A DNA stretch of 64,000 nt from contig OU744447.1 of NCBI GenBank assembly GCA_916610825.1, positions 22,698,962-22,762,961 on the forward strand. The letters are read 5' to 3'. This DNA is from Haliclystus octoradiatus (Eukaryota > Cnidaria > Staurozoa > Stauromedusae > Haliclystidae). The notes beneath the pieces are model-generated. The model was not told the origin of the DNA and did not search any database. It saw only the letters and a program-made list of their open reading frames with translations. How positions within the stretch are numbered: the first letter of the stretch is position 1; each line of letters starts with the position of its first letter. The translations under genes and the position numbers were made by a program. Positions 1 to 64,000 of this stretch are shown in pieces.

Positions 1-869
1 TTAGTTGGTTTATTTGGTTTCAAGATGTATATAGTGTTATTTAAACCAGAGAAAAATATTAGCACCATGCGTTCCAGGAGTAGAACAAAATCTGGATATT
101 CTGAAGACATGAGTTCTTCGATTTGTGATGGTAAGCTACTACATACTGTAAGCACGATGATAAAAAATTTATTGAAGAGTGTAGTCTGATGAATAAGACA
201 TGACTTTCGAAATCCTAAGACATTTTCATTAGTTTGGATATTTTATTAATTAAGTTTGATCTATAAATCAGGAAAACTCTAATTTCTTCTCCAGCCTTTT
301 GAAATCTATGATTGAAGGAGACCCTGTGATGTAAGCCGATCACAAGGATACATTGAATAACTTATTGTTATTGTAAATATTTTAGCATGATTCAGTATAC
401 TGAATTTATTAAAGGCAATCATATTTTTAATGTGCAATTTCATCTTGGTTTTGACAAAAGAGCTTAAAACATGATCCTGCAAACATTCAAAATTTGTATT
501 ATACTTAATTGGTTGCTTTTTATGGAACAGATTGTAGATTCTGAGTTCAAAAAATTCATAAACTAGCATTTTGAAAGGTGCTCCGAAAATAACTCTTTAC
601 CATCATGCGTGCTTTAAATGTGTTTTGGTTACATTTCAGATGAAAGAAAGAAAATTTCTGGATCATCAATAACGTCTGCTGATCATATTATTAATCAGAC
701 AATAAATATTGCTTTAAATAAATTTATTGGCAAACAGAAAGATGCTAATCATATTATGAATGGAAAGATTTTAACTGATTCAAAAGTTAATAGCCCATGT
801 GTTATATTTTCAAATACCAGTAATGATATAATACACGATAGATCGCAAACAATAGTCACACGATGCTAG
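1..869 (+). CDS. Class C GPCR, probably metabotropic glutamate-like receptor, 3' end (partial)
   Basis: Two terminal coding exons of a gene that begins upstream of the window. Exon 1-130 is open from the first base and ends at a GTAAGC donor in phase 1. The last exon is 640-869, after a pyrimidine-rich TTTCAG acceptor, with stop TAG at 867-869. The first exon encodes a hydrophobic stretch followed by KMYIVLFKPEKN, the signature at the end of the seventh membrane helix in class C receptors; metabotropic glutamate receptors have close variants of P-K-x-Y/H-I-I-L-x-x-P-x-K-N here. The remaining roughly 110 residues form the cytoplasmic tail, rich in Ser, Thr and Asn, with no domain I recognise. 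In this family the tail binds scaffolds and carries phosphorylation sites. The class call is fairly firm. The choice of mGluR over other class C receptors is inference, because the ligand-binding part is outside the window. Confidence 0.62.
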
Positions 870-959
870 CAAATCGATGTGCAACAAGAATTTATGTACA
901 AAGAATTTCTTGTATAAATTATTTGTTTGAGTGTACATCAATGTCTGATTATAGCTCTG

Positions 960-1051
960 AATAAATTGTATATATACAGCAAAATTGTTTATATTTTGAA
1001 GGACGTGATTTTCAATACAAATTTTAATACTCTTGTATATTTATAAATAAA
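960..1051 (+). terminator. Polyadenylation signals of the class C GPCR gene
   Basis: Two AATAAA hexamers, at 960-965 and 1046-1051, lie 91 and 177 bases after the stop codon in AT-rich sequence. Either could direct cleavage of the upstream receptor mRNA. Confidence 0.5.
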
Positions 1052-1689
1052 GATTTATATTCTTAAATTTTATGAATTGTCCAAATGTGATTATTATTGT
1101 AGAAATATGGTTTCAGTGGTGTGTACATAATACTGTGAATAAGTTTTGCTGGCAAATGTAAATAGATATCGAAATATCTTTCAGGTATTGGCATAAATCT
1201 GATAAAATATATTTTGTACATTTTCTATGACACACATCTATTTTCGCTGTCTCTGTTTCATTCTCTTATGTTAATGAATATATTAAACAGCCTCGATGTA
1301 ACAGATTTAACGCAAACATACTAGCAATAAATCATGCAAACATGATTTACTACATCTACCAAAATTTACTACATTGAGAGGAGGGTAAAAGGTATTTTTT
1401 GGAAGCACATGGTCATGATTTTAGCTAATATTAAAACATGATTCATGATCATTTTCATCATTTAAGAGAAAACACTGATTTACTTCATTACGTTAGTTCA
1501 TTAGTAACCATTTGTCTGTAGGAATAAGAGATACTGTGGTATTGAGGTTGGTGTCCTGTGAAATTGGGATGTGATTAACAACGTACAGTAGAATGCGATG
1601 TAAGTAAATGTGTGGGTAAGTAACACACACAATTGGAAGTCCGGTATATTCAACTTGGCGTTGAACCACTATAAACAGTTCATGAATGT

Positions 1690-2060
1690 GCAATGGCCAA
1701 ATTCTCATTGACTGTTCATGAAAATGTTAATGTAAGGTGTTCATGAACTGTTTGTAGGTGTTCATGAATGTGCGTTAACTTTATGGATATTCGTTAATTA
1801 TCAGGCCAGTTACCGTGCATGAACAGTTTATCATGAAAACAGACCATTCAAAATTAATGAACAATTCATGAAAAGTAAGCCATTTAATTAATATCCATGG
1901 ACAGTTCATGAAAAGTAAGTCATTTAATTAATGTTCATGAACATTTCATGAAAAATTAATGAAAACAGGCCATTTAAAATTAATGAACAGTTTATGAAAA
2001 GTATGTCATTTAATTTACGTTCATGGACAGTTCAGGTGTTGATGAATGTGTGTAAAGTTC
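1690..2060. repeat. TTCATGAAC palindrome-rich repeat array
   Basis: About 370 bp contain more than a dozen variants of the palindrome TTCATGAA. Most sit in a degenerate unit of roughly 60 bp that alternates 'TTAATGAACA', 'TTCATGAAAAGTAAG' and 'CATTTAATTAATGTTCATG'. The units are direct repeats made of short inverted repeats. A related shorter patch recurs at about 33900-34255, so this is a dispersed family and not a purely local expansion. No coding potential. The rest of 1052-2675 is AT-rich 3' flank in which I see no gene. Confidence 0.6.
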
Positions 2061-2675
2061 ATGAATTCAGTAATTTTTTTCAGCTGTGTATACTTCCTGT
2101 TTTTCCAATAGCTGTCCTCACAGGCTTTTTCTACTTAATATTTTTGAACTTTCTGTTTTGGTAAGGTGAAATAATTTTTTTTTTAAATTTCATTGAGTTT
2201 ACAGGTTCTCACTATGGTTTTCAAATTTCTCTGGTTGTCGAGATTCAAGTATGGTTGAAAGTAGTAACATTTATTGCTGTCTGTCTGCAAATGTAATTTA
2301 ATTGTAACATCATTAGGTCAATTTTAACTTTGAAACCAGCAACACACGGTAATCTTATTGCTTTTTTTAGAATTTATATTTTCAAAATATTTTAATGAAT
2401 GGACAAAATGACAACTCATAGTTTTCACGACGGAAAATATTTTTTTGCGAAACATATCTCTGTACAATAAATATTTTATAATAATATATCTACCTTTTTA
2501 AATGTTACATTTCAAATCCTACAACTAAAATTTCATGTACAAATATTCTCAATCTTTTCTAAAAATTATTATAATAGCAAAATGTTTTTAATCAATATTT
2601 TGCATATTTGATATTACAAACAGTTGTAAGAAACCAGCTACTTACAAATACTTGTTAAATAATGTGTATATAGTT

Positions 2676-5600
2676 TCACACTTCTGTCTCTTTGAGATTG
2701 TTATGGATTTCTTCGAGTTGCAAACGAAGCATTGATTTGAACGATTCATATCTGGAGAAGCAAATAATATCCAATGTTTAGTTGCTTTCTATTTTCTATT
2801 CTCACCTCCACAGACTATTTTATTATTCTACATTAATGAATGTCCGATTTTTATATAAATATAAAGAAACTATAAATACTTTATAAAATAAATGTATCTT
2901 CGTCTTCACTAATATCACTGTTCGGTGAATATTATTAATATGATCTTCTTCAGGTTCATTCTTTGCATTGACGGGGCAGTTTGAACAATCGACACAGCTG
3001 CATTGGCTACCTTGGCAGCAGATAGATTTTTTGAGGACATACAGAGACCGCCAGGGGGCAACTTATCTTCGATTTTAAGCACATGTTTGCCACTTAGCCC
3101 ACAGCCGACCGTATGTAGGATATTGATTGACCATGCAAATTGAAGTTGACGATATTGTAATTTTATATAGTACCCCTTGATAACACTTAGCTTGATTAAT
3201 TTTCAACGTAATTGTAATTTTTCCCAGAGATTGCTTCTGCAGCCATTCAATTAAAAACTAAAACTTTTGAATGCTGTCAAGTTGAACAACGGACATGTAT
3301 ACATCTGAGAAAATTTTGGAAAATGATTTCAAAAAAGTTTTGGCCTTCCGAGCATCTTGTAAACTGTCGGATAGAAAATTGTTTGGAAAGGCTTTGAATT
3401 TCAAACACTCTTTATCATTTCCTGAGACATGACAAATTTTAAGTCTGAGGACAGGAATTCAAATATTCAAACCATTTTAATTCCAAAAATAGTCATTTGT
3501 AATGGAAAATATTTGAGGACAATACCAGCAAACATCACGCTAAAAGGTAAAAACTATTATAAGTATCTCAATTTACTTTGCTTTGATTCTATCAATTTCT
3601 CGCTCTTCTTCTTCAATAAATTTTTCATGGAATTTCTCTAAGACTGTCATTGAAAATTGTGCATACTGGGCAACCTATAACAGAGAGAGAGAGAAACAAC
3701 CTACAATTAGTATCATATTAAAGACCATAAAATGACCAGCAGCCTTTGCATATTTTTGTCTTCGAAAGTTGGACCCAGATTTCAATTACTCGTTTTCATG
3801 ATACACGGCCGCCTTTGTGTCTCCTTTGCACATCACACACACGATATTGTAAAACATTCGTAAAACGAACATGGAAGCATCTCTGCCAAGTTATTTATCA
3901 ACAAACTGGTTTGGAAAATTACAAGAGCAATAGAGGTGAACGCCGTAAGGGGCTTTAGAAGCTTGAAGAAATGTGCACCACGAAAATCAATTTACTTGCT
4001 ACTGGCGTCATACGAATTGAGGAAGGAAAACAGAGTTGAAAACTACAACTGAACTGGGACTGGACTGATTCAAAATTTCATGTTGGTGCTTACTTGATAC
4101 AGTCAAACTTGCTTAATATCCCCCCTCTGGTACAGATGAAAAGCGGGACATTAAGCGAGGTGGGATTACGAGAGTTTGTATGGAGAATGGAAAATAGAAA
4201 TCAGTTTTATGTGGGGATATTAAGCAAGGTGGGACATTGAAAGAGGGGATATTAACCGAGTTTGGCTGTACAAGAATATTGGGGATTGAAAGAACGGGAA
4301 GAGATTTTTTAGCATTCAAAATCGAAATTTATCATCGAAACAAAATGAAATTATAACACCAGGTGAATTCGTTTTTTAATACGGATACTTCGATCATTGA
4401 CTCCAAATTATGTTTGTAAACACGTAGGCTTCGTCTAAAAATAGTTAGTTACTTACCTATGTATGTTTTATATTGCATTGTTTTTCTGCAGTATATATGC
4501 ATGTAAATTGTAAAATTTAGAATCATATGAATTTATTTAGTGTTGATTTGAGAGTACATTTTATCCAAGTTGTTTTGATTTGCGTCAAACTTCTCAGACA
4601 GATAATCGGACTGTGACTCCCATTCCGCTATTTATTTGTGAGTCGTATACATTTGTTGGCTATCTATAGCCATAGACTTTGCGTTTCGACAAATGGGAAT
4701 TGAGATTTATCCAAAACTGAAAATGATAAACCAGACTATTTTCTCGAGCTTTTGGTTGTGTCTTTCCGTAGCAACAGCCACGAGGACAATGATCTGACGT
4801 GGGCGCCGATTTCAAAATGTGCGCTTGTTGTATCTATGCATGTCTTCTTCAACATCATTCATTAGATGAATGCTCAAATATAATTTGCTGGCTGTTGCTT
4901 GAATTGCAAACTGGAGTTCATGAAGTAATGGAAGTGATGTTTCTGCACATTTTAATAGCCACCTGTAAATACAATTGTATTACCTCGTGCGAAACTTCAG
5001 ATTGCCCATCTTTTTCCATGATAAACATTTTTGCAACATCCTGAAAATAAAAATAACTCTGATGAACATTTGCAGAAGAATGCATTATGTTATCAAAATA
5101 AGATATGAAATTATAAACATCATTTCCAGAATTAACTAGGATGTAAACCCATAATTTATATTGTCTGATAGTCTGTGTAGTTCTTTGAATACAGTGACAA
5201 TGTGTCAACATATGTTTGTCTCGTCTAGTATATAGAGAGTTTCAGATCCAAATGATGACGGCGATAAGCATCACATTATTTTGTATAAAGCCGCTCTATG
5301 GTGCCCGCACACCGTCATCTACTTTCATTTGCTTCAGATTTTACTTGATACGACGATGATCGATAAACCACTACAGTAATCTACTTTGAAAATGAAAACG
5401 ATTGCATTATACTTATATTATATAACTGGTATTTGAAAAAACAGTAAGAAAAGCATGGAATAGACGTTTGTGCACTGAAGAATGACATGTACAACATATA
5501 CACCTTTAGAATGTAAACAATCGAAATACACTAAATTGAAAATTCACAAGTATAACAAAATAGTGGTGCCTTGGTGAATTAAATTGATTTGTACGTTAGA

Positions 5601-8600
5601 TTAATCTTTTTTAGTCTTTTCTGTGCTGCAAAATTTTCCATGATACTTCTATAGTTGTCAATCAAGGTCTGTACTAACTTTTTATATGAAATTGAGGAGC
5701 TTTAAGTTTGTTTCAGTCCAATTGCCATATTCCTATAAATTCCACTCTCTCCATTGAGCCATGAACAGAAAGCCATGATCCAGGTTTATGAGCAAAAAGT
5801 TCATTAGCCAGCCACGCTATTTGCAAATGTTAACTCTAGCTTTTTCCCATATAAAATTGGTATTCCTGACTCTATCAGAGACTGGACTAATTTCAATAAT
5901 TTCAGACATTTCAAAAATGAATGTTAACGCAAATACAAAACAGTTTATTTCGAAAAGATAGATCGTCACTGCTGACGGTACTTTTTGAAAAGATTGTTGT
6001 TTATCAGCAACTGACGACGGTGGATTTAGAAGGTGATTCCTGCTAAATATGCGTAGAAGCGCCGCACATCAAAATACCATTGTCATCATTTGGATCTGAA
6101 ACTCTCAGATAATAATTTATCATCAAAGGTACACTACAATAGTCATTCATTACGAATGTCATAATACAGGTCAAACTTACGGGTTATGAGTTGTGCTATA
6201 AACTTGGATGGAAATGTTTAATTTGATATGAATCTGTCAAAAACGATGGTTGTTAACGTGGTTGATGTAAAATGGGAAGTTTGTATTGGTTTATCATTTT
6301 ACCAAAGGTGCATGCACGTAACTACTAGTTTATAGCAGAGAAACACATGCTTTGCTATAAAATAACGTATTTTTCCTTCCAAACTTTTTTGGATGATTTC
6401 ATCATGTAAATGTTTTCACATCTTTTTATTTTAAGGCTCTTGTCATAAAAATACGATAAAAACTGCACAGCATTACTTCTCTGTACAAAGAAAAGTAGCA
6501 ATTGATTCTTCTTCTACTTAAAAAAAACTTGAATGCAACTATTTGTTCCCCTTCCTTCCGAATTTATGCTGGCCTTCCGGGACTCTCAGTCCCAGAATCC
6601 TCCATTTTATCAAACAAACCCTGTGTATGTTTATAGGCTCTTCTGATCTTAGGAATGACTCTGCATGTCCACTCTGGTGCCTGACACTACCTCTGCACAT
6701 TGACCGTAGGTAAGATATACCCTTTAAATAGATATCAAGCAAGGCCGAGTTTACATGTATTGGGGTTTGAATCCTTAATACTATTTGGTCTATATGATTA
6801 TACTCTCTCACTTCAGGTGTTTACGAATAGCAACTAATAATTACATTGACTAACCTCACAAGGACCAAGTCGTAAACGTACAGCCAATGGACTATCGTCA
6901 GGCTGGAGTTGTTTAACAGCTGAAAGTAGACAATAGAGATTGAAATTAAAAATTGAACACATTTGAACGATTTTCTAACAATTTGAACGATTTCTAATCA
7001 TGATTAGGTCACTTAATAGTAAACCATAGTTTCACAAAACAGTATTGTTTGCTGTTGGTAATTTAATTGGTATTTGATTTTGTTGCAGGCCTACTTATAA
7101 ATCCATTCAAAACAGGTCAAACAAAGTTAAGGTCATCCGACTGTGTATGACTGTAGGTACAACTATCCTTGGCTTACATAAATCATTTTGTTGATTGAGA
7201 TTAATAATATAATATAATATGAGGTGAACGCATGTATGTGAGAGTGCTCAATGTTTGTTAAGACAGAGCATAATATAGAATAGACACAAAGATGAGGCAA
7301 AAGCCTTTTCCGTTGAAATTATAGATTCCGTTGATTGAGATTATAAAGTTATAAGAAATACTCACATCCACTTTCAAACACAGTGAACAAAGTATATTGA
7401 TCAGGTTTGTTGCGAATCTAAAAGAAAAAAAAAACGTAAATGTCAGCTAATACTATTGAAATGATAAACAATGTGGTAATCATAACAATTGTGCAGACTG
7501 GATGAGAGAAATAGTATTAAGATGCACACTGCATTCGGCCTGACAAAAAGAGAGATGTTATATTACCATTTAGCAGAAAAATATTTAGCAAATTTAAAAG
7601 TAATGTGTAGGCTACAGTACTTCAGATAATCGCACTACCTAAGCCGTATACAACTTTATCCTTGTTGCTCCTTTCTTGCGTTCACACCAGGGTCTGAATA
7701 AGTGGGGATTCCAGATAGACTAGATCAAAATTTTTAGGATTCCATTTTTAGGAATGGTTCACACCAGCAATATGTATGATTTGTAATACTGTAATGCAAA
7801 AATGAAAGAAGTGCAATATTTGTGTATAGTGTAGTGATCAGGAAAACTCTTGTGAAAACATAAGTGAACTTTTTTGTTGAGGAGATGATAGAAAATAAAT
7901 TGAACTGCTGCTCTAAGAAACTTTCTTGCACCTGCCAAGCTAGCCCCTTTGTCTCGTAAACATACAACAAGGATTTGAGAGAAATTGTGATATATATCTC
8001 CAAAAAAGAATAATGCTGATGAAAACAAGAAAATAGATAGGTACAAATTTACTTCATAATCGACATACCTGAAATTTTTTCAGTAACATTGTAACAACAT
8101 CATAAACTTTGACTCTATCAGTGATACGTATGGTTGTCGCGGAAGCATGAGGAGGTGTAAATTGCATATTCTATTGGAATAAAAATGGGATTATAAGGCA
8201 TAACAGTTCAACGTTATAATGACATACAGCTTCGTAGCAAAATTAGTTTGAAATTAAAAAAATCAAACCATACAGTCAAAGGAAAACATTGGTGTCAAAT
8301 GTTTCGTTAGGAATGCTTCAAATCCACTGCCTGAGAACACCATACCCCTCTACTTTGATACAAAACAATCCTGACTTCTACCAACTGAATTTGATCTACC
8401 AATCCAGTTTGGATAATATCCCTTCATTTGATGTTCAAACCTTTATTTAATACGTCTGCATACAACTGAATTCTATTTTAATAAAATGTAGGCATACTTA
8501 CATCAAGATGCTTGCCATTTCTTTTCAAAGCAGTACTTTGTGTTCGTTTGAGTTTTGCTGGATTAGAATCACTTGTGCTGACAAGAACAGCTGATTCAGG

Positions 8601-11600
8601 TCGTTGTTGTTTGTTAGCATATTGACTCTTGGCACGACGCACTGATCGGGCCTTCAAAGGAAATCAGAGTTTAAATTAATAATTGTAATAGAAACTGGAA
8701 AAAAACCTTGGCAAGAACTTTTAAGGAGTTATAAGCGGCAAATTCAAGATCTGTTAAGTGAAGCTGCCAGCACTTGATTGGCCAAATTTATTTGTTCCTT
8801 GAAAATGATTGCATTTAGAAATCTACTTCGAAATGAGAAAATATATCTGATAATGCTATTGTAAGGTCTGATTCATCGATTACAAAATTGAGAATCGAAT
8901 AGATAAATAATAAAAAACATTTATTTCTTTAGCAGTATTTCGTTGTTATTTATATTGTGTTCTGTTCAGTGTTTGGTTATTGTATACCTTCTTTATTGAA
9001 AACAAAGGTTCTTTGATTTGTTTCTATGCAATCTCACGTTCAATGAATAAGTAGTACATGATTGTATACATCGCAGAGCATTGTACTTTAACTCATGCTA
9101 ATTATTTGCCAAACCATTTATCACAATTTTTGACGCTCTCTGTTGCATGTTGCTCTCATGAAAAGATCATCACCATTTTAGCATCAATGATAAAAACATG
9201 CTTTAATTCATTCTGAATGAACTCTTGTCTGCGGTTAATCGATCCCACAAAAATCTGAATCGACCCACCACAATAATATTATCGATAATACGTACAATAA
9301 TTCCAACTATTTACCATTGGTTGAACAACTTTATTACAATTCTCATCCAATTTGATTAGAGATTTATTATTTGACCAAGAACAAGGGGGTTCAGGTTTGA
9401 AATTTCTCCAGTATGATACATCATTTTCTGATAATGTTACAGGTGACTTGAGGCCCCAGTAGACTTTGAGTTGACCTTCAAGGAAGAGTTCCTTTTTATC
9501 CTGTAAGAATTAATGAACAGTAAGCTACAATCTCATTGTACAGATTTAGTTGTGTTTGGTTGGCAGGACAGTTGACATGATTAGTCTACTATTAGGCGAT
9601 TTCACGATTTTATCATAAGTGAAACCAAAAAAACTGTAAAAAACTCACTTTATCTTATTTATGCATTTTGCAACTTTGTCATGGTCAGGGTTTGGCAAAA
9701 ATGTTAGCGTTCTGGATTCAGAGAACAATTTTAGCATTTTCTTCCAAACTACTTTGCTGTTGACTAATTGACTTTGCTCTAGCCCTAGGGGATTCTGAAG
9801 GTTCGATTAAACTTGTTTTAGCCTGGAAACCTAATTTCCTATCCATGAACCTTCAAATGATGTTTATTGGGGCCGTTTATTGACATTGCAACAGAAAAAG
9901 GTAAACCTTAACATCTAATGCAGTGAAGAAATGTGTGAATGATGATGAATAATTGAATATGTACATAGCAATAAGCATTTATTTTGGAAAGTAGTCCAGT
10001 TTCCTGGATGCATAGTTTCTGTGTAGCAAGGTATTATTACAAAATTATAGGCTAAATAAATTTATAATTCTTACCTCAAAACAACAGATCTGACAAGCCT
10101 TTTCTGAGTAGTATGTATTGTATGTTCGTAATTTTGGTATTAAAATGTTTCTAGTATGAAAAGAATATCAACAATCTCAATACATCGACTGTGAACCTGC
10201 GTCATGCGAACAGAGTTTTTTTATAAATGTTTACATCATTTTCTGGATAGATGATGACGATGATTGCCGCCGGTGAAAGTCAGACATGTCTACATACAAT
10301 CTACATAGCCTACCTATTACTATAACATTACATTTGATACCAAATGTAAGCCTACATCCAAACCTGCTACAGTGCCTATTTGTCTCTAGTGACCATTTCA
10401 GTAATAATGTAATTGTGTATACGTAAAATACTAAATACTGTTCTGCTGAATTGACTCTTAGGCTATTGATAGTGTCTGATTGCATAGATGGGCTTACATA
10501 TACCCATAGGTTTCACTGTAGATGTACTGTACTTGTATAAGATATAAACATCACTCACTAAAAATATGCCATCCTCTTATGCAATCAATTGTAGACTGCA
10601 AAAAATATATTTTGATGACGTAACTTCTATATTTAAAATGTAATGATCATATTTGAAAGACAAATAGCTTATTTGAGCTGCTCAAGTTTCTGAACTTGAG
10701 GTTCCAATCTTCTGACAAAGTTAAGAAGTCTAGTTTAGGGAATGCTAAATAACTCTATGAGGAAAAGCCAAATTGATAAATACCAAGTTAAAATCATTAA
10801 AAAAACTTTTTTAAAATTTAAAATTTTACGTTTCATCTAAATTAAAATTTCAAGATATTTGTTGTTAAAAATTAAGATTTGGATCATTATTGATTTTAAA
10901 AGTGTTCTGTGTCTCTATTTACCTTTTTGTTTCTTGTTCCTGTGTTAGTAAAGTAGTTTTTGAATTTTGTAGTTGAGGTGTATTAGATCTGGTCGCAAGT
11001 GGACTGAATAGCATACTATAACAAGGAACATTGCAAAAAGCCACTCCTTGATGCTAAAATCGAAACGAAGATACAGTTGAATTAGTTACATTGCCTTTAC
11101 CTCTGAAAGTAATACAATCATCATAGCATGACAGCTACATCTACACATGGATCACATTAAAACCATTGGATTTAATAGACATAAAAAAATCAATTGGAAA
11201 CTTGCTTGCTAAGCTTGCTAATTAGCAAGGCCTACAACCTAATCAAGTAATGTACATATCAGGCTTCGAAACATTTTTCACTGCCTGCAGCCACATAAAT
11301 TTTGCCTTAAAAATGCCTGTAAATATTTTACCAAAAATTTTTATGGTCAAGCAATTTGAACTTACCGCATTTATACAAGAGTAATTAATTAGTTTCATCC
11401 TTATGCACCTCTCATTTAGTTTCATTAATAAGCTTTATATGAATAATTTATAGATTAAGAATAGAGTCTACCTACATTTAATTTTAGAAAAATGTGCCTG
11501 CAGGAATTTAATTGTTTAATAATTGTGCCTGCTGCCGCCAGTCCTGGTGGTCCCAACATTTTCTACCCCTGGTACATAAAAATATGTAGTTAATGTATCT

Positions 11601-13506
11601 GGTTTGAAATGTATAACAACCTGAAACAGTTATCGCATATGGGTTATAATTTTGGATGGCCAATAAAAAGATCCAGGATGATGAGAACAAATTTTATTAT
11701 CATTTATACACCTAAGTAGTTTGACAGCTAGACAGACTTGACTTGAAGGTAAATATTTGAGAACCAGATGGGTGAATGTGGGCTGCACTGGACCAATTTT
11801 CTTGGACATGTTGCTGTTTTCAATAATAAAGAGTCAGATTTATGAAATTTGGTGACATCATGGTTTTTACATGATTTGGAATTTTCCACGCATTGCATGG
11901 TAATTATAAGGAGAAAATAAATTATGTGAATGAAAATATTTCTTTTTATGCAGATTTCAGGAACTTTCAAATATCTACAGTAATAGATCTTTTACCATTT
12001 CATGATTTTGTTCTAACATTGCCTGGATCTTGGACAATGTTAGACAAAAGGAATCCTTATCTTTCAGGAAACACTTCTTTTGGAAAAAGCTTTAATGTTT
12101 TTGCCCGTTGGACAATATATCTATAAAACTGTTAGTTTAGAGACCAATGTTTTTAATTGTATATGTACTGATAATCCAAATACAGCTGATTACATAGCGT
12201 CCTTGAGTTTTGAGATTTCTTAAAAACTGTTTTCATATAACTTACCGTTGAGAACATGCCAGTTTTCAGCGTATTTGAACATGCTTCACATCGCCTTGTT
12301 GTGGTATTATCCCACCTATCATTTTCTTTGGATTTTAAACACGAAGTTCCTAATAAACAATTATACATACAATTAATGGTTTGCTTTGAAACATATAGAA
12401 TTAATAAATAAAATTACCTTGTGCAATGTAAGATCATACAAGCTTAGCTATCTGTTATCATGTCATTTGAAAATTGATCTTAATTGGACAGAATTGTTTT
12501 CAATTTTTTATTGATGAAAAGTTTATGATTTTGTTGAGGTAATAAGAAAATCAGGAAAATAACATATTTGTATTTAGCCTACTACAAAATGCTTCCAACG
12601 ATTTACCCCCTACATTTACAAAACACTATTTATCACACTTGCGAAGCAGCAATATTCTTGTCTGGATAAGAAATCCTATAAAGATTATATATTATGGGGG
12701 ATGTTGAGAAGAAGTTTTGCAGAGTCTAGATTGCAATTTACAGTTTATACAAAACATTCAAGATTGATGCAAATTTCAGTCAAAAGAGCAATCTGTCGGT
12801 CTGTTTGATAAGTCATGCCCTATATATCTTAGTTCCCTATGGATGGTGCATGTTCGCGTCAGCAGGCTATGTAAATATTACTGCAGTGCACTCAGACGAT
12901 CCAGGCATAAAATTTTGAAGGAGACCAACATTTTATTTCTAAATCGAAATTTTTTGTTTTTTTGTTTCCTTATTTCTTGTTATTCTCTCACTCTCTGCAA
13001 AACGGGGCAATTAAGAGAACAATGTGAACAATTTGAAACAATGTGAAATAAAATCAATGAAAAGAACTCTTTAATACTTTAATACTTTGATAGTCTCGGC
13101 ATGGGGATGAGTCCTGGTGATTTCTGATACATGAGAAATACAAATTTGATGTAAAATTATAACTTAATTCAAAAGATTGATTTTATAGTTTTTATTAGGC
13201 AATATGTCATTTAGGATGCTCGGTAACTCAATCATAAATAAATAATCAATGCATACCTCTGGCCCGATATTTTATCAACTCTCCATTGACTTTTTTCTCT
13301 TCTAGTTCCTTTGCAATGCGCTTTGCCTCAAATAATAAATGAACAGCCTTTGTGTACCGCGGCTCTGTTGCAGGCAAATTTCGTATCTGTAAAGGTGAAT
13401 TTGGTGCACTCTTTGAATGGAAACTCTTGACCCGTCGAGGTAAATGCAGATTTGTTCTTTTCACCGAAACAGGCTTCCCGCATTCATTGTGATACACAGT
13501 AGGCAT
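2676..13506 (-). CDS. RASSF: RASSF2/4/6-type Ras-association protein with N-terminal LIM-like module
   Basis: Twelve coding exons join in frame: 13506-13257, 12349-12246, 11053-10923, 10150-10075, 9500-9315, 8651-8502, 8170-8069, 7417-7366, 6919-6855, 5040-4984, 3674-3577, 2751-2676 (448 residues). Exon 4/5 has KLRTYNTYYS followed by ELFLEGQLKVYWGL, as in vertebrate RASSF2/4/6. Residues about 305-392 form the Ras-association domain (LLKKFQIRNKPDQYTLF, then VRLRLGPCE and MFIMEKDG). Residues about 398-442 form the C-terminal SARAH helix (EEEEREIDRIK...), which in the family pairs with Hippo/MST kinases. The N-terminus carries CEAC (104-107) and CNVPCY (125-130), the second half of a LIM finger as in CRIP proteins. 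The expected first-finger W-H-x-x-C reads W-D-N-T-T, and only one Cys (C9) precedes it. Vertebrate RASSFs lack LIM; I recall the fly homologue having one. Start chosen at the first ATG after the acceptor at 13517. Expected role: cytoplasmic Ras/Hippo adaptor. Confidence 0.88.
2752..3576. other. Last RASSF intron
   Basis: Mostly AT-rich noncoding sequence. Minus-strand 2974-3029 has an open cysteine-rich stretch (pattern C-C-x4-C-x-C-x3-C-x2-C) without a start codon, described under findings. I see no other structure. Confidence 0.4.
4100..4268. mobile_element. 169-bp MITE, TA target duplication (pogo/Tc1-mariner-like)
   Basis: The ends are inverted repeats of about 24 bp: CAGTCAAACTTGCTTAATAT at the left, and the reverse complement of CAGCCAAACTCGGTTAATAT at the right, flanked on both sides by TA. 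The body repeats 'GATATTAAGCAAGGTGGGA' themes. CAGTCAAAC-type ends with TA duplication are typical of pogo/Tc1-mariner derivatives. A partial second copy lies at 46548-46700. It sits in an intron of RASSF. Confidence 0.7.
5235..6106. mobile_element. 872-bp nonautonomous DNA transposon with about 25-bp TIRs
   Basis: Left end GAGAGTTTCAGATCCAAATG is matched in reverse complement at the right end (6082-6106), and the match continues into ATGAC. The interior is noncoding. The flanking bases do not give a clear target duplication, so the superfamily is unassigned. It lies in the RASSF intron between 5041 and 6854. Confidence 0.6.
9590..9800. repeat. Possible decayed transposon fragment in a RASSF intron
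   Basis: 'GGCGATTTCACGATTTTATC' followed by AAGTGAAACCAAAAA resembles the left end of the element at 56523. CCCTAGGGG at about 9782 resembles its outermost bases. The similarity is imperfect, so this is a weak call. Confidence 0.25.
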
Positions 13507-15399
13507 TCTGGGAGGCCTGCAATTGAAATTCAAACTTGGAAATATTCTTCACAGTTTGATAATAAAAACAATGCATGGGTATAGGTCAATAGAGTCTTTT
13601 GCCTCCAAGCAAGTAAAATACATATGTAGCCACAAGCTAGCTCTGATATAGACTGAGTGATATGATTAATAACCTAACTTACTGACTTAATAATTTAGCT
13701 ATATTAGGCAATGCCCTCGTTAAAATAATCAACCGAACATAGCACATTGCTCATCATCGTCATTTATTCAGAATCCTATACATAACCTTTGAGCAGCATT
13801 TAATTTCAAGGTATCAACATAAATTTTAAATTCATCTTCTAGGAAGGCCGATAATATGTGTGGAGCAGATCAGACTAACAGTGCCTTGGTACCATTTTGT
13901 TGAATACCTCAATTACATTAAACGGCAGTTCTAATAAATTGCAAATGTGATTGTGGAATAAACAGCATTGTAATCAAGAACTAACTTTGCTCAGTGATTA
14001 GATCAAATAAAACAAGGCTGACATAAATAATTCAAAAGTTATAAAATCTCAAACAAGCGTTACCATACACTGTAGTAGGCAAATAATCCAACTGCTTTGG
14101 CTGATAATAAACATAAGAAATTAGAACTACAGCACAATATTGGTTCTTATTGAATTAGATTAAATATTTCTTTGTGATGAAGTAAACTTGATATCTTGGC
14201 CTGGTTTATAATATATAAAGCTTGTGTTTACAAGAAGCTTGATGGCTGTATCGGCTATATCTCGTCAGACAATAAAGGCATATGAATAAAAACAATATCA
14301 CAACTAGATATGATATTGAAGTTTGTATGAAAACATGTAAACTCAATCAACATCTGTTTTCCAGCTAGAATTTGTAATAGCATTATCATTTTCAATTCAT
14401 ATTGAGGGCAGCAAGTACCTTCCTTATAGAAATTTGTGATAAAGAAATAGACCGAAAAATAAAACTACGTCAACAAACTTGATTATTCTGATTTACGAAT
14501 TATATTTGTTATTATGAATTATTCTGTTTTCTTTAGGCGGGGGGGAAATGTGGTAAATTAAATCAAGATCCTCATTATTACTAAGTCAAAACACTATGAT
14601 TTGAAATTAAATACGTAACAAGAAAAGTGTAGAAATCCATACAACGATGATAATTTCATTTTGTTCTGATTCAGAATATGAATAATGTCCTTGTTTGTTT
14701 TGACGACTGAAATGAAACAGAAATCCGACATCCCAAGGAAACGAGTCACCGAAATAAATATGAAACATGAATGTCGTGATGGGAAAACGTGCCGTTACTA
14801 TACACTATATTTGTGTTTATTAGATAGTAGATGAAAACAGGCTAGTTGTCAATATATATGACCATACGTCAATGTAATAACGGTTCTGTTATGAAATAAA
14901 TGTAACAATTGGCATTCATTGGACAAAGGTAGCCTTATAAACTCAAATACGGTTTAAAATAACAAGTTCGCTAAAGAAAATATTAGCCACATTTGTAGCG
15001 CAAGATGAACGCAAGAGCGCAAGATAAGGTTTAAAAAGCGACAGCATTTGAAAAAGGTGAGCAAAAAGAAAGTTTACGGGTAGAAATATCAAAGCACGTA
15101 GACCAATACACGTGCAGGGTGGGAAAAGACACCCAACTGCTAACCATGACGGCGATGATTTTAGTTCAAAGAAATAATACAGAATAAACATTCAACATCA
15201 CAGCATTTGTAACCATGTCCACTAACATAAATAATACATTATATATCATGATATCTTATGTAGGAAAATGGACTTCATTTCTTTATGTATTGAAATTGGG
15301 AAAGTAATGGAACGATATTGAACTGTTTGAGCATTCATTTCTCGAAATGTTAAAATGAAAACATCGTTTGTAAAGTTCAAGCTACAAAATATACTTTAC

Positions 15400-15500
15400 C
15401 TTCCTTCCAGCTCTGATATAACGCTCTCCAGTTTAAATTATTATTGTAAAACATGCAACAAAATCATAAACAATTTTATGGCACTCAACCTTCCCTGCAT
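15400..15500 (-). other. Probable 5' untranslated exon of the RASSF gene
   Basis: The first coding exon of RASSF starts with an acceptor only 10 bases before its ATG, so a noncoding exon must lie upstream on the minus strand. Reading minus, GGAAGGAAG is followed by a good GTAAAG donor at 15399-15394. The upstream limit (TSS) is a guess. Confidence 0.35.
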
Positions 15501-16011
15501 TTTCTAAGCGATTTCTATTTCAAATGGCACTTCCACCAATTTGCAAAGCAAACAATAGCAGGATGATTGACGTCATAGACTAATGGCCAATCACAATGTG
15601 ATTTATAACAATAGCTTTAAAATGATGTCATTTCACGTGTGGCCAAGATTTGAAAGAACTTGAAACAGCTCTTCAAAAGTTCAGAAATACAATATGACTA
15701 AGACAAAATGGAGAGGTCTCAAAAGTAAACAGCTTAAAAGGATAATCTCTGGAAAACGCAACATTGGATGAAGATTACAGAAACACGTTTCATTTAGAAA
15801 TTACCATGGTTACAGAAATGAAATTGCTCATTTACTTCTTATTTCGAATAGAGGCTTGTCTCGTTCCAAAAACTTGATTGTCATGGCAACATATAACACT
15901 GCCCCTGTTTACAAGAGCACAAAGTTTTTTATAAACATGTCTGGAATTTGTTGTTAGAGAATAGAAAAACGTTATATTCTATTCCGCTTCTGTTAGAAAC
16001 AGTTTTGGAAC
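15501..16011. promoter_or_regulatory. Putative bidirectional promoter between RASSF (-) and CFAP96 (+)
   Basis: The two divergent genes are separated by roughly half a kilobase. The interval contains a full palindromic CRE, TGACGTCA, at 15568-15575 and a CCAAT box at 15587-15591. The two elements are 11 bases apart, a spacing often seen in TATA-less shared promoters. I see no convincing TATA box. Whether both genes use these sites is inference. Confidence 0.45.
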
Positions 16012-19000
16012 ATGGATGCGAAGAATGATTTGAACAGGATTGGTTTATTTAGTGAGCTGGGGTATATTTCAATTGGAGATCCTTATACTAACCAACACCG
16101 AAGTAAAATTTTTAGAAATTGTGGATTTGATAAGATATATCCTGTTATTACCGCATATCTTTGTTTTAATTGATATATATTTTTCAATCAGGAGCTTTCA
16201 ATGTGTCAGCTTCAAAAGGAAAACAGATGCTCCCTGGTGGTAGCAAGTCTAGAAGTGCTATGCAATCGGGATACTTCAACAAGTCTTTTGAAAGAATAAT
16301 GGAGGGTGAGGCCAGCAGCGATCCCGTGAAACGAAAGAGACAGGATGCACTGAAGAAGAAAGCAACCTTTATTCAGAAATCACTTATCCCTAACCATTCT
16401 GGGAAGCTTCCGTAAGTTTGCATATCTGTACGTTATCTCAAGCACTTTTCATTGTATTCCTATGCAGAGTAGACAACAATAGAAATGTCAAATTGGATGT
16501 TGTTTATTTCACTGTACTTCGTACTACTGTATGTCACTACATACCTGCATTGCTTTAGTCAATATATAACACTATAAAAATGTTTAAAAAACATAATTTT
16601 CTGTCATATCGCGAGACAAATTCTCAATGAAGTGTGACCATGGATATCATTGATTGTACTTGCTAAGTGATAGGCACTGTACGTTTTACTCTGTATTTAC
16701 TCTATAGTAACTATACTAACCAATGTTATGATGTTATCAACATGTCTAGAAAGGCCAGGGGCAGGAGGGAAAGGCCCTTGAAATGATGTCAAGTTGCGAC
16801 TCAAACTCAAATGTGACATGTTCTTATAAATATATCCTCTCTCATAGTTTTAAGACATGGAGTTGATGTAGCATAAAACTGTCAACACCAGCATGGGAAA
16901 AAATCTGAGAAAAGTTATAATTAAATCAAATAAAAAAAAAAAATAGAAATCAATCAACTCAAGAGGCATGTCGCATTTAAAAATCTGTTATGTTGAATTT
17001 TAATCAGATCTGGTGCAGGAAGTCATTATGGTACATTTGCCGGGCCAACTTCGGCATTTAGTCCTGTCGAAAAGAATAAAGTGCAATACAAATCTCCAGG
17101 AAGAAACTTCTTAACTCATCCAAGCAGGAAAGGGACGGGATATGGTTACGTCAATGTTCTGATCGGAAAACCACAAAGTCATGCATCCGAGCCTTACGAA
17201 CGCGGAAAAGAATTACGAAAGGTATGACTAAGTATAATATCCGTCAGAGAACAGCTGAACTAACCAAGTTTCTAAACAGAAAGCTCGTTCGATCCGTATA
17301 CCCGTCATATCCCCTGTACAGTCGAATCATTCACGCTTTAAATAAATTGTAAATGATGCAGCTCCAAATATTTCTCATGGCCATCTGGAATACTAGTCAC
17401 GATCGCATGCTCAGTGTTAAATTGGTTTATCACTAAAGAGTTGTTTTTATGTGTATATTTTCCATATCAGGTTAGAAATCCGTTCTGCACAAATTCATTT
17501 ATGACATTGATGTCCGGACCGTGATTCGGATTGAACAACTTCCATGCATTGGCTGGAATAAATATATGTATTAAAATTGAGTCTTAATCGATGATGATCG
17601 GTATGATACAGATACGTCAGTAGGTTATTTGTAATTGTAATTTTTCAATCCGTTGACAGGTTTCCCTAATGTTAATTCGGGTTCGAGTCATTAGGTACAA
17701 TCAGGGTACAATAGGTAAAGCCAACATAAATAATTTGTGTGTTTGATTTTTTTTCACTTTAGATAGGTTATTCCAATGTTAGATTATTCCTATAACTTCT
17801 CTTATAAATGCAGCACCCTATAAATACCATGAATATGCCTGCTGTAATCCTAACCTTGACCCATTGGCTTAAGCTTCGACCAAATTAAATTTTATTTTGC
17901 CATCATCGATAAATCCTATACCGATGTTGGTGAAATAAAAAATCATTTGGCTGGGAGTGTTGCTCTCGATAATAAACTATATGTGTGGATTCATTCTTCA
18001 ATTTATATGATTGTCACCACGCTGAACGTGATCTGTGGTTAGTCTTTCTCTTTTTGTATTTGAATAGAATGACATCCTAACAAGTCAGAAGAAAATGCAA
18101 GGTCATGCATTCAAATTAAATGTTCATCCTCAAGCATATTTTGATGGTAACCCATACAAAACAGACAGACGTATGTATCATATCATTCATAACTCATAGC
18201 ATATGATTATACGATATAGTACTATTAATGTTCCCTGTAATATACTGGTATATGCAAATCAGCTATATATTGGGGGCATAAACAGGCTATTGCACACACG
18301 CCATTTAAATTCATGAAAGTTATGACTAAAAATGTTCATGATGCTTTGCTATACTACTACGTACTGTATCAAAAATTCCTGTTACGCCATTTTCCAAAAA
18401 AAATTCTTTTCAACTGTAAACTCTCAAGATTGAATTTGCGTCAAGAATTTGCGTAGAAAGTGTTCCTGTTGTTCTTGTTGTTGATACATAATTATGAAAA
18501 TGCAAGATTTGGAGATGACAATTTTAAAAACGATATTAATCCCGTGGGAGGGGATTGTTCCCTGTGCTATGACGTCGAGAATTTCTATAAAAGTCCTCTA
18601 ATTTTCATCAACCTAGCGTGCTAAAAATCCATAGATTATTAATTAATACAGTATGTCTGAAAACAGTAACAGGACTGAAAATTTCGATAGTAAGAGCCCG
18701 ATAAGAGCCCAACATCAATGCGTTGGAGATATCAGTACTGTATATAGTGAAGTTGTTTTCAGTCTATAAACAACTGCTTATATAAAGTTTTATAAACTCC
18801 CATTGTCATACACAATGATACATTACTGTGTTAGCTTCACTGGTTTGTTTACTTTAACCGAATATAATTTATAAGTTAAAAGGAGAAGTTATCTGCTACA
18901 TTAAGGAAAGACGGAACATTTTTCCAATATTTGTTTGACGATGTAATCATTTCTCTAACTTCTAAACAGACAAACATTGCAAGCAAAACAATTATTTTAT

Positions 19001-22000
19001 TATTTTACCATGTGTCTATATAAACATTACCTGGTCGAAGTCTTTAAGCTTTTCAAACTTTTAAAAAGTACAAATGAATCTCAATCGGAATAATAAACAC
19101 TTTACACAACGTTTCAATTCCCTATCTCGGTAAAAACAAAAAATGAAGTCGATATCTCAACACGTGAAGCCCACAAATATAGAATCTTTCATTTTACGAA
19201 ATAAAAATTCAATAGGAAATTATGTCATCATTGAATTCTGAATTGTTTAATAGTTTATCCGGAAACATTTCTGACAAGATATCTATAAAAGGCTTAAAAA
19301 CATTTTACGCTGTTGAGTTCGTTTGTCATTGTTATTGGTAATTTTAAGTCAAAATGAGGATTAAATAGAAAGAAAGAAATTGAGTTTTTACAACAAAATG
19401 TTGTAAGATCGACTAAAATTAATAGGAGATCAATATATGATAACATTAAAGAAATTATAAAGATGCCACAAATGTCGCCTGTATAGACGGCGAAGTGACG
19501 TTTTACGGACATCAAATAATTTTATAAACTTGAATTAGAAATATAAAATGACGAACAACAGTATTTGTCTAAATGTATGATTGATTGCTTGCAGTACTGT
19601 ATACGATGACGATGTGGGAAATATTTTATTTATGACTCTGTCGAGTGTCGACTGTCGTAATATTAACGTCGAGCTAAACATAAAAAGCATCCATCTATTT
19701 TATAATTTCCAAAATATCAAACTCAGTATTATTTTATCTTCTTTTTCAGCTTTACCACCACTCAAAGAAACTTCCAAAAAGAAATTGGATTTCAAACCGT
19801 TCAAGCAAAGTTCGCCAGCAAAAGAGGTTTGATCTTATGATCTTACAGTGTGTTTCACATTTGAGTCCTACTTATATTCAATTGATTTTAATTTCGAAAT
19901 TGAAGATTTCATTTATAGTATCCATGTTTTGTCATTACAATATCATGTATTGTAAAACATTTCACGAAAAATGTCGAAATCCTCTCAAGAATCAATATTA
20001 ACCAGAGAATGCTTTATATCTTCATCTCACGCGATTTTTAGCGAGAAGTTAAGGATTTACATTTACGGCAGGTTAATGTACGATAACTAAGATTGTCATG
20101 ATTCTGCCAACGGACGCCGTCTGTCAATTTTCTGCTTCATAGAGTAGCCCATAGATGTCATATTTAGCTATAATTGTAGTATTTTTACACTGCAAAACTC
20201 AAAAGGTGGTCAAGACTAATATTATCTTACGTCAAGATATCTTTTTCTTGAATCAAGAAATATTTTCTCGAAACAGAAAAATATTTTCTTGTTTTAAGAA
20301 ATTTTGCAGTGTATTTCACGTCACGATATTATATTTAATATTGATATGAAATTAATGGAGCGAGGAAGAATAAAGCTGAAATCCTCCTGTAGGAGCTCAA
20401 CTTTCGAAGTTGATTGTTCCAAACCTTGTGAGGGCCCTTTACAATACACGCATTTACATTTCAGTCGTTGATGAGAATTGGAAAAAAGAAAGGATTTAAA
20501 ATTAATCAAATTATATAACATGATATTTCACCTTTTATGATTTCTTATTCTTACTTTTCGTCGTATTAAATATTGGTTGAGTTCATCAGTAAGAAGTTGC
20601 ATGAACGCCATTTTGTAGCTTCTTCAAGACCGTCAATATATAATATATGATTGATTTCTATAAGTTAATCTTCCATTGGCAATTTTTCCTATATAGAACC
20701 ATGTCCAACGCCTTTTGATATGATCAATAAATGCTACATTTTAAACTTTTGTGATCTATATTCTTTATTCCAAGGCTAAAATTCATATCCAACAAATGAG
20801 AAAATCGATTATTTTCTTATAATGATTTACACATTATTATGTTGAATGTAATATACAGATGTGTAATACATGTATAGTATATCACCATAAAGTTTGCCGA
20901 TTAAATCGAAATCAGATTAAGAATTGAATAATAAAAGGACTTTATTTCTTATCCTATGTCCTCTTTGTCTTTTCAGGTCTTTTCTATTAAAATTAATTGG
21001 TACCAGCTTTCCATATCAGATTATTCATGAATTTCATAGTTCATTTGTATATCAAAAGGCTTCGTATTACATCAAACTGTATTTTTCGCAATGGCAAAGT
21101 AATTGTTCACAGCGCTATATTTAAAAAATATTAAAACATGCTCACTGTTGCCATAATAATCGGATATTGTTTTCATGTGGTTATTGTGGTTTTTCAAGAC
21201 TGAACTCTTTTATACAACCATGTCGCTATTGAAGTTTCAATAAAAACAAATTATCCATTTGGTACTGTGAACTTTCAATAGATTGCTTCACCCATAAAAT
21301 AAAGATAATGCCAGCACTCATCGTATGTTTTTCTAGGACACGCCCTATGCTCATTCCCGGACGATCAAGGAATGACGGTGTGAGGGAAAGTATAGTCTCT
21401 CCGTATCATATGGAGGATATAAAACACTTATTGCCTCAAAGAACAGTTTTTCCTCCAAAGAACGGGAATGACATCCAAAAACAGAATTATTGTATCTATG
21501 GACTGTATCATATGTGTTGCCATGTAAAAATCATATACGTCTAGAAGATTTAAAAATTCCAGCTGAAATTCCCTGATTGGTCAATGATGTGAAGCCACGG
21601 CATAGTTGTCAAATCTTTTACCCAAGAGTGACCTTTTGCAATTGCTATATAAAGGGACTGGGACTAATCTAGAATAAATCAGTAGCTAGCTTAGAGCCAA
21701 TCCCAAAAAATGTTATGAAAACGTGTGCAACTGAACTGATCCCAGGCCTTTTTTGTCAAGGTGTAGAGGTCATCTAGAAACACAAACTTTTAAATTCTGC
21801 TACAACCGCTTTTCAAAATTCTGTTTGCATCTGGTACCTTGGTACATTTAATACAAATCTGCCTCAAGCCTTTTAAATGAAATAAAAAATAAAAAGTTAT
21901 TAAACTTTGAAACTGCAAATGACGATTAACGTTTTTGTTCGCCTAACATTTGTTAAAATAGCTTTTTTATTTAATTTTATTTTAAAAGCTCGCGGTAGAT

Positions 22001-22971
22001 TTGTAGTACCAAGGTACCAGATGTCAAAAGAATTTATCTTGAAAATCGGTTACACCAGAATTTACACGTTTGCGCTTCTAGATGACCTACTACATCCTTT
22101 CCAAAGGGCCACGGACTAATTCAGATGTGCAATTTTTCTTAACTTTTTTCTTTGGATTGGTTCTAAGTTAGTTCTTGATTGATTCTAGATCAATCCAGTT
22201 ATATGCCAGTTGCAAAAAGTTTCACTTTTGGTTGTTTTGGGTATAAGATTTGACGACTATGCTGTGAAGCACTCCCTTGAAAATTCCATTTGCATCATTT
22301 GTTCCTCCGTAATTGAACAAAGTCAAACATTTGTATTGGTCCCAAGGACATCAAACATCTAACAAGGGCACTGTTATGATATGATTTGTTAATACCGTTG
22401 TTTATGTATTGATATTTTTGCAGATCGGTGGTAGTAAAGCTGGTTGTTTTGATCCTTATCCATCGCATTCTAATGATCCTTATGTTGTTAAAAAGAGCCC
22501 GTTCCGTGAAGCAACGAAAGATCAGAAAGGAATTTTCCGTCCATCACAAGGCAGTAAATCAACACCAATGAGATCAATCGTTAATCAAAATGTAGACCGG
22601 TAAGTGTTATATTACAAACCCCATATCCACCAGTATGTTCCATATTTCAAATCAGGAACTCAGGTAGTGCTGTTCGACTTATGAAAATGCTGAATCGATC
22701 CGATCCGATCCGATCCGATAAGATACTCTATTCAGCATTGACAACATTAATCGCCGATGTTGGGAAAACTAATTCCGATGCTTTCTGAACCAAGGTGGAA
22801 ACCAATATGAACGTTGCTGTATATATTGATCCTATTATATATTGTTCTACATGCAGACTACGGTTTACCTCGTTCAACTTGTATTTTTTGTTTTCTTCAT
22901 TTGTTTTCTTGATTTCCAGGCGAATCAATGCAAGAAATTTTCAAAAGCCAATAGGACTTGCATGTTCTTAA
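16012..22971 (+). CDS. CFAP96: Cilia- and flagella-associated protein 96 (C4orf47 homologue)
   Basis: Seven exons join in frame: 16012-16102, 16192-16411, 17008-17221, 18068-18170, 19750-19826, 22424-22599, 22920-22971. They encode 310 residues, against about 309 in human CFAP96. Family landmarks in order: RIGLFSELGYISIGDPY near the start; GKQMLPGGSKS then GYF; GSHYGTFAGP; YKSPGRNFLTHP and KGTGYGYVNV; FKLNVHP..YFDGNPY; LPPLK; and FDPYPSHSNDPYV near the C-terminus. Every junction is GT-AG with compatible phase, and the stop TAA is at 22969-22971. The family is associated with cilia, centrosomes and axonemal microtubules, and the protein has no catalytic domain. Its expression would be expected in ciliated or sperm cells. 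The largest intron (19827-22423) carries two mobile elements. Start ATG 16012 fits the vertebrate N-terminus. Confidence 0.93.
20188..20311. mobile_element. 124-bp MITE with CACTGCAAAA ends, TA duplication
   Basis: Starts CACTGCAAAA and ends TTTTGCAGTG, flanked by TA on both sides. The interior is built of CAAGAAA/TTTCTTG-type repeats ('ATCAAGAAATATTTTCT'). The structure matches a MITE type common in animal genomes. It lies in CFAP96 intron 5. Confidence 0.7.
21552..22293. mobile_element. Foldback (long inverted repeat) element, about 740 bp
   Basis: The two halves are imperfect reverse complements over nearly their full length. The inner arms share GTACCAAGGTACCAGATG and TTTCTAGATGACC-type motifs. 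The outer arms share GATTTGAC.ACTATGC.GTG. No reading frame crosses it usefully. The central AT-rich loop lies near 21870-21980. The flanking target duplication is not clear. It lies in CFAP96 intron 5, downstream of the 124-bp MITE. Confidence 0.6.
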
Positions 22972-23031
22972 TTACAGATAATAAAATATATATTTGTTAA
23001 GATTATGTAAATAGTAATTTTCAACTTACAA

Positions 23032-23037
23032 AATAAA
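23032..23037 (+). terminator. CFAP96 polyadenylation signal
   Basis: AATAAA, 61 bases after the CFAP96 stop codon, in AT-rich sequence. Confidence 0.6.
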
Positions 23038-23291
23038 CATTATATTTTGAGTTGATTGTTTGATCAAATAGAATAAATATATATTGTATAAATCAAAAAG
23101 ATGGAAATTTATTCAGTATATTCCTCTGAAATACTTTTAGAATTGATGCAAGACATGCCCCTACTTCTTATACCAGAATTACCTGCAAGGTTGAAGGCAT
23201 AAAATTGATCATCGCACCTGCGGGCTGAAAGTTGAAAAGTTAATACCATTTTTCGAACAACACTTATAGTAATGTAATGAATGGGAGTGAA

Positions 23292-23317
23292 CCATAGACT
23301 TACATGTAAGTCTATGG
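23292..23317. repeat. Perfect 26-bp palindrome
   Basis: CCATAGACTTACA is followed directly by its exact reverse complement. It may be the junction or remnant of a foldback element. No protein-coding context. Confidence 0.7.
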
Positions 23318-23713
23318 AGTGAACTACAGTAGCGCGTATTCGAAGACATAGCGCAAACACATTCAACGCAAACAGATGCATTACAATATGAAGCTTATTG
23401 GCAAGAATGGCTATTTTTGCATAGCATCCTGATGATTTGACATGCTAGGTGTCAGCATGTGCTAGGTGTTCTAGGTGTTAAAACGAAAAGTTATAACTTT
23501 GAAGGTATATAGCTCTTTTGGAATATGTTATACTTTAAGAAAAGTAGCTAACAGGATCGGGGTGAACAGTTACATTTTTAATGTAAAAAAGTAAAAAGAT
23601 ATCGACTTTCGTTCTCCTTGAAGCATATAAAAAGTAGAAATGTTGACCAAAAATCACGGCCGACCTCTCTTGTGCAAAATAATATCGTTCCTTTTTTGGT
23701 TTCAAAAAGTGGG

Positions 23714-24539
23714 CAGTGATGTGAGAATTACTTTTGATAAGTAATAAATTACATTACAAATTACTTTTCCTCAAAAGTAACTAATTACATTACTAATTAC
23801 TTCAGCCTAAAAAGTAATTGATTACAATTACTAATTACTTTACCAAAAAAAGTAATTAATTACTAATTACTTCATGATTACTTTAACTTGTGAAAAAAAA
23901 GATATTGCCTCCCTTTCGATAAAGACATGTCTCGTTTTGACAATCATGGCGGCCATCTTGTTCTTTTACGAAGGGGGAACGATCGATTTGATAATATTAA
24001 TTTAATACTGGTGACTTCAGCAGAACATAAATTGACGTTGAAAACTTTTTAATAAAGTTGACAAATAAATGGTTTCATTTGATTTATCAAAATGGTTTAT
24101 TTTTGTCTTATCAATTTATTCATATATAGCCATAAATTTTACATCATCTTTTCAATATTCGAAACTCACTCAAATAAAAAGTAAAAAACTATGGAATCTA
24201 TTCATCAACAGTAATCTCTTCATCATCAGCAATCTCTCGTGAAAGCTGCAAATAATGTGAGATTACATCGCAGACAGAACAATAAAAAGCGGAAGTTAGT
24301 GACAGCAGCACCTTTGAAAATTATCACAAGACAACAAAGCAAATATTTTTTAATCATAAAAGTAATTTGAAAAGTAACGTCAATTACTTTCTCTCAAATA
24401 ATACTCGTTACTTCAAAAAGTAATCAATTAGATTACTTATTACTTTTCTCAAAAAAGTAACTAATTACTCCTAAAATTACTCCAAAAGTAACGAGTAACG
24501 AGTAACGCGTTACTTTAGTAACGAGTATTTACAACACTG
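23714..24539. mobile_element. 826-bp hAT-type MITE with exact 8-bp target duplication
   Basis: Starts CAGTGATG and ends CAACACTG. The flanking duplications AAAGTGGG (23706-23713 and 24540-24547) are identical, as hAT transposases produce. Subterminal sequences are packed with AGTAATTA/AGTAACG repeats in both orientations: the left end has several TAATTACTT units, the right end AACGAGTAACGAGTAACGCG. The interior encodes nothing recognisable. Confidence 0.8.
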
Positions 24540-24779
24540 AAAGTGGGACACTTCTTGATATAAATATTTAATTAAAAAGCTATTTCTTTTTAATTAATTA
24601 AATCTTCACAACAAGATAAAACAATAACAAAACAATAGGTCAGCAATAAATCTTCATATAACACAATAATATAATAATAACTGAATATAGTAATGAGTTT
24701 TTATATCAGTAGTTTGATTTTAAATGAAGGTGATGACAATTTATTGTTGGATAAAAATAATGGATAATGCATATATTTC

Positions 24780-26129
24780 TTATTGAAATATATTATTGGC
24801 ATCCTCATCGTCGCTATGAATCGTATGTCCACGACCTGGAATGTCTGTTAAAATGTCTACCTTGTATGAATGAACTTTCGTGAAATCATCTTGCTGTAAT
24901 AAATCGTTAACTATTTTTAAAGAATTATATTCTGGGTAATAGAGTCTCTTGAATGATTCTAAAAGGCTTTGTTCACCATGTTCACTGGCATTATCTTCAA
25001 ATACGTTCAACTTAGTCATAGATTCATCAAATTCAGCATACGAAATTCGCTGCGAGGAAAATCTGTTAAAACGAACCCTGACGAACTCCTCGTCGTATTT
25101 TGGCGAGTAACGATAATGGACATCTAAATCACATGAAGGGATTGATGTTTCCTTCACGATGAAGCTCATTAATTCTTTTTCTTCTTGAATTTCTTTAGGG
25201 ATAGTACAAATTAGCTTAATGTAATCATGTGATTTGCATGGTAATATTTTACATAATTGAAAAAAATAACGATCGAGGTAATGCAACCTAAGATTTAATC
25301 CGTATTTTGAAAAATCGGATTCAGGATTATACCAGTTATGGATTGTTACTGAGCATTGCTTAGCCTGCAAACACTTGAGCAAGGGCAAAATACCGGTGTC
25401 GCCAGAGAATATATGGACTTCAGAATTAGACGGTATACTCTCTCCAAACACACACATTTCAGTCAAGGCTTTTTTTGTGCTTCCGTTGTCATGACTACCA
25501 ACAAAAAAATGTCGGTTGATTGATTTGTTTTTTTCTTTGTTATTCTCAATACAACGATAGACAAACCAACGGCGTAGTAGGCTTAATTCACGTTTATGTA
25601 TACTAGAATCATTCAATTCTAGTAGGGAACTTTTCTCTTCTTTTTTAACTTTTGAATTTGATACGGTACCAAAAGCATGCACAGAGCTATCGACAGAAAG
25701 AAGTCCAAGACACCAGCGAATCATTCTCTTCCATAATATTGTTGCCACCAGTCCATCTTTTGCTTTCACTCTGTCTTCCAGTCCCATCGCTTTCATTTCA
25801 TTATTCAAGTCTTTTAGATCTTGAGTTTCTTGGAAATCTTTGAAGGGCTCATGTTGCCAACCAAATCTTGCATATAATTGTTGTTCGACAGTATCACGAA
25901 TAAAACAGAAGGCAGGAGCATTATGTTCCTCATCTAACTCCAATGAAGGCCATTTTGAAATGTCTCTCTTAGAATTCAAGAAGTCGATAGCACCATCTCT
26001 GATACTATTAATATCGAGAAGAACAAACATTTTTCCAGAGCGGCTAGAAACTGATGCAAGGCGATGGGAAAAATTATGACCAATGTCCACACAAGTACAC
26101 AAGCATAGCTGCGTCGGTAACATAGACAT
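24780..26129 (-). CDS. NYN/PIN-like domain protein, single exon
   Basis: Uninterrupted 449-codon frame read from the ATG at 26129-26127. In-frame ATGs also occur at 26123 and about 26030; an upstream GTG is unlikely to serve. No family hit comes to mind for the whole protein. Two segments resemble an NYN/LabA-type PIN fold: MFVLLDINSIRDGAI near the N-terminus (hydrophobic strand, then D-x-N), and about 230 residues later VHIFSGDTGILPLLKCLQ (strand, then S-G-D, then helix). The latter matches the '(V/I)SGD-x-D-(F/I)-x-P' motif, with T where a second Asp is usual. Such proteins are often metal-dependent RNases. The missing Asp and the long charged insert between the motifs make activity uncertain. 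The C-terminal 80 residues are acidic. AATAAA (minus) is at 24745-24740, 35 bases past the stop. Confidence 0.5.
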   Translation of the reverse strand: MSMLPTQLCLCTCVDIGHNFSHRLASVSSRSGKMFVLLDINSIRDGAIDFLNSKRDISKWPSLELDEEHNAPAFCFIRDTVEQQLYARFGWQHEPFKDFQETQDLKDLNNEMKAMGLEDRVKAKDGLVATILWKRMIRWCLGLLSVDSSVHAFGTVSNSKVKKEEKSSLLELNDSSIHKRELSLLRRWFVYRCIENNKEKNKSINRHFFVGSHDNGSTKKALTEMCVFGESIPSNSEVHIFSGDTGILPLLKCLQAKQCSVTIHNWYNPESDFSKYGLNLRLHYLDRYFFQLCKILPCKSHDYIKLICTIPKEIQEEKELMSFIVKETSIPSCDLDVHYRYSPKYDEEFVRVRFNRFSSQRISYAEFDESMTKLNVFEDNASEHGEQSLLESFKRLYYPEYNSLKIVNDLLQQDDFTKVHSYKVDILTDIPGRGHTIHSDDEDANNIFQ

Positions 26130-26222
26130 AATAGATATAGACTGCTGATGGCGTTCGAAAACGGGCTTAAAACGTAGCACCTATGGGGATCCATAATGGC
26201 TGACACATGCTCCCAAAGTGGC
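26118..26222. repeat. Inverted repeat, left copy, at the start of the NYN-like gene
   Basis: Contains CATAGACATAATAGATATAG and, further right, ATGGCTGACACATGCTCCCAA. Both are found in reverse complement at 26950-27047 with scattered differences. The copy includes the NYN gene's start codons (ATGTCTATG on the minus strand). About 730 bp of AT-rich sequence separate the copies. Confidence 0.65.
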
Positions 26223-26949
26223 GGTAAAAGCAGTGTTTTGACCCGATATTGTTGCTAGAAAATAAAAGAATAGATGAGCCGGATTATTTCGAGCTACTTT
26301 TAAAGCAACTAAATATGATTGTATTTAACAGGTTTGTTGTGCAGCACTCAATTTCGAATCAAATCCGCTTAATTATTTTATCAAATTTTCACTGAAATAT
26401 TCCAATTTTGCAAGTAGATATATCGCCGCTTTTGTAACAATAAGACATCAAAATTTCAGAGTTTGCTCAGATTTAACATTTATTAATCATCCAAGCTGTA
26501 TTTACATGACAAGGTGCATGTTTACTGCTGGTTACAGCAAAACACAGGACGCAGAATGAGTGTAGAAAAGTTGATATTGAAACAATGACAAACAAATTGC
26601 AATAATGCTACGAAAAATATTCAAATTTAATTCACCAAATATCCAAATATTTTACACCCCATAGTGATAAAAGTTATAAAGTCTAAGATTGATGAAGATA
26701 GCCACAAATTAAGCCTCATAACCAGCAGTACCATCGCAAAACAAGCGTAGCGGATACCAATTAATATCAAAATATGCAAATTTTTATCATAATCAATGTT
26801 TCCGTATCATTAAAACCATATTAAAAATGTTCAAAAGCAAGACAAATAGATATATGCAGCGATTTAAATCAATTCAAGCACTTTGTGTCTACTTCAAATA
26901 CCAAATTGTATTGGAATTTAGCCTTTTGCGGTCGGTTTACAACATACAA

Positions 26950-27047
26950 CTGCAACATTTGGGCGCATGTGTCTACCATTTTGGCTGCCCATGAGTGCCA
27001 CGCGTCACGTGACCCCATCAGCGGTCTATATCTATTATGTCTATGGT
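26950..27047. repeat. Inverted repeat, right copy, partner of 26118-26222
   Basis: Reverse-complement match to the left copy: 'TATATCTATTATGTCTATGG' and TTTGGGCGCATGTGTCTACC correspond to the minus strand of 26118-26222. On the plus strand it reproduces ATGTCTATG, but the frame after it stops within about 20 codons. It abuts the large inverted-repeat arm that begins at 27048. Confidence 0.65.
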
Positions 27048-27759
27048 CGGTAAACAGAATATTCAACAGGCTGCATGGAGTCATGCGCAGTAGCACCCTG
27101 TCCCGTCTGATATTTTGGCCACATCTGATTTAAATCTGAATCTCGCACGATTGACTGTACTGCGGTTTGATTTGTATTTCAAACTCAACTTGACTTTGAG
27201 ATTTCTGATGGCGGCCAGAAAAATGGCGGTCTTGTCCGAAAGTAATGAGATTAAAGTTTCAAAATAACAGCTTTTGACAATAGTCATTGTCATATAATAT
27301 AATTTGTGTGGATACAAAGTTCTTATCCTGGTCATCGTAGAATTCCAGTACAGTTAATGTAATATTTATCAATTATTTCCACGTCTACGTTGTTACTTAT
27401 CAACGAACAGTCTAACAGAGACAGAGTACACGGTATAGGCCTATTTTTAAATAGCTAATATTGAATATTGGACAGGGTAAGGGAAGATATTTGAAAAATT
27501 AACATAAAGTATGGTGTAATCTAATTCAGCTTTGAATAGTAAGATATGATAATATCAATATAACATCAAAACATGAATAAATTGTACACATAGAATAGGC
27601 TAGTCTATATTTTCTAAAGTCATTGATCATAGACTAGCCTACCTTCAAATCATAGTCTATAACCTACATTAATCAGGAAAGTAAGGAAAGGAGCTCACTC
27701 AATCAGCTGCGGTAATAATTGATGATAATGATGCTTAGTGATCCACTGTCTATGATATG
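27048..27759. repeat. Large inverted repeat, arm A (about 710 bp)
   Basis: Runs from GGTAAACAGAATATTCAACA to the GATCCACTGTCTATGAT region. It matches 37156-36441 in reverse complement at roughly 90% by eye, including GGACAGGGTAAGGGAAGATA and TCTAACAGAGACAGAGTACA. No open frame is conserved between the arms; both stay similar over noncoding sequence. The arms enclose about 8.7 kb. Confidence 0.8.
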
Positions 27760-28189
27760 ATTATCATATATACATGTATTTATCAGCTTTAATTTTAATC
27801 AATTCATTGAATAAGAAATTGATTTTTTAAATCTTAATAATTCTCAAACACTCAATATATTTCAAAATGTTAGTTATGATATGATATGTTAATAGAGTAC
27901 TTCTTATCGATAAATCTCTACCAAGCCACAGAGTTTTGACTGAAACAAGTCAGTTGCAGTGTATTGCGCTGAAAGTCGTCATACCATAAACAATTATATT
28001 GAAGCTTCAAAACTAACAGCGTGCAGTATTAATCAATTCAGAAAATATCAATTATCTGAATTCCATAAAACAATGTAAATATTTACAAATGCATGAATGG
28101 ACGATAGGCTTTTAATCAATTTATTTCAATTTTAAAAACTACAAGTAGGCGTAACTGTAGTATAGTTCAATGATAGCAAGAGCCAGTAT

Positions 28190-28778
28190 CAGTGCCGGAT
28201 TAATATTATCAGTGGCCTTAGGCGATTGATTAATATGGGGCCTAAAAAAATTTTTCCGGAAATTTGATGAAAATAACATAATTATACTGTTTGTTGGTCT
28301 CCCTCAGTTTATTTGAGCCGCTGCGATCGGTCGTTGCCATGGCAACACGATCTTTTCACAACAGGAAGTTACAAGTCATCATGTGTGGTTAATAACAATG
28401 TGTTATTATTGTCAATGATTGTTTTCCTTGAATAGCAAGTGTAATTTGATCTCGAAATAGCAATGCTGTCACCAAAATTATGAGACAGGAAGGAAATTCA
28501 AAATCGTTATGACAATTAAATCTTGACCTTTGTAAACAATTTGATCAATTTCTGTATGAATGTATGTGACCAATGGCTTGTAGATAAAATTGAATTACAC
28601 TTGTATTTACTGTAGTTTAAAATATGAGAATTTCATAAGAGACCACAAAAATACTTTTTTTTCAATTTTTTTGGTGTTTTCATTTTTTTTTTTTTTTTTT
28701 TTCATAATTTCCGGAGGCCTATTATTATCTGTGGCCTAAGGCGGCCGCCTAAACCGCCTATGGGTTAATCCGGCACTG
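28190..28778. mobile_element. 589-bp hAT-type MITE, copy 1
   Basis: Terminal inverted repeats CAGTGCCGGATTAA and TTAATCCGGCACTG. The 8-bp target duplication GCCAGTAT (28182-28189 and 28779-28786) is exact. The right part carries a T-run and 'GGCGGCCGCCTAAACCGCC'. It is nearly identical to the copy inside the LTR element at 32323-33050 apart from a gap of about 139 bp, so both moved recently. Noncoding. Confidence 0.88.
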
Positions 28779-28786
28779 GCCAGTAT

Positions 28787-29918
28787 ATATGTTCATGTCA
28801 TCTTGAAGCAAGACCATACGCATTGAAGTGTGCATCAGATCGAATTTACACAAAATTGATTACGGGTATGAATGTTGTAATGATCCGATTCCAATCCGAT
28901 TTGAAGCAATATGCCAATTATAAATATAATCCGATTTGAAGCAAATAATTTGTAATTAATGTTAACTAATCCAAATTTTTAATGTATAAATTTATGGGTG
29001 ATTGCTTGATACAGTCTCAGGCGCTTTAATCAGATATCTTTTAACTTGATGCTGGATATTCTGCGTTAGACACTTAGTTACTACTACTGTGATAAAATAC
29101 AAAACTACCACACAGCAATAATAAATACCAGCATGAATAAATGTGACGTACTATCACTGTATGTCGTATAGCTGGCTTTGCTATAACAACAACTAATTGA
29201 TATTCGAGACCCAATGGATAGTGAGCACAATGAAGGCTAAACTGTATCTAATTTATTATTCAATCTACACATAGACAATATAGATAGATTACAGGAATTA
29301 TATAGGGTGCTGACATGAGACAGTCACATACAGCACATCAAAATGATAATACAATACGTACAATGAATCAATAATCTTGATCATTTCCTTGAAGAAATTG
29401 TATAATTCATTTCACATCAAACGTGTAATTGTTCCACATGAATGTCGCTATATGTACAAGAAGCGGTCAGTTGAGAGGAAACCAGAACACATTGATTAAT
29501 CGCTACAAAGTACAAATACTCTTCCAAGTTTCAAAATCAAAAATCATCTGGAATCAATAAATACAAATTTTACCCAATCCAAAGACCTAAAATATCACTA
29601 CCTGGATGCGATCCAATCTGATTGGATTCGCACATCTTTAATACGCAGGTGCAAAATAAATGAGGCTCAAAACTTTCAGAGGTTAAATTTGTTATTCACA
29701 ACTAACATATATATGTACTTTTGGAATGGTCAGATTCTTTAATTATTATATTTTCTTATTCGTAATTGACAATATTGTCACTTTAGTTTAACTTTCGTTG
29801 TGGGTTTGATTTTAAACACAGCCAAAAAGGTTGAAGGTTGTTCACTTAAATTATACCTGTCAGATATGACTCTGTGATAGTATGATTAATGTAGGTTCTA
29901 TTACAAAGTTTATATTAT
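28787..29918. other. Noncoding AT-rich stretch
   Basis: I see no gene, RNA or clear repeat here. Stop codons are dense in all frames. Confidence 0.5.
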
Positions 29919-29923
29919 AGAGG

Positions 29924-30128
29924 TGTAAGATTGTATTATAGAGTTTTAAGGACGAAATAAGACAAACGACCAAACATCAAGATAACTTGTGTAACTCTGT
30001 TTTATTAATCATATACGTGTTAGTTTTACAACGCTGTGCAATACACTCAGGTGTGCCTAATTTACAACTAAGTGTGATTAGTTTAATGACGTTGTAAATA
30101 TTAGTATTATTAATTATTATATACTACA
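29924..30128 (-). repeat. 3' LTR of the retrotransposon
   Basis: 205 bp, TG...CA ends. One mismatch to the other LTR: CACTCAGG here, CACTCCGG in the 5' LTR. Confidence 0.92.
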
Positions 30129-30130
30129 TG

Positions 30131-30139
30131 CCTCCCCTC
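30131..30139 (-). promoter_or_regulatory. Polypurine tract
   Basis: GAGGGGAGG on the minus strand, two bases before the 3' LTR; the expected plus-strand primer for reverse transcription. Confidence 0.65.
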
Positions 30140-30170
30140 GGAGACATAAGTTCAATACCTTTTTTCGTCT

Positions 30171-33100
30171 TTATGGCTGATACCAATTCGGAGTACGACG
30201 GATACGGGTTGAACTTTGTTGTTGACCTTTGTCTTTATCTTTGTCTTGGTCTTTGCCTTGGTCTATGCCTTGGGCGGGGTCTTGCTGGTAGGGGCGGAGA
30301 AATCGTCGGTTTCGCCACTTGAGGCGGTTTGTTTCTGTCTTTACTAGATAGCTGTGTCGACCTTCATATGCTTCAATTATGCTGGCAACGGTGTCCCACT
30401 GTTGTGTTTTCGGATTTTGTACCAATACTACTGTACCAGGTAATAAATCTTCTAAGGGTTTGGAATGTTGGTCCTTGTAGGCCTTTGCCTTCTGCCGGAG
30501 AGTGATAGCTTTCTTATCAGCAGCGTTGATTTCTTCTCTTATATCTTTACAAAATATTGCGGGTCCAACTGGCAGGCGTGTTCGAGTTGGGCGTCCAAAG
30601 AGACGTTGTGCTGGCGATATTCCATCCTTTTTGGGGGTGTTTCTATACTCTAATAGACCTTCCAAAAATTCCTTTGTATTAATATTTCCTTTAGGCGTGG
30701 TTTTCTTTACTAAAGTCTTCATAGATTTAATTCCTGCTTCAGCAAATCCATTACTTTGGTGGTTGTATGGGGACGAGGGATCATGCTTTATACCCCACAC
30801 TTGACAAAATTTTTTGAAGTCTTGTGACTTGAACTGTGGGCCACCATCAGATTCTAGGTTGACTGCAATGCCAAGTTTAGCGCTCCATTGAGTTATGCGT
30901 TCTACGACATCGTCAGTATTGCTTCCTCCTCTACCAAGGTCATATACTTCTGGCCATCCAGAAAGACGATCGACAATCACCAGATATTCTTTACCAGCAT
31001 GACTGAAGAGGTCCATGGCTATAGCTTGACCAGGCCAGGTAGGTGCGTCTGCTTGACTGATGGGCTCTAGTGGCTGACTAGGTTGATTTAGTTGGTCCTG
31101 ACTTGAATCTTTCGAAGTGGACACTATGTGGGTTGCTTTAGGAATGCTTGGGGGTCCCAGGGATAATGTTTGTAACGGGACCTTGGGCCATTCTTTAGGA
31201 ATCAATTTGAGAGCAATACAACCTGCTCTGCCTAATAAAGGATGGGTTATTTCATTCAAAATGTGTACTTTGGCCTTGTACCTATGAGTTTCACGAAATA
31301 TTTCCATAATAACATACCCATGCGACTCTAGAGGGGAACCATTTGGTCCCACTAATTGTTCATTTTCAGGCTTAAAGTCAACATCATTAGCCCCCATTAA
31401 TTGGTGAAGATCTTGGAGTCCCATTGCGTCACATCCTGCCCCAGTATCAGCTAGCCAATTTATTTGCTTGCTGTGATTTCTATGGGTGGTTTGCAGTGCA
31501 ATCAAATTTTCCTGGTGGCTACTTATGTGAGCAATTTCAATACAGTTTTGCGATACTTGTGATTTTGTAAAGCAAAACTTCTGCAAATGACCCTTTTTCT
31601 TGCATTTGTGACACTCTAAATTGATGGCAGGGCAATCTCCATTTTCATGTTTGGTTCCACATCGGCCACATGCGTCATTTGCCGTGTTTTTCGCGCCAGT
31701 ATTTTTCGCGGCTTGAAACTTTTTCGGTTGTTTTTGAAACTTCTGTTTTTTGTAGGCGGACATCGCTCTGTTGGCGTTCACGCTTTTTTCTGTTAATTGA
31801 TCATCAACATTACGACTTGCCTCGTAATTTTGGCAAATGTCTAAAGTAGCTTTTAAACTTAAATTTTCAAGCGGTGTTTCGAGTACCCTTTGTCTCATTC
31901 CTGAGTCCATTAGGCCTGATATAACACGGTCCCTTAATCGTTCTTCACGATGAATTGCATGGTTTGGACAATCCTCGGTGGAATATCCACAGTCTTCATC
32001 AATTTCCCTCAGTGCGGCGTAATAATTGTTAACGCTTTCCCCCTGTTGTTGATCACGTTGAATAAAAACGCGTCGGTCTACAAGTGGGTGGCGATGAATT
32101 CGCAGATAATCTTTTAATGCCTTAATAATTTCAGCAATATCATCAGTATCTTTTATTTTGATAATTTCTTGGGTCCACATTTTTGTCCACTCTTCGTTGA
32201 GTGTTGATCTTAATAAACCTCGGCGTGCGTTTAAATCACATTCTTGATGTAGTCTCGTAGCAGCCGCGTAATCATTAAATCTGATTTCCCAGTCACGAAA
32301 ATCTATCAATTTCATGCCTTCACAGTGCCGGATTAATATTATCAGTGGCCTTAGGCGATTGATTAATATGGGGCCTAAAAAAATTTTTCCGGAAATTTGA
32401 TGAAAATAACATAATTATACTGTTTGTTGGTCTCCCTCTTTATTCTGCTTTTATATGAGCAATGACAATCACTCTCTGAGGAATAGAACTTTTTTTAGTA
32501 TAAATACAGTATTACTGTAATAGAATGTATGGAATGAATGTCCTTCCCATTCTAAAGTCAACTTACTTGTTGTATCAGTTTATTTGAGCCGCTGCGATCG
32601 GTCGTTGCCATGGCAACACGATCTTTTCACAACAGGAAGTTACAAGTCATCATGTGTGGTTAATAACAATGTGTTATTATTGTCAATGATTGTTTTCCTT
32701 GAATAGCAAGTGTAATTTGATCTCGAAATAGCAATGCTGTCACCAAAATTATGAGACAGGAAGGAAATTCAAAATCGTTATGACAATTAAATCTTGACCT
32801 TTGTAAACAATTTGATCAATTTCTGTATGAATGTATGTGACCAATGGCTTGTAGATAAAATTGAATTACACTTGTATTTACTGTAGTTTAAAATATGAGA
32901 ATTTCATAAGAGACCACAAAAATACTTTTTTTTCAATTTTTTTGGTGTTTTCATTTTTTTTTTTTTTTTTTTTTCATAATTTCCGGAGGCCTATTATTAT
33001 CTGTGGCCTAAGGCGGCCGCCTAAACCGCCTATGGGTTAATCCGGCACTGTGCCTTCAGGACTTTTAAGTTTCGGCATTGATATACGTTTGGCTGTTTGA

Positions 33101-33390
33101 AGATTTGCTGGTGAATTAGAAGAGCCTTGATGGACATTCGAAGTTGAAGTGCCCATATTCATAGTCTTGAAAGCATTAGTAAGTGACTCACCCTGTGACT
33201 TCATTGCTTCCGCCAACGCCTTTTGCATTTCTTGCTGTTGAGCCATCATTACTTCTTGCATTTTTGTTTGCTGGTCAGTAACCGATTGTAAGATTAACAG
33301 CATTGGATCTTTCGAGGAATTAGCTAGTTCTTGTCTGAGTTGAACTACTTCTGCTTCCAAATCCGCTTTCGTTGGGTTCTTATTAGCCAT
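30171..33390 (-). pseudogene. Gag-protease-integrase reading frame, MITE-interrupted, RT deleted
   Basis: Two open segments, 33390-about 33051 and 32315-30171. The first (starting MANKNPTKADLEAEV) is a Gag N-terminus with a coiled coil. The second has a retrotransposon Gag domain (residues about 1-130), a CCHC knuckle CHKCKKKGHLQKFC preceded by a CxxC motif, an aspartic protease motif LADTGAGCDAMG, then directly an integrase core: AMDLF (first Asp), SDGGPQF (second Asp), GFAEAG (Glu), and a C-terminal SH3-like part (LLPGTVVLVQN). RT and RNase H, and the HHCC part of integrase, are absent without loss of frame. By arithmetic, removing the 728-bp MITE and one 8-bp duplication restores the same frame, so gag was intact when the MITE arrived. 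The tail is low-complexity Asp/Lys/Gln. Confidence 0.88.
32323..33050. mobile_element. 728-bp hAT-type MITE, copy 2, inserted in gag
   Basis: Ends CAGTGCCGG...CCGGCACTG with the exact 8-bp duplication TGCCTTCA (32315-32322 and 33051-33058). It matches copy 1 (28190-28778) almost base for base, but has about 139 bp after 'GGTCTCCCTC' that copy 1 lacks. Copy 1 is therefore probably the deleted derivative. It postdates the LTR element. Confidence 0.9.
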
Positions 33391-33494
33391 AATAAACCAC
33401 GAAATAAATACTGAGTTTTCGCTGGATTATAACCATGTAAGTCCGTTGAACATTAATAACAATGATTCAATAAATAACTTTATCTATTGAACTT

Positions 33495-33507
33495 TATAAC
33501 TGCGCCA
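33495..33507 (-). promoter_or_regulatory. Primer-binding site
   Basis: Minus strand TGGCGCAGTTATA begins directly at the end of the 5' LTR. TGG pairs with the tRNA CCA tail. The tRNA identity is not determined. Confidence 0.65.
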
Positions 33508-33712
33508 TGTAAGATTGTATTATAGAGTTTTAAGGACGAAATAAGACAAACGACCAAACATCAAGATAACTTGTGTAACTCTGTTTTATTAATCATATAC
33601 GTGTTAGTTTTACAACGCTGTGCAATACACTCCGGTGTGCCTAATTTACAACTAAGTGTGATTAGTTTAATGACGTTGTAAATATTAGTATTATTAATTA
33701 TTATATACTACA
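33508..33712 (-). repeat. 5' LTR of the retrotransposon
   Basis: 205 bp, TG...CA ends, followed on the minus strand by the primer-binding site at 33507-33499. Confidence 0.92.
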
Positions 33713-33717
33713 AGAGG

Positions 33718-35400
33718 GTATGATTTCTTCATTACTCAGAAATTTGGTCCTGATGCTTTTAAGAACGTTTCTTTTCAAATTTTATTTCATTTTATTATTA
33801 CAAAATATTTCATTTATTATTATCATATGATTTTCACATAGATATATCTTTGATTGGTGCTACGCAAATAAGTAGGCCTATTCCCCTACGAAAAATTTGT
33901 TGAGTTCATGAACTATTCATGAACCTTAAATACAAGCCTGTTTTACACATTCTGGGCAATAGTCACTTTTCTGAGAAGTTATTTTAAATGTAGTTTTCAA
34001 TTTGAATAGGCCTTTCAAGAAACATTAGAATAACTGTTGCGTTGAGTCGTTTCAACTTTTCAAAGTGCAGTACTATACATACTGATCTTCATACTATACA
34101 CTTATTTTTGTGCTGCTTTCAATTCTTCTTACTGACAATTTTTACAGCCTTGATAGTTTGGGCTGAACGTAGCTATATCTGGTTAAATGGCCTGTTTTTC
34201 ATGAACAATTCATGAATATTTGTTAGTCCATTTAAAGTTCAAGAACTGTTATCACAGCCTGCATTTTGCGTATACTTTTACGGATTAACCAAAGACCAGC
34301 AGACTAGGTGGCAGCCATGGGCCTTGTGAGAGGATCAAAACAGACGGGAAAACTTGCACTAGCGCAAGTTAAATAGGCACGTTCTTTAAACATTCTTGAG
34401 CACGAGCTTTACTTAGCGTATACTTTATTTCTAATCATCGATAATATAAAGGACACCAATGCCATGTATCCTTGTTCAGTAGATTATGTAGGCAATCAAG
34501 GTGTTTTTGCATACTGTTGGTTCTCCCAGACGTCAGCACAGTTTCGAAAGGATGGGAAACAAAGGCATCAAACAAAATCTTTCTTGTTTCTAGATGTAAA
34601 CATCAAGTGAAACTTACTACTGTTGTGCAGGAACGTTTTCTAATTCATGATTGGTAAATTGATAGTTGTTAAATGAATTCAATTAATTTCGACAATACAG
34701 GCAAAGAGAAATTGCTCCATAATTATTGTTATCCTGTTTATGAATATATTTGTGAATAGGGCTAATTTGACTACCTTGAACAACGCACACTGAAAATACC
34801 CACGTGACAAGAGCGAGATTCAAAACTCAGAGGGGGTGTAAGAGGAGAGTTTCAGACAAAATCGGTACAAAATTAGAAATGCATTTGATTGAATCTGAAG
34901 TGACTTAAAAGAAGGTAGTAGGGGAGACAAGACTTAGATTAGCTACAAGACTCGAGTAACAATGGCTTCAAAGGTTTTGGTACAGCATTGTGCTTCCCAG
35001 GGTTGCACCCATGTAGCTTTTTCTGCTACAGTATTCCAGGACCACGCCAAACGCCTAGTCTTATTAAAATTAATTTGAAAACAATGGCCACATGCTCCTT
35101 TGCCAGAATTCATAGTGGTCACCTCTATGCAGCAGCCAACCGTCTACAGTGGTCACTCTTGGTATGCCTGAAATAGTATTTTCTATCTAATCAACCCTGC
35201 ATATAAAGGCCACCTGCATATAATGGTGTGATGGGATAATTTTGTTTCACTTCGCAGTTTACAATTTAAATTTAACCACATAAGCTTCAAGCTTGTTTGC
35301 ATGGGAATGAATGTGTGAACAGCAGTCAAATTTATAATCAACTAATTGAAATTACAATGAGCTCTATTACATGAAAGTTACTGGTACGTATAGAAAAAAA
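33718..35400. other. Gene-free stretch with a TTCATGAAC-type repeat patch
   Basis: GAGTTCATGAACTATTCATG at about 33901 and 'TTCATGAACAATTCATGAA' at about 34197 are relatives of the array at 1690-2060. Otherwise no gene is recognisable. Confidence 0.4.
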
Positions 35401-35403
35401 AAA

Positions 35404-35480
35404 CATTTTGTGAGGCGATGAGGAATCAAACCCCGGTCTGCCACAGGGACTACATGCACTCTACTATTGAGCTACCAGTC
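35404..35480 (-). pseudogene. tRNA-like sequence (tRNA pseudogene or SINE head)
   Basis: Minus strand has an A-box-like TAGCTCAATAGTAGAG (35474-35459) and a B-box-like GGTTTGATTCC (35432-35422) at tRNA spacing. The T-arm can mostly pair, but the acceptor halves do not, and no clean anticodon stem forms. A functional tRNA is therefore unlikely. Confidence 0.45.
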
Positions 35481-36440
35481 TACATTGATCAATTTATCTA
35501 CCTCTCATAGCTGGCTGCTATACACAGATTTCAACTGTATCTAGCCTATTTCTAAACTTCAACTCATTATTTTGATATTTGCTTGAAGAACATCAATTTT
35601 CATAAATGTATGATGATATTTTTAGTAAAAGAGTACACACACGGAAGTAGGCCCTACACGAAATATAAACCATCCCTCTATTGTTTCATGATTTCTGCCA
35701 AGGCATGTTAGGGGGATATTTGCTATTGAAAAGTTAACATTTCTCTTTGCTGATAACTAGGCTTAATCTACAAAACATATGTCCGCGTACAGTCGAGCTC
35801 TCAGCCTCTCGTATGTCTAACATAATTTTCTAGGAGGTAGTTTAATATCACGAGACATCCTGATGAAGATTACCGATGTTGCTTAAATTTTAATTACCTT
35901 GACCGATCACCTCAGAATGCTGTCTCTTTCAACTTTGTAGGGGCCTACCCTTTATAAATCAAAAATTAGCTTAGCCTATAATCTTGTAGATTGTCCATTA
36001 GTTATTTGTTGTGTAAGTATCTCATATTGATGCATATACACACATGTTGATACATATTAATTAATAATTATTATAGGCAAGGTGTAAAGGATTATGACAA
36101 AGTAATCGTCCCAAATGCCACAATTGTCCTGTTTCTGCAAGTGGTTAAGAATCCATTTATTAGCTGTGCTATATCCACGGTGGAACACTTTATCAGAGGA
36201 TTTTGTTCTGCAAGTAGCCTACATTTCTATGATTTTAAACAATATTACAAACATTTACTCTGGCTCAGTGTTGCAAAGTCTACAATACAAATAGATAAGT
36301 TTACTATTTCAGATAAGTTGTTTTTAAAAACAATAACGATTAGTTTTCAACTGAATTGAGATACTGTGTGTAGTGGAGACCAAAAGCTCTTCCATAATAG
36401 TCGCTCATTAATGTTAGCTTTTTTGTAATTTAATAAATAC
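35481..36440. other. Noncoding stretch
   Basis: AT-rich sequence with no reading frame, repeat or RNA I can support. Confidence 0.45.
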
Positions 36441-37156
36441 TATATCAGATCAAAGACAGTGGATCACTAAGCCTATCTATCATCAGTTAGTACCTTGGCC
36501 CTTACTTGATTGAGTGAGCTCCTTCCCTTACTTTTCTGATTAATGTAGGTTATAGACAATGATTTGAAGGTAGGCTAGTCTACGAGCAATGACTTTAGAA
36601 AATATAGACTAGCCTATTCTATGTGTACAATTTATTCATGTTTTGATGTTATATTGATATTATCAAATCTTACTATTCAAAGCTGAGTTAGATTACACCA
36701 TATTTCATGTTAATTTTTCAAATATCTTCCCTTACCCTGTCCAATATTCAATATTAGCTATTTAAAAATACACCGTGTACTCTGTCTCTGTTAGACTGTT
36801 CGTTGATAAGTAACAACGTAGACGTGCAAATAATTGATAAATGTTACATCAACTGTACTGGAATTTTACGATGACCAGGATAAAAACATTGTATCCACAC
36901 AAATTATATTATATGACGATGACTATTGTCGAAAGCTGTTATCTTGAAACTTTAATCTCATTACATTCGGACAAGACCGCCATTTTCTGGCCGCCATCAG
37001 AAATCTCAAAGTCAAGTTGAGTTTGAAATACAAATCAAACCGAAGTACAGTCAATCGTGCGAGATTCAGATTTAATTCAGATGTGGCCAAAATATCAGAC
37101 GGGACAGGGTGCTACTGCGCATGACTCCATGCAGCCTGTTGAATATTCTGTTTACC
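36441..37156. repeat. Large inverted repeat, arm B (about 715 bp)
   Basis: Reverse-complement partner of 27048-27759. It has a short extra stretch near 36490-36510 ('CTTGGCCCTTACTTG' area) that is absent or altered in arm A. It ends at TGGTAAACAGAAT (minus), where arm A begins. Confidence 0.8.
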
Positions 37157-37290
37157 AGCTGCGTCACAGACTGCAATCCATTCACGCAAGAAAGGCCTAG
37201 AAAAGATATATTGTTTTCCACCAAGATTTCAGGGAATTATCACAGCGGGTTACTGCCATGGTTACACACGTCCGTCCAGTATGGATTGTA

Positions 37291-37968
37291 AACAAAAAAT
37301 ATGGTGTGCCCAATCACAGTGCACCTTGGTATCACGAGTTGGTATCACGTGGAGTTTTATAGAGCGCTGGTTGGTGAATAAAATACTGAAAATGTAAACA
37401 AACTTGCTTGAATCATTCTCAGAGGTTATATTTCGATCGTTTATTCTATCATATAGTCAATTTTGAATTATATATTTACGGAGAAGTGGAAGTCGGAATT
37501 AGAGCAATGCTGTATATTGGTGAATCGATCTTAAAGTTTAAATATTTCTTTGATTTTGATTATTCAAATCAAGATTCAAAACGACGGAAGTGCTTACAAT
37601 TTTCCAACGATGGCAATCGCTCCGTCAAAACAAGATGTTTTCTCCTTTAATTTTGTATTCTACGCCCACTAAAAACCTTCATAATGTTCATACAGTCCTT
37701 CGAGATAAATGTAATCTATTATTTCCATTTTTGTTACCCCAATTTGATCCAAAATAATCCCGTAAACTTGGTGTTTTAAGTTTTCTTCGAGAGTTTGTTT
37801 ACAAAATGTTCAGATTCAAAATAGCTGAATTCAGCAAATTTCAATTTCTATTCACACCTCGTTGTATTGTTCTTCAATGGGCTGACCAACCAACACCTGG
37901 CTGTAACTCACATGACACCAAGGTGCGCTTTGATTGGGCAGACCATATTTTTGGTTTGTGGCACACTT
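37291..37968. mobile_element. Foldback/MITE-like element, about 680 bp
   Basis: Left end has AAAAATATGGTGTGCCCAAT then CAC.GTGCACCTTGGT. The right end has the reverse complement (TGCGCTTTGATTGGGCAG, then CCATATTTTTGG). The inner match continues to the GGTTGGT stretches. Interior is noncoding and AT-rich. The target duplication is unclear. Confidence 0.6.
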
Positions 37969-39054
37969 TTTAAACTTAAATTTTATTAGGTCCTCACTGA
38001 AGCGCCGCGCGGAAATGAGGCTAGTTTAGTACTAGTTTTAAACAAATGTGTTATATACAAAGCTATGATTTAGATCACCAGTGTCATTTCTTTGTAAACC
38101 AATTGTGTTAAACATTCAATATCTCTCCAGGAAAACCATCTAGAATTTGGAAAAACAACAGTAGACCATGGAACAATAGTTATTTGATATAGAAGTTGAC
38201 GCTGATGGATGATGTCGTCGCTTCGTTATTTGCGGGTCGCGGTGATGATATTGTTATTATCATTAGCCACCACGACACCAATTTGAAACGACGTATACTT
38301 TTAAATGAGCAACGACGAAAACATCCAGGAACTTTTACAGCGCAGCATTTGTCATCGTCAACGATGCTACACCACCATCTACACACCTGATACCGTTCTT
38401 TCCATTTAGCCAAAATGATAAAATTGGGTCAACAATCGCCCGAGACGGACACCGTCTCTGGCAGTCTCCCTTTACAGTCACAGTGCTTTTAACAAAGCGA
38501 AGGAAAACAACTGTCATAATATAGTTTGTAGACTTAAATTTTGTGTAGTCGATTTATATCGATTATCAACACAATACGCATGTACTGTATAATTTTTCAA
38601 TGATAAGTGGAATAATTGAAAATTTTCATTTTTAAAACTCATGTTATTCATTTTGAAAGCATTAATACATCAGCACATGGACATGAGTCAATTGCTGGCG
38701 TTCTCTGTCCGTTCGGCTACGACGTCCCAGCGTAATGACTCAACGAAGAGGCTGAAATTTGATAAATTAATTAAAAATCTACAGATGCCTTCACTGAACG
38801 CTGAAAATAAACTTTCTCTAATGATTTGGCCCTTTCTTCCGATTGCCGCTGCTTTCGTATTGATCTGAACGGCCGTTGCCGAGATGTCGTAGGAGCTCTA
38901 CCAACTTCAAGATTAATTCGGCCTGTAAAGACTGTCGTCCGTGGGTGGTCGTTGTGTTTCTGTTTTTTGTGGCGGCTTCGCGCGAGGACGCGCTCGCCGT
39001 CGTCACGGCAGCGCGAAACCCCGACCAGAGGCGGGCGCTTCGCGCCGGACCCGG
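37969..39054. other. Gene-poor stretch with a GC-rich block
   Basis: Several short open frames overlap on both strands near 38200-38520 and 38830-39060; none is family-like. 38870-39060 is markedly GC-rich (for example 'GCGCGAGGACGCGCTCGCCG'), unlike its surroundings, which explains the open frames on both strands. Confidence 0.4.
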
Positions 39055-39470
39055 CTGGCACAAGAGTACGGCATATCTACTGATGAATTTGAAAAACATT
39101 TTAAAATCATAAAAAGGTGCAAAAATAAATTCGATTGTCCCGTGGATGAAATGCTGGCAATTCAGGAATTGAAACCAACATTAAACGTCCAAGGTGATTC
39201 CATCCGAGCCAAAGTTTTCAAATAACTGCATGCATTTCATGATACAGCTTTTCCTCTAAGGATTAGAAATATATCTAGGCTAGTTACCATAGTTACTGTT
39301 GTCACTGATATCAGTATCATATTGTAAATATTCTTCATGATGTAACTTAACCCTCAAGGGGCAAACAATTTTATGTATAAATATATCTTAATTATTAATA
39401 AAAAAAACATTCACTTGAGAATGGCTGAAGTTAATCAGTCGAAACGTTGTGCAAACTTAGTTGTTTTAAT
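39055..39470 (+). mobile_element. 3' remnant of a Penelope-like element
   Basis: Plus-strand frame ending at 39225 reads FEKHFKIIKRCKNKFDCP and continues to LKPTLNVQGDSIRAKVF. This is the conserved tail after the GIY-YIG endonuclease in Penelope-like retroelements. Downstream, 'CTGAAGTTAATCAGTCGAAA' (39425-39444) has the spacing of the hammerhead-type CTGA...GAAAC motifs common at the ends of these elements, although the core is imperfect. The reverse transcriptase is absent. Confidence 0.6.
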
Positions 39471-40985
39471 TATTTTGTACCAAAATTATCACCAAGACGA
39501 TTCGGATAAATAAATTGAATTTCTCTGCCTTTAAACACTTCTGGAGTTACTCACAACGGCTCGAATAGAAGCGCAAATACAACGCATTCGCGCACATTCT
39601 TCTCAGCAATTTGTGTAGATGATAGACCAGTTTGATAACGTTACTAGTTCAAGTTTTGATTCATATCTCATTTAACTTATTAAGGGATATTAGACCGAAA
39701 TTATTAAGGGATAGCTATAATTCAAATTTCAAAATTCTGAAATCAAGGGATATCTCCCGCAGTAAATGTTTGTCATGGAAAGCAGTGGGAAAGGCAAATT
39801 GTTAAATTAGAATTCATAAATGTGGAAATAGTCTGGAATCCGCTAAAAGTCTGAAAATTCTTATGCTTAAATTGTTAGCATTGCAATTACTATTTTCTAG
39901 CTTCTTGCCTATGCCATGAATAGAAGCGCCTACAGGGCACCCAGACTTGAACATACAAGAAAAACGATCTTTACCGCCACCTGCATCTGGGCTGTTCATT
40001 TGCAGGACTGAAAAACAACGTGGAAGTCAGCTCAAATAAAAAACGAAATATTGCCAATGAAATGCATACCTCAAACGAAAAAACATAGGATAAAGAAAGA
40101 CGCGTTTCAGTAGTCGAAGATTGGATATTGGTTAAACGTTAGTTGCAACGGTTGTTGTGTTAAAATTGGAATAACTTTGTAAAAGTAAGTTAAAATTTGT
40201 TCAGTTGAATAGTATAATCAAACGATCCAGTGAAAACAGATTAAAATATTATCTTTAAATTGATATTGGTTTGAATTAATAATCTTGGGAATATTGGCGC
40301 CAAAATATTTGACATTGTACGAGCAAATTGGTGATGTTATACCGTAAAGTTTACCGACTCTTCTGACAGCGTATAGCGTAAGAGTCGAACATTTAAAATT
40401 TAAGCACGTTTGAGAAAAGAAAAGAAAACAAAGGTACCAAAATGCTCATTTTATGACAAATGTTTTCCCTGATATACACACACTGAACTAAATAACTAGT
40501 TATTCCGAATTAAGTTCAAATCGGGCTGATTAAACTGGTGTTCGTACCCCCATGTCGTGACAGATCCCCGCTGAGATAGTTTGATGATTATAAGAAGGTG
40601 TGCTACAAGTTATTTTCTTCCTGTCATGAATTTGAAAGACACGTAGACACCAGAAACAATATCGCTCTCTCTATGGTTTTACCAGAAGGTTTCACAACTT
40701 GTAATACACGTAAGAGCTAGCATTCTATCAGCCTAATTTAAAATAGTAAAACAATGAGAAACAGATCGATCAAAGCTTTTCATTGAGCAGATTGATCAAC
40801 TAATTGCACAAGGAGTATAAATAAGAAGATTATATATATATATTGTTTCAATGACATACGAGCTGACAATTTGAACGGTGCTTGAAAGTTGATGATGAAA
40901 TGACCGAGAAAATCCACATCACTGCGCATCAAGTACGAAGAATGGCATAGATTGATTTCCGTTAATGTTTTTTTTTATATTACAG
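39471..40985. other. 5' region of the coiled-coil gene
   Basis: Mostly noncoding. A plausible 5' untranslated exon ends at 40184 (donor GTAAGT at 40185). On the minus strand 39999-39814 has a 61-codon frame (MNSPDAGGGKDRFS...) that could be a first exon of a divergent gene, but I found no partner exon. Confidence 0.3.
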
Positions 40986-40998
40986 GTTATCTATTGAA

Positions 40999-43900
40999 AT
41001 GTGGTTTGAACTAGAACTGGATAAAGTAATACGTTGTGATGATAATAATAGCAGCAAAGAGTCATCAAAAAAGTACGAGCAAAGACAGGCAAAAGATGAA
41101 AAAAGAGTTCTTGTTGATCTATTAAGGGAAAAGGATCATCGGATTATGACATTAAAAAGAAGATTAGAACAATCGGATCGACAACAAATATCAATGCAAG
41201 ATACAATTGATGTATCAACATTTGCAATGCGTAAATTAAGATTTAAAGTTATGGAAGTACAACGTACCAAGCGTTGTGATGGTGTAGATGATATTTCATC
41301 ACCTGAAGAGGTAGTCACTGCTGCTATTGAACACATATCATTCTCAAATGAAGATGAACACATTGATGATGCCTCATTGAAGGGGGAGAACTCTGTATGT
41401 GAACACAATGATACAGAGTTCATTGAATCAGATCTGCGGCAGTTAGAAACAGAAATATGTGCAAGGGAAGAGGCATTCATTAGCTTGAGTCCAAAACAAA
41501 AGCGGAATAACAAAGTTACAAGTCTACGTATGAACCAATTATACGAAGAAAGAGATCGATTACATGCGTTACTTTGTTTATCATTAAAACGTGAAACATC
41601 GCCGTTGCTATCACCAAGAAGTCGGGAACTGTTTACGATCGACGAAGGAGGGGAGGATTTAGGGCTAACTGGAACGATTCGACCAATCGAAAGAATATTA
41701 TTAGGATTGCAAGAGAAGGCAAGAGATTTGGAATTTGAAGGTGGGTTTCTATTCACCACCAATACAAGAAAAGAAACAGACAAAAATAGATATTTAAAGA
41801 AATTAGAAACATTACGAAGGGATGCCAAACGAATGAGTGTGTTGTTAAATAATCAAATTAATTCCCATGAAGATAAAGTTGATTATCTGAATCGTCAAAT
41901 AAAAGAATTACGGAATATAAATAATGAATTAAGAACAAATACAGATGAAATACAAAGTCAATTATTGAAAGATGAAAACAATCTAAAAGAAAGAATGACA
42001 AAATTAAATGAATTAAAATTCAAGAAAAGAAATATCAATTGGGATAAAACTTACATTATAAATGAAAAAAATTATGAAAAATGTTTGGATGAAAATGACG
42101 GACAAAGAATTGAAGGCAATTTTGACTCGATGGATAGTGGCAACGATAATACGATAACGAAACTTAAAAACTATGTTAACACAATAACGGAAGGTAACGT
42201 AAACAGCATAATACAAGAGGCATTAGGCCATGTAATTCGACTTAAAAACGAGAAAGAAGGGATATGGAAAAATGAGGCTGATCTGAAAGGAAGAATAGCT
42301 TTGATGGAAGAACAATTTAGGAACATCGAACGAGAAAGGGATGACGATAAGGAGAAAATGGCAGCAATTAAAAATGACCAGTTAAATAAAGATGCAGAAC
42401 TTAAAATTTTGCGGGAAAGAGCGGAAGAAAAACATCTACAAACATTAGGAACGTTGGACTGCTATGGAAATGTGATGACAGACATGGAAAGAAAGTTGTC
42501 TGAGATCAAACAAAATAATGAAAAATTCAAAGACGAACTTGCTCAATCAAAGGAAATAAAACTAAAACTAGAAAGGCAAATTTTATGCTTGCAAAAAACA
42601 ATTGACGATGATAGAAGGACAAAAAACATTATACTTGAGCAGAAAAACGTAATTATTGGGGAAATGAGAGAAAGAACAAATGATCTGAGAAAAGATTTTG
42701 ATTGTGTTGTCAAAGAATTAAATGATTTTCACAAACAAGTGACAGAGCTTAAACAAAGGTTAGAAAACGAGGAACACAGCAGAATTCAAATCGAGGCATT
42801 GGTAGACAAAAGTGTGATGGAAATCAACGGGTCATTTTGCGAAGAGGATGATACTATAGTTGGAAATAATTCCTTGCAAACATTACCCTTCAAAGAAAAG
42901 ATAATTTTACTGATCAATGCATCAAACGAAAGGAATGTCATAAAAGAAGATGTAAACAAGTTACAACTTCAAATTAATGAATTGACAAATCTGTTGAATA
43001 AATGGGAGAATGAAGCAAACTTTTTTAAACAGGAAACTCAAAAATATGCACAAGCTGCAGAAAATGAGGTAATGTTGTCCGCAAAACTCGAAGAAGAAAA
43101 ATCTCGATATGAAACAGAAATCAGAATAATGAATAACAAATTAGTCGAAGAACAAATTAAAAGCCGCGAAATTCAAGCAAGCTTAGAAATCAATATAATA
43201 GAGCTGAGAGAAGAGGGAACCATCCAAGAAGAAAATGCTGATTTTCTGGACAAACAAGTTAATACATTACAAAACACCCTAGAAACAGCCAACAAACAAA
43301 CAAAATATCTCAAAGGAGAAGTAGAAAATTCACGAAATCAAAATAAATTGTTGCAAAATATAGTAAATGGGATGCAAATGTCTAAAGAAAAGGTTGACGA
43401 AAAAATCGACATCATACACCAAGAAGTTGGTGCATTAAAAAATGAAAACACAGATCTAGCAACAAAATTGAAAATTGAGATAAATAATAAAGTTTTTATG
43501 GAAGAAAAATTTCAAGAATTTAACAATAAAGATGACTGGAACAAAAAACAAATACTTGAACAGGAAACTATGATTGCAAATTTGAAAAGAGAAAATGTTT
43601 TAATGGTAGATAAAAATTGTTCTCTTAAACAAACAAGTAACTTTATATGTTCTGAATTGGAAGGTATTCAGATTATGTTGGAAAATTTTGGAATAACAAA
43701 ATGTAACAGCGATGGTGGGGCATGTAGCATAAATTTCAAGGAAAATCTTGAGACCGTTGTAGAAGAAGATACGTTGGTAGTCATTGAAAACGAAAATGTG
43801 AAAGAACATGAGAGAAATATGGGAGAGGTGAAGCAACTGGTAGATACAGTCAAACAATCAATTAAAATGATAGGGCGGACAAAGGAAAGCCAGGCAAGTA

Positions 43901-45987
43901 CAATCTCACAACAAGCTAATATAATTCGACAAAGAATACGAGAAATGAATTTATTGAAACAAGAAATGAAATTAACAAAAGATCGATTTGAAAAAGAAGA
44001 AGAATCACACCAAGAAAAGATGGAAAGACTTGAATTAAAGCTGAACTTAAAAAATGGAGAAATTGAAAATATTTTGAATAAAAATGAATCAAATGCAAAT
44101 AAAGACGAGATCATAAAGCAATTCGAAGAAAACGAAAAACAGCATTTGATAAAGATTGAGGCTATCAAAAATGAAAACAAATTATTGAAAAGTGAAGTTA
44201 TTGATTCAAAACATAAATTACAACAAGTCGATAATGAATTGCAGGTTAAATTAGCACATAGTGAAAATGTAAATAGTATATTAGATTCTGAGCGTGATGG
44301 TCTAAGGCAATGTTTGAAAACTTCTGCTGATGAAATTGAAGAAAAGAAAAATAGCATGGCTGAAAAAGATATTGCAATCAAAGAAGCAAATTATAAACTT
44401 GAAAAACTCGAAAATTCACTGAAGGAATATGAACAAAGAGATTTGTACTCTGAGGAAATTGAGCAACTTATTAATAAATTTGAAAAACAAGTTGAAAAAG
44501 CAAAACAAGAAAAATCTACAATTCAAAATGAATACGTGAATCTGAATAAAAAGTATCAGGAGTTGGAAAAAGAAAGGCAACAATTATCAGTGTCAGAAAC
44601 TAGATTTTCAAATTTGGAAGAGAAGAACAAGGTTCTGGAAGACGAGAATAATAAGATTACGAATTTGAAGGAAAAAAGCACATGTGCGGTTCGTATAGAG
44701 CTGGACAAGACAATGCAAATACTAGTTGAAAATTTTGAGGGATTTAAAGGATTGGAAGAAATTAATTTACAAGAAGAGGACGAGATAAAATCAATGTTTG
44801 AATCCGTACAGAAGACAGCAGAGAAATTACAAGTGGAAGTATCGACGAGAAATAATCAAATAAATGTTCTCCAGGAAAAATTAAACAATAAATTAGATGA
44901 AACAGAAAGTTTTATGCCAGATAAAAAGAAATTGGAAGAAAAATGTCAACATTTTGAAATGGAAGCAACAAGGAGTAAAGATAAATCAAAACGTTTAGAA
45001 GACGAAATGAAAATGTTGAAACAAAATTGGATTAAGAAAGAGAAAGTCAAAGCATTGAAACAAAGAATGCAGATTTTGGAAGAAACTAATTTAAACATCC
45101 AAGAAAAAATGCGAAAATTTGAAAATGTAGCAAAACAAGATAATAAATACAACATAGAAATAAACAACTACAAACAAGAGATTGAGACGAGCAAATATCA
45201 AATAGAGATATTAAATGGAAAACTCAACGAGGCACTAGGAAGAGAATTTATATTGAAAGAAAAAATTGCAGAACAAGAAGAGCAAATGAGAAAAACGACA
45301 AATACTATGCAAGAATTCAAAAAGAAATTAGAATCAGAAGGAGACAAAGTTGTTAGGAGAAAACTTGAGCATGAAACAATTAAAAAACAATTCAAAGATT
45401 TAAAAATAATAATGAAAGAAAAAGAAGATGTCATGCGCAAATTAACAAAAGAAAATGAACGCATGAAAAAAGAAGTTGAAAACTTTCGTAATAAAATTAA
45501 AATTCAAGAACGAACAACAGAATTATCAAATACACAAAAATATTTATTAGGTAAAGAAGAGGGTCGAGCAGAAGTTGCTGATACAATAAAACAAACCGAA
45601 TTACTACATAATGAATTAAAAGCAAGTAGGGATCGATTAGAGAAAGACACATGCGAGAAAGAAGAAAAAGAAGATAATATATCGAAAATTGAATTGGCAA
45701 ATCATATGAAAAATATAGAGCAAAATCGGATAATTAGTAGTTTGAAATCCGAACAAGATGGCATGCAGTTGATTCTTGATGATTGTAGAGAAACAATTGA
45801 TAATTTGGAAGTAGCGAAGAAACAATTTCATAGAGATATAGATCGTCAAAATGAAGAAATTAATGTATTGAGACAAGATAAAATTGTCTTAGAAACTGAA
45901 GTTGAATGGTTGAGAACTGCAATCAAAGCTGTCAAAATAAAGACTGACCGTGAAAGATATCAAATGACAGCTGCAAATGAAGTGTAA
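40999..45987 (+). CDS. Giant coiled-coil protein, 1662 residues in one exon
   Basis: The frame is uninterrupted for almost 5 kb. The ATG at 40999 lies 13 bases after a good acceptor (poly-T, TTACAG at 40985), so the gene has an upstream noncoding exon. The stop TAA is at 45985-45987. The protein is dominated by Glu, Lys, Asn and Gln with heptad-like Leu/Ile spacing from about residue 270 to the end: one very long, interrupted parallel coiled coil. The first 260 residues are less regular and hold an acidic patch (SPEEVVTAAIEHISF) and a conserved-looking segment near 195-250 (LLSPRSRELFTIDEGG; RPIERILLGLQEKA). No membrane segment, motor or zinc motif is visible. Proteins of this shape are usually centrosomal, Golgi-tethering or cytoskeletal, but I do not recognise the family. 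The coding exon is intronless while the RASSF, CFAP96 and MRTO4 genes here are intron-rich. Confidence 0.85.
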   Translation: MWFELELDKVIRCDDNNSSKESSKKYEQRQAKDEKRVLVDLLREKDHRIMTLKRRLEQSDRQQISMQDTIDVSTFAMRKLRFKVMEVQRTKRCDGVDDISSPEEVVTAAIEHISFSNEDEHIDDASLKGENSVCEHNDTEFIESDLRQLETEICAREEAFISLSPKQKRNNKVTSLRMNQLYEERDRLHALLCLSLKRETSPLLSPRSRELFTIDEGGEDLGLTGTIRPIERILLGLQEKARDLEFEGGFLFTTNTRKETDKNRYLKKLETLRRDAKRMSVLLNNQINSHEDKVDYLNRQIKELRNINNELRTNTDEIQSQLLKDENNLKERMTKLNELKFKKRNINWDKTYIINEKNYEKCLDENDGQRIEGNFDSMDSGNDNTITKLKNYVNTITEGNVNSIIQEALGHVIRLKNEKEGIWKNEADLKGRIALMEEQFRNIERERDDDKEKMAAIKNDQLNKDAELKILRERAEEKHLQTLGTLDCYGNVMTDMERKLSEIKQNNEKFKDELAQSKEIKLKLERQILCLQKTIDDDRRTKNIILEQKNVIIGEMRERTNDLRKDFDCVVKELNDFHKQVTELKQRLENEEHSRIQIEALVDKSVMEINGSFCEEDDTIVGNNSLQTLPFKEKIILLINASNERNVIKEDVNKLQLQINELTNLLNKWENEANFFKQETQKYAQAAENEVMLSAKLEEEKSRYETEIRIMNNKLVEEQIKSREIQASLEINIIELREEGTIQEENADFLDKQVNTLQNTLETANKQTKYLKGEVENSRNQNKLLQNIVNGMQMSKEKVDEKIDIIHQEVGALKNENTDLATKLKIEINNKVFMEEKFQEFNNKDDWNKKQILEQETMIANLKRENVLMVDKNCSLKQTSNFICSELEGIQIMLENFGITKCNSDGGACSINFKENLETVVEEDTLVVIENENVKEHERNMGEVKQLVDTVKQSIKMIGRTKESQASTISQQANIIRQRIREMNLLKQEMKLTKDRFEKEEESHQEKMERLELKLNLKNGEIENILNKNESNANKDEIIKQFEENEKQHLIKIEAIKNENKLLKSEVIDSKHKLQQVDNELQVKLAHSENVNSILDSERDGLRQCLKTSADEIEEKKNSMAEKDIAIKEANYKLEKLENSLKEYEQRDLYSEEIEQLINKFEKQVEKAKQEKSTIQNEYVNLNKKYQELEKERQQLSVSETRFSNLEEKNKVLEDENNKITNLKEKSTCAVRIELDKTMQILVENFEGFKGLEEINLQEEDEIKSMFESVQKTAEKLQVEVSTRNNQINVLQEKLNNKLDETESFMPDKKKLEEKCQHFEMEATRSKDKSKRLEDEMKMLKQNWIKKEKVKALKQRMQILEETNLNIQEKMRKFENVAKQDNKYNIEINNYKQEIETSKYQIEILNGKLNEALGREFILKEKIAEQEEQMRKTTNTMQEFKKKLESEGDKVVRRKLEHETIKKQFKDLKIIMKEKEDVMRKLTKENERMKKEVENFRNKIKIQERTTELSNTQKYLLGKEEGRAEVADTIKQTELLHNELKASRDRLEKDTCEKEEKEDNISKIELANHMKNIEQNRIISSLKSEQDGMQLILDDCRETIDNLEVAKKQFHRDIDRQNEEINVLRQDKIVLETEVEWLRTAIKAVKIKTDRERYQMTAANEV

Positions 45988-46009
45988 ACATCTAGAATAA
46001 CATATTCGC

Positions 46010-46015
46010 AATAAA
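46010..46015 (+). terminator. Polyadenylation signal of the coiled-coil gene
   Basis: AATAAA 22 bases after the stop codon. Confidence 0.55.
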
Positions 46016-46547
46016 ACATTATAGGAAGAATATACAGCAAAATTCGGCAATAACGGTATTCTGTGAATAACAGTACGCCAAAAAAGTGCGGGAATGACTA
46101 ATGTACGTCAAAACTTTACTAATTATTTACCGCTAACAACAAATTCTGCCAAAACCGGTAAAATGGTTTGTCTCCCTATAGCGTACCGTTATTGCCGGAT
46201 TCAACTGTACATTGTATTGAATGCTGATCGTCCTTAATTATTCACAACATTTAATAATCCTCAGTATATTGTTAATTAAGGAATACCATAGCAAGTAATT
46301 CGAGAGCTTGAAATACTGGAGACATTTGGGATGATTTTAGGCTAGCCTTTGCGAATAGTTTGAAAAAATGTAAATAAAATAATGATGTTTAGTGATAAGA
46401 TTAGAATATACAAAGCATATAAAGAGATTGTAGATATGTAAATAATGATTGCATGAATGGAAATAAATGAATTTAATATCAATTTACAGTATGGAAATTA
46501 ATGCAAATCAGTTGAATGAGACTTTATAGTAAAATTAAATTACTACA

Positions 46548-46700
46548 GTCAAACCCTCTTAATATCCCCTCTGGTATGGATGAAAAGGTGACATTATAAA
46601 GCGAGGTGGGAATATGAGAGTTTGTATGGAGGACTAAGGGACGCTCCTATGAGGTGACTGTCTATACTACTGCTACTGCTATGGAGAATAGAATTTAGAA
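46548..46700. repeat. Partial second copy of the CAGTCAAAC MITE
   Basis: CAGTCAAACCCTCTTAATAT, then CCCCTCTGGTATGGATGAAAA, GCGAGGTGGG and GAGAGTTTGTATGGAG match 4100-4200. The right half is disrupted by unrelated sequence (near 46637) and no right TIR is found. The rest of 46016-47223 is noncoding intergenic sequence. Confidence 0.6.
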
Positions 46701-47223
46701 ATCAAAAATCGCCATGGAAAAATAGCAACCCTAGATCTATTATTATGAGTGGAGTCTGCAATACTGTACACTGATCTCGTAGTTATAAACGATATTTCAG
46801 CCAAAAGCCAAAGCAAAGTATAATTCTGTTGTCAAAATTTAATTTGACAACAGAGTTCAATTTTATAAGTTTTATAAGTTTATCAAACTTTCTTTTCAGA
46901 AGATACATTGGCGAGCATTTATGTATAGGGTTCTTTTGTAAAAATTGAAAGAACAAGCACAACTAGGTAATCAACTTGTTTTTCTGTTTCGTCTTATTTG
47001 ACAATTTCGGTTCTTTAAATTTATGATACAATTATTTGTTCACATCAAACTTTGCCATTTCTGGGGATGACCCCACGTCTATACTTCTCAAAGTCTATGT
47101 TATATTTACAAAAGCGTTCATTTTCATCACTAAAAAAGTTATTGATAAAAATAAAAAATTTAGGATACCATTTTTCACAAAGTCTGTAAATTCGTAACAC
47201 CATCAATGCAATTTATTGGTAAT

Positions 47224-50200
47224 TTATTTGCTGTACTCCTCAAAAGATCCATTGGATTTCCACACACATTTCAGTGTGACATGAAATTCAGCCATTTTAT
47301 GTCCAAACATTTTCTAGAAATTAAATATGAAAACGAAATCACAAAGATGCTAAGAATGGAAATATAAATTGCAATCAATCAAGACCTGATTATGTCATGT
47401 CGCGGCATAATCAAACACCTGCAATTTTTCAAAATGCTGGCGGTTTGCAACTTGAACGAGTGATTCACTCGTTCCTAGGTCCTTTGGGACTTTAGGGTTT
47501 GGATCACGTGATAACAACCCGGTCGAGTTTAAACATTTTCTTGTTTCATCAGCTCTCGTCGGTTGTGGCAAAACTGTTCTGTACATTTTTATACTAACAG
47601 CGATGTCTGAACTTACTAGTATTCTGCATTGTTCAGGCGTTAAAATGTCTCCCTCAGAGCAAACATGGTATGGTTCTGATAGTGTGACAATACCTAGAAA
47701 AATAAATAGTATCTGATTGACACATGCAATGAGTACGGGTGTTTGTGTTCTGGCACGGTGCAGTAATCTGATTCTGAAAAAGGATGCCCTGATTTTACTC
47801 GAGGTTCAATAGAAGTTACTGCTTTTTGTTCAACCAGTTTTTTCTTTCTTCTGTTGTTTTATTAAGCAATTCGTTACTCGCGTTGTTGGAGTGGATTGGA
47901 TCCCTCCCCAATAATAGCAAGTTGTGACGTGAAGTTGCAAAGTAAAATGATAGATTTGGTTTTGATATCAAGAGTACAGAACCAAAAAACAGGGAATACC
48001 CATATAAAAACATAGATCAAAACACAGTGATTCGTAGCAGAATGGCTACTCCCCTGTAAAGGCCAATCATCCTCCCTAAACAGTGGATTAATATTGAAAT
48101 GATAATATTTGAATTGTACAGATAATGACAGAAAATAAACCATTTGAATTTGGTGGCGGGCAAGCGCAATTTTTAGAGGGATAAGCTCAGATGGCAAGCA
48201 GCCGAACTTCAGATCGCATCATATCTGATCGACTGTGGTTCAAATCCCCCTAAGGTCAACTCAGCCTTGACTTTATCTGAAACATCAAATGAGTACCTTC
48301 TAAGGATGGCGGATGGAATGGTCCAGAGGGAACTGCATTGTGAGTAGCTGCGGCGCATTGACAATCCAGACCTATCTGCCAAGAAATCTGTTGAAATTGA
48401 CTTGCCGTGTCGCGGCTGAGATCTAAGGAGTGTTTAAAATCATTGCTCTCAGCAAAAAAAGCCACTCGTCTAGAAATAGAGGAGTGGTACGGGTGCCTTT
48501 GGTAGGGCGACATTGTCTACACTACTTTTTTAAGCGCAGTGTTTGTTAGCTCTAAAAATACCAAAACACAAAACTTCCATTACAAACTTACTACTACTAT
48601 TTTATGGTCTCAAACACAGTAAAATATTGTAAATATCAAAAGGAATGTTGCAATATTGCAGTGTGTCTACATCCACATTCCAGTACAAGTCCTCTATTCC
48701 ATTTGGTCCGAAGAAAAAACTCAAGTTGGATTCAAACCTCTATTATATAACTTAACTATTTGTATATATCTATTAACAAATATCAAACTAAATTACCTTT
48801 CTTTAAACAAGATGGCATTCCGAGTAGGCGAAGTTGTGGTTCCATCGAATGAGGAAAACGTTCAGAGTCAAGTGGTCCTATCAACAGACGAAGAATACCA
48901 ATTGATTAATACCAAATCAACAAAATCCTATAAATTTATTGGCGGCCATAGGAAAGCATAACATAGCATACAATTATGATACTGTAATTACAAAATCTGA
49001 TACTTAAACGTGGGTTCCAACGAAGTTATAGAGAAGCAATTCTATAGATATGTCAAAGTGAAACCAAAACCATTCAAAAACATATTTGATACATTGCAAG
49101 AGCAACAGTTCCATACTCCTCAAATGCCGTGGTGATCGGTAACAGTAAACAGCTGTGCTAAATAAAAATATTACTAATACCAATCTTGAGGCCTGAGCTC
49201 AGGCAAGGGGCCGCGAAGCGGCCCAGACAGCCAGCCCAGATCCGCGCATACGGAGTCAAAATTCAACTAAGGATACTGGAGACCAAATTTCAGCCAATAG
49301 TTTCTCCTGTGCGCTTTACAAAGATGGTGTCTGTGTCGCAAGAATGTTCCACTAGTTATTAGCATCGTGGTTCTTTTTTTATCAAGATCGATGATGTATT
49401 TTATTTTCTATGAAATTTAAACTTTTCCTTTTCTGTGATACCCTTTGTTCTACTCTTTTGTCTTTCAGAGTTTTTACAGTCACGTGGTCTTGCGATTTTG
49501 TCCGCTCGCTGGTGTGTTGTGCTTCCGGGCACGTAGTTCTAGCGCTGTCACATTTACACATGGTTGTTAATTGTTACCCTCATTATTGTTGCTTGCTGAT
49601 TGCACCTATTGTTGTTTTTTATTCACTATGTTATGCTCTGTTAAATTCCTCAAGTTTAATCATTTTATGCACAAGGAAGTAGTGCTTTCAATCAACATTG
49701 GACGAGATTGTTTCTGCCTAAGTATGGAATCATTCTGTTAGGTCGATAGTGATTTTTTGCACTGAAAGGCGGTTAAGAGGAAATGGGCTTTAAACTAGAG
49801 AGTTGTGCCTAATGGACTACATGTTTGACACCAACTATTGACTGTAAAATACTTTCTGGGGTTCAAAGATCTTCCTGACGGATGGGAAAATATCTCTGCT
49901 GTTTGTTTGTTTCTTTGCGTTTGTTCAATTCAACGTTAATTTTATTCTTGACAATCCTGCTTCAAGCCTCAATGAAAAGACCAAAATTCTATGGGGTGGT
50001 GGGGCTGATAAGATTGGGGAACACTGATATCGCCAGGCAGCACTTCAGAGAGGTTGTGCTCTGCATCAATAAATACATAAATACATCGTGATCAATTCAA
50101 TCAAGCTATCAGGTCAACCCAGTCTGTGAACAGTTATTTTACTAAATACTTATCAGGTTATAACTTTGTGGGTGGGCATATATTGCTGTGTGACATTCTT

Positions 50201-53200
50201 ATAATGAAGTTACTTTACTGGTTTTTCCGTACGCAAACACAAACTTGATTGAAAAAATGGCATTCAAACGAAGTTTTTCATCAAATAAAGTTGTTTAATC
50301 GTGTTGAATAGAGAGATATGCTTCGGAACTGGACTATGGATTATGGGAGTATCCTACAACACGATTATCCTACAATTATCCTACAATTATATCCCTGCTA
50401 CTGGTTCAAAATGGACACAAAGGAGCAATATCACTGAAATGCATAAATAAATTGAGGGCTTGTTTACAGCACACCGCTATTTTCCATAGGCAATCATTAT
50501 TATTTATTTAGCAGGTGATTTACAGATGCACTAGGAGCCAATGCATTAACAGTATAAACAATGTTGTATTGTGTTTTCTCTCTTGAGTATTTTCTTTGGA
50601 AAGTTTCTTTGTCCAAGTGTGCATTTTGAGGATGAATCTTGATCTGACTAAGTTGAATCACATTCGAATGAAAATAAAAATTTGTGGCTGCTTTGAATAA
50701 TGATATGGAATGAAGATTATTTAAAACTGATATTTCATTGCCTGCTTTTATTCAAATATCGTGTTTGTGTATAATGTATATGAAGATATAAATCTAATTT
50801 CAATTCAAAACATTGCCAAAATAAAAAAGCAAACTTCTATTGAAAATAAGTTAATCATTACATCCATACCTTCTTCAATATCGAATGCAAATAATGCCGT
50901 GTTACCAGCACGTGCAAAATCATTTTCCGAGAATTCCAAGAACCATCTGGTTGAAAAAAATTAAGGAAAAGATTATTTTCAAATCAACATATAACATGTC
51001 AACTTGTAATCATAAGATGTGTATGGAGTTAATTAGAGTTTGCAGACTTCGAATGTGAAAAAACTCAAATAAAAACATTTGACTTCAGTTTGGATTTGAA
51101 AATTGAATCTAGTTTATCAACACAAAAGTTGATAAACTTATTGTTTGAGAATTATTGTTAGTTATTGGTAGCCTAAAATTGATTACGTATAATTACATTT
51201 TTAAATAGAAAGAAGGCAGTGATTTTGCTTCAATTTGCTCATGTTTTGCATTAAAAAATGTTCTGGCAAGAGGGTTGTGTCCTATGTAAATTGACCCATC
51301 AACTCTAACGGGTTAAAAGTGCACAAGTAAGCAAAACATTTAACACATGTCCTGGTGGCAGAAGTCATGAAAATGATGAAACGGTGACAATGATTTCTTA
51401 ATTTGGACGCATAAATGTATCAGCAGAGATCGATCTCAATTCTCGCAACTAAGTCAAAATTTGAGTGTCCAAGTCAGCCATGCCCACACCTTTAAGACAC
51501 GTAACACATTTTATGCATAGAATTTATTGAGAAATACCTGAAATACAAGGGCGTTTAGTAGTTAAAAAATCGCTTTTATGTCAAAAAAGGCTTGAGACAT
51601 TTTTGAGAGAAAACTCAATTCGATTACAAAAAACCTTGTATCTCATGTATTTTCTGATAAATCATATTGACTCGAAGCAAAATGGGGTTCCAAGGGTCAG
51701 ACATGTCTGATTTTGGCAATAGAAAATTTCAATTTTGTGTAAAGGAGGATATGATTTTTCAATTCTGACTTCACCTTTTTCCTATAACAGTAGTAAGGTC
51801 TCTTATTATTCCAACTGTTGTTCTGAGTTTTGAAAAAAGCGAATGATCAAAATTAGCATACTTTCTACATTAAATATCTCCGGTTACAGGCGTCTAAACG
51901 AAGCACTCATTTTCACTATTCTTTCTCATTTAGCATCAGTTGCCTAAATCTGTGTTAAAATCTTTTGGTGCCATGTGCGTAGTCATAACTGAAATATTTA
52001 GAGTGTGTTTCTTCGAGATCATATCCATTTAGAAATTGTCTTCCAATGAACGTGGGAAAGAAACAGATTTAATGTCGGCATCCATCAGATTGAGATGTAC
52101 AACTATCAGTACAGACAATATCAGAGATACCTTTTCACAATTGCAAATATATACATCTAATTGACCTACACATCATAGTTTCGGGCCAGGGCATATAATA
52201 TAGCCTATCTATGCCAAGTGTAATAATTTCAAAATGATACAACGTTATTGGCATGTAATCATCAAAATTATGATTCTAATTTAGAACAAAGGAGAAATGG
52301 TATGGTTTCAACAAGCAACTGGTGACTTCAGTTGTTAGGCAAAATGAATCTCAGAATATCCAGGGCACTTCATCTTTAAGTACTAGGTAGGAATAAATTT
52401 ATGAAGCAGAATTTTTGTTATCAAATCATCTAAATTTTGCTCTAATTAGTTTGGCTTTGCAGACATTTTTTATTTATTCCTTCAAAAATAATAATTCAGG
52501 ACGTTTTTTGCTTCTTATAGTAGACTCACTAATACAATAAACTACCAGTTACTTACTTTTCAACTTTCTTTCTTTTTTCATTTGTAAACATTAATCCAAC
52601 ATTTCCCTGTAACCTCTGTAAAACAAAATAACTATTAATACAATTAAAGTGATGCATTAACTTCACTGACTCTGGTTATATGGGGTTTATTCTAATTTCT
52701 AATATCAGTGTTTCAAGCAATAATTTGACAACAGGGTATAACTAACTAACATTATACTTCATAGCACAAGCACAACTAGTGCGTTTGCTAATAGACATAG
52801 GCTACTTAAAGTACAGTCAGTGTAGGGGCCTACGAGATAATCGGGATCCTAATAGGATCCCGGAAGTTTGAGCTGCATTGATCAAAAACCAGAAGTTTGT
52901 AATTTTTTGTTTTAAGACAAATTCAATAGGATTTCTATAGACATGCCTAACTTCGAAAAAACTGTTTTAATTTGAAAGCTAGATCCCAATATTTTGTTTT
53001 TTGATTGAATCCGTAGTTATGTCTTTTCGAGGATGTTGTGTGTAGCAAAAGTTAGTTTCTGTCTCAGTTAATGTCTCTTGGTTGATATGTTGTTGGAAAA
53101 AATTCAAAACATTTTTTTCGGATAATTTAGGATCCCGGAAGGTGAATTTTTTTTAGGACCCTGAGTGCAGTGCTTGATTTAGCTAGTACCACCACTACGA

Positions 53201-56200
53201 AATCTTCTCACCTCTTAAAAACAAAGATTATTAAAGCAGAATAATCAAGTATTTAGTTAGCCGGGTAAGTAACATTATTTTAGCTATAAAGGTAGAAAAC
53301 ATTTCTTCTTCTTAATTTTATTTATTGCTCTATAATAAAGGGTTACCACATACTTGCCATGTTTGTAGGCCTATTCTTATCTACTAAACGAGAAAATGTT
53401 GGGAGACACGAGTGAAGCGCTAAAAAATCACGAGCTCCGAGCGAGTGATTTTTAGCTTCCCGAGTGTCTCTCAACTTTTTCGAGTTTAGTAAATATGAAT
53501 ACAAACATTTGCAAGCATGTGGTAATCCTTTTCTAAAATAAAACAAATGTCGGAATCTCATTCGACGGCGAATTTCCAATTCATGAATTCACAAGTTAAA
53601 ATTCAATTTCAATTCATATTCAAACCAAGCAAAGAGAATCCCACAACAAGATAGATATTGTCGAATAAAGAAAGACATATATAAGAACGTCTGTAATATA
53701 AGTGGTACAATAGTTCTTTAGCAAATTAATGCAGTAATTGTTATTTAAATTTTAGGTTTACCTTGAAATAGCGTAGCCTATAATTGTCTTTCATTCTGTG
53801 TTTTTATTTTGCATGTTACACGACCAATAACTCATTTACCACGCTTTTCAATAAATGTAAACATCTTGAGCTAAGTAACGTTTTGTAAATCGTTGCCATT
53901 ATTGAGATATTTATTGGATTGTTATCAAAAAGTTATAAATTCTGTATTTTATCACAGATCAAACTATTTGAAGCTTGCTGTTTTTCCAGGTTTTCGGAGC
54001 CATGTTTTACCCTAGGATTTCATGCACGCTCTTTCGACCAGTCAGATCGCAGAAAACCTTCGTGATATTTTAGAATGTGAATTTAACCTCTAATGACCAT
54101 CGTAAACAGAAATATCAACCATTGTCAATTGTTTATTAGTTCGCAGCTCACCTTACTAATTTGATGTAAGTTATCTTTGTATTCTTCTTCTTGGGTTTTA
54201 CCAAGTGCAACAGACATAACCTTATTCTTACCAAAGAAAAATCTAGAACAAAATTGATATAAAAACTATAGGAAAAACATAACTTTTCATAATCGATAAT
54301 CAGGATAGCTCTTTCTACACTGAATAGTAATTGCTATTTAATTTTGGTTGAAGATAGGCCTATTAAGAAACTAAAATACACCCCAAACAATAAGTTACGT
54401 AAAATCTGAAACCTTTGATGAATTGATGTAGTAATTGACTGTCCAAATTATACTATTAATGAGATAGTTCTTTGAACTATCTCACAAAATAATCATAATT
54501 TATAATCAAGACAAGTATTAAGGTGCTCCAAAGATAGAAATAAGCAATTCTCAATTAGCCCCAATGGTCTAAAAACATTACACGTAACATTTCATTACAA
54601 TAGGATAACGTTTGCCAGCAGAGCATCTCATTTTAAATATTTATCGTAGCGGGCTATTTGTCTGACACTGTCTCTTTACCAAAGCGATATGCGTTAAATC
54701 AGACAGTTTGCCTTTGTGCGTGATTATTTTCATACAGTTCAATGAGTTTGTTTGGTTCAAACTGGTTCAATCAGTTTGTTGTGATGGGAAAAAGTCATTC
54801 ATCCATCCCAGTTCTATTTATGTTAACAATGTTTACAATATCATAGATGAGATTGAATAATAAATTTATAATAATGGCAACAATAGTAATAACATGCAGG
54901 GCTCTTTATGAACGGCCCTTTACAATAACCATGCATGTGCAATTTTTATTCATCATCCAGGATCGCTTTACAATCAAGTTACAATCTACTTTGAACGCAT
55001 TTACAAAATAATAAGGTAGTAGGCTATTATTGCTTATTATGGCGTCGTGGTTAGCTCTTCGACACTATTATGCCAAGGCATCTGCCGATATTTCTATCAT
55101 ACAGTGTTACCCGCTTATGTGTAATTCGGATAAGTGAAAGTCGCGCTTATCTGCAACCTGGCTTTGAAACCTGTTAATCAATTTTCTGGTCAAGTCCTTG
55201 GTAAACGATTTTGGATAACTACAAATTTGGATAAATGCAATGAAAACCGTTGGCAATTTTGACTTGCACTTAAGCTGGTTACACTGTATAACACACAACT
55301 GAAACTTTTAGAAAATGTGCTTCTTCGAGATCATATCCATTTAGAAATTGTCTTCCAATGAACGTGGGAAAGAAACAGATTTAATGTTGGCATCCATCAG
55401 ATTGAGATGTACAACTATCAGTACAGACAATATCAGAGATGCCTTTTACAATCCCAAATATATAGGTCTAACGGGCAGGGTCCTATAAAATATTTTGGAT
55501 TCTAATTATTGATTCCAAAATTTCTTGGGTTGATTTCATCATACAAACGGTTTACAGTTTCTATTTGGAGGTGATTGCCCGCTTATTTCCATAAAAAGTA
55601 AATAAAACTGCACCTTTTCATTTATCTCATCAACCCTGCTAATGGGCCTAGGAGGCATAGAATATAGCCTACCTACTCAAAGTTTAATAAATTACAAAGT
55701 GCTACTTTATTGGCATGCACCCATCAGAATTATGATTCAAATTCAAAACAAAGGAGACATGGTAGGCCTATTGATTCAACCAGAAACAGATATTTGGGAA
55801 AATAAAGTTCAGAATTTTGATATCATACAGTTATGGGCCCTGGAATTCAAGCGACGTTCAATTGTAAGTTCTTCTTGAAAACAGCGAAAACAAACAATTC
55901 TTTCCATTTTTTTTTTACAAATGGTTTAAGCAATTAAACAATATTAAATTAATGATGAAGATGATGAATGGATAACGAAAATTACATTTCTGACATGAAT
56001 ACACAACCACTTTTGAAATTTTTACTTCTTTCTGGATTTTGTAAGACTCACAGATATTCTGACATTTATACAAAATAAAGGTAACTGCAGCGCCACTGTC
56101 ATATCCGTTATTGCTAACATCTGGGTGTTAGTATTGATGAAAACTTACTTGCTGTCTTTCCATTGGGCTCTCACATCTTTGATTTTTGAATTTCGCATGT

Positions 56201-59200
56201 GATCAACAGAAAATATGTAAATGCTACTGAAGTCATCAACAGTTTTTCTCAACTGTAAAATAGAAAGAAAGAAGAGATACGTTACTTGGATAATTCAACG
56301 ATTCTTAAATGTAGCAAAAATGGAAACATACAGTTTCTGGTCAGGGTACACAAGGATGGAGAAAGTGGAGTCCAAAATATTAGAAATGAAATAAAAATTA
56401 ATTTGAATAAAACAGTCAACTGATACTCAGTCGATAATCATACTAGGCCTACTACTGATATCCATATATTTTGAATTCCTAATACCAAATACTCAGTGTT
56501 AATAATTCACATTTTTAAACAACCCTAGGGCGATTCCATCAGAAGTGAAACCAAAAATTTTACAAGCGTCATAAATAAAGCAAGGAATTCAGACAAAAAT
56601 CATTTGTTTTCTCCAAAATAGATACTTTTACCATCATTATATATATGTTTGATTGAGATTATAGACTTCGATTTGGAGAAAATTAATGTTTTAGAGAGAG
56701 CGTCGAGTTGGCCGCTCGTGAATTTATGAGAACAACAACTAAAACATGAAATTTTGCGTTTCTCTGTTCATGATTTTCTAACAAAAATTACATCAATCAA
56801 TATAAATTCACTTGTTTTGTATTATTAAGTAGTAGAAATAAAGAATAATGAGTGTATTTTACCTTGAAATTATATAAATGTTTCGATCACTTCGGGCCGC
56901 TGTCAGTCAGACACGAAAAAGTCCTAAATGTTTTGTTTACTCCACAGCGTGAAACTTGATCGCTAAATCCTTTCGTATGCAAAGTAGAAAATAGCTCATT
57001 TGCATATTTGGCGGGAAATATTGCTCTTTTCTTCAACGTCATCCTTTAAATCAGCGTGTCTGACTGACAGAAAATATTCATACGGACAGTTTCGACTTAA
57101 GCGCAACACTCGGCATGTCAAAGCTAATGCCGTAATGATCATATAATCAAAGAAGCCGTGTGACCGCCTACCCGTTGTTTTGGACACTTCACACCACGTG
57201 GCAATTTGAGGTCGCTGTCGTCAATATTTAGTCATGCGTGTTGACTGTTTTATCGCATGCGAAATGGAAATGGCAGTTCAACTTGGCCTTGTTGTTTAGA
57301 ATATTATCTGTATGCGTGCTGCATTTTGAACAAAAAGAACAACCAATTTACATTACATGATGATTATAGATTTGGAAGGAAATATATCAAAGTTTTAATA
57401 AAAGTGTATTACTTGTGTTTTATGTCAAGTTATGTCAGTCAGACACAAACTGCTTCGGAGAGGTTAGTCAGACACGAAATATTGTCAGTCAGACACGAGA
57501 AACATTTGTTTATTGCCGTATATATTTTGAAAGTATTTAATAAAATGAATAATATTTGTATAGTATAGTAAGGTATAGTATCTTAAGAACATGATGAGAG
57601 TGATTTTATTCTTCTTTATGCCAACACTTCGCAGAAATCTACAAATGTTCATCTCCAATTGGCAAAATGGCGAGCGTACGTGTCAGTCAGACACGGACCT
57701 TAAACTTGCTGTAGTTTATTTATGTTTTGAGTTATTGTGAATATTTTTACTTTGTGGGGATGTTTTTGCCACTCTTTATTTGTAAGAAATAATAATTGAT
57801 CAAACTTTGCGTGGATGTTGATGCCCTAATCGAAAATATCTTCCGATATGTCAGTCAGACACGATGGAACCACCCCCTAGGCAGTTCGTGTTCATCTATC
57901 CCTTCTAGTATCCAATCATTAGTTTACTGAAAAATCACATTGTCAATATTCACATCCTGTTGAATTCGTTAATTTGGTTGAAAATACACTATTGAAATCA
58001 TCAATATCTTCAGCATTCCAGCCATCTGATCAATCTTGTGCAATGTATATCACAAAGGAAACTCATCCCCGTTGGAAGAATATAAGCAAACACAACACAC
58101 TTAGGTTAAAATATTCAAAAGTTGAGTGTGTTTCTTCTAGATCATATCCATTCAGAAATTGTTTTCCAATGAACATGGGAAAGAATCAGATTTAATCTCG
58201 GCATCCATCAGATTGAAATGTAGGCTAGGCCTACAACTATCAGAATAGACAATATCAAAGATGCCTTGTTACAATTGCAAATAGTGACTTTGCAAACATA
58301 CCTATTAAATGGTGTAGGTCTACAGTACAGGGCTTGACAAAAGGTTCAGCCTTTTAGAATCCTGTAGCATTTTAACAATCAATGTTCTTCTGAATTTGCT
58401 CTAGTTGCCCGGAGTCTAGAATTCCTACTTTTGGCGGACCTCGACCGTGTAATGTGCATCTAATCATTGACCTGATTTAGATTTTAGAACCAATCCAATC
58501 TTACCTTATCTATTAATGATTTCTTCAATGTCATTCCTTTCTTATCAGTCTTTGTCAGTGAAACTGAAACAACCATTATTTGATTAGTTTAGTTGTCATA
58601 TATTAAACATTAGTAATATTGTTTATAAAGGATTTGAGGAGAAAAAATTATGCATGCACGTTTTTTTTATCCGCAAGGGGCATGTCGTCCTGGTTATCCT
58701 AGACTACAACAAGGCATTAAAGTAATAAATTGATAAAATTGAGTTCTTAGTACATAGTTTTCTGGGCATATTAATTTCATCTGCAATATAGCAGATAAAT
58801 GTTTGTGACAGAGATTTAAACGTGTTCTGTGGATAAGTGTCAAATGCTTCAGTTTTAACTGACCAAGCGTGCAAAGGCCATGAAACATAGCAGGATGATA
58901 CTGCAAGTTTAATCGATTGGTCATATAAATAGATAGACGGATAGACATTTTCATTTCAATCAAGTAAAGAGGAACGTTAGGCTACCTAATAGAAATACAG
59001 TTCTGAATTGACATAAATTTACAAGATTGGTGTTGTTAGGCTATAACTTTTACATTTAATGATTAGATTGTGCTTCTTCGAGATCATATTCATATAGAAA
59101 TTGTTTTCAAATGAACGTGGGAAAGAAACAGATTAATGTCGGCATCCATCAGATTGAGATGTACAACTATCAGTATAGACAATATCAGAGATGCCATGCA

Positions 59201-59611
59201 AAACTGTTTAGAGTAGATCAGGATTGTAGACTTGTTAAGTTAAGGTTAATAAACAATTTCACCGACATTTTTCTGTGGTTGCCTCTTGCCTGGTTGCTCT
59301 TGCTGCAATAGGCTACTGCCCCTGGCCCTGAAGCAGCAAATTTTGTTGTTGAAATATATCTGTTAAACCTAGGGTTTCTCAAACTTTCTTATTCGATATT
59401 GTTTCCTTCCTAAATTTTGAAATAATGGATAGTTTTATAATTGTAGGCCTAATTTACTTAGGCTGCCCTGAAATCAAATTTCCAATTCCAATCTCTTTGG
59501 GTCTTTAATTTCGGAGTCAATCCAGGATAAAGGAAGGGATTAACGTAGCATACTCTATATGTTTACGCTCCAATATTACTTACCGATTTTATTCCTCTTG
59601 GATTTTGGCAT
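47224..59611 (-). CDS. MRTO4: mRNA turnover protein 4 homologue, ribosome assembly factor
   Basis: Nine exons join in frame: 59611-59584, 58563-58505, 56252-56149, 54242-54152, 52615-52557, 50946-50870, 48877-48797, 47693-47617, 47313-47224 (221 residues; human about 239). Landmarks: [19 protein letters not shown] at the start; [105 protein letters not shown]. This is the P0-like (L10 family) protein that binds pre-60S rRNA in the nucleolus and is later exchanged for P0 at the stalk. The long acidic tail of the human protein is shorter here. All junctions are GT-AG with matching phase. Introns 1, 2, 3 and 5 each carry a predicted H/ACA RNA. Intron 2 also holds a transposon and intron 4 a foldback element. 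AATAAA (minus) is at 47217-47212. Confidence 0.94.
48170..48540 (+). mobile_element. tRNA-derived SINE
   Basis: Pol III promoter boxes at tRNA spacing: A box 'ATAAGCTCAGATGGCAAG' (48181-48198) and a perfect B box GGTTCAAATCC (48238-48248). Immediately downstream, GGTCAACTCAGCCTT and AAATGAGTACC resemble the conserved body seen in several invertebrate SINE families. The 3' limit is approximate. It lies in MRTO4 intron 7, antisense to the gene. Confidence 0.6.
49140..50095. other. Probable unclassified repeat in MRTO4 intron 6
   Basis: Begins with a GC-rich hairpin (GGGCCGCGAAGCGGCCC near 49208) foreign to the local composition. It ends with a repetitive ATAAATACATAAATACAT tail at about 50068-50085, like a retroelement tail. 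A short plus frame ([20 protein letters not shown]) lies between. I cannot name the element. Confidence 0.3.
52001..52131 (-). ncRNA. Predicted H/ACA snoRNA copy 1, MRTO4 intron 5
   Basis: 131 nt, read on the host strand. Hairpin 1 closes with GGTATC (5') and GATGCC (52082-52077). Its apical stem is TGTAC/GTACA. H box ACATTA (ANANNA) is at 52075-52070. Hairpin 2 closes with TGTTTCTT/AAGAAACA, with an upper stem TTCATT/AATGGA. ACA (52006-52004) is followed by three bases. Architecture, length and host gene type all fit an H/ACA guide RNA. Its target uridine is unknown. Confidence 0.75.
53337..53534. mobile_element. Foldback element, about 200 bp, in MRTO4 intron 4
   Basis: Nearly complete palindrome. 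Outer arms GGTTACCACATACTTGC and its counterpart near 53510-53530; inner arms ACTAAACGAGAAA and GGGAGACACGAGTGAAGC with their reverse complements; the loop is near 'CGAGCTCCGAG' (about 53430). The transcript could form a hairpin of about 90 bp. Confidence 0.7.
54461..54483. repeat. Short perfect hairpin in MRTO4 intron 3/exon 4 flank
   Basis: GAGATAGTTC, a TTT loop, then GAACTATCTC: a 10-bp perfect stem, 219 bases upstream (host sense) of exon 4. Function unknown. Confidence 0.5.
55313..55443 (-). ncRNA. Predicted H/ACA snoRNA copy 2, MRTO4 intron 3
   Basis: 131 nt and almost identical to copy 1. Closing stem GGCATC/GATGCC, H box ACATTA. Hairpin 2 closes with GTTTCTT/AAGAAGC (one U-A replaced by U-G). 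ACA at 55318-55316 is followed by three bases. Same strand as MRTO4. Confidence 0.75.
56523..57884. mobile_element. Transposon-like element with repeated TGTCAGTCAGACACG motif
   Basis: Imperfect terminal inverted repeats: CCCTAGGGCGATTCCATC at the left against CCTAGGGGGTGGTTCCATC (reverse complement of the right end). Inside are seven occurrences, in both orientations, of a motif based on GTCAGTCAGACACG, at about 56905, 57055 (reverse), 57433, 57461, 57486, 57683 and 57850. No transposase is visible. Multiple subterminal copies of a motif suggest transposase-binding sites. MRTO4 intron 2. Confidence 0.55.
58124..58265 (-). ncRNA. Predicted H/ACA snoRNA copy 3, MRTO4 intron 2
   Basis: 142 nt. 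Closing stem GGCATC/GATGCC, H box AGATTA (still ANANNA), ACA at 58129-58127 followed by three bases. The apex of hairpin 1 differs: it carries a longer stem TGTAGGC/GCCTACA that includes an insertion of about ten bases. The hairpin 2 basal stem has one mismatch. This is the most diverged copy. Confidence 0.68.
59066..59195 (-). ncRNA. Predicted H/ACA snoRNA copy 4, MRTO4 intron 1
   Basis: 130 nt. Closing stem GGCATC/GATGCC, H box ACATTA. Hairpin 2 upper stem TTCAT/ATGAA, where copy 1 has TTCAT/ATGGA; this converts a G-U pair to A-U and keeps the helix. ACA at 59071-59069 is followed by three bases. Confidence 0.74.
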
Positions 59612-60730
59612 GATGGCAATATGTTAACAAAATCCTGTCCAATACAGTAGTGGAATAGCAATGTAAGGTATACCAACGTTTTCAATCCACGCGTGAAATA
59701 AATCACTCTTTTTTCATGGCCTCCTTTTATAAATTGTTTAGATTAATTGTGAAAAGGAGGTACCGCATATGTTAGTGCAATTGTTTTCTTTTCGCATTTT
59801 CAATTTGGAGGCAGACTGCTTAAATTATAAAATATTTTTCACACGATTCGTTACTGCTTGTCACAGACCATTGGTTTGATACAATATTGTGATATAAAAA
59901 TGGTTAAATATGCAAAGCTCAATAGGGATCAAGTTTCCGTATACATTGATGAATTCGAAAGAGGAGGTAGGAAACTAACTTATTAGGCGGCTTTAGGCCT
60001 ACTGGTATTGCTTACTAGTAGTACTAGTATCACTTACTAGTAGTAGTAAGTATTTTAGGCAAAAAATCCAAGTCTAGCAGCCTGGGCTGGTAATATATGA
60101 TTTCCTTGCTCCTCAATAAACCCGATGTCACCATTTGCAAACCTAGCTCAAATCTAATCCTAATTGTTCAATTCATTTGGCTGCGTTCATAAACTAGCGG
60201 CTTGCTAGGCTACTAGGCCTATAGCAGATAGAAGTCTGGAATAATAGGCACCTGCCGGGCTATAGACGGTATAGACCTGCGCCATATGCCCCTGTACTTC
60301 ACTTTACCTGCGGCCGCTTCTTATGTAGGGCGCAGCGAAATAGCGGGTCTTGTGGAGCTAGGCTAACTGCGCTACAGTACAATACAGCCCAGACGGTTTC
60401 CAGCTGAAAATCTGTCTGTTGCTGAAAGGGGAAATAACGCAGTGAAGCCCCATCTTCTAGTGGGTTTTGGTGGAAATTTTTGAATGCAAAGCTTTTCAAG
60501 AAGATTTTAAGTGACCTCGTAATTTTGTGCGCAAAGCCCATTCTCATCAAATTGTACGCCAACTCATTTGATGCGGACAGTCACTCTAGCCTACTCTTAA
60601 AACAAAGAGTAGGCCTACTAAAGCAGACTAATCAAATATTAAGCACGTTAAGTAGGCCTACTTTTTTTTGTCGCATAGGAGGAATAACCTTTATTTTAAT
60701 TATCATTTATTTAGTACGGTGGCCCAGAGG
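59612..60730. other. MRTO4 upstream region
   Basis: Noncoding. On the minus strand TATAAAAGG occurs about 120 bases upstream of the MRTO4 ATG (near 59737-59729) and could be a TATA box. Short ACTAGTA-type palindromes occur at about 60010-60050. I see no other gene. Confidence 0.35.
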
Positions 60731-60905
60731 TGCAAAACACACACACACAATCTCACAACACGCACACAATCTCACAACGCGCGCACTAAACCCACAACAC
60801 GCACAGAAAGCCCACAACGCGCACAGAAAACACACAACAGGCACATGGTCTCACAACACGCACGCAATCTCACAACGCGCACAGAAAGCCCACAATACAC
60901 ACGCA
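60731..60905. repeat. Minisatellite, about 20-bp unit
   Basis: Tandem variants of 'AATCTCACAACACGCACAC' and 'AAGCCCACAACGCGCACAG', roughly eight units. The short frames through it translate only this repeat. Confidence 0.75.
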
Positions 60906-61169
60906 AAAATACCGTCTAAAGAATATCGTGATTGATAGATATCCTTTTGTTGGCTTCAAATTACTTGATCGTCAATTGTAACCGCAAATGCTAGTAATTT
61001 GACCTTGGACCAACCTAAAACTTGAAAATCTTTAGTGTATAGTTAGCTCCAAAAGTGATGTACTGCACGGTTTTGCTTCTGATTTAATCTTGATATTGTA
61101 ATATTCTATATTATTCTCTACGTTATTAATAATTTCTTTTCTGGTGCAACTATTATCAAAGTGTCAAAG

Positions 61170-63305
61170 ATGAAGTGTTTAAATTGCAATTCAGATTTAA
61201 GAGTAGATGGATGTAAATTCTGTCATAATTGTGGCAGTTCAGTTCGGAGAGAAACTGAGAGAGCTACTGAGAGTAATATAAATGTTTTGCCTTCGTCATT
61301 AAAGTTGCCGAGTTTTGAGGATTACAGGAGAAGCGTATCTTTGGATAGACAATCCACTATTACAACAGCTTCAAAAAAAAAGAAAATTATAACAAATGAG
61401 GTGGTCATAAATATTGGACGGATGAAAATTAGTGGAAATGATTTAAAATCAATAAAAGGCAAAACTATGGTCGTGCGTGTCCCGCCGACAGCCAAAAAGA
61501 TTGAAATTTTGACTATGGGGATCAAGAAGCATGTTGCTCATGACCAGTTATTTTTGCCTAATGTGCCATATACCCTTCTCTATCCTGATGGCTCGGAGAT
61601 ATTAACTTTGCCCGGACAACCAACGAAGATATTTCAGTTAAACATTTATAAAGATGACGTCGGGAAAAATTATAACAGAATAACATTTTTTCTGATAGAA
61701 AGAGCGGTCCTGAAGCAGTATAAGGAGATGCTTGCTGATTTCGAAATGTTTGCATCTACTTCAAATGCAAGTCCAATTGTTACTACGGACAGCTCTCCTC
61801 AACAAACGCTAGTACGACCAGACTGTTATGATCAACGGAGTCCTATTGCTAGTACTAGCACCAACAGTGATGTCTTTGCCGCAACTGAGCCACTCCCATT
61901 ACCACTTACAACTTGCACCACTCCCATTACCAGTGAAAATTCAGTCAAACTTCTTACTGAAATATTTCCAAATAGTAGTGAGCAGGAGATATTGGATGCT
62001 GTTACTTGTACTGGAACACTAGAAGAGGCAAGCAACATTCTCATTAATGCCGACAACCATTCTAACCAGAATGTATACGCCGCTCTACTGAGTGATAATA
62101 TTGATGACCATATACAATTTGACAGTGACCATGATTTTCAACCTGAGGATGACGATCAATCAACATTTTCTTCGGATAGTGTCTTACAAGAAAAGTTATT
62201 GTATTTGAGGGGCAAACAATTGAACACTAATGAAGGATTTCAGCGTTTCAAGGTAAGATGAAACGCTGTCTGGGAAGACTCCCTCTTGAAATTAAGTCGT
62301 CTTGATGAAATGAACCATCCAATTAAGGTCCAGTTTGTTGGCGAGCCTGCTGTAGACCAGGGGGGACCTTCAAGGGAGTTTTTTTGCCTTGTTCAAGCTG
62401 ATGCTAGAAGAAACCTCTTGTCAGAAAATGGTGTCTTCAGACATAACATTTCTCACTTACAGAGTAAGCAATTCTTAGCATTTGGGCAATTGACAGCTAT
62501 GGGTATTTTACAAGGATCTCCTGGTCCGAAATGCTTTTCGGATTCTATTGTAGAGTATCTTCTGTACGGAGAAATAGAAACGATCGAACCCTGCATAAGT
62601 GAAATCCCAAATAGAGAGGTCAGAGAGTTTCTAGAAGGCCTGGACATCATTACAAATGAAAAAGAATTAAAAAAAATAGCCTCTTTCGAGTGTGATTTTA
62701 GACTTGAAGCAGGATATTCGAAACCAATTGTGACGTTGACTGACAAAGATGAATTCTTCCGATGCATGTGTCTACATTATATTCTCTTGTCATCCATTAC
62801 TGAAATTAATCAATTCGTTGAAGGACTGAAAACGTGCAATGTTCTAGACTTCATTCGTGAGAACCCTGAAATTTGCCGAAAACTATTCCAAATATCGGGA
62901 GATTTAACAGCTGAAAGTCTGGATGAACTATTTCAGCCCCAATATAACTTAAAAGGAAGCAACAGATATGCGCAGGAAGTAAAATTGATGTTTAATTTCA
63001 ATCAGTATCTCGAGGACGTCGAAAAAGGAAGAGTAAAGTCAAAGTTAAATGAAGAAGAGGTTATTATAACTTTGAAAGATGTGCTGCAGTTTGTCACTGG
63101 GGCGCAGGACATTCCTGCAATTGGATTTACTCCTCGACCCACAGTGCAATTTCAACATGGTTTGAGTGTGAAAAGAAAGATGAGCACCAACACCTGCGCA
63201 AATATCTTGAATATACCAGTGGATGACAATCTAATCAATTATATTACATTCGAGCGTGACTTTACCTTCTGCATGTTGAATTCACCAGGATTCGGGAAAA
63301 TCTAG
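61170..63305 (+). pseudogene. Zinc-ribbon/CUE/HECT ubiquitin ligase-like gene with one in-frame stop
   Basis: One frame runs 61170-63305 (712 codons), broken only by TGA at 62259-62261. The N-terminus is a zinc ribbon (C3-x2-C6 and C18-x2-C21). A middle beta-rich region (about 80-180) is unassigned. Residues about 256-293 (VKLLTEIFPNSSEQEIL...) look like a CUE ubiquitin-binding domain. After the TGA the frame continues as a HECT domain: VQFVGEPAVDQGGPSREFF, LAFGQLTAMGILQG, and the active-site segment STNTCANIL with its Cys at 63195-63197, ending FCMLNSPGFGKI. HECT enzymes pass ubiquitin through that Cys. The TGA lies in CpG-decay context (CGA to TGA) in the segment that joins the HECT domain. 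The exon is intronless. It could be a young pseudogene, a readthrough gene or an assembly error. Confidence 0.75.
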
Positions 63306-64000
63306 GATCGATCGACAAAATGTAATGCGAAATCATAAGTCATTTCTGTATTGCGTGCAAGTCGATAATCACATTTTATTGAAGCACTATCATTTTGAAT
63401 ATTCTGCTTATTGGGCTATAGAATAAATCGTTTAATTACTTACATCTCTATAGAACCTATTATTATTTTTTTTTTTTATTCACTTGTTATTTCAAGGCAT
63501 ACGAAAATTATGTGCTACATTCTTATAGTTCAAGTTAAATTTTAGAAACATGCTGTTTGTTATTTGTTCTGAGTCATTCTCTGAAATTCGAAACTATTAC
63601 TTTATAGTACAGTCATTTTAAGCCAATATAAGCCTTAACCTAACACAAATTGCAACAGAAGCATTTTTCAGGGTCAAATTTTATGCTCAACAACATATCC
63701 AAAATGTTCCGAAATCGGAGTAGGCAAAATGCCTTAATTTCGCAATTTGATTTATGGCAATTCCAGTAGAAACATGAAAGCGAGGCTGTCCAGTTTTTAG
63801 TGCAATCATGTGATTTAATTTGAAGGAATATCATTAGACATTATAGCCCTGCATCATTTAGCTCATAAAATGTGCTTAAAATTTCTTTACTGTCACTATG
63901 TATCAAATTATCAAAACGAGGCTATGTATGAAGATTAAACAAATCGACATAGGAAAACTAGAAAAAGATATATACAGTAAGTGAAAAATGTTATTCATTA
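63306..64000. other. 3' flank of the HECT gene
   Basis: AT-rich with a T-run near 63465-63478. AATAAA occurs at 63422-63427, about 117 bases after the stop, and may serve the upstream gene. I see no other gene up to the window end. Confidence 0.4.

Follow-up and report, generated by a model that had tools for sequence, protein, structure and literature searches.

Four paralogous intronic sequences of MRTO4 in Haliclystus octoradiatus are very probably box H/ACA snoRNAs duplicated within their host gene

A sequence of 130-142 nt that recurs in four introns of one gene raises the question of whether it encodes a family of guide RNAs, belongs to a mobile element or is a conserved intronic element of another kind. 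The locus lies in a stretch of 64,000 nucleotides of Haliclystus octoradiatus DNA (the window, analysed as a whole), in which a preliminary description had recognised four H/ACA-type snoRNAs nested in MRTO4. The identity of the host gene was confirmed: seven exons on the minus strand, delimited by splice joins and protein match, are joined through six GT-AG introns into an MRTO4 reading frame (exon 1, coding part, 59584-59611; exon 2, 58505-58563; exon 3, 56149-56252; exon 4, 54152-54242; exon 5, 52557-52615; exon 6, 50870-50946; exon 7, the last one traced, 48797-48877), and the top solved match of the translated protein was 'mRNA turnover protein 4 homolog' (E = 5.8e-66). Among the papers listed by literature searches, none dealt with snoRNAs hosted by MRTO4.

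The copies are located in introns 1 (59066-59195), 2 (58124-58265), 3 (55313-55443) and 5 (52001-52131), always on the host (minus) strand, as had been described. The succession of hairpin, ANANNA box, hairpin and ACA plus three bases that had been claimed for them was likewise recovered, with both boxes present in all four copies. The hinge carries ACATTA as box H in the copies of intron 1 (59134-59139), intron 3 (55382-55387) and intron 5 (52070-52075), and AGATTA in the intron-2 copy (58193-58198). The ACA (59069-59071, 58127-58129, 55316-55318 and 52004-52006 in introns 1, 2, 3 and 5, respectively) is followed by three bases in every copy and stands at the point where the alignable sequence stops, which by sequence would be the 3' end of the RNA; the block common to all copies extends from GG.ATC to about the ACA, ending at or just after it. 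A covariance model built from the four copies refound each of them within 1 nt, and with default filters its sole further match in the window had an E value of 4.2.

Both strands of the window were also scanned blindly with a descriptor consisting of hairpin, box H, hairpin and ACA plus three bases, in which branched hairpins were allowed. Among the seven hits, the top two ranks went to the copies of intron 3 (-29.1 kcal/mol) and intron 5 (-27.1 kcal/mol), and that of intron 1 (-23.9 kcal/mol) tied for fourth, all three with the same ends as in the preliminary description. The intron-2 copy, which contains an insert of 11 nt and one broken pair, gave no match. Four shuffled windows, scanned on one strand each, yielded six hits, the best of which (-23.4 kcal/mol) fell just short of the intron-1 copy. 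The match of this copy relies on a branched hairpin 1, which gains 1.1 kcal/mol over the plain form; without branching, the copy reaches at best -22.8 kcal/mol (the sum of -12.4 and -10.4) and is weaker than the best shuffle. The other four hits, the best at -24.8 kcal/mol, are not copies: 35406-35519 resembles a tRNA-derived repeat by eye, although ARAGORN found no tRNA gene in the window, 13622-13751 shows nothing recognisable, and the remaining two lie at 36127-36277 and 56610-56740.

Two hairpins separated by a single-stranded hinge are the minimum-energy folds of the intron-3 and intron-5 copies, and in the intron-2 copy hairpin 1 branches around the insert. When folded without constraints, the copies of introns 1, 3 and 5 pair the first A of the ACA, which extends the stem of hairpin 2 by one pair. 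Folding z-scores ranged from -1.4 to -2.6 on the host strand, with just -1.4 for the intron-1 and intron-5 copies, and from +0.6 to -1.4 on the opposite strand. That differences between the copies keep the pairs, as had been stated, holds for 150 of 155 cells; the remaining five are broken, lying in the apex of hairpin 1 and the upper stem of hairpin 2 in the intron-1 copy and in the apex of hairpin 1 and the base of hairpin 2 in the intron-2 copy, and none of the 39 pairs shows a two-sided change. The pairing evidence thus consists of one-sided changes, without covariation.

The intron-2 copy is the most diverged, with the insert, the broken hairpin-2 pair and two changed pocket positions, and it may be decaying or changing. 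A remodelled hairpin-1 apex, which had been ascribed to copy 3, is indeed present, in the intron-2 copy, and is due to the 11-nt insert. As read from the sequence, the insert (58223-58233, minus strand) contains TA-GGCC-TA and TA-GCC-TA. TA-GGCC-TA is a genome-wide word and resembles transposon footprints.

Four near-identical blocks might suggest a SINE or a snoRNA-derived retroposon with insertions in more than one intron of the same gene, and the intron-1 copy, in which homology covers almost exactly the RNA alone and whose upstream flank is unlike the others, would agree with such an origin. Against this, when the 262 Mb assembly of the animal was searched at the DNA level with the intron-3 copy and with the intron-2 copy (E up to 10), each search returned four matches, all within MRTO4, counts that are lower bounds by the search tool's own statement. 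Only four copies were found, and a SINE is therefore largely refuted; instead of the hundreds of copies lacking strand bias that the preliminary description had associated with a plain SINE, there were four, in one gene and in sense orientation. Runs of A in the 30 bases downstream of each copy are four long at most, and flank alignments rose above shuffles in some copy pairs, with the upstream flanks of introns 2 and 5 and of introns 3 and 5 equalled by none of 300 shuffles each. Since A-tails are missing and flanks are shared, retroposition is disfavoured for three copies, and of the two origins put forward at the outset, duplication or retroposition within the host gene, duplication is the favoured one. 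We consider a mobile element highly unlikely. Very little probability also attaches to the view that the copies are conserved elements of intronic DNA or pre-mRNA, for instance splicing regulators or enhancers, whose likeness to an H/ACA RNA is only superficial: intronic position, conservation, the lack of a significant target and the lack of two-sided pair changes would all fit, but such an element would not account for two hairpins around an ANANNA hinge, for an ACA closing the conserved block or for the top ranks in the blind scan.

It is further conceivable, though improbable, that the whole set consists of dead snoRNA copies from which functional RNA is no longer made, as the insert and broken pairs of the intron-2 copy and the lack of a clear target might indicate. 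The boxes, however, are intact in all four, and the comparison of introns 3 and 5, the most similar pair, points the other way. Their RNAs differ by five substitutions in 131 positions, three of them before the end of the ACA, whereas the 5' flank of the intron-3 copy (55654-55764, minus strand) and its homologue beside the intron-5 copy (52190-52302, minus strand), identical in 92 of 114 alignment columns, differ by 18 mismatches in 110 positions plus four gap columns. The difference is thus 4 to 7 times smaller in the RNA than in the duplicated flank (Fisher p = 1.5e-3 to 1.4e-4, depending on counting). The copies look real and under selection; gene conversion could be an alternative cause of the slow divergence between introns 3 and 5.

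The comparison with Rfam covariance models that had been proposed was run, and no family fits: none exceeded its cut-off in the window, and under relaxed settings the region and three of the copies, scanned singly, produced only matches below the cut-off. TtnuHACA8 aligned end to end with one of these three copies at chance level (15.1 bits against a cut-off of 50, E 4.1). SCARNA14 (RF00582), which we take to be U100, aligned weakly over its full model with the intron-3 copy (16.1 bits, E 1.5), far under its 40-bit cut-off and at chance level; its absence from the matches listed for the copies of introns 1 and 5, which were also scanned, led us to drop it as a relative. H/ACA RNAs of the Cajal body (scaRNAs) carry a UGAG-like CAB box in a hairpin loop, and the exact form UGAG occurs nowhere in the four RNAs. 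According to the review PMC7960923, position 7 of U2 is guided by U100.

According to PMC8522698, a pseudouridylation pocket precedes box H or ACA by about 15 +/- 1 nt. Counted by hand on the intron-3 and intron-5 folds, 13 nt separate the upper stem from each box, which puts the target at 14, and shifted geometries place it at 15 and 16, in line with this distance rule. The pockets of all four copies were scored against U2, U4, U5 and U6 snRNAs from the animal's own genome and against an rRNA set comprising a degenerate rDNA copy and 28S fragments of its own, five of eight contigs of eukaryotic contaminants in public bacterial assemblies, and human 18S and 28S; the animal's assembly yielded no intact rRNA. 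Shuffled-guide controls were built from the intron-3 pockets, shifted geometries included. The best pairing, with a score of 26 on U2 snRNA, was equalled by 64 of 200 shuffled pocket sets. Stem IIa of U2 was the best match for three copies, which is not significant; pocket 1 pairs there with one mismatch on each side of the target uridine, presumably U55 of U2 in human numbering. The pairing falls in the same stretch of U2 as the target of U93 but differs in aiming at U55, in its mismatches and in its lack of significance. For U93, PMC7960923 names human U2 position 54 as the guided site.

Taken together, anatomy, copy number, host, the scan rank of three of the four copies and slower change than in the flank support the conclusion that the four sequences are very probably paralogous intron-encoded box H/ACA snoRNAs made by duplication within MRTO4. 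By analogy with the class, each RNA would probably be released by splicing of its host intron, cut back to the hairpin-H-hairpin-ACA unit, assembled with dyskerin, NOP10, NHP2 and GAR1, and employed in guiding pseudouridylation. A more far-reaching reading, which we regard as unlikely, is that an H/ACA family without an Rfam model was amplified in a 60S-assembly gene, that its pocket 1 guides an unusual pseudouridine in U2 stem IIa (U54 or U55) and that transposon footprints are remodelling the intron-2 copy into a new variant; if true, the guiding of a U2 pseudouridine would tie splicing-RNA modification to a ribosome-assembly transcript.

Paralogous copies across introns of one host are an arrangement already well known in animals, and the picture of snoRNA origins is unchanged. 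PMC2653536 describes intron-encoded H/ACA snoRNA paralogs that arose by cis-duplication in chicken, documents hosts with paralogs in more than one of their introns and reports only six duplicated H/ACA snoRNAs, giving 13 paralogs, in the chicken survey; what differs in MRTO4 is that a single host carries four H/ACA copies. The locus adds an H/ACA family that is recognised by no Rfam model and provides a clear case of intron-to-intron snoRNA duplication in one host, in which copies of unequal divergence allow a test of selection on redundant guide copies.

One sequence of 130–142 nt was found in four copies on the minus strand of the window, in introns 1 (59066–59195), 2 (58124–58265), 3 (55313–55443) and 5 (52001–52131) of MRTO4, and sequence comparison bore out the coordinates assigned to these putative H/ACA snoRNAs in the preliminary description. 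A covariance model of the four copies recovered all of them within 1 nt in the 64-kb window, where the best remaining match had E = 4.2; neither this search nor the exon/intron reading found a copy in introns 4 and 6. When two of the four were used as DNA queries against the complete assembly (262 Mb, 33 contigs), each gave at least four matches (the counts are lower bounds), all in MRTO4, in line with the earlier distinction from a plain SINE, for which hundreds of genomic copies had been envisaged. Exons 1–7 of the host are joined across six GT-AG introns on the minus strand, and their 167-residue translation matched Ribosomal_L10 (Pfam). Among the 45 solved chain sequences listed, its best match was an 'mRNA turnover protein 4 homolog' (E = 5.8e-66), and the best P0 protein matched with E = 1.7e-6.

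All four copies showed the order hairpin 1, ANANNA box (ACATTA in three, AGATTA in one), hairpin 2 and ACA plus three bases, as previously described. The minimum-energy fold of the intron 3 and 5 copies consists of two plain hairpins; for the intron-1 copy, branching of hairpin 1 lowers the energy slightly, from −12.4 in the plain form to −13.5. The remodelled hairpin-1 apex noted earlier lies in the intron-2 copy, where an 11-nt insert makes hairpin 1 branch and hairpin 2 has an A-A mismatch close to its base. When folded unconstrained, the hairpin-2 stem of the intron 1, 3 and 5 copies gains one pair from the first A of ACA, and the tail of the intron-3 copy pairs with the hinge. Folding z-scores were −1.37 (intron 1), −2.56 (intron 2), −2.47 (intron 3) and −1.44 (intron 5) on the RNA strand and +0.57 to −1.41 on the opposite strand. 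The claim that differences between the copies keep pairs held for 150 of 155 cells of the H/ACA structure and failed for five, which were broken; as 0 of 39 pairs showed a two-sided change, the pairing evidence is one of preservation, not covariation. Counted on the predicted folds of the intron 3 and 5 copies, 13 nt separate the upper stem from the box in each hairpin, which would place the target uridine at about 14, within the pocket rule of 15 ± 1 stated in PMC8522698.

A simple H/ACA descriptor gave seven matches when both strands of the window were scanned, and six (best −23.4) in four dinucleotide-shuffled windows scanned on one strand each. The intron 3 (−29.1) and intron 5 (−27.1) copies were well separated from this control; that of intron 1 (−23.9) was barely above it, falling under the best shuffle when branched hairpins were barred (sum −22.8), and the intron-2 copy was missed. 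The other matches were 13622–13751 (−24.8), 35406–35519 (−23.9) and two weaker than −23.9. By eye, tRNA-like A-box and B-box text was seen on the minus strand inside the chance match at 35406–35519, which is probably a tRNA-derived SINE; ARAGORN found no tRNA gene in the window.

The insert of the intron-2 copy lies at a position reading GTAC in the other three, giving GTA-GGCC-TA-GCC-TAC. In the window the palindrome TAGGCCTA was counted 12 times where 0.31 would be expected, with 10 of the 12 sites within 53366–60660; in the 262 Mb genome GTAGGCCTAC has 3690 sites and the reversed control 18. When the window was searched for words in which two TAs flank three or four G/C, TAGCCTA (27; next 4) and TAGGCCTA (12; next 3) stood out. 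All three homologous pairs examined carried extra bases at a TA: 11 in the intron-2 apex relative to the other copies, and six, TAGGCC, in one member of each of the other two pairs, namely 55763 against 52302 and one arm against the other of the 53337–53531 element. These data fit TA-GGCC-TA and TA-GCC-TA being excision footprints of a TA-targeting DNA transposon, an origin that would account for the altered hairpin-1 apex. The window yielded no element whose TAGG...CCTA ends match well, and no report of such TA-GGCC-TA footprints was among the literature matches listed. The element at 53337–53531, in MRTO4 intron 4, is a long imperfect, MITE-like inverted repeat (75% over 205 columns). At 26123–27043 lies a TA-bounded element of ~920 bp with terminal inverted bases matching at 28 of 30, a candidate Tc1/mariner-like insertion.

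The proposed Rfam covariance-model check assigned no family: none reached its cut-off in the window, and a relaxed scan of 51900–59300 gave nothing matching over a copy. Relaxed scans of the single intron 1, 3 and 5 copies gave sub-threshold matches only (E from 0.28 up), which for the intron-3 copy included SNORA41 (opposite strand), SCARNA14 and TtnuHACA8, the last spanning exactly 55313–55443. SnoRNA paralogs that occupy several introns of a single host gene have been described before (chicken; PMC2653536). No report of snoRNAs hosted by MRTO4 or Mrt4 was among the open-access literature matches listed.

In the assembly, rDNA was found as a single degenerate copy plus some 28S fragments and not as an intact unit, and the guide pockets were therefore scored against a substitute set: the organism's own U2, U4, U5 and U6, the degenerate rDNA copy and fragments, contaminant eukaryotic rDNA from public bacterial assemblies, and human 18S and 28S (sequences whose conserved parts align with the retrieved rRNAs). 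The intron 1, 3 and 5 copies paired best with U2 stem IIa (7 and 8 pairs, one mismatch each side), at a uridine that is U55 in human numbering, and the best-scoring pairing of the intron-2 copy was an 18S site; 64 of 200 shuffled guide sets reached the U2 score (intron-3 pockets). The own U2 snRNA lies in a cluster of 46 matches, equal in score for all scored, at C2:14.58–14.83 Mb of the assembly G000 (loci L005–L012), and stem IIa in the one copy read is AUCAGCUUAAUAUC, with a C where human U2 has U. The sole 5.8S match found lies in the degenerate 18S/28S-like locus (L014 and L015, C5:18.94 Mb of G000), which by eye is interrupted by a retroelement-like stretch. According to a review table in PMC7960923, position 54 of human U2 is guided by U93; the table passage shows no pseudouridine at position 55.

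A duplicated 5' flank accompanies the copies in introns 3 and 5; of its 114 alignment columns, 92 are identical, 18 are mismatched and 4 are gaps. The two RNAs differ by substitution at 5 of 131 positions, and 3 of these changes precede the end of ACA. In this pair the RNA had 4.3 times fewer differences than the flank when mismatches only were counted (Fisher p = 1.5e-3), 5.1 times fewer over all columns (p = 1.4e-4) and, for the RNA core against flank mismatches, 7.0 times fewer (p = 1.4e-4), a pattern to which gene conversion between the copies may have contributed. Upstream flanks were alike above shuffles for introns 2–5 and 3–5 (0/300 each), weakly so for 2–3 (27/300), and in no pair that includes intron 1; downstream, weak likeness was seen for 1–5 (8/300) and 3–5 (6/300), and none above shuffles in the remaining four pairs. 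In the 30 bases after each copy, runs of A were no longer than four. DNA duplication inside MRTO4 is the simplest reading of how the copies arose.
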